Shown here in pieces: positions 1 to 41,842 of a stretch of 41,842 nt of DNA. Numbering within the stretch: position 1 is the stretch's first letter; each line of letters starts with the position of its first letter. A program made the position numbers and the translations under genes. The notes below the pieces were generated by a model. That model had not been told where the DNA came from. It saw only the letters and a list, made by a program, of their open reading frames with translations, and ran no database searches. Source of the stretch: a bacterium (lineage in GTDB: Bacteria; Bacillota; Clostridia; Lachnospirales; Lachnospiraceae). The stretch is taken from NCBI GenBank assembly GCA_030535455.1, contig JAUNJY010000035.1:1-41842 (forward strand), in the 5' to 3' direction.

Positions 1-5
1 AAAAA

Positions 6-42
6 GACAACTAATCCCACCAATCTGGTGGGGTTAGTTGTC
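6..42 (-). terminator. Stem-loop terminator read on the minus strand
   Basis: Sixteen-base-pair stem (6-21 with 27-42, one G-U wobble) and a 5-nt loop. On the minus strand it is followed by five T residues (bases 1-5). It would stop transcription leaving the minus-strand membrane-protein gene that ends at base 90. Confidence 0.7.
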
Positions 43-53
43 TACAGTCTGAA
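32..53 (+). repeat. End of a repeated element (CTACAGTCTGAA family)
   Basis: These 22 bases match 10677-10698 at 19 positions, including the exact 12-mer CTACAGTCTGAA. In both places the motif abuts the left side of a terminator hairpin in the same orientation. The match is seen directly; that it marks a repeat family is inference. Any remaining part of this copy would lie left of the window. Confidence 0.55.
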
Positions 54-84
54 GCACCCATCCATATGGATGAGTGCTTTTTTA
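52..84 (+). terminator. Stem-loop terminator abutting the repeat end
   Basis: Stem 52-63 with 68-79, loop ATAT, then a run of T residues, so it reads as a plus-strand terminator. There is one internal mismatch. It starts directly at the GAA end of the repeat motif, as in the second copy near 10698. Confidence 0.65.
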
Positions 85-89
85 TTGTA

Positions 90-806
90 TTAAAGTGTCT
101 TGCGCTTTCTAGCGTTGATTGCCTGGATCTTATCCAAGTTCTTAAGACGGGTAAATCGTCTGGTCTCCATTGTCTTATATCCATCAGGCTTCAGAGCAAT
201 TGCTAAAAACAAAATGCTTGCAACATAACAGTTAAACTGTACAAGGGCACTGATATAATAAATTACATGTTCTTCATAAAACTTCGATTGATATATAAAA
301 GATGGCTGTACATAGACGTATGGACCAACCTTAAAAATGGTCATTAGGACACTGGCTAACATCAATACCACACATGCTATTTCTAGAGGATATTTGCTCT
401 TTAGCTTCCGTTTATTGATGGTCAGTATAAATAAGACAAGGAGTAATAATGAAGAACCAACTTTAAACCATTGTCTGATAATGAAAAAACCATCGTGCTG
501 AATAATGGAATAAATCTCATAAAGTATATAGCTAAACGGTGTTAATGCAATAGGAAGCACTAGATTCTCAATCTTTTGCTTAGCATATACAATGGTGAAT
601 AAAAACAAGGTAATCGGTACGGTAATGCTTAGAAAGTTAAAGAAAATAATGAATGCATTATCTCCATATACCGGCGTGGTATATCCAAGTCCCACTTTCC
701 CATCAATACCCTCTAAGTAAATAATACAAGTTAAAAACATGACAAAACTAAATGAACAAGTCATAATATGTAAACTGGACTCTTTTGGTATCTTTAAATT
801 GTTCAA
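90..806 (-). CDS. Multi-pass membrane protein of unknown function
   Basis: The 238-residue product is very hydrophobic, with about six predicted membrane segments (roughly residues 14-32, 52-72, 80-97, 115-133, 143-163 and 184-203) and a basic C-terminal tail. I recognise no family and assign no function. The start is TTG at 804-806, chosen because a GAGGGG ribosome binding site lies about 10 bases upstream; an in-frame ATG at codon 15, just before the first membrane segment, is the alternative. The gene follows the broken MATE gene on the same strand with an 86-bp gap, and its 3' end is followed by two stem-loops. Confidence 0.7.
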   Translation of the reverse strand: MNNLKIPKESSLHIMTCSFSFVMFLTCIIYLEGIDGKVGLGYTTPVYGDNAFIIFFNFLSITVPITLFLFTIVYAKQKIENLVLPIALTPFSYILYEIYSIIQHDGFFIIRQWFKVGSSLLLLVLFILTINKRKLKSKYPLEIACVVLMLASVLMTIFKVGPYVYVQPSFIYQSKFYEEHVIYYISALVQFNCYVASILFLAIALKPDGYKTMETRRFTRLKNLDKIQAINARKRKTL

Positions 807-892
807 ATTATCACATACTCCCCTCTTTTAGTGGCTTATTTGATTATTTTTACCAATTTCTATTATACCTTAGTCCTGTTTTTTATACAACA

Positions 893-2239
893 TTATTTTC
901 CATATTCTAGTAAGGTCTCACTTTTCATAACAGGATTTGTAATATATCTGACAATCAAAGGAATTACCATCAGGATCCATACAATCGGCTCTGCTAGAAT
1001 TATCCCCATATATTTGATCTTTGGTGCCAGCAACAAGGCAATCAGCACCTTTCCCACTAGTTCAATCATACTGGAGTAAATCGGAGTCGTGTGGTCTCCA
1101 ATCCCCTGCATGGTATTTCGGATAATCGTAATCATTGCAGGGACAAAATAAAATAAGGTATCAATTCTAAGATAAAGAGTCGCCGTATGGATGATTTCTT
1201 CATTTTCGGTAGCGGTCACAAGCCTTATTAACTGGGGAGCAATGGTATAGCTGGCAATAATGGCGCCAATTGATCAAATCCAAGTATAGATGGTAACGGT
1301 ACGTACGCCCTCTTTGATACGCTTGATTTCACCAGCACCATAGTTCTGGGAGGCGTAGGTCGCCATAGTTGTGCCAAACACACTGAATGACAGCATGAAT
1401 ATCTCAGTGATCTTTCTGGCTGCGCCATGGGCAACGATTGTCTCATCGCTAAAGGTATTGATTGCCCCTTGAAGTGCCAGTGTACCAAGATAAACAATGG
1501 ATAACATAAAGCCCATGGATATTCCGGTACTGTACAGCTTCTCAACAAGGTTTAAATCCATTCTAAAATCCTCTCGTTTTAAATGAAGCATAGGGTATTT
1601 GCGCCATATATAAAGGATGCATAGTACTACGGAGACGGCCTGGCATATGATGGTTGCCTGTGCGGCTCCTTTTACGCCCATTCCCAAATTCATAATAAAG
1701 AAATAATCCAAGAAAATATTAAGTATGGTAGAGACTATTAGGAATAACAATGGCGCTACGGTATCTCCAATGGCTCTTAAAATTCCCGCAAGCACGTTAT
1801 AAGCCATTGTAATCACCATACCCAGTAAAATGATGCGTATGTAGTCATAGGCCTCTTCTATTACCGTATCCGGCGTATTCAGAACATGTAACAGTGGACG
1901 AAGGAATAGAACGCTTAAAATAGTAAGCACCAGGGCAGTAATTAGACCTAACAGGATCGCCCCTGCCATGCTTCTTCGCAATTCCTTTTCATCATTTGCA
2001 CCAAAATAGCGTGCTACTAGGATGGCAAACCCACTGGCAAGCCCAAGCAGGAATCCAACGATTAAGCTGGAAACAGAATTAGTTGCATAAATGGCTGCCA
2101 GAGAAGTATCACCCAGTGTCTGACCGACAATCCTTGAATCGACTAAACTATAAAATAACTGACAGATATTTGCCAGAAATACCGGTAATGCAAACTGAAG
2201 CAGTAATTTTTTAGGATTTCCTTTTGTAAGATCTTTCAT
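893..2239 (-). pseudogene. MATE-family multidrug exporter interrupted by an in-frame stop
   Basis: Reading from ATG at 2239 (ribosome site AGGAGA), the product is a MATE/NorM-type sodium- or proton-driven efflux protein with the two homologous six-helix halves. Translation stops at TGA 1274-1276 after residue 321. The same frame then continues without a gap (SIGAIIASYTIAPQLIRLVTATENEE...) to TAA at 893-895, giving the 448 residues usual for the family. The stop follows TWI, and one change from TGG (Trp) would explain it. The loss removes the last third of the second MatE half, so the truncated product should not transport. A sequencing error or very recent mutation is possible, since no other damage is visible. 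It lies 12 bp after the nudC-like gene and may be co-transcribed with it. Confidence 0.85.
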
Positions 2240-2251
2240 CGTTTCTGTCTC

Positions 2252-3094
2252 CTAATTAAATTCTTCCGGATGTTCTCTGAAATACTCAATCATTTCATTG
2301 GTAAGGCTTATGGTAGACGTAGTCTTTGGAATATCTTCACGTTTAAACCACGTCGCCTCTTTTAATTCTTCCTCTTGCAGCGTAACCGTTGGATCTCCGT
2401 CCACTTCCACAAAATATCCCATTAGCATGGCATTGGAACAGGACCATGGCTGGCTCTTATAATATCTTATGTTCTTTACGGCAAGGCCTACTTCTTCCAT
2501 TACTTCACGGAACACCGTCTGTTCCATGCTCTCTCCTACCTCAGAATACCCTGCAACCAGTGCATATTTCTTATAAGGCCCGTAGGCATATTTGGTCAAA
2601 AGAAGCTTATCTTTATTAGTAATGGCCACAATCACAGAAGGACTAATGGTTGGATATACGGTCTTATTACAAGAAGGACAGATTACGGCACGTTCTTTCG
2701 TACTCTTTACCGTAGGACGCCCACATTGGCCACAAAAAGCATGCCCTCTATAAAATTGTCCGATCTGATTACCCACAGTTGCCGCTAAAAGCTGGTGCAT
2801 TGGACCAAAATCACGATATACATTCCAGTGTATGTAAGTAAACCCCAGTTTCTCCTCTAAAATACTTTCGTCATATAAGAAATAGCGTGTCTCATCGACT
2901 TTAAACAAATAGGAATATTTATTTGGATCTGCGCAGGATTCTTTCAGCTCTTTATAAGTAGGAAATACAATTTCCTTGTTTGTTCCATTCATATAGACGT
3001 CGTTATCGTGAATTGCTATAACGAAATCCCGCTCTCTGACTTCATGAATTTCAAATTCATTGTAAAATGCGTGTGGTGCAATATCTTGTATCAT
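2252..3094 (-). CDS. nudC: NAD(+)/NADH diphosphatase, Nudix hydrolase (NudC type)
   Basis: NudC-type Nudix enzymes cleave NAD(H) to NMN(H) and AMP and can remove NAD caps from RNA. The 280-residue product has a four-cysteine zinc ribbon (CGQC...CPSC) in the middle. After it comes a complete Nudix box, G-x5-E-x7-REVMEEVG, and then SQPW, the sequence that marks the NADH-pyrophosphatase subgroup. The usual residues after SQPW (typically PFPxS) are replaced by SCSNAML, so substrate preference may differ. The start at 3094 has only a weak AAGAG site, and a short stem-loop (AGCAGA/TCTGCT, 3109-3131) sits just upstream in the leader. The broken MATE gene follows after 12 bp. Confidence 0.88.
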   Translation of the reverse strand: MIQDIAPHAFYNEFEIHEVRERDFVIAIHDNDVYMNGTNKEIVFPTYKELKESCADPNKYSYLFKVDETRYFLYDESILEEKLGFTYIHWNVYRDFGPMHQLLAATVGNQIGQFYRGHAFCGQCGRPTVKSTKERAVICPSCNKTVYPTISPSVIVAITNKDKLLLTKYAYGPYKKYALVAGYSEVGESMEQTVFREVMEEVGLAVKNIRYYKSQPWSCSNAMLMGYFVEVDGDPTVTLQEEELKEATWFKREDIPKTTSTISLTNEMIEYFREHPEEFN

Positions 3095-3190
3095 CTCTTA
3101 TCTGTTGCAGCAGAGGAACCTATCATCTGCTACATTTCCTTTCTATTCATTCTTTGAATATGGTACCATAACTGTCATATAATATGCAAA

Positions 3191-3919
3191 TTAATAAAAG
3201 GAATGTTTGATAAAACGTCGATAAAGAAGAATAAACCAAAACAATGTCAGAAATCCACCGGTAACAAGCCATTTTCCCTCTCCTGTCGTCACGTATTTCC
3301 CAATACTATAGGAAGGTAAGATCACTGCTATATACTGTACCCACGAATGAAAGAAGAAAGGGACAAAAACGCCAAGAAGAACGATGCCGGACAGTTTTCC
3401 AATCGCCATTCCTTCCACCTTGTTGGATGACATACTAACAATAAATAAACAGATGATGCCCCCCAATGCCGTGGTAAAGATAGAGATTATAGCAAGAGTC
3501 CAAGGCGATAACGTACTTATTTGAAAGAGTATGCAAATGACAAACCCAATTACTGCAGCAAATAGACTAGGAATCAGCAGCCTTGAAATAAGATATCCTT
3601 TTTTTCCAAGCGGTGTCACTGCCAGATAGGAAATAATACAGTCATCCTTTTCTCCAAGCATTACCATGGCACTGATAAAGCCGGCCATAAGTGGTGTCAC
3701 CATAGAAAGTAGAAGATCAATCATCTTATAATAAGGGCTAAGAACCGTTGATCTATGGAATTGCATTATAAGCAGTTCTTCAGCAAAGGGAACCCCAAAT
3801 CGAATAAACATTCCTGCCAGTAAAGGTGCAAATACAGCTGCAAAAAGCATATAATCTTGTGAAATTTGTTTTAAGAACGCTACAAAGGAGTTTTTATAAA
3901 TCATTAGAGATGCTTTCAT
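3191..3919 (-). CDS. ABC-2 type transporter permease
   Basis: The 242-residue product has about six membrane segments and resembles the permease subunit of drug- or lipid-exporting ABC-2 systems. It should pair with the ATPase encoded at 4450-5310. The ATG overlaps the last codon of the preceding broken permease gene (ATGA), and AGGAGGGG lies 7 bases upstream, so the operon order is tetR-ATPase-permease 1 (broken)-permease 2. With one permease damaged, a working transporter would need this subunit to act alone as a homodimer. Substrate unknown. Confidence 0.8.
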   Translation of the reverse strand: MKASLMIYKNSFVAFLKQISQDYMLFAAVFAPLLAGMFIRFGVPFAEELLIMQFHRSTVLSPYYKMIDLLLSMVTPLMAGFISAMVMLGEKDDCIISYLAVTPLGKKGYLISRLLIPSLFAAVIGFVICILFQISTLSPWTLAIISIFTTALGGIICLFIVSMSSNKVEGMAIGKLSGIVLLGVFVPFFFHSWVQYIAVILPSYSIGKYVTTGEGKWLVTGGFLTLFWFILLYRRFIKHSFY

Positions 3920-4436
3920 AGTTTGACCCCTCCTAACCTGGAAAACATAATGCTAACTGAATGTTTCGCAAACAAATAAGTGAAACTGATCCAGCATGAC
4001 ATGCTAACTAAGGCAGCCAGTGCATGCTCATAGTGGCCATCAAGTAAGGTCACCATGGCATAGCATGGATGTATAAGGAACCAAGGGCTTCTTGGTACTG
4101 TGAGATAAAGGATAATTGGTACAAAGCTAAACAGCTCAAAAGGAACGGTTGCAATTACGTATTGGTTGACGCTTCGTATATTGGCTCCTACAATCAGGCA
4201 GCAAAGGAATTGGTGATATGTTCGCCCTTTTCAAGCAATACCATAGCTCCCATAAAGAATAATCCCATGGATGCAGGATCACTAAAGATCATGACTAATC
4301 CTGTATTTTCCCGTATCCGTCCCTTTAACAGAGAAAGTACAAAAATATATAGAATGATTAAAAAGATATATAGAAAATAAAATCCATATTTATACTGAAA
4401 CTTCACGTCACCTTTGATCAAATGAAATAGTCTCAT
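3916..4436 (-). pseudogene. ABC-2 permease gene with an internal deletion and frameshift
   Basis: The start is ATG at 4434-4436, behind GGGGGCGAT. The first 80 residues run through two membrane segments to EKGEHITNSFAA, then hit TGA at about 4192. In another frame the sequence resumes at once as LIVGANIRSVNQYVIATVPFE and runs as good permease sequence (IILYL, IHPCYAMV) to TGA at 3916-3918. ABC-2 permeases of this kind normally have about 80 further residues between the EKGE-type motif and the VNQYV-type motif. The simplest reading is a deletion of about 240 bp that also shifted frame. The rest of the operon is intact, so this looks like recent loss of one half of a two-permease exporter. Confidence 0.75.
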
Positions 4437-4449
4437 CGTATCGCCCCCT

Positions 4450-5310
4450 TTATGCCAGTTTCCGGCCGGTGAGGTCAATAAAAATATCATTTAAGGTAGG
4501 TTCACTGCTATGTATGGAGGTAATCTGATTGTTTTTGATTAACTCTGCTAATTTTCTATCATTTGCAATCTCGTGAATCAGGCATTCGCGGCTTTTCTCA
4601 ATCCCATCCATATAAGTATAGGTTACTTTGATGGCTCCCTTGCGCATAATCAGGTTATGTGGACTATCCAAGGCTTTTATTTTCCCATCCACGATAAATG
4701 CCACTCTATCACATAGTTCGGTTGCATCTTGCATATTATGCGTCGTAATAATAATCGTTTTCCCTCGGTCTTGCTCCTGTAAAATCAAATCTTTCATAAT
4801 TCGACTATTTGTAGGGTCTAAACCTGAGGTAGGCTCATCTAAAAAAATAAGGTCCGGGTCATGGAGCAATGCCTTTATAAAATTAAGCCTTGATTTCATA
4901 CCCTTAGAAAACTCTGACACCTTCTTATTCTTATCTCCTAATAATCCGACACGATCTAATAAGTCATCTGGATTTCTTCCCTTGTTCTTATATAAGGATG
5001 CAAAAAAGGTCAGGTTTTGTATTGCTGTCATCTTCTCATATAGGCTGGTAAATTCAAAGTCAACTCCAATTGCTTCATAAAAGTCATCTGTTATACTCTT
5101 TGTTGATTGCCCATTTACAATGGCTTCGCCATTATACTTTCTTAAAATGCCGGTTAATATCTTTTGTAAGGTTGACTTTCCGGCACCTGAAGGGCCTAGA
5201 AATCCAAAGATTTCCCCTTGTCGGACATTAAATGTAATATCCTCAATAAAAGGACGTCTGGTATAACTAAATGATACATCCGTTACCTCGATCTTATTAT
5301 TCTTACTCAT
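4450..5310 (-). CDS. ABC transporter ATP-binding protein
   Basis: Energy-supplying subunit of the exporter. The 286-residue product has Walker A GPSGAGKST, a Q-loop region, a modified signature EFSKGMKSR in place of LSGGQ, Walker B LIFLDEPTSGLDP and the H-loop TTH. The C-terminal 80 residues form the extension typical of CcmA/DrrA-like export ATPases. I place the start at ATG 5308-5310, because GGGAGGAT lies 5 bases upstream and the conserved domain begins soon after. A longer in-frame start at 5352 would overlap tetR and has no ribosome site. The gene follows tetR by 11 bp and precedes the broken permease. Confidence 0.88.
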   Translation of the reverse strand: MSKNNKIEVTDVSFSYTRRPFIEDITFNVRQGEIFGFLGPSGAGKSTLQKILTGILRKYNGEAIVNGQSTKSITDDFYEAIGVDFEFTSLYEKMTAIQNLTFFASLYKNKGRNPDDLLDRVGLLGDKNKKVSEFSKGMKSRLNFIKALLHDPDLIFLDEPTSGLDPTNSRIMKDLILQEQDRGKTIIITTHNMQDATELCDRVAFIVDGKIKALDSPHNLIMRKGAIKVTYTYMDGIEKSRECLIHEIANDRKLAELIKNNQITSIHSSEPTLNDIFIDLTGRKLA

Positions 5311-5321
5311 ATTAATCCTCC

Positions 5322-5909
5322 CTACAAAATTTGCATCAATAAGCCTTTGCATAGCATGCGAAAGCTGGCCATATATGTGCTCTCTCCTATTCCCCTTTGA
5401 TAAGGAAGGGTCAGAAATACAGCTCGAAATGCACCACTTAATACATCCACATCCACATGTTGTTTAGGCTTTAGATAGTTTAAAAGCATTACAACCATAT
5501 CATTGTCTTGTTTTGTATGCTCTTCTAGCAGTTTTTCAGGTAATTTATTCATAAGTAATATCACTTCACTATCCATCATCATACGCATGATACAGGTATT
5601 CATCGCCGTTGTAACTGCCTCCATTATGATGTCTAGATACTCATCCAATGTGGTACTTTGCTCTGTCTTTTGCAAGCGCTCCATAAATTCTGCTTCAATC
5701 TTATTATGTATTTCCATGATTACCTCAAAAAATAACTGTTCTTTGTTTGGATAAAATAGATAGAACGTTCCTTTAGGAATACCTACTGTATTTACTAATA
5801 GGTCCACAGTTGTTTTCTTTACTCCGTATTTCATCAGGCTGTCATTAGCAGCAGATCTTAGTTTAAGTATAATTTCTTCCCGTTCTTTTGTTGAATATGT
5901 CTTTGGCAA
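5322..5909 (-). CDS. TetR/AcrR-family transcriptional regulator
   Basis: The 195-residue product has an N-terminal TetR DNA-binding domain (helix-turn-helix around residues 30-52, VDLLVNTVGIPKGTFYLFYPNKEQLF) and a variable ligand-binding C-terminal domain. It heads the exporter operon and probably represses it until a substrate binds. The start is TTG at 5907-5909, supported by AAGGAGGAG six bases upstream; no in-frame ATG lies near. The operator next door (5924-5957) overlaps the promoter -10 element, as expected for autorepression. Confidence 0.88.
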   Translation of the reverse strand: MPKTYSTKEREEIILKLRSAANDSLMKYGVKKTTVDLLVNTVGIPKGTFYLFYPNKEQLFFEVIMEIHNKIEAEFMERLQKTEQSTTLDEYLDIIMEAVTTAMNTCIMRMMMDSEVILLMNKLPEKLLEEHTKQDNDMVVMLLNYLKPKQHVDVDVLSGAFRAVFLTLPYQRGIGESTYMASFRMLCKGLLMQIL

Positions 5910-5923
5910 GAATTGCTCCTCCT

Positions 5924-5957
5924 TATATTGACTAATTATATTGTTTTAGTCAATATA
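5924..5957 (-). promoter_or_regulatory. Probable TetR operator, 12-bp perfect inverted repeat
   Basis: TATATTGACTAA (5924-5935) and its exact reverse complement (5946-5957) are separated by 10 bp. The repeat covers the -10 hexamer of the operon promoter and reaches to the ribosome site of the TetR-type gene, so bound repressor would block transcription. Confidence 0.75.
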
Positions 5958-5980
5958 CCATTATTTGTAAAAATGGTCAA
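5952..5980 (-). promoter_or_regulatory. Promoter of the tetR-ABC exporter operon
   Basis: Minus-strand TTGACC (5975-5980), 17-bp spacer, TATATT (5952-5957). Both hexamers are close to the vegetative sigma-A consensus, and the -10 lies inside the right operator arm. Confidence 0.65.
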
Positions 5981-6067
5981 TCGCAATTTTTATTTTCCAT
6001 ATAATGTAATTTTATTATTTTCCATAATTATGTAAATAAATTCAGAACAATATTCCATATATCATAC

Positions 6068-6095
6068 ATGTTACCGTAATAATATTATGTAAACT
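6068..6095. other. dif-like half-site near a tyrosine recombinase gene
   Basis: The right 14 bases (6082-6095), ending TTATGTAAACT, equal the right half of the Bacillus subtilis dif site as I recall it. The left arm (ATGTTACCGTA) matches dif poorly. The site lies about 50 bp past the stop of the recombinase gene at 6147. It may be a Xer-type recombination site with a divergent arm, or a chance AT-rich match. Confidence 0.3.
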
Positions 6096-6102
6096 AATAT
6101 AG

Positions 6103-6141
6103 CAAAAAAAGACAGCCAACACTTAAAAACTGGCTGCCTTT
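6103..6141 (-). terminator. Terminator of the recombinase gene
   Basis: On the minus strand, stem GGCAGCCA with TGGCTGTC (one wobble) and a 12-nt loop are followed by seven T residues. It begins a few bases past the recombinase stop codon. Confidence 0.8.
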
Positions 6142-6146
6142 TCCAT

Positions 6147-6692
6147 TTATAATACAAAATCATCCATTGCTTTATCCATAACATCCTGATTTATACCGAT
6201 ATAACGCAATGTAACACTTGGCGAGGAGTGATTAAAAAGCTCCTGTAATAACGCTACATCTTTGGTTTTTTGGTAAAAATGATACCCATATGTCTTACGT
6301 AATGTATGGGTTCCGATCTCCTCTTTGATGCCTACATTTGCAGCAGCCTTATTGAGGATGCGATAGGCCTGAACCCTTGTAATTGGCTGATTGTAGCCCT
6401 TTTGTGAGGCAAAAAGATACTGCTCATCTTCCATGTTTTCCGTGTAATCATTGAGCTCTTCTGTGATACCAGTAATCTTTAAACGCTTGATCTTACTGGT
6501 CTTTTTTTCTTTTAAAGTAAGGTGAGTCTGATCCCTTACGTCCTTTACTTTTAGTGTTAATATATCCGAGATACGTAATCCAGTGTTGATTCCTACTAGA
6601 AATAACATGTAGTTTCGGTATCCGGAGCGCAATAACTCACGCTTCATTGCTTCTACTTTCTTACGATCTCTTATCGGTTGTACATACTCCAT
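6147..6692 (-). CDS. Short tyrosine recombinase (catalytic domain only)
   Basis: Phage-integrase/Xer-family DNA strand exchange enzyme. The 181 residues hold essentially only the catalytic domain: first arginine in TGLRISDIL, beta-hairpin lysine region KTSKIKRLKI, box II HTLRKTYGYH, the histidine in LFNHSSPSVT and the nucleophile tyrosine in LRYIG. The N-terminal core-binding domain of full-length Xer proteins (about 300 residues) is absent, as in small stand-alone recombinases such as B. subtilis YoeC. The start ATG has AGGAGA upstream. The gene has its own promoter and terminator. Its role (site-specific inversion, resolution, or a relic of an integrated element) cannot be told from sequence alone. 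Confidence 0.87.
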   Translation of the reverse strand: MEYVQPIRDRKKVEAMKRELLRSGYRNYMLFLVGINTGLRISDILTLKVKDVRDQTHLTLKEKKTSKIKRLKITGITEELNDYTENMEDEQYLFASQKGYNQPITRVQAYRILNKAAANVGIKEEIGTHTLRKTYGYHFYQKTKDVALLQELFNHSSPSVTLRYIGINQDVMDKAMDDFVL

Positions 6693-6730
6693 ATTAGTCT
6701 CCTACCCATTCAAATGTATCATTTACAATC

Positions 6731-6759
6731 ATTATATTACATTTTAAGTAACCATTCAA
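6731..6759 (-). promoter_or_regulatory. Promoter of the recombinase gene
   Basis: Minus-strand TTGAAT (6754-6759), 17-bp spacer, TATAAT (6731-6736), with the start codon at 6692. Close to the sigma-A consensus. Confidence 0.65.
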
Positions 6760-6826
6760 TAATTAAAGTACATTTGATTGAATTTTCCTTTTTGAAAGTT
6801 GAAATTCAAAGATTTTAGATACATAA

Positions 6827-6856
6827 AATGTAACACAATATGTATTTTGTTACATT
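6827..6856. promoter_or_regulatory. Inverted repeat upstream of the recombinase promoter
   Basis: AATGTAACA (6827-6835) and its exact reverse complement (6848-6856) with a 12-bp spacer, about 70 bp upstream of the -35. Candidate regulator or recombinase binding site. The rest of the roughly 400-bp gap between the recombinase gene and 7095 is AT-rich, and I see no gene in it. Confidence 0.4.
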
Positions 6857-7094
6857 GGAGTGAAAATAGCGAAAAAGCGATCTTTTTCTGATATTTTTAA
6901 ATTGGAAGCAATGATAAAAAACAACGTCACAAAATGACCATATAGGCATGTAAAAATAAATTCTTGATACCTTATATACCTACGAGTTTAAAACGCCTTA
7001 AAAACGAAAATATGAGCTAATTCTTGCTTTTGCTCTAAAATCATCTAATTTTTCGATGAAATCCTTAGATTTTTTTAACTTATCTAGGTAAATT

Positions 7095-7127
7095 AAAAAA
7101 CGGACCCGACATCTTGTCGAATCCGTA
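7095..7127 (-). terminator. Terminator of the coiled-coil protein gene
   Basis: Minus-strand stem ACGGAttCGACA with TGTCGggTCCGT (two mismatched positions) is followed by six T residues, directly after the stop codon at 7133. Confidence 0.8.
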
Positions 7128-7132
7128 ACATA

Positions 7133-8002
7133 TTATTGTTTTTCTGTATTCTCTTTTTCGGCTTCTTTTACTTTTTCGACTTTGGCTTTTTCCTCATTCG
7201 CTTTATGAAGTTCTTGGATTTGCTGAAGTAATTCTAGGTACTTTCCTTGATACTCGTCAATCTCTTGTTTTCGTTTATCTTCACTAGCCTGGAGTCTCGC
7301 TGTAAACTCAATTTCCTTCTGTAAAAGCTGGCGTTCATGGGCTATCTTTGCATGTTCGAATTCTGTCTTTAAGGCCTGATAATTAGCCTCTAATTCATTG
7401 TGTTCCTTCTGAAGCTGCATGCGTTTTGTTGCCATTACATTACGCTCTAAATTCGCTTTTTCCAGCTCATTTACATCCTTTTTATAGCTTTCACAAGCCT
7501 CTGTAAGAGCAGTAATCAGCTTTTCTTTTTCTGCCAGCATATGCTCATTTACTAGTTCGCTGTCCTTGATTTGCTTGGTAAGTGTATCAATAGTTTCCTT
7601 GTGCTGATCAGCTAATTCTTTGCTGTTTTCCGCTTCTTCTTGGTGGGTTTTAACGTCTGCTTTGGCTTGTTTTACCTTCTCCTGAAGCTCAATAATTGTC
7701 TCGTCTTTGGACGCTAAAAGTGCCTCAAATTCAGCCTGTACCGTAGTAGTCACGTTCTGGTTATCCTCTAAACTTGCCATATACATACGTGTTAATACTG
7801 TTACGTACTTTTCGAAGGTTTCTATCTCGCCTTTCTTGTCAGAGAGCACGGTTTTTCCCTTTTGAAACTCGTAAGTTTCAATTAATTTACTAAGTGTTTG
7901 TTGCTGATTATTACCTAATTCTGCGCTGATTCCTTTGAATTTTTCAGCGGTTTCTTCGTCTATTCGAAAGGATCTTGGCTTTAATTCTTTAGTCTCTGTC
8001 AT
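7133..8002 (-). CDS. Probable DNA-binding protein with a long coiled coil
   Basis: The 289-residue product begins with a ribbon-helix-helix-like segment, RSFRIDEETAEKFKGISAEL, and a polar helix (about residues 10-48). Residues from about 65 to the end are almost unbroken heptad-rich, Glu/Lys-rich coiled coil. This layout recalls plasmid KfrA-type and other partition or nucleoid-structuring proteins, but I cannot place it in a named family. I chose ATG 8000-8002 because AAGAGGAT lies just upstream and the charged DNA-binding segment starts there; a longer frame to 8110 begins inside the promoter. It has a good promoter, its own terminator, and iterated TGTATTACA motifs upstream that it may bind. 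Confidence 0.72.
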   Translation of the reverse strand: MTETKELKPRSFRIDEETAEKFKGISAELGNNQQQTLSKLIETYEFQKGKTVLSDKKGEIETFEKYVTVLTRMYMASLEDNQNVTTTVQAEFEALLASKDETIIELQEKVKQAKADVKTHQEEAENSKELADQHKETIDTLTKQIKDSELVNEHMLAEKEKLITALTEACESYKKDVNELEKANLERNVMATKRMQLQKEHNELEANYQALKTEFEHAKIAHERQLLQKEIEFTARLQASEDKRKQEIDEYQGKYLELLQQIQELHKANEEKAKVEKVKEAEKENTEKQ

Positions 8003-8038
8003 TTTTATCCTCTTTCTTCTCACTTTTTTCTTACTTTT

Positions 8039-8067
8039 ATTATACACTATTTCGACATGAATTTCAA
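8039..8067 (-). promoter_or_regulatory. Promoter of the coiled-coil protein gene
   Basis: Minus-strand TTGAAA (8062-8067), 17-bp spacer, TATAAT (8039-8044). Near-consensus sigma-A promoter about 37 bp upstream of the chosen start codon. Confidence 0.75.
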
Positions 8068-8111
8068 GTATTACAGTCATACAATACATTGTAATACATA
8101 TGTAATACATT
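8068..8111. promoter_or_regulatory. Iterated TGTAATACA motifs upstream of the -35
   Basis: GTAATACAT occurs at 8091-8099 and 8102-8110, an 11-bp period, preceded by the related ACAATACATT (8081-8090) and by GTATTACAG (8068-8076) in inverted sense. The cluster sits directly upstream of the promoter of the coiled-coil gene. Spaced short repeats of this kind are typical binding arrays of ribbon-helix-helix proteins. Confidence 0.45.
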
Positions 8112-8262
8112 ATATTGATTTTTTAAAAATACGTTTTCGCATGATGACAAAAAAGAGGGGAAGCGATGGTAGGTGAAATAGAGTGATGGTAGATATAAAC
8201 GTAGAATAATTGGTTATTGAAATGCTATAATGGAGTATATAACAAGGAAGAAAGGGATATTT

Positions 8263-8448
8263 ATGAGACGAAAACTGTATCGTTCTAATAAAAATAAGTC
8301 AATTTATGGCGTGTGTGGCGGGATTGGCGAGTTCTTTGACATAAACGCTACTGTTGTGCGAGTAGTGTTCTTCGCATTTTTTGTAATTTGTTTTTGGATT
8401 TATGTTGTATTGCTACAGATCATGCCAAGTCGGCCCAAAACTCTCTAA
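8263..8448 (+). CDS. PspC-domain small membrane protein
   Basis: A 61-residue PspC-type protein. The N-terminal motif LYRSNKNKSIYGVCGGIGEFFDIN is diagnostic of the family and is followed by one membrane segment (VVRVVFFAFFVICFWIYVVLL). PspC proteins sit in the membrane and take part in phage-shock or envelope-stress responses; stand-alone short forms are common in Firmicutes and poorly characterised. I chose ATG 8263-8265 because AAAGGGA lies upstream and the domain starts at once. The leader holds the octamer GATGGTAG twice, 20 bp apart (8165-8172 and 8185-8192), and a TATAAT at 8225-8230. Confidence 0.82.
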   Translation: MRRKLYRSNKNKSIYGVCGGIGEFFDINATVVRVVFFAFFVICFWIYVVLLQIMPSRPKTL

Positions 8449-8583
8449 TTAAAATACATAAAAATTGAAAATAATCCGGATGATATGCCAAATGACCTTT
8501 TTTTCAAATTTTATTTTTCGTATAATTCGAAAGTAAACGATAATTTTACGTATAAAATACTATTTACTAAAAAAGGAGCAATT

Positions 8584-9681
8584 ATGTTCAAAAAATCATT
8601 AAAATTATTTACTGTTGTAGCTGCAATGTCCTTATCACTTATGGCTTGTGGTTCAAAAGATTCTTCTACTAGTTCTAATAAGAAAGGTTCTGCTGAGCTT
8701 GTATTAGTTACAGCAATGAACTCAATCGATGACAAATCCTTCAACCAAGGCTCTTGGGAAGGCTTAAAACAATATGGCGATGAAAATAATCAAGATTATA
8801 AATACTATGTATCACCTGATTCTTCTTCGACTTCTGTTGAATCTACATTAGAATTAGCAATCTCCGGTGGTGCTAAAGTAATTATCTGCCCTGGTTATTT
8901 ATTCGAAGTTCCTTTATATAACATGCAAGAAAAGTATCCTGATGTTAAGTTCATCCTTCTTGACGGAACACCTAACGATGGAAACGGAAACGAAAAGATC
9001 GGCGAAAACGTTGCTTGCTATACTTATGCTGAAGAACAAGCTGGTTTCTTAGCTGGTTATGCTGCTGTAATCGATGGAAACAGAAACTTAGGATTTATGG
9101 GTGGTATCGCTACTCCTGCTGTAATTCGTTTCGGATATGGTTATGTACAAGGTGCTGAATATGCTGCAAAAGAATTAAACCTTAACAAAGGTGATGTTTC
9201 TATTAATTATAACTACGTTGGAAACTTTGAAGCAAATCCTGAAAATCAAGCAAAAGCTGCTGCATGGTACAACAATGGTTCTGATGTAATCTTCGGATGC
9301 GGTGGTAACGTAGGAAACTCCGTTATGAGTGCTGCTGAAGCTGCAGATAAAAAAGTAATTGGTGTTGATATCGATCAATCCAGCGAATCAAAAACTGTAA
9401 TCACTTCTGCAATGAAAAACTTAACTAAGACTGTTTATGATGCATTAAATGAATATAAAGAAGGTACACTTAAAACTGGCGTAGCAAATCGTCTTGACGT
9501 TACTACTAACAGCGTGTTACTTCCAATGGAAACATCTGTATTTGAAACGTTTGACCAAAACAAATATAATGAAATCTATAATGAGTTAGTTGCTGGTAAG
9601 ATCGAACTTAAGAACAACAGTGATGCAAGCGCTGTTACTGAGTTACCTCTAGAACTCGTTACTGTTTCTGAAATTAAATAG
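8584..9681 (+). CDS. BMP-family lipoprotein, nucleoside ABC transporter binding protein
   Basis: The 365-residue product has a lipoprotein signal peptide with the lipobox SLMAC (Cys about residue 22) and the BMP/PnrA/Med fold: VTAMNSIDDKSFNQGSWEGL at the start of the mature domain, then the ligand-site region SPDSSSTSVE and GGNVGNSVMSAAE. Family members bind purine nucleosides outside the membrane and deliver them to an ABC importer. The ATG at 8584 is preferred over an upstream in-frame ATG because AAAAGGAG precedes it and it starts the signal peptide. No permease or ATPase gene follows; instead a Crp-like regulator is 26 bp downstream, so this is an orphan binding protein or serves a distant transporter. 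Confidence 0.9.
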   Translation: MFKKSLKLFTVVAAMSLSLMACGSKDSSTSSNKKGSAELVLVTAMNSIDDKSFNQGSWEGLKQYGDENNQDYKYYVSPDSSSTSVESTLELAISGGAKVIICPGYLFEVPLYNMQEKYPDVKFILLDGTPNDGNGNEKIGENVACYTYAEEQAGFLAGYAAVIDGNRNLGFMGGIATPAVIRFGYGYVQGAEYAAKELNLNKGDVSINYNYVGNFEANPENQAKAAAWYNNGSDVIFGCGGNVGNSVMSAAEAADKKVIGVDIDQSSESKTVITSAMKNLTKTVYDALNEYKEGTLKTGVANRLDVTTNSVLLPMETSVFETFDQNKYNEIYNELVAGKIELKNNSDASAVTELPLELVTVSEIK

Positions 9682-9707
9682 TTTTAAACAATACAAAGGG
9701 GTTATAA

Positions 9708-10421
9708 ATGAGTAAATATAAAGAGGTTCAATCTTTAATTGAGACCTTGGATGAGAAATCAAAAGAATATTTAAAAGAGTATTTTAAGAATGCTCCTGCT
9801 TGGTTGTATGACTCCCTGCAAATTGTAAATTATCCTAGCAATCATACGTTTATTGAACAAGGTTCTACTGTTTCTACTATTACGATCCTTTGCAAAGGTC
9901 TTGTAAAAGGAACCGACTATCCAATTCTTGGAGCCATGTATGATTTCATGTGGTTTGATCCTGTGAAATGTTTTGGTTCCCTGGAGTATATGGTGAAAGA
10001 GCCTACGTTTAATGCTTCGTTAATTACTGCTACTCCATGCACGGTATTGCAGCTTCCTATGGCAATCTACTCAAAATGGATGCAATTGGATCTTAATGCT
10101 TTATATATGGACTCTTCATCAAACACAAGCCAGCTTTTATATGAGATAAGGCGAGAACGAATTTATATCTTTATGCAAGGAACCGATCGCCTCACTTATT
10201 TTCTGACACTATATTATAAGCAGTTTGAGAATAATGGCACTTGTCATATTACGCTTACAAGACAGGAAATATCTGATAGCACAGGCCTTAGCATTCGGAC
10301 TGTAAACCGTGGCTTAACAACTTTGATAGAGAATGAATGTCTTCTGAAATCAGGAAACAATCTGGTAATCCATAAGCAGCAATACGAGAAATTAAATACG
10401 ATGCTTGCGGATCTTCTGTAG
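9708..10421 (+). CDS. Crp/Fnr-family transcriptional regulator
   Basis: The 237-residue product has an N-terminal cyclic-nucleotide-binding-like beta barrel (IEQGSTVSTITILCKGLVKG region, residues 47-67) and a C-terminal winged helix with recognition helix LTRQEISDSTGLSIRTVNRGLTTL (about 180-203). No Fnr-type cysteine cluster is visible. It follows the BMP lipoprotein gene by 26 bp with a GGGG ribosome site, so the two are probably co-transcribed and the regulator may respond to a nucleoside-related signal (inference). A terminator hairpin starts 9 bp after its stop. Confidence 0.85.
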   Translation: MSKYKEVQSLIETLDEKSKEYLKEYFKNAPAWLYDSLQIVNYPSNHTFIEQGSTVSTITILCKGLVKGTDYPILGAMYDFMWFDPVKCFGSLEYMVKEPTFNASLITATPCTVLQLPMAIYSKWMQLDLNALYMDSSSNTSQLLYEIRRERIYIFMQGTDRLTYFLTLYYKQFENNGTCHITLTRQEISDSTGLSIRTVNRGLTTLIENECLLKSGNNLVIHKQQYEKLNTMLADLL

Positions 10422-10429
10422 GCAAGTAA

Positions 10430-10460
10430 AAAGGCCCTTACCTTCTTTGGTAAGGGCCTT
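10430..10460 (-). terminator. First copy of the duplicated terminator hairpin
   Basis: AAGGCCCTTACC (10431-10442) pairs perfectly with 10449-10460. Bases 10428-10432 give T residues on the minus strand, so it is a terminator in that direction; on the plus strand only TTT follows. The second copy is at 10697-10729. Confidence 0.6.
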
Positions 10461-10696
10461 TCAGCTTGTCGACAAAGTCGCCAAGCTTTGGATGAAATCA
10501 GGCTTTCATCCAGTGCCGAAGGAAATGATTAGTGCTCACTCGTGCAAGTCCTTAAAAATAAGGACCTATTCGCACTAATCCGATATCCGAAAAGCGCGGT
10601 TTCCTGATATCGATTTTAATGAAAACCTATGGTTTTTAAACTTTCCTATAAGCAGTGCGCTGAAGTGACTGCTAGAGTTTAATTGCCTACAGTCTG

Positions 10697-10729
10697 AAAG
10701 GCCCTTACCTTCTTTGGTAAGGCCTTTTT
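10697..10729 (+). terminator. Second copy of the hairpin, plus-strand terminator
   Basis: AAGGCCCTTACC (10698-10709) pairs with GGTAAGGCCTT (from 10716), one G shorter than the first copy, followed by TTTTT. It would end transcription from the BMP/Crp operon or of the structured element. Confidence 0.75.
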
Positions 10730-10757
10730 ACTTAATTTATATAGAAATATAGTTATA

Positions 10758-11834
10758 TTAGCCTGCGTAAGGGAGTCCCTCAAATACTTCCCATCCTATA
10801 ACAGGATTTCCATCAATAATAAAATCTTCAAGGTTAAGTTCCAAATATCCTTTTTCACCACTCTCTGTTTCAAGATAAAGCCATTTTCCGTCGATTACTT
10901 TGATTGTCTCTGCTTTCTCACCAGTCTTAATTTGTGTCACAGAACCTCCATTGCGGTCCATCGACTTATAAAGATCTACATTCTGAAGTGCTGTTATAGA
11001 GTATTTAAATGAAATCTCATGATCAAACTGAGTAGTTTCTTCAAGACAGTATTTCCCTGTTATATCTGCATCATTATGATTGTTTTCTACCATACGAACC
11101 GTAGTGTCTTTCCATTCTCCTAGAATTCCACCTGGCTGGTTTATGATAAAGCTTCCATCATCCGTGAGCTTAATCCTGTCCACTTCGTCACAGAAGGTAC
11201 CAACCTTTACTAATTTCTTGTTTTCGTAGTTATATACATTTGTTAAGTAATCATCACTTAGATATTGGTACGTAAACATAAGCTGTACAGAGTCAGCTTC
11301 TTTTGTAAGTGCAGTTGCACGTAATTTCAGACCCTCTTCACGGTCTACACTTCCTTTGATCTTTTCATCACCAATTGTTATTTCAAAATCCACTGTACTT
11401 GTTCCTGTAGCCGTATTTTTTAGTTCAATCTCTTCTTTATTTCCATCCAGGTCTAGGTCAATGTAGTTTTTTCCTTCCTTCAAACTATAACACGTACGGT
11501 CTGTAACTCGGCTTGTTACCTGTGGGCTAGCTGTAATGCTTGCTACTTGAAATGATTTGTTCGTTGTTCCTTTTAGTGCAAAGATACCTGTTGCAAGGCC
11601 TGCTGTTATAGCAAGGGCTGCCGCACTGCCTCCCATAATTCTTAATACATTTCCTTTCTTACTTGCTAATTGTGCATTCATACGTACGTCCTCCTTATTT
11701 GATTTCCTTTTATTTTCTTCCACATTTCTAGAATTTTTATGTACTAATTCTCTCATTAATAATTCTTCTACTTTTTTAGATGTTTCCACAGGTACCTCTA
11801 CTTTATCTAGCATTTCCATTAATTTGCGTTCCAT
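10758..11834 (-). CDS. Membrane anti-sigma-factor-like protein with SH3-like C-terminus
   Basis: The 358-residue product has a cytoplasmic N-terminal part of about 62 residues, one membrane segment (about residues 66-88, VLRIMGGSAAALAITAGLATG), an extracellular domain of about 190 residues, and a C-terminal bacterial SH3-like domain (NVDLYKSMDRNGG ... GKWLYLETESGEKGYLEL). It overlaps the ECF sigma gene by 16 bp with its own AAGGAGGAG ribosome site, so it is probably the cognate anti-sigma factor, holding the sigma factor until a cell-envelope signal is sensed. No classic ZAS zinc motif is visible. The ligand is unknown. Confidence 0.72.
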   Translation of the reverse strand: MERKLMEMLDKVEVPVETSKKVEELLMRELVHKNSRNVEENKRKSNKEDVRMNAQLASKKGNVLRIMGGSAAALAITAGLATGIFALKGTTNKSFQVASITASPQVTSRVTDRTCYSLKEGKNYIDLDLDGNKEEIELKNTATGTSTVDFEITIGDEKIKGSVDREEGLKLRATALTKEADSVQLMFTYQYLSDDYLTNVYNYENKKLVKVGTFCDEVDRIKLTDDGSFIINQPGGILGEWKDTTVRMVENNHNDADITGKYCLEETTQFDHEISFKYSITALQNVDLYKSMDRNGGSVTQIKTGEKAETIKVIDGKWLYLETESGEKGYLELNLEDFIIDGNPVIGWEVFEGLPYAG

Positions 11835-12316
11835 GTATACTCCTCCTTTTCTAAGATTGTTTTCAATTGTTTCTTGGCTCTAAACAGATATGTCCGGATG
11901 GTATTTTGATTTTTCCCCATAATGTCTGCGACTTCAACTAAGGAATATCCTTGGTAAAAATGCAGATAGATGACTAGTTTATAGTTTGGTGGCAGCTGTC
12001 TTAGGTATGTAAACAGTTCTTGTTCGTCTTTGGTCATTGCAGGCATCTCTTCCTCTAAAGCAGTTGTTCTCATAAACCAGGCCGATTTCAACAGACTCTT
12101 ACAACAATTTACTGTAACACGTAAAAACCATGCCTTTTCATGCTCATCATTTTCAAAGACAGGGGTATGTTTGCAATAGCGTAAAAATACCTCCTGAAAA
12201 ATATCATCGGCATCTGATTTGTTTTTGCAATACATTAGTGCCAGTCGATATACATTGTTTTTATTTCGCTTCACCAATCTGTGGATGCTTTCTGGATTGT
12301 GTTCAAATGAACTCAC
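11819..12316 (-). CDS. ECF-type RNA polymerase sigma factor
   Basis: The 165-residue product contains region 2 (NNVYRLALMYCKNKSDADDIFQEVFLRY, about residues 19-47) and region 4 (LPPNYKLVIYLHFYQGYSLVEVADIMGKNQNTIRTYLFRAKKQL, about 109-152), the two-domain layout of the extracytoplasmic-function group. The start is GTG at 12314-12316, with AGGAGG seven bases upstream. It overlaps the downstream anti-sigma-like gene. A possible ECF-type promoter lies upstream (12361-12389), suggesting it controls itself. Confidence 0.9.
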   Translation of the reverse strand: MSSFEHNPESIHRLVKRNKNNVYRLALMYCKNKSDADDIFQEVFLRYCKHTPVFENDEHEKAWFLRVTVNCCKSLLKSAWFMRTTALEEEMPAMTKDEQELFTYLRQLPPNYKLVIYLHFYQGYSLVEVADIMGKNQNTIRTYLFRAKKQLKTILEKEEYTWNAN

Positions 12317-12360
12317 TTAATTTCCTCCTATATTCTTTAATTATTTACTGTTCTGCTATA

Positions 12361-12389
12361 TATACTTTTAAAAAGTGTATTTCGTTTCA
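12361..12389 (-). promoter_or_regulatory. Possible autoregulated ECF promoter
   Basis: Minus-strand TGAAAC (12384-12389) followed after 18 bp by GTATA (12361-12365). TGAAAC is a common ECF -35 element; the spacing is slightly long. An overlapping inverted repeat (TATACTTTT/AAAAGTGTA) lies in the spacer. Confidence 0.35.
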
Positions 12390-12465
12390 AAAACTTTTAT
12401 TTTTTTATAAAAAATATTATTTTACAAGAATTAATATTAGGATTATTCTAGTCTTAAATTCCAAC

Positions 12466-12508
12466 AAAAAAGAGGACAAGTCTTAAATCGACTTTGTCCT
12501 CTTTTTTT
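12466..12508 (-). terminator. Terminator of the GH3 gene (bidirectional)
   Basis: AGAGGACAA-GTC pairs with GACTTTGTCCTCT with one bulged base. There are at least six A residues on the left and seven T residues on the right, so it can act in both directions; the GH3 gene ends 15 bp away. Confidence 0.8.
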
Positions 12509-12522
12509 ATTGAAATTCCCTT

Positions 12523-15075
12523 TTATTTTACACAAACTGCATTACACAACTCAAAGGTTTTCTTTAAGATGCGAAGTGCACTTACTTGCAGTTCTGCTCT
12601 AGTTAAATGGTATGGATGGGCTTCATTGGTAAGCGCATTCATTATATCAGTAAAGTCGGATGCACCACCAGGCATAATCAGGTCATTACCGGCTTTGATA
12701 CAACCTGCCGCAGAAGCTTCTGCATGTAAGCTCTGTGGATGTTTCATCAAGTCTGTTGTCACATACCAGTCGGTCATAACAATGCCTTTATATCCCCATT
12801 CATCACGAAGTGCATAGGTCTGTATGTCCTTAGATGAGCAAGCGTGTTCACCATTAATTAAATTATAAGAACTCATTAATGCATGTGGCTGAGACTGCTT
12901 CACACAAATCTCAAATCCACGAAGATAGATTTCACGCAATGCTCGCTCACTTAAGATACTGTTTGAAGTGTAACGATTGGTCTCTTGGTTGTTACATGCA
13001 AAATGTTTGATTGTCGTTCCACAGCCTTTATGCTGCTGAACACCATTTGTCATAGCTGCTGCTACAAGTCCACTTACCAATGGATCTTCAGAATAGTACT
13101 CGAAGTTACGGCCACAAAGTGGTGAACGTTGTATATTTAATGCAGGTGCCAGCCAAAGATGCACTCCGAATAACTCCATTTCCTTTCCTACCATATCACC
13201 ACATTGTTTTATCAGATCCATGTTAAAAGACTGAGCTAAATCAGTTCCAATTGGAATTGCAACACAATATTGATAATATTTCTGAGAAGAACATCCATCC
13301 TCACAAGTATCCTCTGCTTGAAGCTTTGCAAGGTCCTCTTGCTCAAACAATGCAGCCATATCTTCTCCAAATGAAGAGGATGAAGCTTTTACCTTTCCAT
13401 TTACAATCTTATATTCAGGACTGATACGAACACCTGCAGGACCATCTGCCATAACGATACTTTCTAAATGATAAGAAGGATCAAGTCGGTTTGTCGTTTC
13501 TCCTGCTGCTCCTGCCACGCTAAATGAAGCCTCTCCAATCACGCTTCCATTGCTTGCATCATCCGAATAAGCACCAATACAAAGATATGCCAATTCTTCA
13601 TTAGATAAGGTAGCAGCAAATGCATCGATCGTTTTGCTTCCATCCATCACCTGATCCCAAGTAATGGTTTCATTCTCTGTTTCTTCTTGTGGAATGGAGG
13701 AATACTCAATTTTCTCTGTTACAATCTTAGAAGTATCAATTGGTAAGACCGGAGCAGTTTCTTTCTCCTGTACTTCTTCTGCATATGTGTATGGAGTTAC
13801 TGCTGGCTTTTGTTCTGTAATAACATCGCCTTTACAGATATTCATTAACTCTCTGGTCACTTTGGTTTCACTTACAGTAATTCCAGCACATATATGAGTG
13901 TTATGTGAGCTGTTTCCTACACGTATATAATAAGTGCCTTGTTCTAACAGGTAAGAAGCTGATGCCACATCATAGGCTGCCATATCCGTAGTTTTGAACT
14001 GTACCGTTACGTCGCAGCTTTCATTTGGCTTTAACTCTTTTGTCTTTGCAACTCCGGCCAATTCCTGATAAGGGCGATCTAACGTTACTGAAGGTGCAGA
14101 GTAATATACTTGCACAACTTCTTTACCTGCATGATCTCCAATATTAGCGACTGTTACGGTTACCGTGATTGCCTCATCATCCGCCGTTACTTCTTTATTT
14201 TTAATTTCGAATTCCGTATAGCCTTGGCCAAAACCAAAAGGATAAATAACTTCTTTGCCCACGGTATCAAAATAACGATATCCTACATAAATGCCTTCGT
14301 TATAGTATGTGTCGTTCATATCACCGAAGCCTTCTGTAGATGGATAGTCTTCAATATTTGTCCATGTCATGGTAAGCTTTCCAGATGGATAAGAGTGTCC
14401 AAGAAGGATATCTGCAAGCACATCTCCTGTAGGGGTTCCAAGCTGTCCAAGAAGCAATATGTTCTTAACTTCCTCAACTGGAGTAAGATCCACCATGCCG
14501 CCAACATTTAGTACAAGCATAAACTTGTCATACGCTGCATTTAATGCTAAGATATCGCGTATTTCTGTCTCTGTAAGCTTGATATCTCCTGCAGTAGGAG
14601 TTCGATCCGAACCTTCTCCTGAATTCCTTGCCAAAACATAAATAGCAGTGTCGCCTTCTGTTTCCAGTGCGATTTTATATTCTGGTTCTGGCATTGCTTT
14701 TCCCATTGCAAATACAAATGCCGGAATACCAGCCTGTTTTGCTTCTTCTTTAACTTCTTTGTAGAATGCAGCTTTTGCAACGGCAAATACTTGATCATAT
14801 TCATTTAGCCATGCTTCAGTAGTAAGCTCAAAACCAGCCTTCTTAAGTCCTTCTTCTACTGTTACAAAATGGCGTACATTTACATCTCCTGAACCAGTAC
14901 CGCCCTTGATTGTCTTTCTGACCCCGTTTCCATAAGCTGCAATCCTTCCAGCAGTCTTTAATGGGAATGTACCATCTTTCTTTAATAATAAGGTACACTC
15001 AGCAGCCAAGCGGCGTACTGTTTCTACGTGCTCTATTTCAAAAGCCTGTACCGTATTCTCTGTAACTCTTATCAT
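12523..15075 (-). CDS. Glycoside hydrolase family 3 enzyme, permuted domain order
   Basis: Probable beta-glucosidase or related exo-glycosidase of 850 residues with no signal peptide, so cytoplasmic. The usual GH3 order is reversed: residues 1-280 form the C-type alpha/beta sandwich domain (GKLTMTWTNIEDYPS, YPFGFGQGYTEF), then a fibronectin-III-like domain (about 290-400), then the catalytic TIM barrel at about 500-850. The barrel has MADGPAGVR, KHFACNNQE and GIVMTDWY, whose aspartate (about D769) is the expected nucleophile. This swapped form is known from ruminococcal and clostridial enzymes. The AraC regulator gene is 133 bp upstream and probably controls it; an inverted repeat lies in that gap. 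The substrate cannot be fixed from sequence. Confidence 0.88.
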   Translation of the reverse strand: MIRVTENTVQAFEIEHVETVRRLAAECTLLLKKDGTFPLKTAGRIAAYGNGVRKTIKGGTGSGDVNVRHFVTVEEGLKKAGFELTTEAWLNEYDQVFAVAKAAFYKEVKEEAKQAGIPAFVFAMGKAMPEPEYKIALETEGDTAIYVLARNSGEGSDRTPTAGDIKLTETEIRDILALNAAYDKFMLVLNVGGMVDLTPVEEVKNILLLGQLGTPTGDVLADILLGHSYPSGKLTMTWTNIEDYPSTEGFGDMNDTYYNEGIYVGYRYFDTVGKEVIYPFGFGQGYTEFEIKNKEVTADDEAITVTVTVANIGDHAGKEVVQVYYSAPSVTLDRPYQELAGVAKTKELKPNESCDVTVQFKTTDMAAYDVASASYLLEQGTYYIRVGNSSHNTHICAGITVSETKVTRELMNICKGDVITEQKPAVTPYTYAEEVQEKETAPVLPIDTSKIVTEKIEYSSIPQEETENETITWDQVMDGSKTIDAFAATLSNEELAYLCIGAYSDDASNGSVIGEASFSVAGAAGETTNRLDPSYHLESIVMADGPAGVRISPEYKIVNGKVKASSSSFGEDMAALFEQEDLAKLQAEDTCEDGCSSQKYYQYCVAIPIGTDLAQSFNMDLIKQCGDMVGKEMELFGVHLWLAPALNIQRSPLCGRNFEYYSEDPLVSGLVAAAMTNGVQQHKGCGTTIKHFACNNQETNRYTSNSILSERALREIYLRGFEICVKQSQPHALMSSYNLINGEHACSSKDIQTYALRDEWGYKGIVMTDWYVTTDLMKHPQSLHAEASAAGCIKAGNDLIMPGGASDFTDIMNALTNEAHPYHLTRAELQVSALRILKKTFELCNAVCVK

Positions 15076-15103
15076 ATCTTCTCTCTCCTTACCTGATTTA
15101 GAT

Positions 15104-15141
15104 GCTTGGTTTCAAACCATATAATCAAGTCTTTACCAAGC
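15104..15141. promoter_or_regulatory. Inverted repeat in the GH3 promoter region
   Basis: GCTTGGT (15104-15110) and ACCAAGC (15135-15141) are exact reverse complements separated by 24 bp, 28 bp upstream of the GH3 start. Possible operator or leader stem-loop; an AraC-type protein would more often use direct repeats. Confidence 0.35.
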
Positions 15142-15208
15142 TGATATGATAACTATAAATCCTGCCTCTTATTCTGTATTGCACTATTTTAATATTTTTT
15201 ATCAGTTT

Positions 15209-16426
15209 TTAACTTTCATAAAATGTTTTATCCAAATATTCCTTTTGATATTGTCCGGGCGACTTATTCATCACTTTCTTAAAGATTCTTGTAAAATAAC
15301 TTTGTGGTGCCATATTCATATATTCTGCAATGGTTGCAATAGATTTATCGGAGTACTTTAACAAATTGCAGGAGACTTTTATTTTCTCCTGCATGATGTA
15401 GCTTGAAATGGACATTCCCATATTTTCAGAAAAAATTCGAGATAAGTATACCGGATGAAGACCAACCTCTTTGGCGATCTCTTGCAGTGATATTTTTTCG
15501 AATATATGTGTCTCAATATATGATTTACATTTTTCGATATACGGAGACCTTGTCTTCTTTAAGGAGACTGCCTCTTTGATCAACCGCTCAAATTCTTTGT
15601 TACAGCTATCCATAGTATTTTCAATCTCAAGCAGATTCCTTGCTTTTGACAGCATCTGTAATGAGATATCACTAAGTCCATAGGAAGTTGTATCACTGAC
15701 CCCCGCCATAATTGCATATCTGGTCATCAAGGTAATCCATGCAACTGATTTATATTCACTTTGCTTAAGCTTAGTTTCTGACATTGTCCCAATGGACTCT
15801 TCCGTATAAATGTCTGATAGTTCATTCATGCCGGCATATAATTTATCATACTCACCACGAATAATATATTCTGCGTATCGTTTTTCATCTTGATAGGTAA
15901 AATGAGCTTGTTCATGTTCGGACTTATGTAATAAATACTCCGTCAGCTCTTTATGAATTGTATTCTCAACCGCCTTGTTTTCTCTCTCATTTTCAAATAA
16001 TGTATCCACATTGTCATACTCCTCTGTAACAATGCCATATACCAAGGTGGTGAGTTCCTTTAACTGCTTTATGTTCATATAAGGAACTTGCAGTGTTTTA
16101 TTTAATACACTGTTTTTACTAAGATATGTGCGAGCTTCGTGTTGTACATTGTCCTCCATGGAAACTGGTCCAAGTATGATAAAATGATCCATGTATTTAA
16201 ATATGGTATATAGAAAGCCTTGATCTTCCTGCAATAAACATGTAGCTGTTGAACTTAAGTATTTAGAGCATAATAGGTGGTATAAAGAGGGATTACAATA
16301 TACAGGGTCTGAGTTTTCAAAAGCAACAAATGGTTTGCCAATCATGCTTCCATTACTATTCATTACCCGAATTCCTACATGGTGTAAGGTATATAGTTTA
16401 TTTAATATGAATTCTGTTTTTTTCAT
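15209..16426 (-). CDS. AraC-family transcriptional regulator
   Basis: The 405-residue product has a C-terminal AraC/XylS DNA-binding domain of about 100 residues with two helix-turn-helices (ISLQEIAKEVGLHPVYLSRIFSENMG and KSIATIAEYMNMAPQSYFTRIFKKVMNKSPGQY). The N-terminal 280 residues are a sensor region of no family I recognise. It lies between a reductase gene (43 bp upstream) and the GH3 gene on the same strand, so its likely target is GH3 and perhaps its own operon. Start ATG with AAAGGAG upstream. Confidence 0.87.
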   Translation of the reverse strand: MKKTEFILNKLYTLHHVGIRVMNSNGSMIGKPFVAFENSDPVYCNPSLYHLLCSKYLSSTATCLLQEDQGFLYTIFKYMDHFIILGPVSMEDNVQHEARTYLSKNSVLNKTLQVPYMNIKQLKELTTLVYGIVTEEYDNVDTLFENERENKAVENTIHKELTEYLLHKSEHEQAHFTYQDEKRYAEYIIRGEYDKLYAGMNELSDIYTEESIGTMSETKLKQSEYKSVAWITLMTRYAIMAGVSDTTSYGLSDISLQMLSKARNLLEIENTMDSCNKEFERLIKEAVSLKKTRSPYIEKCKSYIETHIFEKISLQEIAKEVGLHPVYLSRIFSENMGMSISSYIMQEKIKVSCNLLKYSDKSIATIAEYMNMAPQSYFTRIFKKVMNKSPGQYQKEYLDKTFYES

Positions 16427-16469
16427 TAAGTATGCTCCTTTACCACTTATCTAACTTTGGCTCTCGTTC

Positions 16470-17594
16470 TTATTTTTCAAAATAGCTGGCCACTTCTTTT
16501 AAATTATCGATGATTGGAATATGCTGTGGACATGCCTGTTCACATTGGCCACATGCAATACAGTTACTTGCTTTTCCAAATACTTTCGTCAGTCTATCGT
16601 AGTATTCTCCCTGTGACGTCCATCCCTTGTCTTGATCTTCCTGCTTATCTGCATTGTATAGGGAAAAGTATTTTGGAATGGCAATGTTCATTGGACATCC
16701 GTCGGTGCAATAAGAACATCCTGTGCAAGGAATGGCAATCGTACTGTTGATCATGTCAACTGCCTTTTTTATAATTGCCTGTTCTTCCTCATTTAAAGGT
16801 GTCAGGTCAGACATATATCCTGTATTATCTAATAGCTGTTCCATATTACTCATTCCACTTAAAACCATCTTTACATTACTAAGGCTTGCAACAAAGCGGA
16901 TTGCCCAGGAGGAAACTGATAAATCAGGATGGTATTCTTTAAACATCCTTTCTACCTCAGAAGGAACTTTGGCTAAGGTGCCACCCTTTACAGGCTCCAT
17001 AACAATCACAGGCTTGCCATGCTTGGTTGCTACTTCATAGCATTTTCTAGATTGGATGCCTTCGCTGTCCCAGTCTAAGTAATTAATCTGCAGCTGAACA
17101 AATTCTACTTCTGGATGTTCTGTCAGGATCTGGTCTAGAAGTTTGGCATTATCGTGATAAGAGAAGCCAATGTGCTTAACCAATCCTTGCTTTTTCATAT
17201 CCATAAGCCATTCAAAACAGTCTAATTGCTTATAAATCTGATAGTGGTCAAATCCAACGTCATGTAATAAATAGTAGTCGAAGTAATCTACTCCGGTCTT
17301 TTTCATCTGTTCAAAAAAGATTGTATCCCGGTCTTCTTTTGTCTTAATAAATCCGGCATGCAGTTTGGTAGCCAAAGTATAGCTGTCCCTTGTGTGCCTG
17401 TCTACCAACACTTCTTTTGTTGCATTTTCACTGTTAAATCCACAGTACATCCATGCAGTATCAAAATAGGTAAAGCCTCGCTCAATAAAGGTATCTACCA
17501 TCTTTTTGGTCAATTCTAAATCAATACTGGAATCATCATTGGGATCAAGCAGTGGTAAGCGCATTAATCCAAAACCTAATTTCTTTTCTGTCAT
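16470..17594 (-). CDS. Aldo/keto reductase with C-terminal 4Fe-4S domain
   Basis: The 374-residue product has an aldo/keto reductase barrel: N-terminal [17 protein letters not shown] with the catalytic tyrosine, ATKLH, and [10 protein letters not shown]-terminal ferredoxin-like part carries two cysteine clusters, [12 protein letters not shown] and [12 protein letters not shown], each suited to bind 4Fe-4S. Such fusions are common in anaerobes, and their substrates are mostly unknown. I chose ATG at 17592-17594 because AAGGAGGAG precedes it; the longer frame to 17681 would start inside the upstream terminator. Co-transcription with the AraC gene is likely. Confidence 0.87.
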
Positions 17595-17658
17595 AAGCTC
17601 CTCCTTATATGTACATGTTTTTATATAACTATAGTTAGAATATCTCATTTTAATAAAT

Positions 17659-17693
17659 AAGGGAAGTATTTTATGGGTCAAATACTTCCCTTA
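17659..17693 (-). terminator. Terminator after the Bce-type permease gene
   Basis: Perfect 14-bp stem (17659-17672 with 17680-17693), 7-nt loop, followed on the minus strand by a T-rich tract. Confidence 0.75.
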
Positions 17694-17706
17694 ACTTGTC
17701 TACAAA

Positions 17707-19713
17707 TTATTCCTTACTGCTAACAATTTTATAATATATCTTTGCTGTCAGAGTATAGACGCACACATACACTATGGCAAACACTAGAAAGCATGAGGCG
17801 ATACAAATAATGTAGAGTCTGGTATTCATCATATTTAACAAGGAAAGCACTTTCGAAATCAGCGGAAATGCTGCCAGTAAATGAATGCCTGCCACCATAA
17901 GAGGCAGAAAGAACACCGTTAATACCTGCGAGCGGATTGCACTCCTTACTTCCATCTTGCTTAGCCCTACCTTTTGCATAATGGCGAAACGCTCTCGATC
18001 TTCATACCCCTCTGAAATCTGCTTATAGTAGATAATTAAGACAGTTGCCATGATAAATAAGGTTCCCATGAAAATTCCTAAAAAGAATAATCCGCCATAG
18101 ATGCCAAGCATTCCTGCTTTATTTTCCATTCTGCTCTCGCTATAGGTAGAAAAGCCAAGTTCTGATAGTTTTTCTTTCATTTGTTTATTAAAGGATAGTT
18201 GGGTATTTTTATCGGCAATAGTATCAAACCCATAGTAAAATTGGAGTGCTTTATCTCCTAGTCCTAAGTTTTCCTTTTGAGAAAGGACTTGGGCATTGAT
18301 TTCTGCTAACTCCTGTCGATCAGAAACTACCACATAATGCGTACTTGCGATATTGGATACTGCTTCGCCATTTTCGTAGAAATCATCTAGAACTTTTGAT
18401 ACTGTGTACTTTCGGTCAAAGATATGAAGCTCATTCTCACTGTAGTTATCTCGATTGGAGAAAATCAATATCTCACCCTTATTCAGTGTTTGTTGTTCTC
18501 CCATGATTCTATTGTAATCCTCTAATGTGGAGATTACCAAAACATTTATATTTGTCATCTCATTCATGTAATCAATCTGGTTCGGATCTGTAATAAACGT
18601 ATTTCCATGACGAATGGCGGATATATTGAGATAGGAATAGCTGATTTCATTTTTCATCGTAAGATTCGTTTCTTTGGCAACCTGGCCGATTACCGTTGTA
18701 ATCTGTTCATTATGTTTCTCGTTCTTCTCACCAGAATAGATACCAAAATCATTTGGATAACGTGTAGTTAAGATATCCTCAAATCCAGCCATCATGGATA
18801 CTGTGGAAGATACCATAACCAGTACCATAGTTGAGAGAATACATATATTTGCAAGCCCTACTGCATTTTGCTTCATACGGTAAATCATCCCTGATATACT
18901 TATAAAATGTCTGGTCTGGTAGTAATATGATTTTTTCTTACGAAGCAACTTAAGGAGAGCAATGCTTCCTGCTGTAAATAAGAGGTAGGTCGATACAATG
19001 ACCAGGAGTACTGCAATAAAGAATAAGTAGAGGGAACTAATTGGATTCTTTGTTGTAATTGCAAGGTAATAACCTGTAGCCATGCCTAATGTTCCAAGCA
19101 GAGTCATAAACCATCTTGTTTTCGGCTCTTTTTCTCCTACATTTCCTCCTTTCAGCAATTCTGCCGGATTGGAACTATGCAATGTATAAATGGATTTTAT
19201 TAAAATAAGCAAGAATACAAATACGAAAAACAGTATGGTGGAACGTATTACCTTATAGGAGATAAAAAATCCCAGTGGCGTCTTTACACCAACCATTTTT
19301 GCAATCAGTAAGAACATAGCCTTATCTAGTGCAATACCAAAGACAATGCCCGTAGTCAGGCTGATTGTCATTACGATGATATTCTCAAGGAGGATTACTT
19401 TGGCCAAATGGCGCTTTTCCATACCAAGTATGTTGAACAGTCCTAATTCCTTCTTACGTCCTTTCATTAAGAAACTGTTGGTATAGAAAAGAAAGATTAA
19501 GGAAAATGCTCCAACAAGAATACTTCCCATTGTAAGCACTGTATATAATGTCTGGTCACCGATGATTTGTTCAATCCCAGGATTTTTAGATAAGGATTTC
19601 ATAATGTAGAACATCATGATTGTGATCGTACAGGTGATGATATATGGAATATACGTCTTACTGTTCTTTTTTATATTGGTTACTGCAAGCTTTGTATAAA
19701 ACCCTTTATTCAT
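17707..19713 (-). CDS. FtsX-like ABC permease, BceB type
   Basis: The 668-residue product has about ten membrane segments, with a large extracytoplasmic loop of about 210 residues (roughly 305-520) between segments seven and eight. This is the hallmark of BceB/VraG-type permeases that detect and remove cell-wall-active peptide antibiotics such as bacitracin. The start at 19711-19713 (MNKGFYTKLA) overlaps the end of the ATPase gene and has AGGTGG upstream; four extra codons are possible. The ATPase, kinase and regulator genes upstream complete the module. Confidence 0.85.
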   Translation of the reverse strand: MNKGFYTKLAVTNIKKNSKTYIPYIITCTITIMMFYIMKSLSKNPGIEQIIGDQTLYTVLTMGSILVGAFSLIFLFYTNSFLMKGRKKELGLFNILGMEKRHLAKVILLENIIVMTISLTTGIVFGIALDKAMFLLIAKMVGVKTPLGFFISYKVIRSTILFFVFVFLLILIKSIYTLHSSNPAELLKGGNVGEKEPKTRWFMTLLGTLGMATGYYLAITTKNPISSLYLFFIAVLLVIVSTYLLFTAGSIALLKLLRKKKSYYYQTRHFISISGMIYRMKQNAVGLANICILSTMVLVMVSSTVSMMAGFEDILTTRYPNDFGIYSGEKNEKHNEQITTVIGQVAKETNLTMKNEISYSYLNISAIRHGNTFITDPNQIDYMNEMTNINVLVISTLEDYNRIMGEQQTLNKGEILIFSNRDNYSENELHIFDRKYTVSKVLDDFYENGEAVSNIASTHYVVVSDRQELAEINAQVLSQKENLGLGDKALQFYYGFDTIADKNTQLSFNKQMKEKLSELGFSTYSESRMENKAGMLGIYGGLFFLGIFMGTLFIMATVLIIYYKQISEGYEDRERFAIMQKVGLSKMEVRSAIRSQVLTVFFLPLMVAGIHLLAAFPLISKVLSLLNMMNTRLYIICIASCFLVFAIVYVCVYTLTAKIYYKIVSSKE

Positions 19714-20473
19714 TATTCTCACCACCTGTTGTCAGTAATGAAAGCGTATCTGATATTTTTTGATACATTTGGTGGTTTGTCTGATTTCCACGATAAATCT
19801 GATGGAATACCTCTCCATCCTTAATAAATAACACTCTTCCTGCATGACTTGCCGCTTTTGTGGAATGTGTCACCATAAGGATGGTCTGTCCTTCTTTATT
19901 AATGTCGGAAAACAGCTGCAGCAGACTGTCCGTTGATTTGGAATCAAGTGCTCCTGTGGGCTCATCTGCTAAAATAAGCTTTGGATCTGTAATTAGTGCT
20001 CGAGCAACCGCTGCACGTTGTTTCTGACCGCCTGATACTTCATAAGGATATTTGTCTAACAACGGCTCTATTCCTAGCTTCTTTGCGATTGATGATAACT
20101 TTGTTTCCATTTCCTTTACGTTCTTCTTCTTAAGCACCAACGGAAGCAAGATGTTATCTTTCAGATTAAAGTTATCAAGAAGATTAAAGTCCTGGAATAC
20201 AAAGCCTAGGTTTTCTCTTCGAAATGCGGATATATCCTTTTCCTTTACAGTTGCCAGCTCTTTACCATCTAATAGTACTTTTCCATTGGTTGGCTGATCT
20301 AACGCCGCCAGTATATTTAGCAGTGTTGTCTTTCCTGAGCCCGACTCACCCATAATAGCCACATACTCTCCTTGTTCCACCGAAAAAGACACATTGGACA
20401 GGGCCCGGACTTGATTTCCTCCCATACGGGTTGTATATATTTTTTTAATACATTGAACTTCTAATAATGCCAT
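19706..20473 (-). CDS. ABC transporter ATPase, BceA type
   Basis: The 255-residue ATPase has Walker A GESGSGKTT, Q-loop FVFQDFNLL, signature VSGGQKQR, Walker B LILADEPTGALD and the H-loop histidine in VTHS, the pattern of the MacB/LolD/BceA subfamily. It is paired with the FtsX-like permease, with which it overlaps. The ribosome site AGGGGG precedes the ATG. A promoter with repeated boxes, probably for the adjacent response regulator, lies directly upstream. Confidence 0.9.
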   Translation of the reverse strand: MALLEVQCIKKIYTTRMGGNQVRALSNVSFSVEQGEYVAIMGESGSGKTTLLNILAALDQPTNGKVLLDGKELATVKEKDISAFRRENLGFVFQDFNLLDNFNLKDNILLPLVLKKKNVKEMETKLSSIAKKLGIEPLLDKYPYEVSGGQKQRAAVARALITDPKLILADEPTGALDSKSTDSLLQLFSDINKEGQTILMVTHSTKAASHAGRVLFIKDGEVFHQIYRGNQTNHQMYQKISDTLSLLTTGGENNE

Positions 20474-20504
20474 TTTACATGACCCCCTTCTTTTTTGTGC
20501 CTTT

Positions 20505-20534
20505 AGTATAGCAAAACGACCGAATGCACCGACA
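20505..20534 (-). promoter_or_regulatory. Promoter of the ABC pair
   Basis: Minus-strand TATACT (20505-20510) with an 18-bp spacer to a poor -35 (TGTCGG, 20529-20534). A weak -35 overlapped by repeats fits activator-dependent transcription. Confidence 0.5.
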
Positions 20535-20572
20535 TTGAATCGTGTGACATTTCGATCGTTTCATGTGACATT
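20529..20572 (-). promoter_or_regulatory. Repeated AATGTCACA boxes, likely response-regulator sites
   Basis: Two exact copies of AATGTCACA on the minus strand (20564-20572 and 20543-20551) are 21 bp apart, two helical turns. A partial third copy (AATGTCGG, 20529-20536) lies 15 bp further and overlaps the -35. Tandem boxes on one face of the helix are typical for OmpR-type activators. Confidence 0.55.
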
Positions 20573-20584
20573 TTTGTAAGATAG

Positions 20585-21592
20585 TTATTCTACCTCTAAT
20601 TTGTCTGTATGCAAATTAATGTAAAACATGGTTCCCTGTTTCGGTACCGACTCCGCGTTAATTGTAATGGACAATTTCTTTGCTGCCTGTTTGCAGAGAT
20701 AAAGGCCAAGTCCTGTGGATTTCTTGTCAGAGCGGCCATTATATCCGGTAAATCCTTTTTCAAAGATCCTAGGTAAGTCTTCTGCGGCTATACCAATACC
20801 TGTATCTTGGATTTGCAATACCTTTTCCTTTGTAACCGTGATTGTAATTTCACCCTGCATCGTATATTTGATTGCATTGGACAGTATTTGTTCAATTATA
20901 AATAACAGCCATTTTTCATCGGTCAGCACAGTTAAGTCTGTAGACTCGTAGCGTAAGCGTATCCTCTTTCTGATAAACTGTGGAGCATATTTATGGATTG
21001 CCTGCTTAATAATTGGATCAAGCGGTTGTTGCTTAAACATAAAGTCTGTTGTTTCGCTTCCAAGGCGCAGATATGTCAATACCATCTCTACATACTGTTC
21101 AATACGAAATAATTCAGCCGATAGCTCTCTATGTTCCTTTGTATCCTCTCCTTGCAAAATCATCTGCATAACAGAGATTGGTGTTTTGATCTGATGCACC
21201 CATGTCGTATAATAGTCTAAACTCTCTTGCTTGTTGCTTTCCCATTCTGTCAAATGCTCAGCATTCTTTTTACCAAGGAGCTTTACCATCTGCTGATAAT
21301 CCTGCTCCGCAAGAGTAAAAGCTGTCGGAAGCTGCTCAAAGCTAAATTCAATACTGTTACATATTTTTTGTCGTTCCTGATGCAGCTTATAGTAAAAATG
21401 AAAGCGAATCCCTAAGATTGGGATTGCAGCAAGCAGGCAGAGTAATACCGAATACCAGACGGCTTCTAGTTCTAATTCATAGAGAGAAAAAATTGCTGTA
21501 AAAATACATGAAAACAGTAGAAACAGCAAGCCTGTAAATCGATATTCCTTTAAAAATCGACCAAATACTATATACCATTTTTCTTCTATCAT
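20585..21592 (-). CDS. Intramembrane-sensing histidine kinase, BceS type
   Basis: The 335-residue product has two membrane helices (about residues 18-38 and 46-64) with only a very short outside loop. A DHp domain follows with phosphorylatable H133 in WVHQIKTPIS, then a catalytic domain with an N box (EQILSNAIKYT), DTGIGI and GLGLYL. Kinases of this shape do not bind the drug but sense the flux of the partner ABC transporter. The gene overlaps the regulator by 4 bp. Confidence 0.9.
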   Translation of the reverse strand: MIEEKWYIVFGRFLKEYRFTGLLFLLFSCIFTAIFSLYELELEAVWYSVLLCLLAAIPILGIRFHFYYKLHQERQKICNSIEFSFEQLPTAFTLAEQDYQQMVKLLGKKNAEHLTEWESNKQESLDYYTTWVHQIKTPISVMQMILQGEDTKEHRELSAELFRIEQYVEMVLTYLRLGSETTDFMFKQQPLDPIIKQAIHKYAPQFIRKRIRLRYESTDLTVLTDEKWLLFIIEQILSNAIKYTMQGEITITVTKEKVLQIQDTGIGIAAEDLPRIFEKGFTGYNGRSDKKSTGLGLYLCKQAAKKLSITINAESVPKQGTMFYINLHTDKLEVE

Positions 21593-22260
21593 TCTATAAT
21601 ATATCCACTTCCTATTTTGGTCTTGATAAAATCATAAAGTCCAATTTTATCAAGCTTCTTTCTTAGCCTAGTCACATTGACGGTCAATGTGTTTTCTTCC
21701 ACGTAGCAATCCATTTGCCATAGCTTGGTCATAAGTGTATCACGACTAACGACCTTCCCTTTATTCTCAAGCATGGTCTGCAAAATACGAAATTCATTCT
21801 TTGTCAGTTCCAGGCGCTGTCCTCCATAGCTCAGAGAGGTATCATTTAAATTAAGTATTGCACCTCTGTGTTCTAGTAATGGAACTTTTCCTGCCATGTC
21901 ATAAGTCCTTCTTAAGACCGCCTGTATCTTAGCCATCATTACGCTAACATCGACCGGCTTACTGATAAAATCATCTCCGCCCATATTCATTGCCATTACA
22001 ATATTCATATTTTCAGCCGCAGATGAGATAAATATAATGGGAACGTTAGATTGTTTTCTGATTTCACTACACCAATGATAGCCATTGAAAAATGGAAGCA
22101 TGATGTCAATCAAGACCATATGGGGGTCATATTCTATAAATGCAGGAATTATATTCTGAAAATCTTCAATGAGACAGACTTCGTTTCCCCACGCTTCTAT
22201 TTGCTTTTTCATCACTTGTGCCATAGAAGAGTCATCTTCTATTACTAAAATTCGATACAT
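21589..22260 (-). CDS. OmpR-family response regulator, BceR type
   Basis: The 223-residue product has a receiver domain with the acidic pair in VIEDD, phosphorylation site D52 (LIDIMLP) and the lysine in DDFISKPV, plus a winged-helix output domain ending with VTRLRKKL. I chose ATG 22258-22260, which begins the receiver (MYRILVIEDD) behind AAGGGGG; a longer frame lacks a ribosome site. It probably activates the ABC pair through the boxes at 20529-20572. A small membrane-peptide gene lies 80 bp upstream on the same strand. Confidence 0.9.
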   Translation of the reverse strand: MYRILVIEDDSSMAQVMKKQIEAWGNEVCLIEDFQNIIPAFIEYDPHMVLIDIMLPFFNGYHWCSEIRKQSNVPIIFISSAAENMNIVMAMNMGGDDFISKPVDVSVMMAKIQAVLRRTYDMAGKVPLLEHRGAILNLNDTSLSYGGQRLELTKNEFRILQTMLENKGKVVSRDTLMTKLWQMDCYVEENTLTVNVTRLRKKLDKIGLYDFIKTKIGSGYIIE

Positions 22261-22302
22261 TAACTTGAACCCCCTTATTTTATTACAATTTATCACAATC
22301 GG

Positions 22303-22320
22303 TTCAGTTAGTAAACTGAA
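22303..22320. promoter_or_regulatory. Inverted repeat before the response-regulator gene
   Basis: TTCAGTT and AACTGAA (perfect 7-bp arms, 4-bp spacer) lie between the small peptide gene and the regulator gene. Candidate operator or weak attenuator; no T-run follows. Confidence 0.35.
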
Positions 22321-22340
22321 TTTGTCAAATAAAGTGAATA

Positions 22341-22451
22341 CTATTCTTCTACCAAGTCACAAATCCGGTGATAAAAGAGACTATGTACACCTAAACTAAT
22401 CACGCCTATGAATACTGCTAAAATAATTATAATTTTTTTGCTTCTTTTCAT
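22341..22451 (-). CDS. Small single-pass membrane peptide (36 residues)
   Basis: ATG at 22449-22451, preceded by GAGGGG nine bases upstream, opens a 36-codon frame ending TAG at 22341. The product has a basic start (MKRSKK), one hydrophobic helix (IIIILAVFIGVISLGV) and a short polar tail (HSLFYHRICDLVEE). Positive-inside charge, a ribosome site and position 80 bp upstream of the Bce-type regulator on the same strand argue for a real gene. I know no family for it. It might tune the kinase or transporter in the membrane (inference). Confidence 0.5.
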   Translation of the reverse strand: MKRSKKIIIILAVFIGVISLGVHSLFYHRICDLVEE

Positions 22452-22555
22452 TCTTACGTTCCCCTCATCTCTTGTTTTTACATTTTTGATACAACATTTC
22501 CAGTGTATTACAATACATTTATCTTGTAAACGACTGCAGTATTATTGAGTTCTAT

Positions 22556-22611
22556 AAAAAATAGACTCTTGAAACATACCGAAGTAATCGGTTTTACTTG
22601 TTTCAAAAGTC
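22556..22611 (-). terminator. Terminator of the amidohydrolase gene
   Basis: Minus-strand GACTTTTGAAACA pairs with TGTTTCAAGAGTC (one mismatch), followed by TATTTTTT, 31 bp past the stop. Confidence 0.7.
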
Positions 22612-22642
22612 ATTATAAGTTAGTACATCAATTATACTAATA

Positions 22643-23836
22643 TTAGTATGGTCTCTTATCTGCTGTAGCCGTGTCCTTGGCGTCGTATACGATTTTACCA
22701 TCTATAATTGTGTATAGTGCCTTTGTAAATACTTCCATAGGATTTCCAGTAAAGATGGCAATGTCCGCATCCTTGCCGACCTCAAGACTTCCAATTCGTT
22801 TCGACACATTACAGATTTCAGCTGCATTTATAGTAATCGCTTTCAGTCCTTCTTCAATTCCCAGTCCTTCTTTTGCTGCAAATCCTGCGCAGATACATAA
22901 ATCATGAAGCCTTGTAACCGGATGATCTGTAGTGATTGCTACCTTTATTCCGGCCTTGTTAAGGATACCTACGGTTTTAAAATCCGAATATTGCGTCTCA
23001 ATCTTATTACGAAATGCTAAGGATGGCCCGACAATGGCAGGAAATCCCGATGCCTTGATTTCCTCGGCAATTAAGTGGCCCTCTGTACAGTGATCAAGTG
23101 TCATCCTTAGATTAAATTCTTTTGCAATACGGATTGCGGTTAAGATATCATAGGCTTTGTGGACGTGGGCCTTTAATGGGATTTTTCTATTTAGCACAGG
23201 GAGCCAGCTCTCCATTTTAAAATCCGGATCAAAATGTTCACCGCTCTTCATGGATCTTTCTTTATTCTCTTTATATTGGCAGGCCTTAAATAATTCTTCA
23301 CGTAACATGGCTGCTATTGTCATACGAGAGGATGGAAGCATAGATTTGTCATTATAATTAGTTTTGATATTCTCACCAAATGCGATTTTCATTGCGGCAG
23401 GTTCAAGTACTACCATATCGTCGATACATCTGCCATAGGTCTTGATAAAGACAAATTGGCCTCCTACTACATTGGAACTGCCAGGGCCAATCATTACTCC
23501 TGTAATTCCTGAACTTAAGGCATTGTGAAAGGCACTGTCCATTACATTGATTGCATCTAATGCTCTGATCTGCGGCGTTATGGGATCATTTGACTCATTA
23601 CAGTCATCTCCTTCCGCTCCGGTTCGTGCTTCTGTAATTCCAAGATGGCAGTGGGCTTCGATAATTCCTGGAAGGACCCAGCAATTGGTGGCATCGATTA
23701 TATCTGTAATAGCTTCTTGTGTTTCATCTATCTCTTCGCCAACCTGTATGATTTTTTTATCCTTAATCAATATGGATCCATGTTCATAGGTCATACCAGC
23801 CATCGTCATAATCTTACCGTTTTTAATTAGCAACAT
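22643..23836 (-). CDS. Metal-dependent amidohydrolase
   Basis: A 397-residue member of the amidohydrolase superfamily (COG1228-like, related to imidazolonepropionases and dipeptidases). The N-terminal strand domain MLLIKNGKIMTM leads to the first metal motif EAHCHLG. Further candidate metal ligands are HVHK, LDHCTEGH and TTDHP. A C-terminal composite strand (GKDADIAIFTGNP) ends the fold. It likely hydrolyses a cyclic amide or small peptide in the cytoplasm; the substrate is unknown. The LysR-type gene lies 44 bp upstream on the same strand, so the two are probably co-transcribed. Confidence 0.85.
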   Translation of the reverse strand: MLLIKNGKIMTMAGMTYEHGSILIKDKKIIQVGEEIDETQEAITDIIDATNCWVLPGIIEAHCHLGITEARTGAEGDDCNESNDPITPQIRALDAINVMDSAFHNALSSGITGVMIGPGSSNVVGGQFVFIKTYGRCIDDMVVLEPAAMKIAFGENIKTNYNDKSMLPSSRMTIAAMLREELFKACQYKENKERSMKSGEHFDPDFKMESWLPVLNRKIPLKAHVHKAYDILTAIRIAKEFNLRMTLDHCTEGHLIAEEIKASGFPAIVGPSLAFRNKIETQYSDFKTVGILNKAGIKVAITTDHPVTRLHDLCICAGFAAKEGLGIEEGLKAITINAAEICNVSKRIGSLEVGKDADIAIFTGNPMEVFTKALYTIIDGKIVYDAKDTATADKRPY

Positions 23837-23880
23837 GATGTGTCATCTCCTTTTCAAATAGGATTTACCAAAAAACATCA

Positions 23881-24762
23881 TTATACTCTTTGCATGGTCT
23901 GAATTTCAGGTACAAAGTCTTTGATAAATGAAAAAAAGGTTTTTGCTGCCGGTGACTTTATATTTGTTACAGCAATTCCTATAGAAATAGTTTCAGGTGG
24001 ATCAAGTGGAAGTTCTACCACATTCTTATTCCAAGTTTGGCGATTGATTCCGTTGTTCATTCCTATTCCAAGGCCGGCTTCTACCATCATATAGGTTGCT
24101 GAAATATCCAAGCTCTTAAATTTTACATTTGGACTGATTTTATTCTTTGCTAGTACTCTAGCATTGTCAGTGTCCATTTCCGGATACGTGTCAATATACG
24201 CCTCTGTTGCAAAGCATTTGATTGGGACTGAGTTTTCACTTGCCAATGCATGTTCTTTGGAAACCAATGCAATCAGATCATCCTCTACCAAAGGGATCCA
24301 GTCATAGTCTCCTTCCCGTTTACTGATGATACAAAGATCCAATTGATGTTCTTTCATCTTTCCAAGTAACTCTGTACTATTTCCGTTTTGGATCTCTACT
24401 TGAATTTCCGGATACACTTGATGAAATCTGGAAATGACTTTACTAATCCATGGATAATAACAGTTGTATGCAGTTCCAATAGTAACGCTACCCACGTCGA
24501 GTCCACAAATCTGTGCAGACACCTGTTTTACATTTTCTCCATAAAAAATAAGTTCTCGAATGGCAGGTAGCAGACGCTCACATTCTCTAGTCGGATATAC
24601 TCCCTTATGCAGGCGATACAACAGTGGAAAACCATTTTCCTCCTCTAAGGTTGCCATCATACGACTAATCCCAGATGGCGTATAACCTAACTTTTCTGCT
24701 GCTGCAGATAAGCTTCCACTCTCTATCACACACAATAATGCTTCATATCGTTCTAATTCCAT
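23881..24762 (-). CDS. LysR-family transcriptional regulator
   Basis: The 293-residue product has an N-terminal winged helix (ALLCVIESGSLSAAAEKLGYTPSGISRMMATLEEENG) and the LysR substrate-binding domain (SVTIGTAYNCYYPWISKVISRF onward). It is divergent from the second MATE gene across 112 bp, the classic LysR layout, and is followed by the amidohydrolase gene. It probably regulates the MATE gene, itself or both through the TTACGCAAAGCA boxes. Confidence 0.9.
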   Translation of the reverse strand: MELERYEALLCVIESGSLSAAAEKLGYTPSGISRMMATLEEENGFPLLYRLHKGVYPTRECERLLPAIRELIFYGENVKQVSAQICGLDVGSVTIGTAYNCYYPWISKVISRFHQVYPEIQVEIQNGNSTELLGKMKEHQLDLCIISKREGDYDWIPLVEDDLIALVSKEHALASENSVPIKCFATEAYIDTYPEMDTDNARVLAKNKISPNVKFKSLDISATYMMVEAGLGIGMNNGINRQTWNKNVVELPLDPPETISIGIAVTNIKSPAAKTFFSFIKDFVPEIQTMQRV

Positions 24763-24780
24763 ATTACTCTCCTTTGACGA

Positions 24781-24823
24781 TTACGCAAAGCACTCTTTAC
24801 AAACACTCGCTTTACGCAAAGCA
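24781..24823. promoter_or_regulatory. Duplicated TTACGCAAAGCA boxes between lysR and MATE genes
   Basis: The exact 12-mer occurs at 24781-24792 and 24812-24823, 31 bp apart (about three helical turns). The second box contains the -35 of the MATE promoter. Likely binding sites of the LysR-type regulator. Confidence 0.6.
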
Positions 24824-24840
24824 TACAAAGTATTTATACT
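24812..24840 (+). promoter_or_regulatory. Promoter of the second MATE gene
   Basis: TTACGC (24812-24817), 17-bp spacer, TATACT (24835-24840). The -10 is good and the -35 is weak and inside a repeat box, which suits activator control. Confidence 0.55.
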
Positions 24841-24874
24841 AATGTCAATACAAAGCTACACAGGAGGACCTTAC

Positions 24875-26284
24875 ATGAAGGTACAAGATTTAACAAAGGG
24901 ATCTATCCCAAACCATTTGCTTCGCCTGGCTGCTCCGCTTATTCTGGGCAATATCATGCAGCAATTATATAATACGATTGATGCCATTGTCATTGGACGT
25001 TATGTGGGAAAGGAAGCATTTGCTGCAATCGGTCTCTCAGGTTCCGTTATGAATTTATTTTTATTTGCCATAATTGGGGCTTGTACAGGCATCTCAATAC
25101 TATTTGCCCAACAATATGGCTCAAAAGATATGGATAGCTTTCGAAGTGAACACTTTCTTTCCTTGACATTTGGTATGCTGTTTACTACTTTACTAGGTAT
25201 AGTAGGAGCTATTATGATCCCTACTCTCTTGTCAATGATCCAGACACCAGATAGTCTTAGGACATATGCATCTGACTATCTGACAATTATACTGATGGGA
25301 TTGCCTGCGGCATTTCTATACAATTTATATAGCTCCTTGTTACGTGCAGTGGGAAATACAAAAGCTTCGCTTTTTATACTTTTGATTGCCATATTCTCAA
25401 ATGTCGGTCTTGATTTATTGTTTGTTACAAAGTTTCAGTTAGGAATTTCAGGTGCCGCATGGGCTACCATCCTTGCTCAAATTCTTTCTGCTATTATGTG
25501 TATCCTTTATATGTACTTTTTTATGCCACATCTATTATTTACACGAAACTATTGTAACATTAATACGCAATTACTTCGTAAGACGATGCACTTAGCATTT
25601 GTCACAGGCTTACATCAATCCGGACTCTATATAGGAAAGCTCTTTGTACAGGGTTCTGTAAATACTGCTGGTTCTGATATGATTGCTGCATACACTGCTA
25701 CAACACGTATTGAAGGGTTTGCTAACTCCTTTGGAGATAGTGGTGCTGTTGCCACTTCGATTATTGTCGCTCAGAATTATGGCGCTGGAAAGCAGGAGCG
25801 ATCAAGACTATGTTTTCGTGAAAGTATGTTTCTGTTATTTATCTTTGGCAGCCTATGTTCCATCCTTATGTATTTTACTGCTGATTATACGGTTTCTTGG
25901 ATTCTTGGAAGTTACGATGGTCCTGCTTTTGACAGCGCTTGCCAATATATTCGTACGATTTCTATTTTTTATACCTTATGCTTCATGGGAAATGCCTTTG
26001 CCGGTTATTTTGATGGATGTGGCTGGGTCTCCATCCCTTTCATTGGTGCAGCAAGCCACATTACCATGCGTATCATTCTATCCTGGCTCTTTATTCATAA
26101 ATTCGGCCTTAATGCCGTTGCCGTGGCAACAGGAATTGGATGGATCTGGGTTAATCTGTTCTGGACCGTTATTTATAGACGAAAAACCGCTTCTTTAAAA
26201 CAAAGTGTCATCGACACTCGTGACTCCCTTACCCCTCAATCCCATGGAGAAGACACTTTGTCTGCGCCGAACCCGGTTGCGTAA
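24875..26284 (+). CDS. MATE-family multidrug efflux transporter
   Basis: An intact 469-residue exporter with two MatE halves of six helices each. The start motif DLTKGSIPNHLLRLAAPLILGNIMQQLYNTIDAIVIGRYVG is typical of clostridial MATE proteins. I chose ATG 24875-24877 because ACAGGAGGACC lies just upstream; the earlier in-frame ATG at 24842 overlaps the promoter. It exports cationic drugs or metabolites in exchange for sodium or protons. The neighbouring LysR gene is its probable regulator. Confidence 0.9.
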   Translation: MKVQDLTKGSIPNHLLRLAAPLILGNIMQQLYNTIDAIVIGRYVGKEAFAAIGLSGSVMNLFLFAIIGACTGISILFAQQYGSKDMDSFRSEHFLSLTFGMLFTTLLGIVGAIMIPTLLSMIQTPDSLRTYASDYLTIILMGLPAAFLYNLYSSLLRAVGNTKASLFILLIAIFSNVGLDLLFVTKFQLGISGAAWATILAQILSAIMCILYMYFFMPHLLFTRNYCNINTQLLRKTMHLAFVTGLHQSGLYIGKLFVQGSVNTAGSDMIAAYTATTRIEGFANSFGDSGAVATSIIVAQNYGAGKQERSRLCFRESMFLLFIFGSLCSILMYFTADYTVSWILGSYDGPAFDSACQYIRTISIFYTLCFMGNAFAGYFDGCGWVSIPFIGAASHITMRIILSWLFIHKFGLNAVAVATGIGWIWVNLFWTVIYRRKTASLKQSVIDTRDSLTPQSHGEDTLSAPNPVA

Positions 26285-26360
26285 GTGACATTCTCCTTTC
26301 TAGTGAGTGAGCATCTTGGATTTCTGTTTTTTAGAAAGGCTTTTTCCTCTATAGGAAAAA

Positions 26361-26402
26361 AGAAGGATCTGCCGCACTAATATAGTGTGACAGATCCCTT
26401 TT
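26361..26402. terminator. Bidirectional terminator between MATE and pectate lyase genes
   Basis: GGATCTG/CAGATCC (26365-26371, 26391-26397) with inner CACTA/TAGTG, flanked by A-rich and T-rich tracts. It serves two convergent genes. A smaller stem (TTTTTCC/GGAAAAA, about 26340-26360) precedes it. Confidence 0.7.
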
Positions 26403-26430
26403 CTTAAATAATCGCTTTATTACTCGATTG

Positions 26431-29400
26431 TTATCTAACTCTTACACTCTTAACAGAGCTGTAACTACCGTAATATTTCTTACCATTTATAGTCTTATAA
26501 GCTCTTACTCGAACATAAATAGTCTTTTTCTTACTTAATTTTGTTATTGTCTTAGATGTCTTAGTTGTATATCCTGCAACCTTATACTTTCCGTTCTTTG
26601 AAGTCTTATAAGAAATCTGGTAACCGCTTGCGCCAGTCACTTTCTTATAGGTTACTGTAGCAGTTTTTGTTTTTTTAGAGGCTACTTTAAGGCTTCCTAC
26701 TTTTTTAGGAACAATTTTAAATGTTACTTTTTTCGTTCCAGTATAGTTTCCTTTTCCTTTGATGGTAATGGTTGCTTTTCCTGTTTTTACATTATTACGA
26801 TAAGAAACTGTGTAGTCTTTTCCATTTTTTAATTTCGTTTTCTTATACTTAACTGTTACGGATGGCTTAATTGCTTTTCCTGTATAAGTCTTATTGCTGA
26901 TACTAGAAACAGTTGTTTTGGAAATTGCTACTTTGGCAACAGGTTTCACCGTTGGCTTTGGTGTTGCCGTTGGTTTTGTCGTTGGTTTTACGGTTGGTTT
27001 TACTGTTGGAGCCTGAGTAACTGGCGCTTTAGTTGGTGCAGCAGTTACAATTGGAGTTGCTGTTGGCTCTGCTGTTGGTACAGCTGTTACAATTGGAGTT
27101 GTCGTTGGTTTTTCTGTTACGACTGGATGTGTTCCAATTTCTGTTCCTACAATAATTTCTGTTGGATTTGGATTTGCAACAAATCTTGCTCCAGTATCTG
27201 CTGCTGCTTCATTTGATAACGTTAAGAAATCACCAAGGTTAATAGTGCCATCTTGATTAAATGTTGGAACTACAGGAGTAGTACTTACAAACCAAGAGTC
27301 TTTTACAGACACGCCTGCATTGTTTACACCGTTTAAGTAATTGGATGCAACATCGATCTTATCTTGATTTTTTACTTCGATATAATCGGATTTTCCTGGT
27401 TGATAAGAAAGGAAGCCTTCTACTTTGTAGTTTGTGCTTGCAGCATTATTTGTATATAGTGCCATGTTTTCAGCACCATTTGCAAATGAGGTTACGTTAT
27501 AAACTTGTGGATCTGGACCGGAGTTACTTGTAACACCTTTTGCAAGGTTGTTAAAGGAAATTGAGTTCTTAAGGATATGGGCACCTGGCATGCTTTCGCC
27601 ACCTAGCTTAAATCCATTTCCTTCTCCTGGTTCTCCATCTGCAGGTGTTAACTGGCCATTGCTATAAGCAACACAGGAATCGATTGTAACTACACCGATG
27701 GAACCTGAAGTGGATTTTGCATATAAATCCCAGCCATCATCGATATTGTGGTGAGAAATACAGTAACGGAATACGTTTCCATCACCTACTGTGATTTTAG
27801 CAGCAAAGCCATCGGCGTCATTTCTTAATGGATCACAGCTATTATATACTTCTACACTTTGCACTAAGTTGTTGCTTGGCCACATATCGTAGCTTTCTTC
27901 GGAAGAACCATTGATTTGTAATCCGGTATCTTTATTATCATGAATTAATAATTTCTCAGCGATATTATTATTTCCTTGGATATGCATTGGTTTTCCTTTT
28001 TCTGTGTTCTTAATCTCTAAATCGTAAATGTGCCAGTAGTCAGCAGATAAAATAATACCGCCTGTGGTTGAATTTTCAAAATTCAATACGGCTTTTTCAT
28101 TAGGAGCAGACATTAAGGTAATGCGTTTATCTTCAGTACCGTTGATACCTCTAGGAATTTCAATGCCTTTTGATAAGTTGTATTCTTCTCCGCCTAAAAG
28201 AAGGATTTCTTGTCCTGGCTGTACATAGGATACTGCCGTATATATGTCTAATGGACTTGCTTTTGTTCCTTCTCCGTTTGCAGTACCGTTTGGAGAAACA
28301 TAGATTGCATTTTCTTCGGTACCATATGCTTTTACCGTTACATTCACATTATAAGTGATTGGATCATATGAAGATAAATCGGTATAGTCTGGTAAGTCTT
28401 GTGTCTCTTTTACTGATGGCGTAAAGGTTACCTTTAAGTTATTTGTTCCCGTTTTTAATGTTAAAGGAATTTCTTTTCTTTGTTTTGCCAGTACAGGAAT
28501 ATCGTTGGCAAGAATATTTCCTGCTTCATCAGCAATATCAATAAGGCCTGTTACATTGGAAATAAACACTGGATTATATGCCGTACTTGATGTTGTCTTT
28601 GTTGTATCTGACTTGATGGTAGGTTCAATATACGTGATTGGTCTGGCTGGTAAAACGTAGGTATCCTCTTCCGGTTTAACCGTGGTGAAGGAAATATTGC
28701 TTACGGTTGCTGTAATCTTACGTCCTACTACAAATCCAACATATAGCTTGTCTGAATCTTGCGCTAATAATGTTTCATCGTAGCTGATGATCTCATCATA
28801 TTCTTTCCCATTTTCATCTTTAAACTTAGCAACATAACCACCATTACATCTTTTTAAGGTAAAAGTATATTCTTCCCCATCAAAGAAACGTGGCTGATTT
28901 GGATTGCTTGTATCCTTTACTTTGTCAATGTTGAAGTCTGGATCAAAGTTTTTAGTGGCATCCATTACACGTTTTCCTGCCTGAGAATCGGTTGGAGCTT
29001 CTGTGTAGCCTGTAATTGTGCGAAGTCCTGGAATTCCATATAAATATTGTTTATTTACAGCATCTACGGTAAAACGAGTTACCATGGAACCTACGGAGTT
29101 CATATATCTTGCATCATTTACAGTATCTAAGGTATCTACTGCCATAATACCAAAGCCGGACTGATTATCTTTGCTGCTTGAACTATCTACTGTGAAGGTT
29201 GCAGTTAACTCAAAGTTTTCTGCTTTTGGATCGATTTCTGTATAATAGTAGCTGAATTGATCTTCACTTTCCGCAATCTTACCAGATGTATTATTCATTG
29301 TGATTGTTCCATCGGCATTTACTTTGATTTCACTTCCTTTGGAGCCGGAGCCTACAAGACCGGATAACCATCTTTCAGCTTCTGCTTGCACTACTTTTTT

Positions 29401-30993
29401 AGTCGTTGCAGTTTTTGTATCGGTACCTCTTACTGCGATAACTGTAACTTCATATTCTTTTAGTGCCTGTAATCCAGAAGTAATTACGTATTCTGTTTCT
29501 GTTAACCCTGTTGCAACTTCTACTATGTTGTCTGTACCTACTTCTTTATAAGATACATTATATGTATCTGCTTCGGAAACTGCTTCCCAAGCTAATTGTA
29601 ATGTCGTGTTTTTACCAGTTAATGATTTTGTAATATTAAATGAGTCTAATGGTCTTACATAATCTTTCACTTCAAGTTCTGAAGAGGTCTTTACTTCTTC
29701 TTCTCCTGCACGATATGCTTTAAGTACTACTTTAAAGTTTCCACTCTTGGTTGGCTTTAATACTAATGTACCATCTGTGCCTTCTGTTCTGTGTGTTGCT
29801 TTTACATTTACCTTGCCTTCTGTATCGATAAGTTCTGCTTCCACACGATCCGCTCCGGCATCGGAAATATCCATTTTCCAGTCTACAAGTATTTCACTTG
29901 CATTTAACGTATTGGCTTTGGCTGATACTAATTCAGGTGATTGAACAGCTGCCCATGAAGGTCTTTCCGGTGCTGCTTCGCCTTCTTTCATTTCTGCAAC
30001 GTCTACGTAAAATACGTTCACACCACCAGATGGAGATGCTAGATAATAGTCACCTGCTTCTGTAATCTGAAGAGTTGTAGCCTCAATTAATGTTGTAGTA
30101 TTTACGGCTACTGGGAATGTATTTAATGCATCTTTGCTTCCTGCTTTGTATAATGCAAAGTTACGTTCTGCACCACCGCTTAATGCATAAACTGTTACGG
30201 TTGCTTCGCCTTCTGTACTAAAATGAAGTGAACGGACTGCTTCTTCCCCTGTTCCATTTAACTTAAGCGCATTTACAAAGCTCATATTATTGGGACCATC
30301 TTTAGCCATTGCAGCTACGTCTACTGCTTTTGTTGCATCCGCTTTGATCGTATATCCATCTACTGAAGTATCTTCATTTAGTGTTTTCACATCTAATTTG
30401 GATGGATTGAAAATACTGTGCATTAATACTTTTTGTGCATCCTGTTCCACTGCCATGTAGTAGATGTTAACAGAACTGTCTGGTGATGCTACGTAATAAC
30501 TGCCGGCAGCCTCTACTCTGACTGTTCGTTTGGTGATTGGATTTTCTTTTCCTAATGCATCTACGCTTCCAACCTCTTGCCCTGTCTTTGCATCGTATAC
30601 AGTTAATTTACGATCTGCAGTTGAACTGCCGCTTAAGCAGTAGATTGTCACAGTGGCAGGACCTGTTGTGTCAAAACAAACAGAACGACTGTCAATACTG
30701 CCTGTACCGCCTAATTTAATTCTTTGGGTGAATGCCAGATTGTCTTCCCCTGATTTTACATTGCCATCAACTACAATGCCTTTGGTTAACGTAAATTTGC
30801 CAAAAGTGGCCTCCTCCGTTAATTCAGGGCTTAACTCTAATTCACTTGCATTTAATACGTTGATGTTACTTAATGCATATGTACTGGTTAGTAATGGGGA
30901 TGCGTACACTAGCCCCATCTGAGGTGTGCCAGTAACCATTACAGTAACAGCTGCTACGGAAGCAACAACTCTTTTGAATTGATATCTTCTCAT
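26431..30993 (-). CDS. Secreted multi-domain pectate lyase (PL9 type)
   Basis: The 1520-residue exoenzyme starts at ATG 30991-30993 (AAGGAGGAG upstream) with a signal peptide ending near VYA. Two similar modules follow (about residues 50-190 and 190-335, each ending in SYYVASP/DYYLASP), then Ig-like and fibronectin-III-like domains and a laminin-G-like sandwich. A parallel beta-helix (about 920-1290) carries ADYWHIYDLEI, NDADGF, NIDDGWDLY (D1085-D1086) and GNGFKLGG with K1129. In PL9 lyases these aspartates bind calcium and the lysine is the base. A Thr/Pro-rich linker leads to two Lys-rich C-terminal modules, YTGKAIKPSVTV and a fibronectin-like domain, which probably hold the enzyme at the cell surface. 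It cleaves pectate by beta-elimination. Confidence 0.87.
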   Translation of the reverse strand: MRRYQFKRVVASVAAVTVMVTGTPQMGLVYASPLLTSTYALSNINVLNASELELSPELTEEATFGKFTLTKGIVVDGNVKSGEDNLAFTQRIKLGGTGSIDSRSVCFDTTGPATVTIYCLSGSSTADRKLTVYDAKTGQEVGSVDALGKENPITKRTVRVEAAGSYYVASPDSSVNIYYMAVEQDAQKVLMHSIFNPSKLDVKTLNEDTSVDGYTIKADATKAVDVAAMAKDGPNNMSFVNALKLNGTGEEAVRSLHFSTEGEATVTVYALSGGAERNFALYKAGSKDALNTFPVAVNTTTLIEATTLQITEAGDYYLASPSGGVNVFYVDVAEMKEGEAAPERPSWAAVQSPELVSAKANTLNASEILVDWKMDISDAGADRVEAELIDTEGKVNVKATHRTEGTDGTLVLKPTKSGNFKVVLKAYRAGEEEVKTSSELEVKDYVRPLDSFNITKSLTGKNTTLQLAWEAVSEADTYNVSYKEVGTDNIVEVATGLTETEYVITSGLQALKEYEVTVIAVRGTDTKTATTKKVVQAEAERWLSGLVGSGSKGSEIKVNADGTITMNNTSGKIAESEDQFSYYYTEIDPKAENFELTATFTVDSSSSKDNQSGFGIMAVDTLDTVNDARYMNSVGSMVTRFTVDAVNKQYLYGIPGLRTITGYTEAPTDSQAGKRVMDATKNFDPDFNIDKVKDTSNPNQPRFFDGEEYTFTLKRCNGGYVAKFKDENGKEYDEIISYDETLLAQDSDKLYVGFVVGRKITATVSNISFTTVKPEEDTYVLPARPITYIEPTIKSDTTKTTSSTAYNPVFISNVTGLIDIADEAGNILANDIPVLAKQRKEIPLTLKTGTNNLKVTFTPSVKETQDLPDYTDLSSYDPITYNVNVTVKAYGTEENAIYVSPNGTANGEGTKASPLDIYTAVSYVQPGQEILLLGGEEYNLSKGIEIPRGINGTEDKRITLMSAPNEKAVLNFENSTTGGIILSADYWHIYDLEIKNTEKGKPMHIQGNNNIAEKLLIHDNKDTGLQINGSSEESYDMWPSNNLVQSVEVYNSCDPLRNDADGFAAKITVGDGNVFRYCISHHNIDDGWDLYAKSTSGSIGVVTIDSCVAYSNGQLTPADGEPGEGNGFKLGGESMPGAHILKNSISFNNLAKGVTSNSGPDPQVYNVTSFANGAENMALYTNNAASTNYKVEGFLSYQPGKSDYIEVKNQDKIDVASNYLNGVNNAGVSVKDSWFVSTTPVVPTFNQDGTINLGDFLTLSNEAAADTGARFVANPNPTEIIVGTEIGTHPVVTEKPTTTPIVTAVPTAEPTATPIVTAAPTKAPVTQAPTVKPTVKPTTKPTATPKPTVKPVAKVAISKTTVSSISNKTYTGKAIKPSVTVKYKKTKLKNGKDYTVSYRNNVKTGKATITIKGKGNYTGTKKVTFKIVPKKVGSLKVASKKTKTATVTYKKVTGASGYQISYKTSKNGKYKVAGYTTKTSKTITKLSKKKTIYVRVRAYKTINGKKYYGSYSSVKSVRVR

Positions 30994-31072
30994 AAATAGT
31001 TCTCCTCCTTTATCCTTGGTTGCCGGACCTTTATAAAATCGCTGCAACGCTATAGTATTTATTATCCACATT

Positions 31073-31088
31073 TTGAAAGTACTTTCAA
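31073..31088. promoter_or_regulatory. Perfect 16-bp palindrome upstream of the pectate lyase gene
   Basis: TTGAAAGTACTTTCAA is its own reverse complement and lies 80 bp upstream of the start codon. On the minus strand its TTGAAA could also be a -35, 18 bp from TAATAA. Likely operator for a regulator of pectin use. The remaining 31090-31348 stretch is AT-rich with no gene seen. Confidence 0.5.
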
Positions 31089-31348
31089 GAAGTATTTGTA
31101 TAAAATATATATTTTTTGATGATATCATGGCATGTTTTTGTCACATATACATACAATTGCATTATAATTCTTACAATAAATTCACATTATATCATATATC
31201 CCCTTTAATTGTTTTCTTTTTACATACATATTACACAACGAGAGAAAATATCAAACTGTAATCCCTTACATATTATTCCAGTTTGTATAAAGCATTATTT
31301 CATAATTAAAGTCTGTTTTATATATATGTAGCGTCTAATTGTATAACT

Positions 31349-31376
31349 AAAAAAATGCCCAATTTTCATGGGCACT
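31349..31376 (-). terminator. Terminator of the 35-residue ORF
   Basis: Minus-strand TGCCCA/TGGGCA stem, 7-nt loop, then seven T residues. The small ORF ends inside the stem. Confidence 0.7.
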
Positions 31377-31473
31377 TTTCTATATAAAAGGTTTTATCGT
31401 GAGGGCTTGAATACATTGAACTTCCTAAATTCGTAGATAGTTTTCTCTCTCTAATGCGATCTCTCATTGTCAT
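31366..31473 (-). CDS. Small hypothetical ORF, 35 residues
   Basis: ATG at 31471-31473 follows GGTGGAGG at seven bases, an excellent ribosome site, and the frame ends TGA at 31366-31368 within a terminator stem. The product starts MTMRDRIRERKLSTN and continues LGSSMYSSPHDKTFYIEKCP: basic N-terminus, no membrane segment. I recognise no family. It lies 96 bp downstream of the flavoprotein gene on the same strand and may be its last cistron or a separate short transcript. Confidence 0.45.
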   Translation of the reverse strand: MTMRDRIRERKLSTNLGSSMYSSPHDKTFYIEKCP

Positions 31474-31569
31474 TATACTACCTCCACCTTTACTGTTAGA
31501 TCTTTGACCCACCTGTATTTCTTATAATGTATAAAAAATGCTGGAAGCTTTATGATTTCTCTGAAACGA

Positions 31570-32187
31570 TTACCTAACAAAGTTTGTTTTCGTCATTACT
31601 TCTTTTTCTGGCAGGCCAAATGCTTTCTTGCCTAGATCAATACTTTTAACTAGGAAAGACATGTTTCTAGCCAAGACACGCATTACTTGAAGTCCTTCTA
31701 CATCTTCCGTAGCTTCTCCGGCCTCCTTGCCATGAACACTATTCCAATACTGACTTGAGGCTATTGGCATATTACGTATAGTAAAATACTTGTTAAGCTG
31801 ATCGAAGGTTGCTGACAAGCCGCCTCGTCTGGCAACGACCACACTTGCACCAACTTTCATTGTCAGGTCACTAGTGGTACTGTAAAATAAGCGATCCATA
31901 AATGCGGTTACTGTTGCATTTGCACTTCCAAAATAAACGGGACTGCCAATCACAATACCATCATATTCGTCTAGTTTTGCTGCAGTCTCATTTACAATAT
32001 CACGAAATACACATTGACCTGTCTTCTTACAAGACATGCAGCCCACACAGCCTCTTATATCCTTATTTCCAATATGTAAAACCTCTGTTTCTATTCCTTG
32101 CTCGTCAAAAATCTTAATCATCTCCTCAAAGGCAATTTGTGTATTTCCTTTGAGATGAGGACTACCATTAATCATTAATATTTTCAT
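31570..32187 (-). CDS. NADPH-dependent FMN reductase / iron-sulfur flavoprotein-like
   Basis: The 205-residue flavodoxin-fold protein has the FMN phosphate loop GSPHLKGNTQ and the cysteine set GCVGCMSCKKTGQC (CxxCxxCx5C). This matches the 4Fe-4S motif of iron-sulfur flavoproteins in anaerobes. SPVYFGSANATVTAFMDR is the usual second flavin contact. Such proteins reduce oxygen, peroxide or quinone-like compounds, or carry electrons; the exact substrate is unknown. Start ATG with GGAG and AGG upstream. Confidence 0.85.
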   Translation of the reverse strand: MKILMINGSPHLKGNTQIAFEEMIKIFDEQGIETEVLHIGNKDIRGCVGCMSCKKTGQCVFRDIVNETAAKLDEYDGIVIGSPVYFGSANATVTAFMDRLFYSTTSDLTMKVGASVVVARRGGLSATFDQLNKYFTIRNMPIASSQYWNSVHGKEAGEATEDVEGLQVMRVLARNMSFLVKSIDLGKKAFGLPEKEVMTKTNFVR

Positions 32188-32300
32188 TTGCTACCTTTAC
32201 TCCTTCTTTACATACTATTATCTTTAAAAAATCGTATATTGTTGCTATTATATTACATGGCGATAACATAGGCAAGGCTGTTTGTCGCTTATTAACTAAG

Positions 32301-32366
32301 AAAAAAATCCCTATAGAACACTGTTTCGGCTCGAAACGAAACATTACGTGTCCCATAGGGATTTTA
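32301..32366 (-). terminator. Terminator of pckA
   Basis: Outer stem AATCCCTAT/ATAGGGATT and inner stem TGTTTCG/CGAAACA; seven T residues follow on the minus strand, about 40 bp past the pckA stop. Confidence 0.75.
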
Positions 32367-32407
32367 TTTTGTAAGATTATACTATTATACTATTTTTAAA
32401 GTGAGGA

Positions 32408-34012
32408 TTAAGCTTTAGGGCCAGCAGCAACTAATACTTTACCTGCTTCATGACCTTCATATTTTTTAAAGTTTTTAGCAAAGCGTTCTGCAAGATCTTT
32501 TGCTTTTGTTTCCCATTCAGATGCATCAGCGTATGTATCACGAGGATCAAGGATCATAGGATCTACGCCAGGAAGCTCTGTTGGAACTTCAAAGTCAAAG
32601 AATGGAACTTTCTTAGTAGGTGCGGACTTGATAGAACCATCAAGGATCGCATCGATGATACCACGAGTATCTTTAATGGAGATACGTTTTCCTGTACCAT
32701 TCCAGCCAGTGTTTACTAAGTAAGCTTTTGCACCGTTTGCTTCCATTTTCTTAACTAATTCTTCTGCATATTTTGTAGGAGGCAATTCTAAGAATGCCTG
32801 ACCAAAGCAAGCAGAGAATGTAGGAGTTGGTTCTGTAATACCTCTTTCAGTACCAGCAAGTTTAGCTGTGAAACCAGATAAGAAATAGTATTTTGTTTGT
32901 TCTGGAGTAAGGATGGATACTGGAGGAAGTACACCAAATGCATCTGCTGAAAGGAAGATTACGTTCTTAGCAGCTGGTGCGGAAGAAACTGGACGTACGA
33001 TATTTTGAATGTGATCGATTGGGTAAGATACACGTGTATTTTCAGTTACACTCTTATCAGCGAAATCAATCTTTCCATCTTCTGCAATTGTAACATTTTC
33101 TAATAAAGCATTACGTTTGATTGCATTGTAGATGTCTGGTTCAGAATCTTTATCAAGGTTGATTACTTTTGCATAGCAGCCACCTTCGAAGTTGAATACG
33201 CCGTTATCATCCCAGCCATGTTCGTCATCGCCAATAAGAAGACGTTTAGGGTCTGTAGATAATGTTGTTTTACCTGTTCCTGAAAGACCAAAGAAGATTG
33301 CAGTGTTCTCGCCGTTCATATCTGTGTTAGCTGAACAGTGCATAGAAGCAATTCCCTTTAATGGAAGATAGTAGTTCATCATAGAGAACATACCTTTTTT
33401 CATTTCTCCGCCGTACCATGTATTGATGATTACTTGTTCACGGCTAGTAATATTGAATACTACTGCTGTTTCTGAGTTAAGTCCTAACTCTTTATAATTC
33501 TCAACCTTAGCTTTAGAAGCATTGTAAACAACGAAATCTGGTTCGAAGTTTTCAAGTTCTTCTGCTGATGGCTTAATGAACATGTTTTCAATGAAATGAG
33601 CCTGCCATGCAACTTCCATAATAAAACGAACAGCCATTCTAGTATCTTTGTTAGCACCACAGAATGCATCAACTACGTAGAGCTTTTTGTTAGAAAGTTC
33701 TTCTTGAGCAATTTTCTTTACAGCTTCCCAAGTTTTTTCAGATGCTGGATGGTTATCATTTTTATACTCATCAGAAGTCCACCATACAGTGTCTTTCGAA
33801 TTTTCATCCATAACGATAAATTTATCTTTAGGAGAACGACCTGTATAAATACCTGTCATAACATTGACTGCACCAAGTTCACTTTCCTGTCCTTTTTCAA
33901 ATCCTTCTAGGCCAGGTTTCATCTCTTCTTCATATAAAGCTTCGTATGAAGGATTATGTACAATTTCCTTGGCTCCTGTAATACCATATTGACTTAAATC
34001 TACGTTTGCCAT
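32408..34012 (-). CDS. pckA: Phosphoenolpyruvate carboxykinase (ATP)
   Basis: The 534-residue enzyme interconverts oxaloacetate plus ATP with PEP plus CO2 plus ADP. In fermentative anaerobes it often runs towards oxaloacetate, feeding succinate formation. Visible motifs: the P-loop [11 protein letters not shown], kinase-2 LIGDDEHGW, the substrate and metal region [17 protein letters not shown], and IRTG-like [11 protein letters not shown] near the N-terminus. Length matches the family. A promoter is readable upstream, and the gene has its own terminator, so it is monocistronic. Confidence 0.96.
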
Positions 34013-34069
34013 TTACATTAACCTCTCTTTTCTTGTGATTTATTTCTAAATATTTCTTATTACGTGTTC

Positions 34070-34098
34070 AGTTTACCATATATTGGTTTTTATTACAA
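34070..34098 (-). promoter_or_regulatory. Promoter of pckA
   Basis: Minus-strand TTGTAA (34093-34098), 17-bp spacer, TAAACT (34070-34075), 57 bp upstream of the start codon. Confidence 0.5.
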
Positions 34099-34197
34099 GT
34101 ATTTTTCTTTTTCGATTTCCAAATTTATGGAATTTTTATATTTTAATTACTTTTATCTTTAGTATCACTGTATGCATGCAGTATAACTTAACTTATG

Positions 34198-34510
34198 TAA
34201 GCAAGGCTAATTGTATGCCTGTTCCTGATGGTCTCCTTAAAATGAGTCCTTGATTAGGAAGATACGGTGCTGTTACTTGGAATAATTCTCGTTTTGGCAC
34301 ATAGATGATTTCCTGCCGAGAACTGCCCAAACACTCCCATTTCCTTGTATTTTAAGTCATACTTTGGGCAGCTCCATGAGAATTTTTAACATATGCCCAA
34401 TCGGACACAACTTGCCCCTTACCGCTTCTGGAACATACACCTTATCATGCTGAAGCTGATCAGGTTAGTGACATAATCCTTTTCGGTGAGGAGCATCCTA
34501 CGCCTGGCTT
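34198..34510 (-). pseudogene. Degraded transposase fragment, probably IS66 family
   Basis: No long frame is open, but minus-strand pieces in shifting frames resemble the N-terminal third of IS66 TnpC: a KRKARR stretch, then LQHDKVYVPEAVRGKLCP, LKILMEL, and EIIYVPKRELFQVTAPYLP. The last recalls the IIPAxVKVI...TAPxP segment after the zinc ribbon. Order is conserved, but stops and frameshifts separate the pieces. The stretch is also less AT-rich than nearby intergenic DNA. I see no terminal repeats. Identification is tentative. Confidence 0.35.
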
Positions 34511-34522
34511 TTCGTTTCATTA

Positions 34523-34575
34523 ATAAAGCAGGACCCTGTAATGCTCTCCTTTGCATCACAGGGTCCTGCTTTATA
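34523..34575. terminator. Strong bidirectional terminator
   Basis: Sixteen-base-pair stem TAAAGCAGGACCCTGT (34524-34539) with its complement ending near 34573, 18-nt loop. It ends the HD-domain gene on the minus strand. Confidence 0.7.
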
Positions 34576-34595
34576 TAAACACAATCGTTATACAT

Positions 34596-35141
34596 TTAAG
34601 ATTGAAATGTCTTTAATGCATCAATTGTCTGCTTAATTAACTCGTCTAAGGACCATCCAAGCATATCAGCACCACGAAGGATTACCTCCCTGTTGCAGCC
34701 AGCTGCAAATCCCTTTGCTTTGAATTTCTTCTTTACTGATTTCAGTTCCAGATCCTGTACACTTTTTGAAGGTCTCATCAAGACTACTGCACCAATCAGT
34801 CCGGTTAGCTCATCAACTGCATAAAGCACTTTCTCCATCTCATGTTCTGGCTTTATATCCACTGTAATGCCATAGCCATGGCTGGCAGTGGCATGAATTA
34901 GATTTTCGTCAAGGCCATGTTCTCTCATGATTTCCTGACTCTTACTACAGTGTTCTTCGGGATAACGTTCGAAATCAAGGTCATGTAGCAATCCCACGAT
35001 TCCCCAGAACTCTTTTTCCTCTCCATAGCCAAGTTTTTCAGCAAAATATTCCATTGTCTGTTCCACAATCTGGGCATGCTGTAAATGAAACTCGTCCTGA
35101 TTATATTCTGTTAATAGGTTCCATGCTTCCTCTCTAGTCAT
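34596..35141 (-). CDS. HD-domain phosphohydrolase
   Basis: A 181-residue HD-superfamily metal-dependent hydrolase. Candidate metal ligands: HAQIVEQ (first His), LLHDLDFE (the HD pair), HATASHGYG and the later aspartate in YAVDELTGLIGA. Small HD proteins of this kind act on nucleotides or related phosphates; substrate unknown. The ATG has AAAGGAA upstream. It is monocistronic, bounded by a terminator and by the convergent-looking gap at 35142-35271, where I see nothing coding. Confidence 0.82.
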   Translation of the reverse strand: MTREEAWNLLTEYNQDEFHLQHAQIVEQTMEYFAEKLGYGEEKEFWGIVGLLHDLDFERYPEEHCSKSQEIMREHGLDENLIHATASHGYGITVDIKPEHEMEKVLYAVDELTGLIGAVVLMRPSKSVQDLELKSVKKKFKAKGFAAGCNREVILRGADMLGWSLDELIKQTIDALKTFQS

Positions 35142-35271
35142 TTTTCTGCACCATTCCTTTCTATGTAATAAAACAATTCTACTGCGTAAATTAATTTTTT
35201 ACTAATATTAATTTATTTGAGTTGGTTATAAAAAAACATGATAGCAAATGCTGTTTCGGATTGTTTACTTA

Positions 35272-35832
35272 TTATAGAAATATCATAACGATTGCAATTA
35301 GGATTAGAATGATACCACTGATCCGATTAAATACCAACGCTGCATCAGACGGCTCTGTATCACGATATCTCCAGCCATATCCTAAATACCATGATATATA
35401 TGGCCAAATAACATTGAACACACCAATGACCGCCAGTATGATCACAAATATAATATTGACAGATGAAACATGTCTTAATTCATTTTCTTCAAGTATGTCG
35501 CATAAAGTGCCACCAGGTACATAACGGTTTTCATCATAATCATCACTACCTCCGCCATAAGAGGAACTCATTGCACCATTACTATCACCATGCCACCAAT
35601 AAGTAGAGTCATCTGGATATATAATGTCAATATCATAGCGCTCACTGGTTCCAGAGATCGTATAGTGATACTCGTGACTTTCATCTGAAATTACACTGTT
35701 ATTTCGATCAACCGTATAAGAGACACCCTCTTTTGAAACGGTATATGTATCAGCTTTACTTGTTGAAGAGGAACAAGCACATAAGGACAATACAAGGATT
35801 ATAGCTATTAAAAAAATACGTTTTTCTCTCAT
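35272..35832 (-). CDS. Lipoprotein with DUF6199-like membrane C-terminus
   Basis: The 186-residue product begins MREKRIFLIAIILVLSLCAC, a lipoprotein signal with Cys at residue 20. An extracellular segment of about 90 residues rich in Ser, Tyr and Asp follows, then two membrane helices (VNIIFVIILAVIGVFNVIWPYISW and ISGIILILIAIVMIFL) around GWRYRDTEPSDAAL. That last motif fits the uncharacterised DUF6199 family as I recall it. ATG at 35830-35832 is chosen for the AGGAGA site and the signal peptide. Function unknown. Confidence 0.72.
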   Translation of the reverse strand: MREKRIFLIAIILVLSLCACSSSTSKADTYTVSKEGVSYTVDRNNSVISDESHEYHYTISGTSERYDIDIIYPDDSTYWWHGDSNGAMSSSYGGGSDDYDENRYVPGGTLCDILEENELRHVSSVNIIFVIILAVIGVFNVIWPYISWYLGYGWRYRDTEPSDAALVFNRISGIILILIAIVMIFL

Positions 35833-35903
35833 GTTATCAATTCTCCTATAAATAAACAAATATGTATTTAATGCTACCATTAAATACATGTAATTACAAG
35901 AAC

Positions 35904-35930
35904 AAAGAGTGCATTCACTACGCACTCTTT
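35904..35930 (-). terminator. Terminator of the third MATE gene
   Basis: Perfect AAAGAGTGC/GCACTCTTT stem with a 9-nt loop, just past the MATE stop codon; a short T-rich tail follows. Confidence 0.65.
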
Positions 35931-35941
35931 GCTCACATTCA

Positions 35942-37318
35942 TTATTGAACGATTTTTTGAATCCAAACGCCTTTTTTCACCAATATAAATCCAATCACAC
36001 ATTTGATTGCTTCTGTTGCCTGACACAGGAAATATACCGTTACAATGGATAGACCGGTAAAACGTGTCAGACAGTATGCCAATGGTATCGCAACAGTCCA
36101 TACAAAGAAACTGTCGAAAATAAAGGTAATGATCGTCTTTCCGCCAGAACGCAATGTAAAGTATGTGCAATGCGTCAATGCCTGTAACGGCATACATACG
36201 GCAGCAACTACGATAAATTTCTTCGCAAGCTCCTTGATCTGAGTGGAAGTATTATATAGTTCTGGGAAGAATGGCGCAACAACGACCATAACGGCGCCTA
36301 CCAATACACAGCTCATAAACGAGAAAAACATCAGCTTGAAAGCTGAGTCTTTCGCTTCTTCAAACTTCTCCGCTCCTAGAAGCTGTCCCACAATGATCGC
36401 TACCGAGTTTCCAAGGGCAATAAATACAATATTAAACACGTTATTGATGGTATTTGAGATATTCATTCCCGCAACCACGGACAATCCTCGAACCGAGTAA
36501 CACTGCATGATCGTTGCCATTCCTGCTGACCATAAGAACTCATTTACAATAAGCGGGGTACCTTTCACAAAGATATGACCTACCAAATCCCTAGGCATAT
36601 AGATGGAACGATATGCTCTTTCAATGAATGTATGCTTTTCATGATTACGATGTATCCATATAGTAAGGATCGTGCATTCCACATAACGTGCAATTACCGT
36701 GGCAATTGCTGCACCTCGAACTCCAAATACCGGAAGTCCAAACTTTCCAAAGATTAATACATAGTTTAATGTACAATTTAAAACCACTGCAATCAGCGCT
36801 GCAATCATTGGTGGCAATGTCTTTCCACCTTCTCTAAGTGTACTTGCATAAGTCTGAGAGATTGCAAACGGTAACAGCCCTAATAACATAATAAACAAAT
36901 ACTGTTTTCCGTATGTAAGCGTCTCTTCAATGCTTCCAACATCGCCGCTTCCTTTTAAATAAAAGGAGATTAGCTCAGTACGAAATCCCCATAATACGGC
37001 GATTGCCAATACTGTCATTAAAAGGCTTGCCATTATTTTAAAACGGAAGGTGTACCGGACTCCATCCTGATTCTTCTCACCCCAGAACTGAGCGCCAAAG
37101 ATCCCTGCCCCTGATATTACACCAAAAATACTTACATTAAATACAAACATCAGCTGGTTTACAATTGCTACACCTGACATTTGTTCTGTTCCCACCTGGC
37201 CGATCATAATATTATCCGCAAGGCTTAATAGGTTCGTAATTCCATTTTGAATCATAATAGGAATTGCTAGTGCAAGAACCGTCATATAAAACTTCTTTGT
37301 TCCGATTATTCGTCTCAT
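35942..37318 (-). CDS. MATE-family efflux transporter
   Basis: An intact 458-residue exporter of the MATE superfamily with twelve predicted helices in two halves. The N-terminal segment VLALAIPIMIQNGITNLLSLADNIMIGQVGTEQMSGVAIVNQL is typical. It differs clearly from the other two MATE genes in this window, so the three are not recent duplicates. The ribosome site AGAGGTAACT precedes the ATG, and a strong promoter lies upstream. Substrate unknown. Confidence 0.9.
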   Translation of the reverse strand: MRRIIGTKKFYMTVLALAIPIMIQNGITNLLSLADNIMIGQVGTEQMSGVAIVNQLMFVFNVSIFGVISGAGIFGAQFWGEKNQDGVRYTFRFKIMASLLMTVLAIAVLWGFRTELISFYLKGSGDVGSIEETLTYGKQYLFIMLLGLLPFAISQTYASTLREGGKTLPPMIAALIAVVLNCTLNYVLIFGKFGLPVFGVRGAAIATVIARYVECTILTIWIHRNHEKHTFIERAYRSIYMPRDLVGHIFVKGTPLIVNEFLWSAGMATIMQCYSVRGLSVVAGMNISNTINNVFNIVFIALGNSVAIIVGQLLGAEKFEEAKDSAFKLMFFSFMSCVLVGAVMVVVAPFFPELYNTSTQIKELAKKFIVVAAVCMPLQALTHCTYFTLRSGGKTIITFIFDSFFVWTVAIPLAYCLTRFTGLSIVTVYFLCQATEAIKCVIGFILVKKGVWIQKIVQ

Positions 37319-37354
37319 AGTTACCTCTATATTCTTTTTTCTTAAGCTCTTACA

Positions 37355-37382
37355 ATTGTACTGATATAATTGCTTATGTCAA
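37355..37382 (-). promoter_or_regulatory. Promoter of the third MATE gene
   Basis: Minus-strand TTGACA (37377-37382), 16-bp spacer, TACAAT (37355-37360). Nearly consensus; it overlaps the very end of the toxin-like remnant. Confidence 0.7.
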
Positions 37383-37595
37383 TAGTATAAAAGGAAATAA
37401 GAGATGCATCTTAAAAGACACACCTCCAATAAGACCATGTAATGCTTTATAATATTTATCATGTAAACTTGCCGATAATTCAACCATAGTTTAAGGTTCT
37501 TTTTGTCATAAATGGTGAAATTCAATTTTAGTTCCATCTTTTTCAATTGCGGTATCAATCATCCTCTTATAATCCATTTTCCCTCCACTAATACC
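37374..37595 (-). pseudogene. Remnant of a probable HNH/LHH-type nuclease toxin C-terminus
   Basis: One minus-strand frame reads GISGGKMDYKRMID, DGTKIEFHHL, stop, QKEP, stop, TMVELSASLHDKYYKALHG, then LIGGVSFK. The pattern of a paired His (HHL), then Q, then E-L/x/LHDKYY/LHG about 20 residues on recalls LHH-type nucleases that form C-terminal domains of polymorphic toxins and contact-dependent toxins. The two stops (TGA 37506-37508 and TAA 37488-37490) are in frame, and no start or toxin body precedes it. It appears to be a decayed fragment. Family assignment is from memory of the motif, not a search. Confidence 0.42.
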
Positions 37596-37597
37596 AT

Positions 37598-37640
37598 AAA
37601 AAAAGATTAATATTCCATTTTCTGAAATACTAATCTTTTT
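37598..37640 (-). terminator. Terminator of the 77-residue membrane protein gene
   Basis: Minus-strand AAAAGATTAGTAT pairs with ATATTAATCTTTT (one wobble), followed by more T residues, about 30 bp past the stop. Confidence 0.65.
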
Positions 37641-37670
37641 ATTATTAATCACAACGTTCTATCAATATCC

Positions 37671-37904
37671 CTATTTGCTTCTTATTTTTATAATCAAGGA
37701 TACAGCTATTAATATAGTTCCCACAACAATACCTAGTATTGTAAGTTGTAGGTTATCCTTTCCTGCCAGAAAGACTGACGTTGGTCCATCTGCACCACCA
37801 ATTACAGTGACTGAGGACGGTCTGTTACTCACAGTTCCTATCACACTTATTGCAACTAGTAAAATCCCCACTAAAATAGATACTCTCATAACTATTTTTT
37901 TCAT
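37671..37904 (-). CDS. Miniature membrane protein with decarboxylase-beta motif GGADGPTS
   Basis: The 77-residue product has one membrane helix (about residues 5-24), a loop with VIGGADGPTSVFLAGK (34-49), and a second helix (53-73). The loop matches the signature of the beta subunits of sodium-pumping decarboxylases (OadB, GcdB, MmdB; typically IGGADGPTxI), where its aspartate lies in the ion pathway. Those proteins are about 400 residues with many helices, so this is either a very small stand-alone relative or a domain borrowed for another use. AGGAGA precedes the ATG, a consensus promoter and terminator bound it, and the frame is clean. Confidence 0.72.
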   Translation of the reverse strand: MKKIVMRVSILVGILLVAISVIGTVSNRPSSVTVIGGADGPTSVFLAGKDNLQLTILGIVVGTILIAVSLIIKIRSK

Positions 37905-37988
37905 TAAAGTTCTCCTTTTCCTTTTGTGTCTACGTTTAAACCCTAACGCAGAAATATGTAATGTTTTATACTATCTATAGTTAAACTA

Positions 37989-38017
37989 ATAATACCGAAT
38001 ATATTATAATGTGTCAA
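37989..38017 (-). promoter_or_regulatory. Promoter of the 77-residue membrane protein gene
   Basis: Minus-strand TTGACA (38012-38017), 17-bp spacer, TATTAT (37989-37994). Near-consensus sigma-A promoter. Confidence 0.7.
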
Positions 38018-38067
38018 TATTTGTAATGAATTTGGTTTTATACAAAGCTTGGCGCTTTTATTACATA

Positions 38068-38107
38068 CTAAAAAGGCATATCACCCAATTAAGTGATATG
38101 CCTTTTC
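38068..38107 (-). terminator. Terminator of the rsfS end of the cluster
   Basis: AAAAGGCATATCAC pairs with GTGATATGCCTTTT, 8-nt loop, A/T tracts on both sides; 11 bp past the rsfS stop. Confidence 0.8.
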
Positions 38108-38117
38108 TAACTCTATA

Positions 38118-38474
38118 TTAAAGACCTAAGTCTTCCTTATTTACAGTTTTACCATCTCTCCACATTTTTTCTAAGTTGTAGAATAAACGATCTTCTTGAG
38201 AGAATACGTGTACGATTAAATCGCCGTAATCCATAAGGATCCAGTTGTCGTTTCCAGCACCTTCAACGCGAGTAGGTTCGATACCTTCTTTGCTTAACGC
38301 TTCATCTACGCTAGCAACAAGTGCTTGCACTTGAGATTTGTTAGTACCACTAGCGATTACGAAATAATCTGCTAAAATTGTAATATCACCAACTTCTAAA
38401 GCTACGATGTCTTCCCCTTTTTTGTCTTCTAATGCAGCATATGCTATTTTAGCCATATTCTTTGAACTATTCAT
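38118..38474 (-). CDS. rsfS: Ribosomal silencing factor RsfS
   Basis: The 118-residue DUF143/RsfS protein binds ribosomal protein L14 on the large subunit and blocks joining of the subunits when nutrients run low. Family motifs are clear: DITILADYFVIASGTNKSQVQAL and DYGDLIVHVFSQEDRLFYNLEKMW. It is the last gene of the conserved cluster. Ribosome site AAAGGAG precedes the ATG. Confidence 0.95.
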   Translation of the reverse strand: MNSSKNMAKIAYAALEDKKGEDIVALEVGDITILADYFVIASGTNKSQVQALVASVDEALSKEGIEPTRVEGAGNDNWILMDYGDLIVHVFSQEDRLFYNLEKMWRDGKTVNKEDLGL

Positions 38475-38537
38475 GCATTTACTCCTTTTATCTTCTACTA
38501 TATTATATGATCTTTTTTCTGATTATTGTGTTAATCA

Positions 38538-39122
38538 TTAGCGCCCACATAAGTTTTTATAATACTCATAGGTCTCTAATGTTAAAGGATCAATATTGGC
38601 ATCGTTTTTATTCGATCTAAGGTAGTGTAACGTATTCTTAGCAATTAAGTATACCGTCTGATCTAAGTCCTTATAGACCATTTCTCTTACCTCAGCCAAA
38701 CCTGGGATCTCTCTTCGGTTTGGCTCAATATAATCCGCGGTAAATATGATCTTTTCAAGAAGTGTCATATTAGGCTTACCTGTGGTATGATAACAAACTG
38801 CACTGGCTATTTCCGGATCCTCAATATGAAACGTATTCTTCACATGATAGGCTCCAACTTTAGCATGTAATAAATACTTGCTGGTCCGCTCGATTTCTCT
38901 TACTTCAATCTTGTTTTTCTCACAAAATTCTAGCAACTCATCATCGGAAACATTTTTTGCATTATCATGTAATACGCCTGCTAAAAAGGCCCTCTTTACA
39001 TCTTCTCCATATCGCATGGCCATGTTTGCTGCCGTATAGGCAACCCCTATGGTATGTTCATAGCGACTTGGCTTTAGTGTTTTCTTTAAATAGGCGCAAA
39101 GCTCTCTTACATTATCCTCCAT
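38538..39122 (-). CDS. yqeK: HD-domain diadenosine tetraphosphatase, YqeK family
   Basis: The 194-residue HD hydrolase belongs to the YqeK group, which splits Ap4A symmetrically to two ADP. Metal-binding motifs: YEHTIGVA, LAGVLHDNAKN, LHAKVGAYH, YHTTG and FTADYIEPNR. It is placed between nadD and rsfS as in most Firmicutes. AAAGGAG lies 11 bases from the ATG. Confidence 0.93.
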   Translation of the reverse strand: MEDNVRELCAYLKKTLKPSRYEHTIGVAYTAANMAMRYGEDVKRAFLAGVLHDNAKNVSDDELLEFCEKNKIEVREIERTSKYLLHAKVGAYHVKNTFHIEDPEIASAVCYHTTGKPNMTLLEKIIFTADYIEPNRREIPGLAEVREMVYKDLDQTVYLIAKNTLHYLRSNKNDANIDPLTLETYEYYKNLCGR

Positions 39123-39138
39123 AAAATAACAAGCTCCT

Positions 39139-39777
39139 TTAATCTATATATAATTTGTGCTTTTTAATATATTCTTCTACTAAACTTGGCACATAGTACT
39201 TCACAGATTTATGATCTTTTACCAGCTCTCGAATAAGAGACGATGAAATCTCTATATTCGGAGTCTTTAGTTTTATAATATCACAGTTGTATTTCTCATT
39301 GAGATACTCAATTTGCTTGTCAACTGCGTTACAATCGACTTCATCTCTTACAGCTGCAACAAGTGTACAAAGTTTTAATACGACATCAGGCTCTCTCCAC
39401 TTCTCAAGAGAAATAAGAGAGTCCCCACCAACAATAAAGTAAAATTCGCAGTCCGGATGCTTTTCATTTAACTCACGAAGAGTATCCGCAGTATACGTAA
39501 ATCCACCTCGATTTACTTCTAATAAGGACAGCGTAAATCTATCATTATCAAAAATTGCAAGGTCTACCATGGCACACCGATTAATATCGGGTGTAATCGT
39601 ATTATCTTGTTTATGAGGAGGATTACCAGATGGCATGTAAAAGACCTTATCTAAGCCTAGCTGTTCGCATGCCACTTCTCCTAGAATCAGATGCCCTATA
39701 TGGATAGGGTCAAATGTTCCGCCCATAATTCCTATTTTTTGTTTTCTTGTATTTTCTGCAATCGTTTTGTCTTGCAT
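39139..39777 (-). CDS. nadD: Nicotinate-nucleotide adenylyltransferase
   Basis: The 212-residue enzyme joins ATP and nicotinate mononucleotide to give deamido-NAD. The nucleotidyltransferase motif GGTFDPIHIGHL is near the N-terminus, and SSSLIREL, the ISSTxIR-type motif, is near the C-terminus. ATG at 39775-39777 is chosen: it starts after yhbY ends, whereas a longer frame would overlap yhbY without a ribosome site. It carries about 12 extra residues before the usual KIGIMGG start. Confidence 0.94.
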   Translation of the reverse strand: MQDKTIAENTRKQKIGIMGGTFDPIHIGHLILGEVACEQLGLDKVFYMPSGNPPHKQDNTITPDINRCAMVDLAIFDNDRFTLSLLEVNRGGFTYTADTLRELNEKHPDCEFYFIVGGDSLISLEKWREPDVVLKLCTLVAAVRDEVDCNAVDKQIEYLNEKYNCDIIKLKTPNIEISSSLIRELVKDHKSVKYYVPSLVEEYIKKHKLYID

Positions 39778-39796
39778 TAGGCTCACACCCCTTGCA

Positions 39797-40087
39797 TTAT
39801 TTTGGAAGTTCGATTTTCTTTTTGTCTTTGGATTCTTTATAAAGTACAATTTTCTTACCGATTACTTGTACTACTTCTGAATGAGTTCTTTCCCCTAACA
39901 CATTAGCGATTTCTCTTGGATCATCGATGCAGTTTTTAAGAACGCTGATTTTGATTAATTCATGAGTTTCTAACGCTTCACTGATCGCTGTAGTCACTTC
40001 TGGTGTTAAACTTGCTTTTCCGATTTGGAAAATAGGATTTGTTGTCATTGCTAATCCTTTTAAATATGCTCTTTGTTTACTAGTCAT
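39797..40087 (-). CDS. yhbY: YhbY-family CRM-domain RNA-binding protein
   Basis: The 96-residue CRM-domain protein is associated with assembly of the large ribosomal subunit. Typical start LTSKQRAYLKGLA (here MTSKQRAYLKGLA) and the conserved helix ALETHELIKISVLKN; the GxxG-like turn is IGKAS. It lies between obgE and nadD in the usual order. Confidence 0.93.
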   Translation of the reverse strand: MTSKQRAYLKGLAMTTNPIFQIGKASLTPEVTTAISEALETHELIKISVLKNCIDDPREIANVLGERTHSEVVQVIGKKIVLYKESKDKKKIELPK

Positions 40088-40122
40088 AATATCCTCTTTC
40101 TATACTTAAAATAATCTAAACT

Positions 40123-41412
40123 CTATTTGTAGTAATCGAATTGTAAGCCATACATCTTAACTGTATCGCCTTCTTGAATTCCTTTTTCTTCTAACTCGTC
40201 GATAATGCCAGATTGACGTAAGAAACGTTGGAAGAATTCGAATCCTTTTTCAGAATCGATATTAGTGTAACCAAGCATTCTTTCAATCTTAGGACCTTCA
40301 ACAGTATATACGCCTTCTTCTGTTACTTCTACTGTGTATGGTAAATCAGAAGTAGCAAGTTCTTCTTCTGGGAAGAATTCACGTTCAAATACTACTGGAG
40401 TATCATCAATACTATCTAATAATTCTTTTACTTTGTATAATAATTCTTTGACACCTTTACCAGAAACAGCAGAGATAGGGAATACTTCAATACCTTGTGG
40501 CTCAAATTCTTCTCTCATCTTTTTAAGTACTGTTTCTTCTTCATCTCCAAAGAAAATATCAGTTTTATTTGCAGCAATTACCTGTGGACGATTTGCAAGT
40601 TCTGGATTGTATGCAATCAGTTCCTGGTTGATTACTTTGATGTCTTCGATTGGATCACGTCCCTCTGTAGATGCAGCATCTACGATGTGGATGATTACTT
40701 TCGTACGTTCAATATGACGTAAGAATTCGTGTCCAAGACCAATACCTTCTGCAGCACCTTCAATAAGTCCTGGGATATCGGCAATAACAAAACCATTGTG
40801 TCCGTCAATATCAACAACTCCAAGGTTTGGATTTAATGTTGTGAAATGATAGTTGGCAATCTTAGGTCTTGCATTTGTTACACGGGATAAGAATGTGGAT
40901 TTACCTACGTTAGGGAAACCAACTAAACCTACATCCGCAATAACTTTTAATTCAAGTAATACGTTTAATTCTTGTGCTGGTCTACCTGGCTGAGCGTATT
41001 TTGGAACCTGCATTGTTGGAGTTGCATAATGCTGGTTACCTTTACCGCCACGTCCACCTTTTAAGATGACTTCACGTTTATTTCCGTGAGACATATCTGT
41101 AATTACTTTGCCTGTTTCAGCATCCTTGACAACTGTTCCTTCTGGAACTTTGACAACTAAGCTTTTACCATCTGCACCGTGACGATTTTTCTTACTACCG
41201 TTACCGCCATCTTCTGCACAGTATTTACGAATTTGTCTAAAGTCTGTAAGTGTATTTAAACCTTCGTCCACTTCAAAGATTAAATCTCCACCTTTACCAC
41301 CATCACCACCATCTGGTCCACCGGCAGCAACGTGGAGTTCACGACGGAAACTCACATGGCCGTCTCCACCTTTTCCTGAACGAATATATATTTTCGCGTG
41401 ATCTGCAAACAT
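40123..41412 (-). CDS. obgE: GTPase Obg
   Basis: The 429-residue essential GTPase acts in large-subunit assembly and stress control. Three domains are seen: the glycine-rich Obg fold (residues 1-158, GGDGGDGGKGG), the GTPase domain with GFPNVGKST, DIPGLIEGA and NKTDI (about 159-335), and the C-terminal OCT domain (about 350-429). GAGGTGA precedes the ATG. Confidence 0.97.
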   Translation of the reverse strand: MFADHAKIYIRSGKGGDGHVSFRRELHVAAGGPDGGDGGKGGDLIFEVDEGLNTLTDFRQIRKYCAEDGGNGSKKNRHGADGKSLVVKVPEGTVVKDAETGKVITDMSHGNKREVILKGGRGGKGNQHYATPTMQVPKYAQPGRPAQELNVLLELKVIADVGLVGFPNVGKSTFLSRVTNARPKIANYHFTTLNPNLGVVDIDGHNGFVIADIPGLIEGAAEGIGLGHEFLRHIERTKVIIHIVDAASTEGRDPIEDIKVINQELIAYNPELANRPQVIAANKTDIFFGDEEETVLKKMREEFEPQGIEVFPISAVSGKGVKELLYKVKELLDSIDDTPVVFEREFFPEEELATSDLPYTVEVTEEGVYTVEGPKIERMLGYTNIDSEKGFEFFQRFLRQSGIIDELEEKGIQEGDTVKMYGLQFDYYK

Positions 41413-41475
41413 TTATTGTCACCTCTTTTTAAGCTACTTTAAGTCATTGCAATATTCAATTCTTAAGAAAAGTTA

Positions 41476-41596
41476 AGAGTGAATAGTGAAAAAGGAAAAG
41501 TACTTATTTATTAGTTATTATAAACACAAAATGCACTATTATGATACTATTTGTGCTTCTTCCAAACATTACTTTACACTTTTCACCGTTCACTCT
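41476..41596. repeat. Long-range inverted repeat upstream of obgE
   Basis: AGAGTGAAtaGTGAAAA (41476-41492) pairs with TTTTCACcgTTCACTCT (41580-41596) with only two mismatched positions. CACAAA/TTTGTG (41525-41530 and 41550-41555) nests inside. It could fold into one long hairpin in the obgE leader, or be a small palindromic repeat element. The 41413-41727 stretch holds no gene that I can see. Confidence 0.5.
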
Positions 41597-41727
41597 GCTT
41601 GAATCAATGCTCTGTTACTTATAACTTCTTTCTATCTATTATTAACTATTTCATTGAAGTTCAATCAAACAGTATCAATTGTAAAATCATTTTGTAAATA
41701 ATCCATTTAGTCTTTTCTACAAAATAA

Positions 41728-41763
41728 AGCCCAAAATCACTGACAAAATCAAGATTTTGGGCT
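41728..41763 (-). terminator. Terminator of rpmA
   Basis: AGCCCAAAATC pairs perfectly with GATTTTGGGCT, 14-nt loop, with a T-rich tract on the minus strand, 13 bp past the rpmA stop. Confidence 0.75.
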
Positions 41764-41776
41764 CATTGTTCTTTAA

Positions 41777-41842
41777 CTATTTAGCGTCTACTGGATAAAC
41801 ACTAGCTTGTTTCTTATCGCGACCTTTACGTTCGAATCTAAG
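41777..41842 (-). CDS. rpmA: 50S ribosomal protein L27, C-terminal end (partial)
   Basis: The last 21 codons read LRFERKGRDKKQASVYPVDAK and stop at TAG 41777-41779. This is the conserved C-terminus of L27 (RFERKGRDKKxVSVYP). The gene continues beyond the right edge. Its position before obgE is the standard rplU-rpmA-obg order, here with a 364-bp gap and a terminator between. Confidence 0.9.
   Translation of the reverse strand, partial: LRFERKGRDKKQASVYPVDAK

What the first reader, a model, noticed from the sequence alone, without database searches (positions are those of the whole stretch)
10430..10729. Multi-stem 236-bp element set between two copies of a terminator hairpin
A non-coding stretch folds by eye into at least six helices, several with perfect 7-9 bp stems. 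A roughly 30-bp hairpin is repeated on both sides. The ends are imperfect inverted repeats (CCTTTCAG/CTGAAAGG). Either a small mobile element entered a terminator and duplicated it, or this is a structured RNA with a processed or regulated 3' end. No known RNA class came to mind.
Basis: partly seen in the sequence, partly recalled or inferred. Interest (0 to 1): 0.72.

Follow-up and report, generated by a model that had tools for sequence, protein, structure and literature searches.

The report
Mobile RNA-like element duplicating terminator hairpins
A short, gene-less mobile DNA element, present in dozens of copies in this bacterium, inserts exactly at the hairpins that end genes, copies the whole hairpin so that the gene keeps a terminator, and carries an RNA-like fold that evolution has preserved and whose role is unknown.

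Summary
The 235-bp core (10462-10696) has at least 40 copies, itself included, in its own genome, and more in two congeneric genomes. Of 56 full-length copies examined, 48 lie between two copies of a hairpin of 17-38 nt that differs from locus to locus; swapped flanks give 0 of 1959. The copies share TIR-like ends and have no ORF. Contig ends of the same genome, one of them the window's left end, outline a longer collapsed element with the same ends and hairpin duplication (7 pairs); a congener's copy encodes an IS1182-family transposase end. In 28 of 47 IS1182 relatives with both flanks a hairpin of 21-37 bp is duplicated. So this is a MITE of a hairpin-duplicating IS1182 branch. Its interior is a conserved fold with strong covariation (20 of 51 pairs doubly changed; 43 of 50 with divergent relatives), without an Rfam match, more often sense than antisense to the upstream gene (25 versus 7 of 56). 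Its function is unknown; I favour a 3'-UTR role. New variant of a known kind, plus an RNA family candidate not in Rfam.

The parts
10430..10461 (+). 5' copy of the duplicated terminator hairpin (without its own T-tract)
   Evidence: direct repeat D1; duplication test (32 nt, 30 matching)
10462..10696 (+). non-autonomous mobile element (MITE) of 235 bp with conserved RNA-like fold
   Evidence: 40 strong matches in own genome, itself included; 56 full copies aligned
10462..10475 (+). left terminal inverted repeat CAGCTTGTCGACAA
   Evidence: alignment A1; counterpart of the right end and of the IS1182 ends CAGACYGTAGACAA
10683..10696 (+). right terminal inverted repeat, here TTGCCTACAGTCTG (family consensus TTGTCTACAGTCTG)
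10464..10486 (+). helix 1 (10464-10471 with 10479-10486), overlaps the left TIR
   Evidence: 4 of 8 pairs with changes on both sides; one pair (columns 8/20) unpaired in 39 of 56
10489..10512 (+). helix 2 (9 bp)
   Evidence: 7 of 9 pairs never vary in A1, so no support there; 8 of 9 with changes on both sides in A3
10527..10580 (+). helix 3: outer stem, internal loop with conserved TCGTGCAAG / CCTA, apical stem
   Evidence: 8 of 15 pairs with changes on both sides
10582..10611 (+). helix 4 with conserved AAAAGCGCGGTTTC apex
   Evidence: 5 of 11 pairs with changes on both sides
10620..10638 (+). helix 5
   Evidence: 3 of 8 pairs with changes on both sides
10697..10728 (+). 3' copy of the duplicated terminator hairpin, followed by the T-tract
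9708..10421 (+). upstream gene, Crp/Fnr-type regulator, whose terminator was hit
   Evidence: PF13545; ends 8 nt before the 5' hairpin copy
1..51 (+). right end of the longer partner element (read as IS1182-type), cut by the contig end
   Evidence: same TIR; its hairpin matches the one at the start of contig C101
52..79 (+). hairpin duplicated by the partner element (28 nt, 28 of 28 identical to the copy at the start of contig C101)

Best explanation
The window element is a miniature, transposase-less DNA transposon (MITE) moved in trans by a transposase of one branch of the IS1182 family. SHOWN by sequence: it has no ORF, ends in TIRs like those of that IS, is multicopy, and sits between two copies of an intrinsic-terminator-like hairpin that differs from locus to locus; IS1182 relatives do the same. 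[quoted passage not shown] filling the gaps copies the whole stem-loop, so the target duplication is as long as the hairpin. The upstream copy loses its T-tract, the downstream copy keeps it, so the gene should still terminate and gain a 235-nt structured extension of its 3' UTR. SHOWN: the interior fold is conserved with many compensatory changes, and copies lie more often in sense than antisense. INFERRED, with less confidence: the RNA form of the + strand is what is selected, most simply as a 3'-UTR structure that makes the insertion harmless or useful to the host mRNA (for instance against 3' exonucleases). The stated confidence is for the MITE and hairpin-duplication part; I give the 3'-UTR role about 0.4.
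For: Copies: 40 strong matches (own copy included) plus one of 32 bp in G000, with 40 of 109 candidates scored; G001 and G003 also. Duplication: 48 of 56 full copies have a direct repeat of 17-38 nt at >=85% identity, control 0 of 1959; 47 of these 48 are hairpins with >=6 outer pairs, against 57 of 1937 random windows. The base before the element is T in 53 of 56, the base after it A in 52 of 56. Partner: all 7 contig ends of type B find a mate among 8 of type A with an identical palindromic hairpin (21-28 nt); I picked the pairs by that match, and 0 of the 49 other combinations pass. A G002 contig encodes an IS1182 C-terminal domain next to a nearly identical subterminal hairpin (NF033551 2.8e-50, PF13751 4.4e-33). 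Relatives: 28 of 47 with both flanks have a duplicated repeat, all 28 hairpins. Site without element: one hairpin behind the syntenic gene in G002. Another genus: G222 has 2 copies, each with its hairpin twice. Fold: 97.4% of cells paired, 242 doubly changed cells against 71 +/- 7.5 shuffled and 9-37 when slid. Orientation: 25 sense-only, 7 antisense-only, 15 convergent, 9 unclear of 56 (p 0.002); the IS relatives 6, 8, 9 and 5 of 28; difference p 0.04.
Against: 8 of 56 full copies fail the duplication test (L014, L019, L024, L030, L033, L054, L078, L114). The G000 partner is not assembled, so its transposase is inferred from G002; the G002 match is a 187-aa end below the full-length cut-off. 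No IS1182 hit is found in G000 or G001, and G003, one complete contig with at least 18 full copies, has only one IS1182 match, with other ends and a stop, so G003 shows no partner today. 19 of 47 IS1182 relatives showed no duplication. The + strand folds better than the - strand in only 3 of 56 copies (mean -79.3 versus -85.7), and columns 133/146 of helix 4 hold A and C in nearly all copies, a mismatch on + that would be U.G on -; the U.G pairs of helix 3 go the other way. In one search one of five measures, the number of further pair types, does not exceed shuffles (39 against 39.4). No expression data.
Confidence: 0.85

Rival explanations
1. The conserved structure serves transposition, not an RNA function: the fold of single-stranded or extruded DNA helps the IS1182 transposase to find or pair the ends, and the sense bias only reflects which insertions the host tolerates.
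For: Helix 1 lies in the left TIR and the partner IS also has subterminal hairpins; the - strand folds even better.
Against: Relatives without these TIRs and without a detected hairpin duplication (called class II and III here) keep the same fold with further compensatory changes; internal loops are conserved in sequence; 28 autonomous relatives show no orientation bias.
Confidence: 0.25
2. A host regulatory RNA family (3'-UTR, leader or small RNA) that was captured by IS1182 ends and so dispersed; the mobile form is secondary.
For: Class II copies follow stop codons directly (asnS) and some class III copies sit behind a T-box leader (valS); three such loci are at the same place in G000 and G001 (L250/L269, L246/L267, L252/L270).
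Against: No expression or functional data; outside the genus only G222 matched convincingly among 397 sampled genomes of the family (with 5 candidates scored per genome), which is narrow for a host regulator.
Confidence: 0.3
3. The hairpins duplicated by recombination or slippage and the element is not mobile.
For: 4 of 56 copies have another element end directly beyond a flanking hairpin, which unequal recombination could make.
Against: The hairpin differs from locus to locus, the ends are exact, autonomous IS copies behave alike, and G002 has a single hairpin at the syntenic place.
Confidence: 0.02
4. An ORF-less group IIC intron or retroelement, which also prefers sites behind terminators (recalled).
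For: Terminator targeting and structured RNA.
Against: No group II intron family among the Rfam matches; TIRs and a target duplication; the partner encodes a DDE transposase. Reverse transcriptases were not searched for.
Confidence: 0.02

Closest known systems
IS1272 and TnSha1 (IS1182 family, staphylococci); PMC4923244 (passages seen) and PMC5678879 (passages and the first part of the discussion seen)
   Same: IS1182-family transposase; target is a hairpin, in several cases a terminator, with no sequence specificity
   Different: IS1272 is reported to delete or replace the hairpin without target duplication; here the hairpin is duplicated. PMC5678879 Fig. [quoted passage not shown]
IS1630 of Mycoplasma fermentans (IS30 family); title in the reference list and passages of PMC3317919; the original paper not read
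   Same: [quoted passage not shown] four of seven copies with 16-26 bp duplications in PMC3317919
   Different: IS30-family transposase; no IS30 hit in G000-G003
Bacterial MITEs with transcribed structure, such as Correia repeat enclosed elements (PMC5039591, search listing only) and ERIC, NEMIS (recalled)
   Same: short, TIR-flanked, multicopy, near genes, structured when transcribed (recalled)
   Different: fixed short target duplications, other transposase families, no hairpin target (all recalled)
REP/REPIN sequences with RAYT transposases (recalled)
   Same: hairpins and mobility in intergenic regions
   Different: there the hairpin is part of the mobile unit; here each hairpin belongs to the target

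Membership tests
MITE (non-autonomous DNA transposon) | short, no transposase gene | tested here: met
   230-237 bp; no ORF >=60 aa overlaps the window core
MITE (non-autonomous DNA transposon) | terminal inverted repeats | tested here: met
   CAGCTTGTCGACAA against CAGACTGTAGACAA (rc of the consensus right end), 11 of 14
MITE (non-autonomous DNA transposon) | target-site duplication | tested here: met
   48 of 56 copies
MITE (non-autonomous DNA transposon) | autonomous partner with matching ends | tested here: met
   collapsed element in G000 and IS1182 end in G002; none with matching ends seen in G003
MITE (non-autonomous DNA transposon) | mobilised in trans by the partner's transposase | not testable with these tools
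   needs an assay
IS1182 family (the partner element) | IS1182-type DDE transposase | tested here: inconclusive
   C-terminal 187 aa only, from G002: NF033551 2.8e-50 but 171.6 bits against a full-length cut-off of 270; PF13751 4.4e-33, above its cut-off
IS1272-type hairpin replacement | target hairpin deleted, no duplication | tested here: not met
   hairpin present twice in 48 of 56
IS1630 / IS30 family | IS30-type transposase in the genome | tested here: not met
   0 of 4 genus genomes; 3 of 14 control genomes positive
Any Rfam 15 family | score at or above gathering over the element | tested here: not met
   window 0 hits; in 20 relative loci only a T-box (L270) and an L10 leader (L256) beside the element pass their gathering scores
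Structured RNA family | covariation beyond shuffled and slid controls | tested here: met
   four of five measures, five of five; A3 was aligned to the model and leans towards it
Structured RNA family | expressed as RNA | not testable with these tools
   no RNA-seq on hand

The most novel reading that the evidence does not exclude
A mobile RNA module: one structured-RNA fold occurs in this genus in three settings (IS1182-ended MITE at terminators; copies fixed behind stop codons such as asnS; copies behind a T-box leader such as that of valS, or behind other terminators), so that DNA transposition has seeded tens of 3' UTRs and leaders with the same selected RNA, a bacterial counterpart of regulatory dispersal by SINE-like elements, made harmless at landing by duplication of the terminator.
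Probability: 0.3. Interest if true: 0.8.

Novelty: new variant of a known kind. Interest (0 to 1): 0.62.

Why it matters
It shows, at dozens of loci and in relatives from several Bacillota genera, the stem-loop-duplicating outcome that an IS1272 paper drew only as a possibility, and it makes target choice by DNA structure directly testable. It suggests how a high-copy element can live at gene ends without removing termination. The conserved fold, without an Rfam match, is a candidate RNA family whose function can be asked with RNA-seq.

Tried and rejected
Tried and rejected: IS30/IS1630-type partner (no hit). Large cargo elements: solo right ends TTGTCTACAGTCTG before terminators (20 loci looked at, most of them also) follow different genes; in many of them no left end or upstream hairpin copy was found in the stretch fetched, so I read them as decayed copies, but the stretches reached only a few kb. 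A 39-bp match in G129 and a 26-nt match in G198 read as chance. Sub-threshold Rfam matches such as mir-3931 and trpB read as chance. The search for related loci with a window protein in viral contigs gave nothing and was not useful. Strand by folding energy: against + if anything. Target duplications around 40 divergent relatives: only L282 and L284 passed, neither of them class II or III, but the ends of those classes are poorly defined.

The window site is also occupied in G001 (L010); in the tree the G001 copy groups with three other G001 copies (95/79; with one of them 98/83) and the window copy with G000 copies (83/80). That suggests two separate insertions into the same terminator, but support is moderate and homogenisation of copies within a genome is not excluded.

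Counts: the 56 full copies are those of 82 BLAST places with both ends recognisable and 200-260 bp; 26 partial, decayed or contig-cut places were dropped. Only stretches that I had fetched were counted; of G001 only 6 full copies, though one search lists more. Counts of model matches (95, 68, 56, 0 and 1 in G000, G001, G003, G002, G222 at E<=0.01, 150 candidates scored each) include partial ones and probably some reverse-strand matches.

Full report
OBSERVATION. The finding is in the sequence as described. Two hairpin copies, 10430-10461 and 10697-10728, are 94% identical and in direct orientation, 267 nt apart. Between them lie 235 bp that no ORF of 60 aa overlaps. The stretch folds far better than shuffles (z -9.7; core alone -4.3 on + and -5.5 on -). 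Rfam has nothing at its thresholds and only far sub-threshold matches at E<=10. The upstream gene has a Crp-type HTH domain (PF13545); its stop lies 8 nt before the first hairpin.

COPIES. A search of the window's own genome (G000, 4.35 Mb in 126 contigs) with the core gave 41 matches: 40 strong ones at 85-100% identity, the window's own included, and one of 32 bp; only 40 of 109 candidates were scored, so this is a lower bound. Of 195 genomes (own included), G000, G001 and G003 of one genus matched convincingly and G129 by a 39-bp piece. The genus is known only indirectly: a contig of the same length and content as that of G002, same genus, is titled 'uncultured Anaerosporobacter sp.'; NCBI places Anaerosporobacter in Lachnospiraceae.

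TARGET DUPLICATION. I took copies with their flanks. In most, the element lies between two copies of a hairpin that differs from locus to locus. Of 82 places found by BLAST in the fetched stretches, 56 were full length (G000 32, G001 6, G003 18); 48 of 56 have a direct duplication of 17-38 nt at 85% identity or more (27 of 32, 4 of 6, 17 of 18), and 0 of 1959 swapped flank pairs do. 47 of the 48 are hairpins with at least 6 outer pairs, against 57 of 1937 random windows of the same lengths. The duplication is as long as the hairpin, not a fixed stagger. The base before the element is T in 53 of 56 and the base after it A in 52 of 56. Over the 48, the 8 nt after the downstream copy hold 5.5 T on average, those after the upstream copy 3.2: the second hairpin keeps the T-tract. 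In 47 of 48 the two copies agree better in direct than in inverted orientation; the exception is L020. In 4 of 56 another element end lies directly beyond a flanking hairpin.

PARTNER. The right end TTGTCTACAGTCTG or a one-base variant occurs about 40 nt from many contig ends of G000, as expected for a longer repeat that the assembler collapsed. Two kinds of end, A (..GGTGGGGTTAGTTGTCTACAGTCTG and a variant; the window's first 51 bases are one) and B (..AATCCTAGAACCATTTTGTCTACGGTCTG), pair up through their flanking hairpins: all 7 B ends find a mate among 8 A ends with an identical palindromic hairpin of 21-28 nt. I chose the pairs by that match; 0 of the 49 other combinations pass the same test. 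One A end (L105) is left without mate. In G002 a contig end with these ends and a subterminal hairpin that differs from type B by 1-2 bases runs into the C-terminus of an IS1182-family transposase; the match is 171.6 bits, below the full-length cut-off, because only 187 aa are there. IS1182 search of the genus: G002 as said, G003 one match with other ends and a stop, none in G000 or G001. IS30, the family of IS1630, gave no hit in the four genomes.

RELATIVES OF THE PARTNER. 47 have enough of both flanks; 44 have recognisable ends by a loose pattern; 28 have a duplicated flank of 15 bp or more at 90% identity or more, and all 28 are hairpins, 21-37 bp long. Several are copies in one genome. 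They include Clostridium neonatale, Romboutsia, Lachnospiraceae GAM79, Bacillus, Cytobacillus, Metabacillus and Lysinibacillus. The other 19 of 47 showed none. So hairpin duplication is a habit of this IS1182 branch, not of the MITE alone.

SITE WITHOUT ELEMENT, AND SITE OCCUPIED TWICE. In G002 a syntenic stretch (70% identity over 1.3 kb, reaching into the Crp-type gene) is followed by a single hairpin with T-tract and no element, read by eye. In G001 the same terminator is occupied, with its hairpin duplicated (L010); the tree puts that copy with other G001 copies at moderate support, which hints at a second, separate insertion but does not prove it.

MECHANISM. Established DDE chemistry joins the 3' ends of the element to target DNA; [quoted passage not shown] PMC5678879 (passages and first part of the discussion) gives exactly this as pathway b of its Fig. 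13, while arguing that IS1272 itself replaces the hairpin; PMC4923244 (passages) reports hairpin deletion without duplication for TnSha1/IS1272. IS1630 is the published precedent for duplicating inverted repeats of variable length (title and passages in PMC3317919). PMC9208149 (passages) reports IS1182 among families over-represented between convergent genes. The attack sites here are inferred from the products.

THE FOLD. An alignment of the 56 copies (A1) gives five hairpins with an asymmetric internal loop in helix 3. 97.4% of cells form standard pairs, 20 of 51 pairs have changes on both sides, 242 cells are doubly changed against 71 +/- 7.5 shuffled and 9-37 when slid. Against this: the number of further pair types (39) is that of the shuffles (39.4), and many of the changes separate G003 from the rest (18 sequences), so events are fewer than cells. 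A covariance model found more divergent relatives in the genus and, of 397 family genomes sampled with strict filters, only G222 of another genus (one search adds a 26-nt match in G198). G222 has two copies; both are flanked by the same hairpin twice (L284 25 of 25; L286 read by eye), and one ends TTGTCTATAGTGTG. With 39 sequences (A3) 43 of 50 pairs are doubly changed, 424 cells against 116 +/- 9, slid at most 109; A3 is fitted to the model and leans towards it.

RELATED NON-TIR COPIES. Some relatives lack the TIRs and a detected duplication. One group (class II) begins at or just after stop codons, e.g. behind asnS at the same place in G000 and G001 (L250, L269; 89.7% over 739 bp), in L269, L271 and L274 followed by repeats with GGAGCACC..GGTTCTCC or similar. 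Another (class III) sits in leader regions: L270 lies between a T-box leader (116 bits) and valS, and L252 is its G000 counterpart (92.9% over 407 bp); L257 and L260 follow T-box matches below the gathering score.

RNA OR DNA. Orientation: 25 copies are sense only, 7 antisense only, 15 between convergent genes, 9 unclear, of 56 (p 0.002). The autonomous relatives are 6, 8, 9 and 5 of 28; the difference has p 0.04. Genes were called by ORF length only. This favours an RNA read from the + strand. Against it, the + strand folds better in only 3 of 56 copies, and columns 133/146 of helix 4 hold A and C in nearly all copies, which would pair only on the - strand. I judge an RNA role likely but unproven; a 3'-UTR effect on the upstream mRNA is my first guess.

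NOVELTY. MITEs, IS1182 hairpin targeting and inverted-repeat duplication are each known. I found no report of a hairpin-duplicating MITE family of IS1182 type, or of this fold, in ten literature searches (open-licence PMC papers only) and in Rfam.

Noticed in passing
L250, L269, L249, L251, L253, L271, L274, L278 (about 200 nt each): Class II structured elements at or just behind stop codons, in L269, L271 and L274 with further repeats downstream (GGAGCACC..GGTTCTCC or similar); same place behind asnS in G000 and G001. Their boundaries and way of spreading are unknown.
   Followed up: partly
L270:463-702, L252, L246, L267, L273, L275, L256, L257: Class III structured elements in leader regions or behind terminators; one lies between a T-box leader and valS.
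   Followed up: partly
G000 loci L058, L060, L061, L063, L072 and others: Solo right ends TTGTCTACAGTCTG just before terminators and after genes, probably decayed copies.
   Followed up: partly
beside the copies in L025, L035, L040 and L117: Another element end directly beyond a flanking hairpin, so a hairpin-element-hairpin-element-hairpin array.
   Followed up: partly
window 1-79: The window's left end is itself the right end of the partner element plus its duplicated hairpin; the contig breaks in the collapsed repeat.
   Followed up: yes
G003:C1:452787-454178 (L139): A different IS1182-family copy with other ends and one internal stop lies close to a copy of the element (G003:C1:452364-452593).
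   Followed up: no
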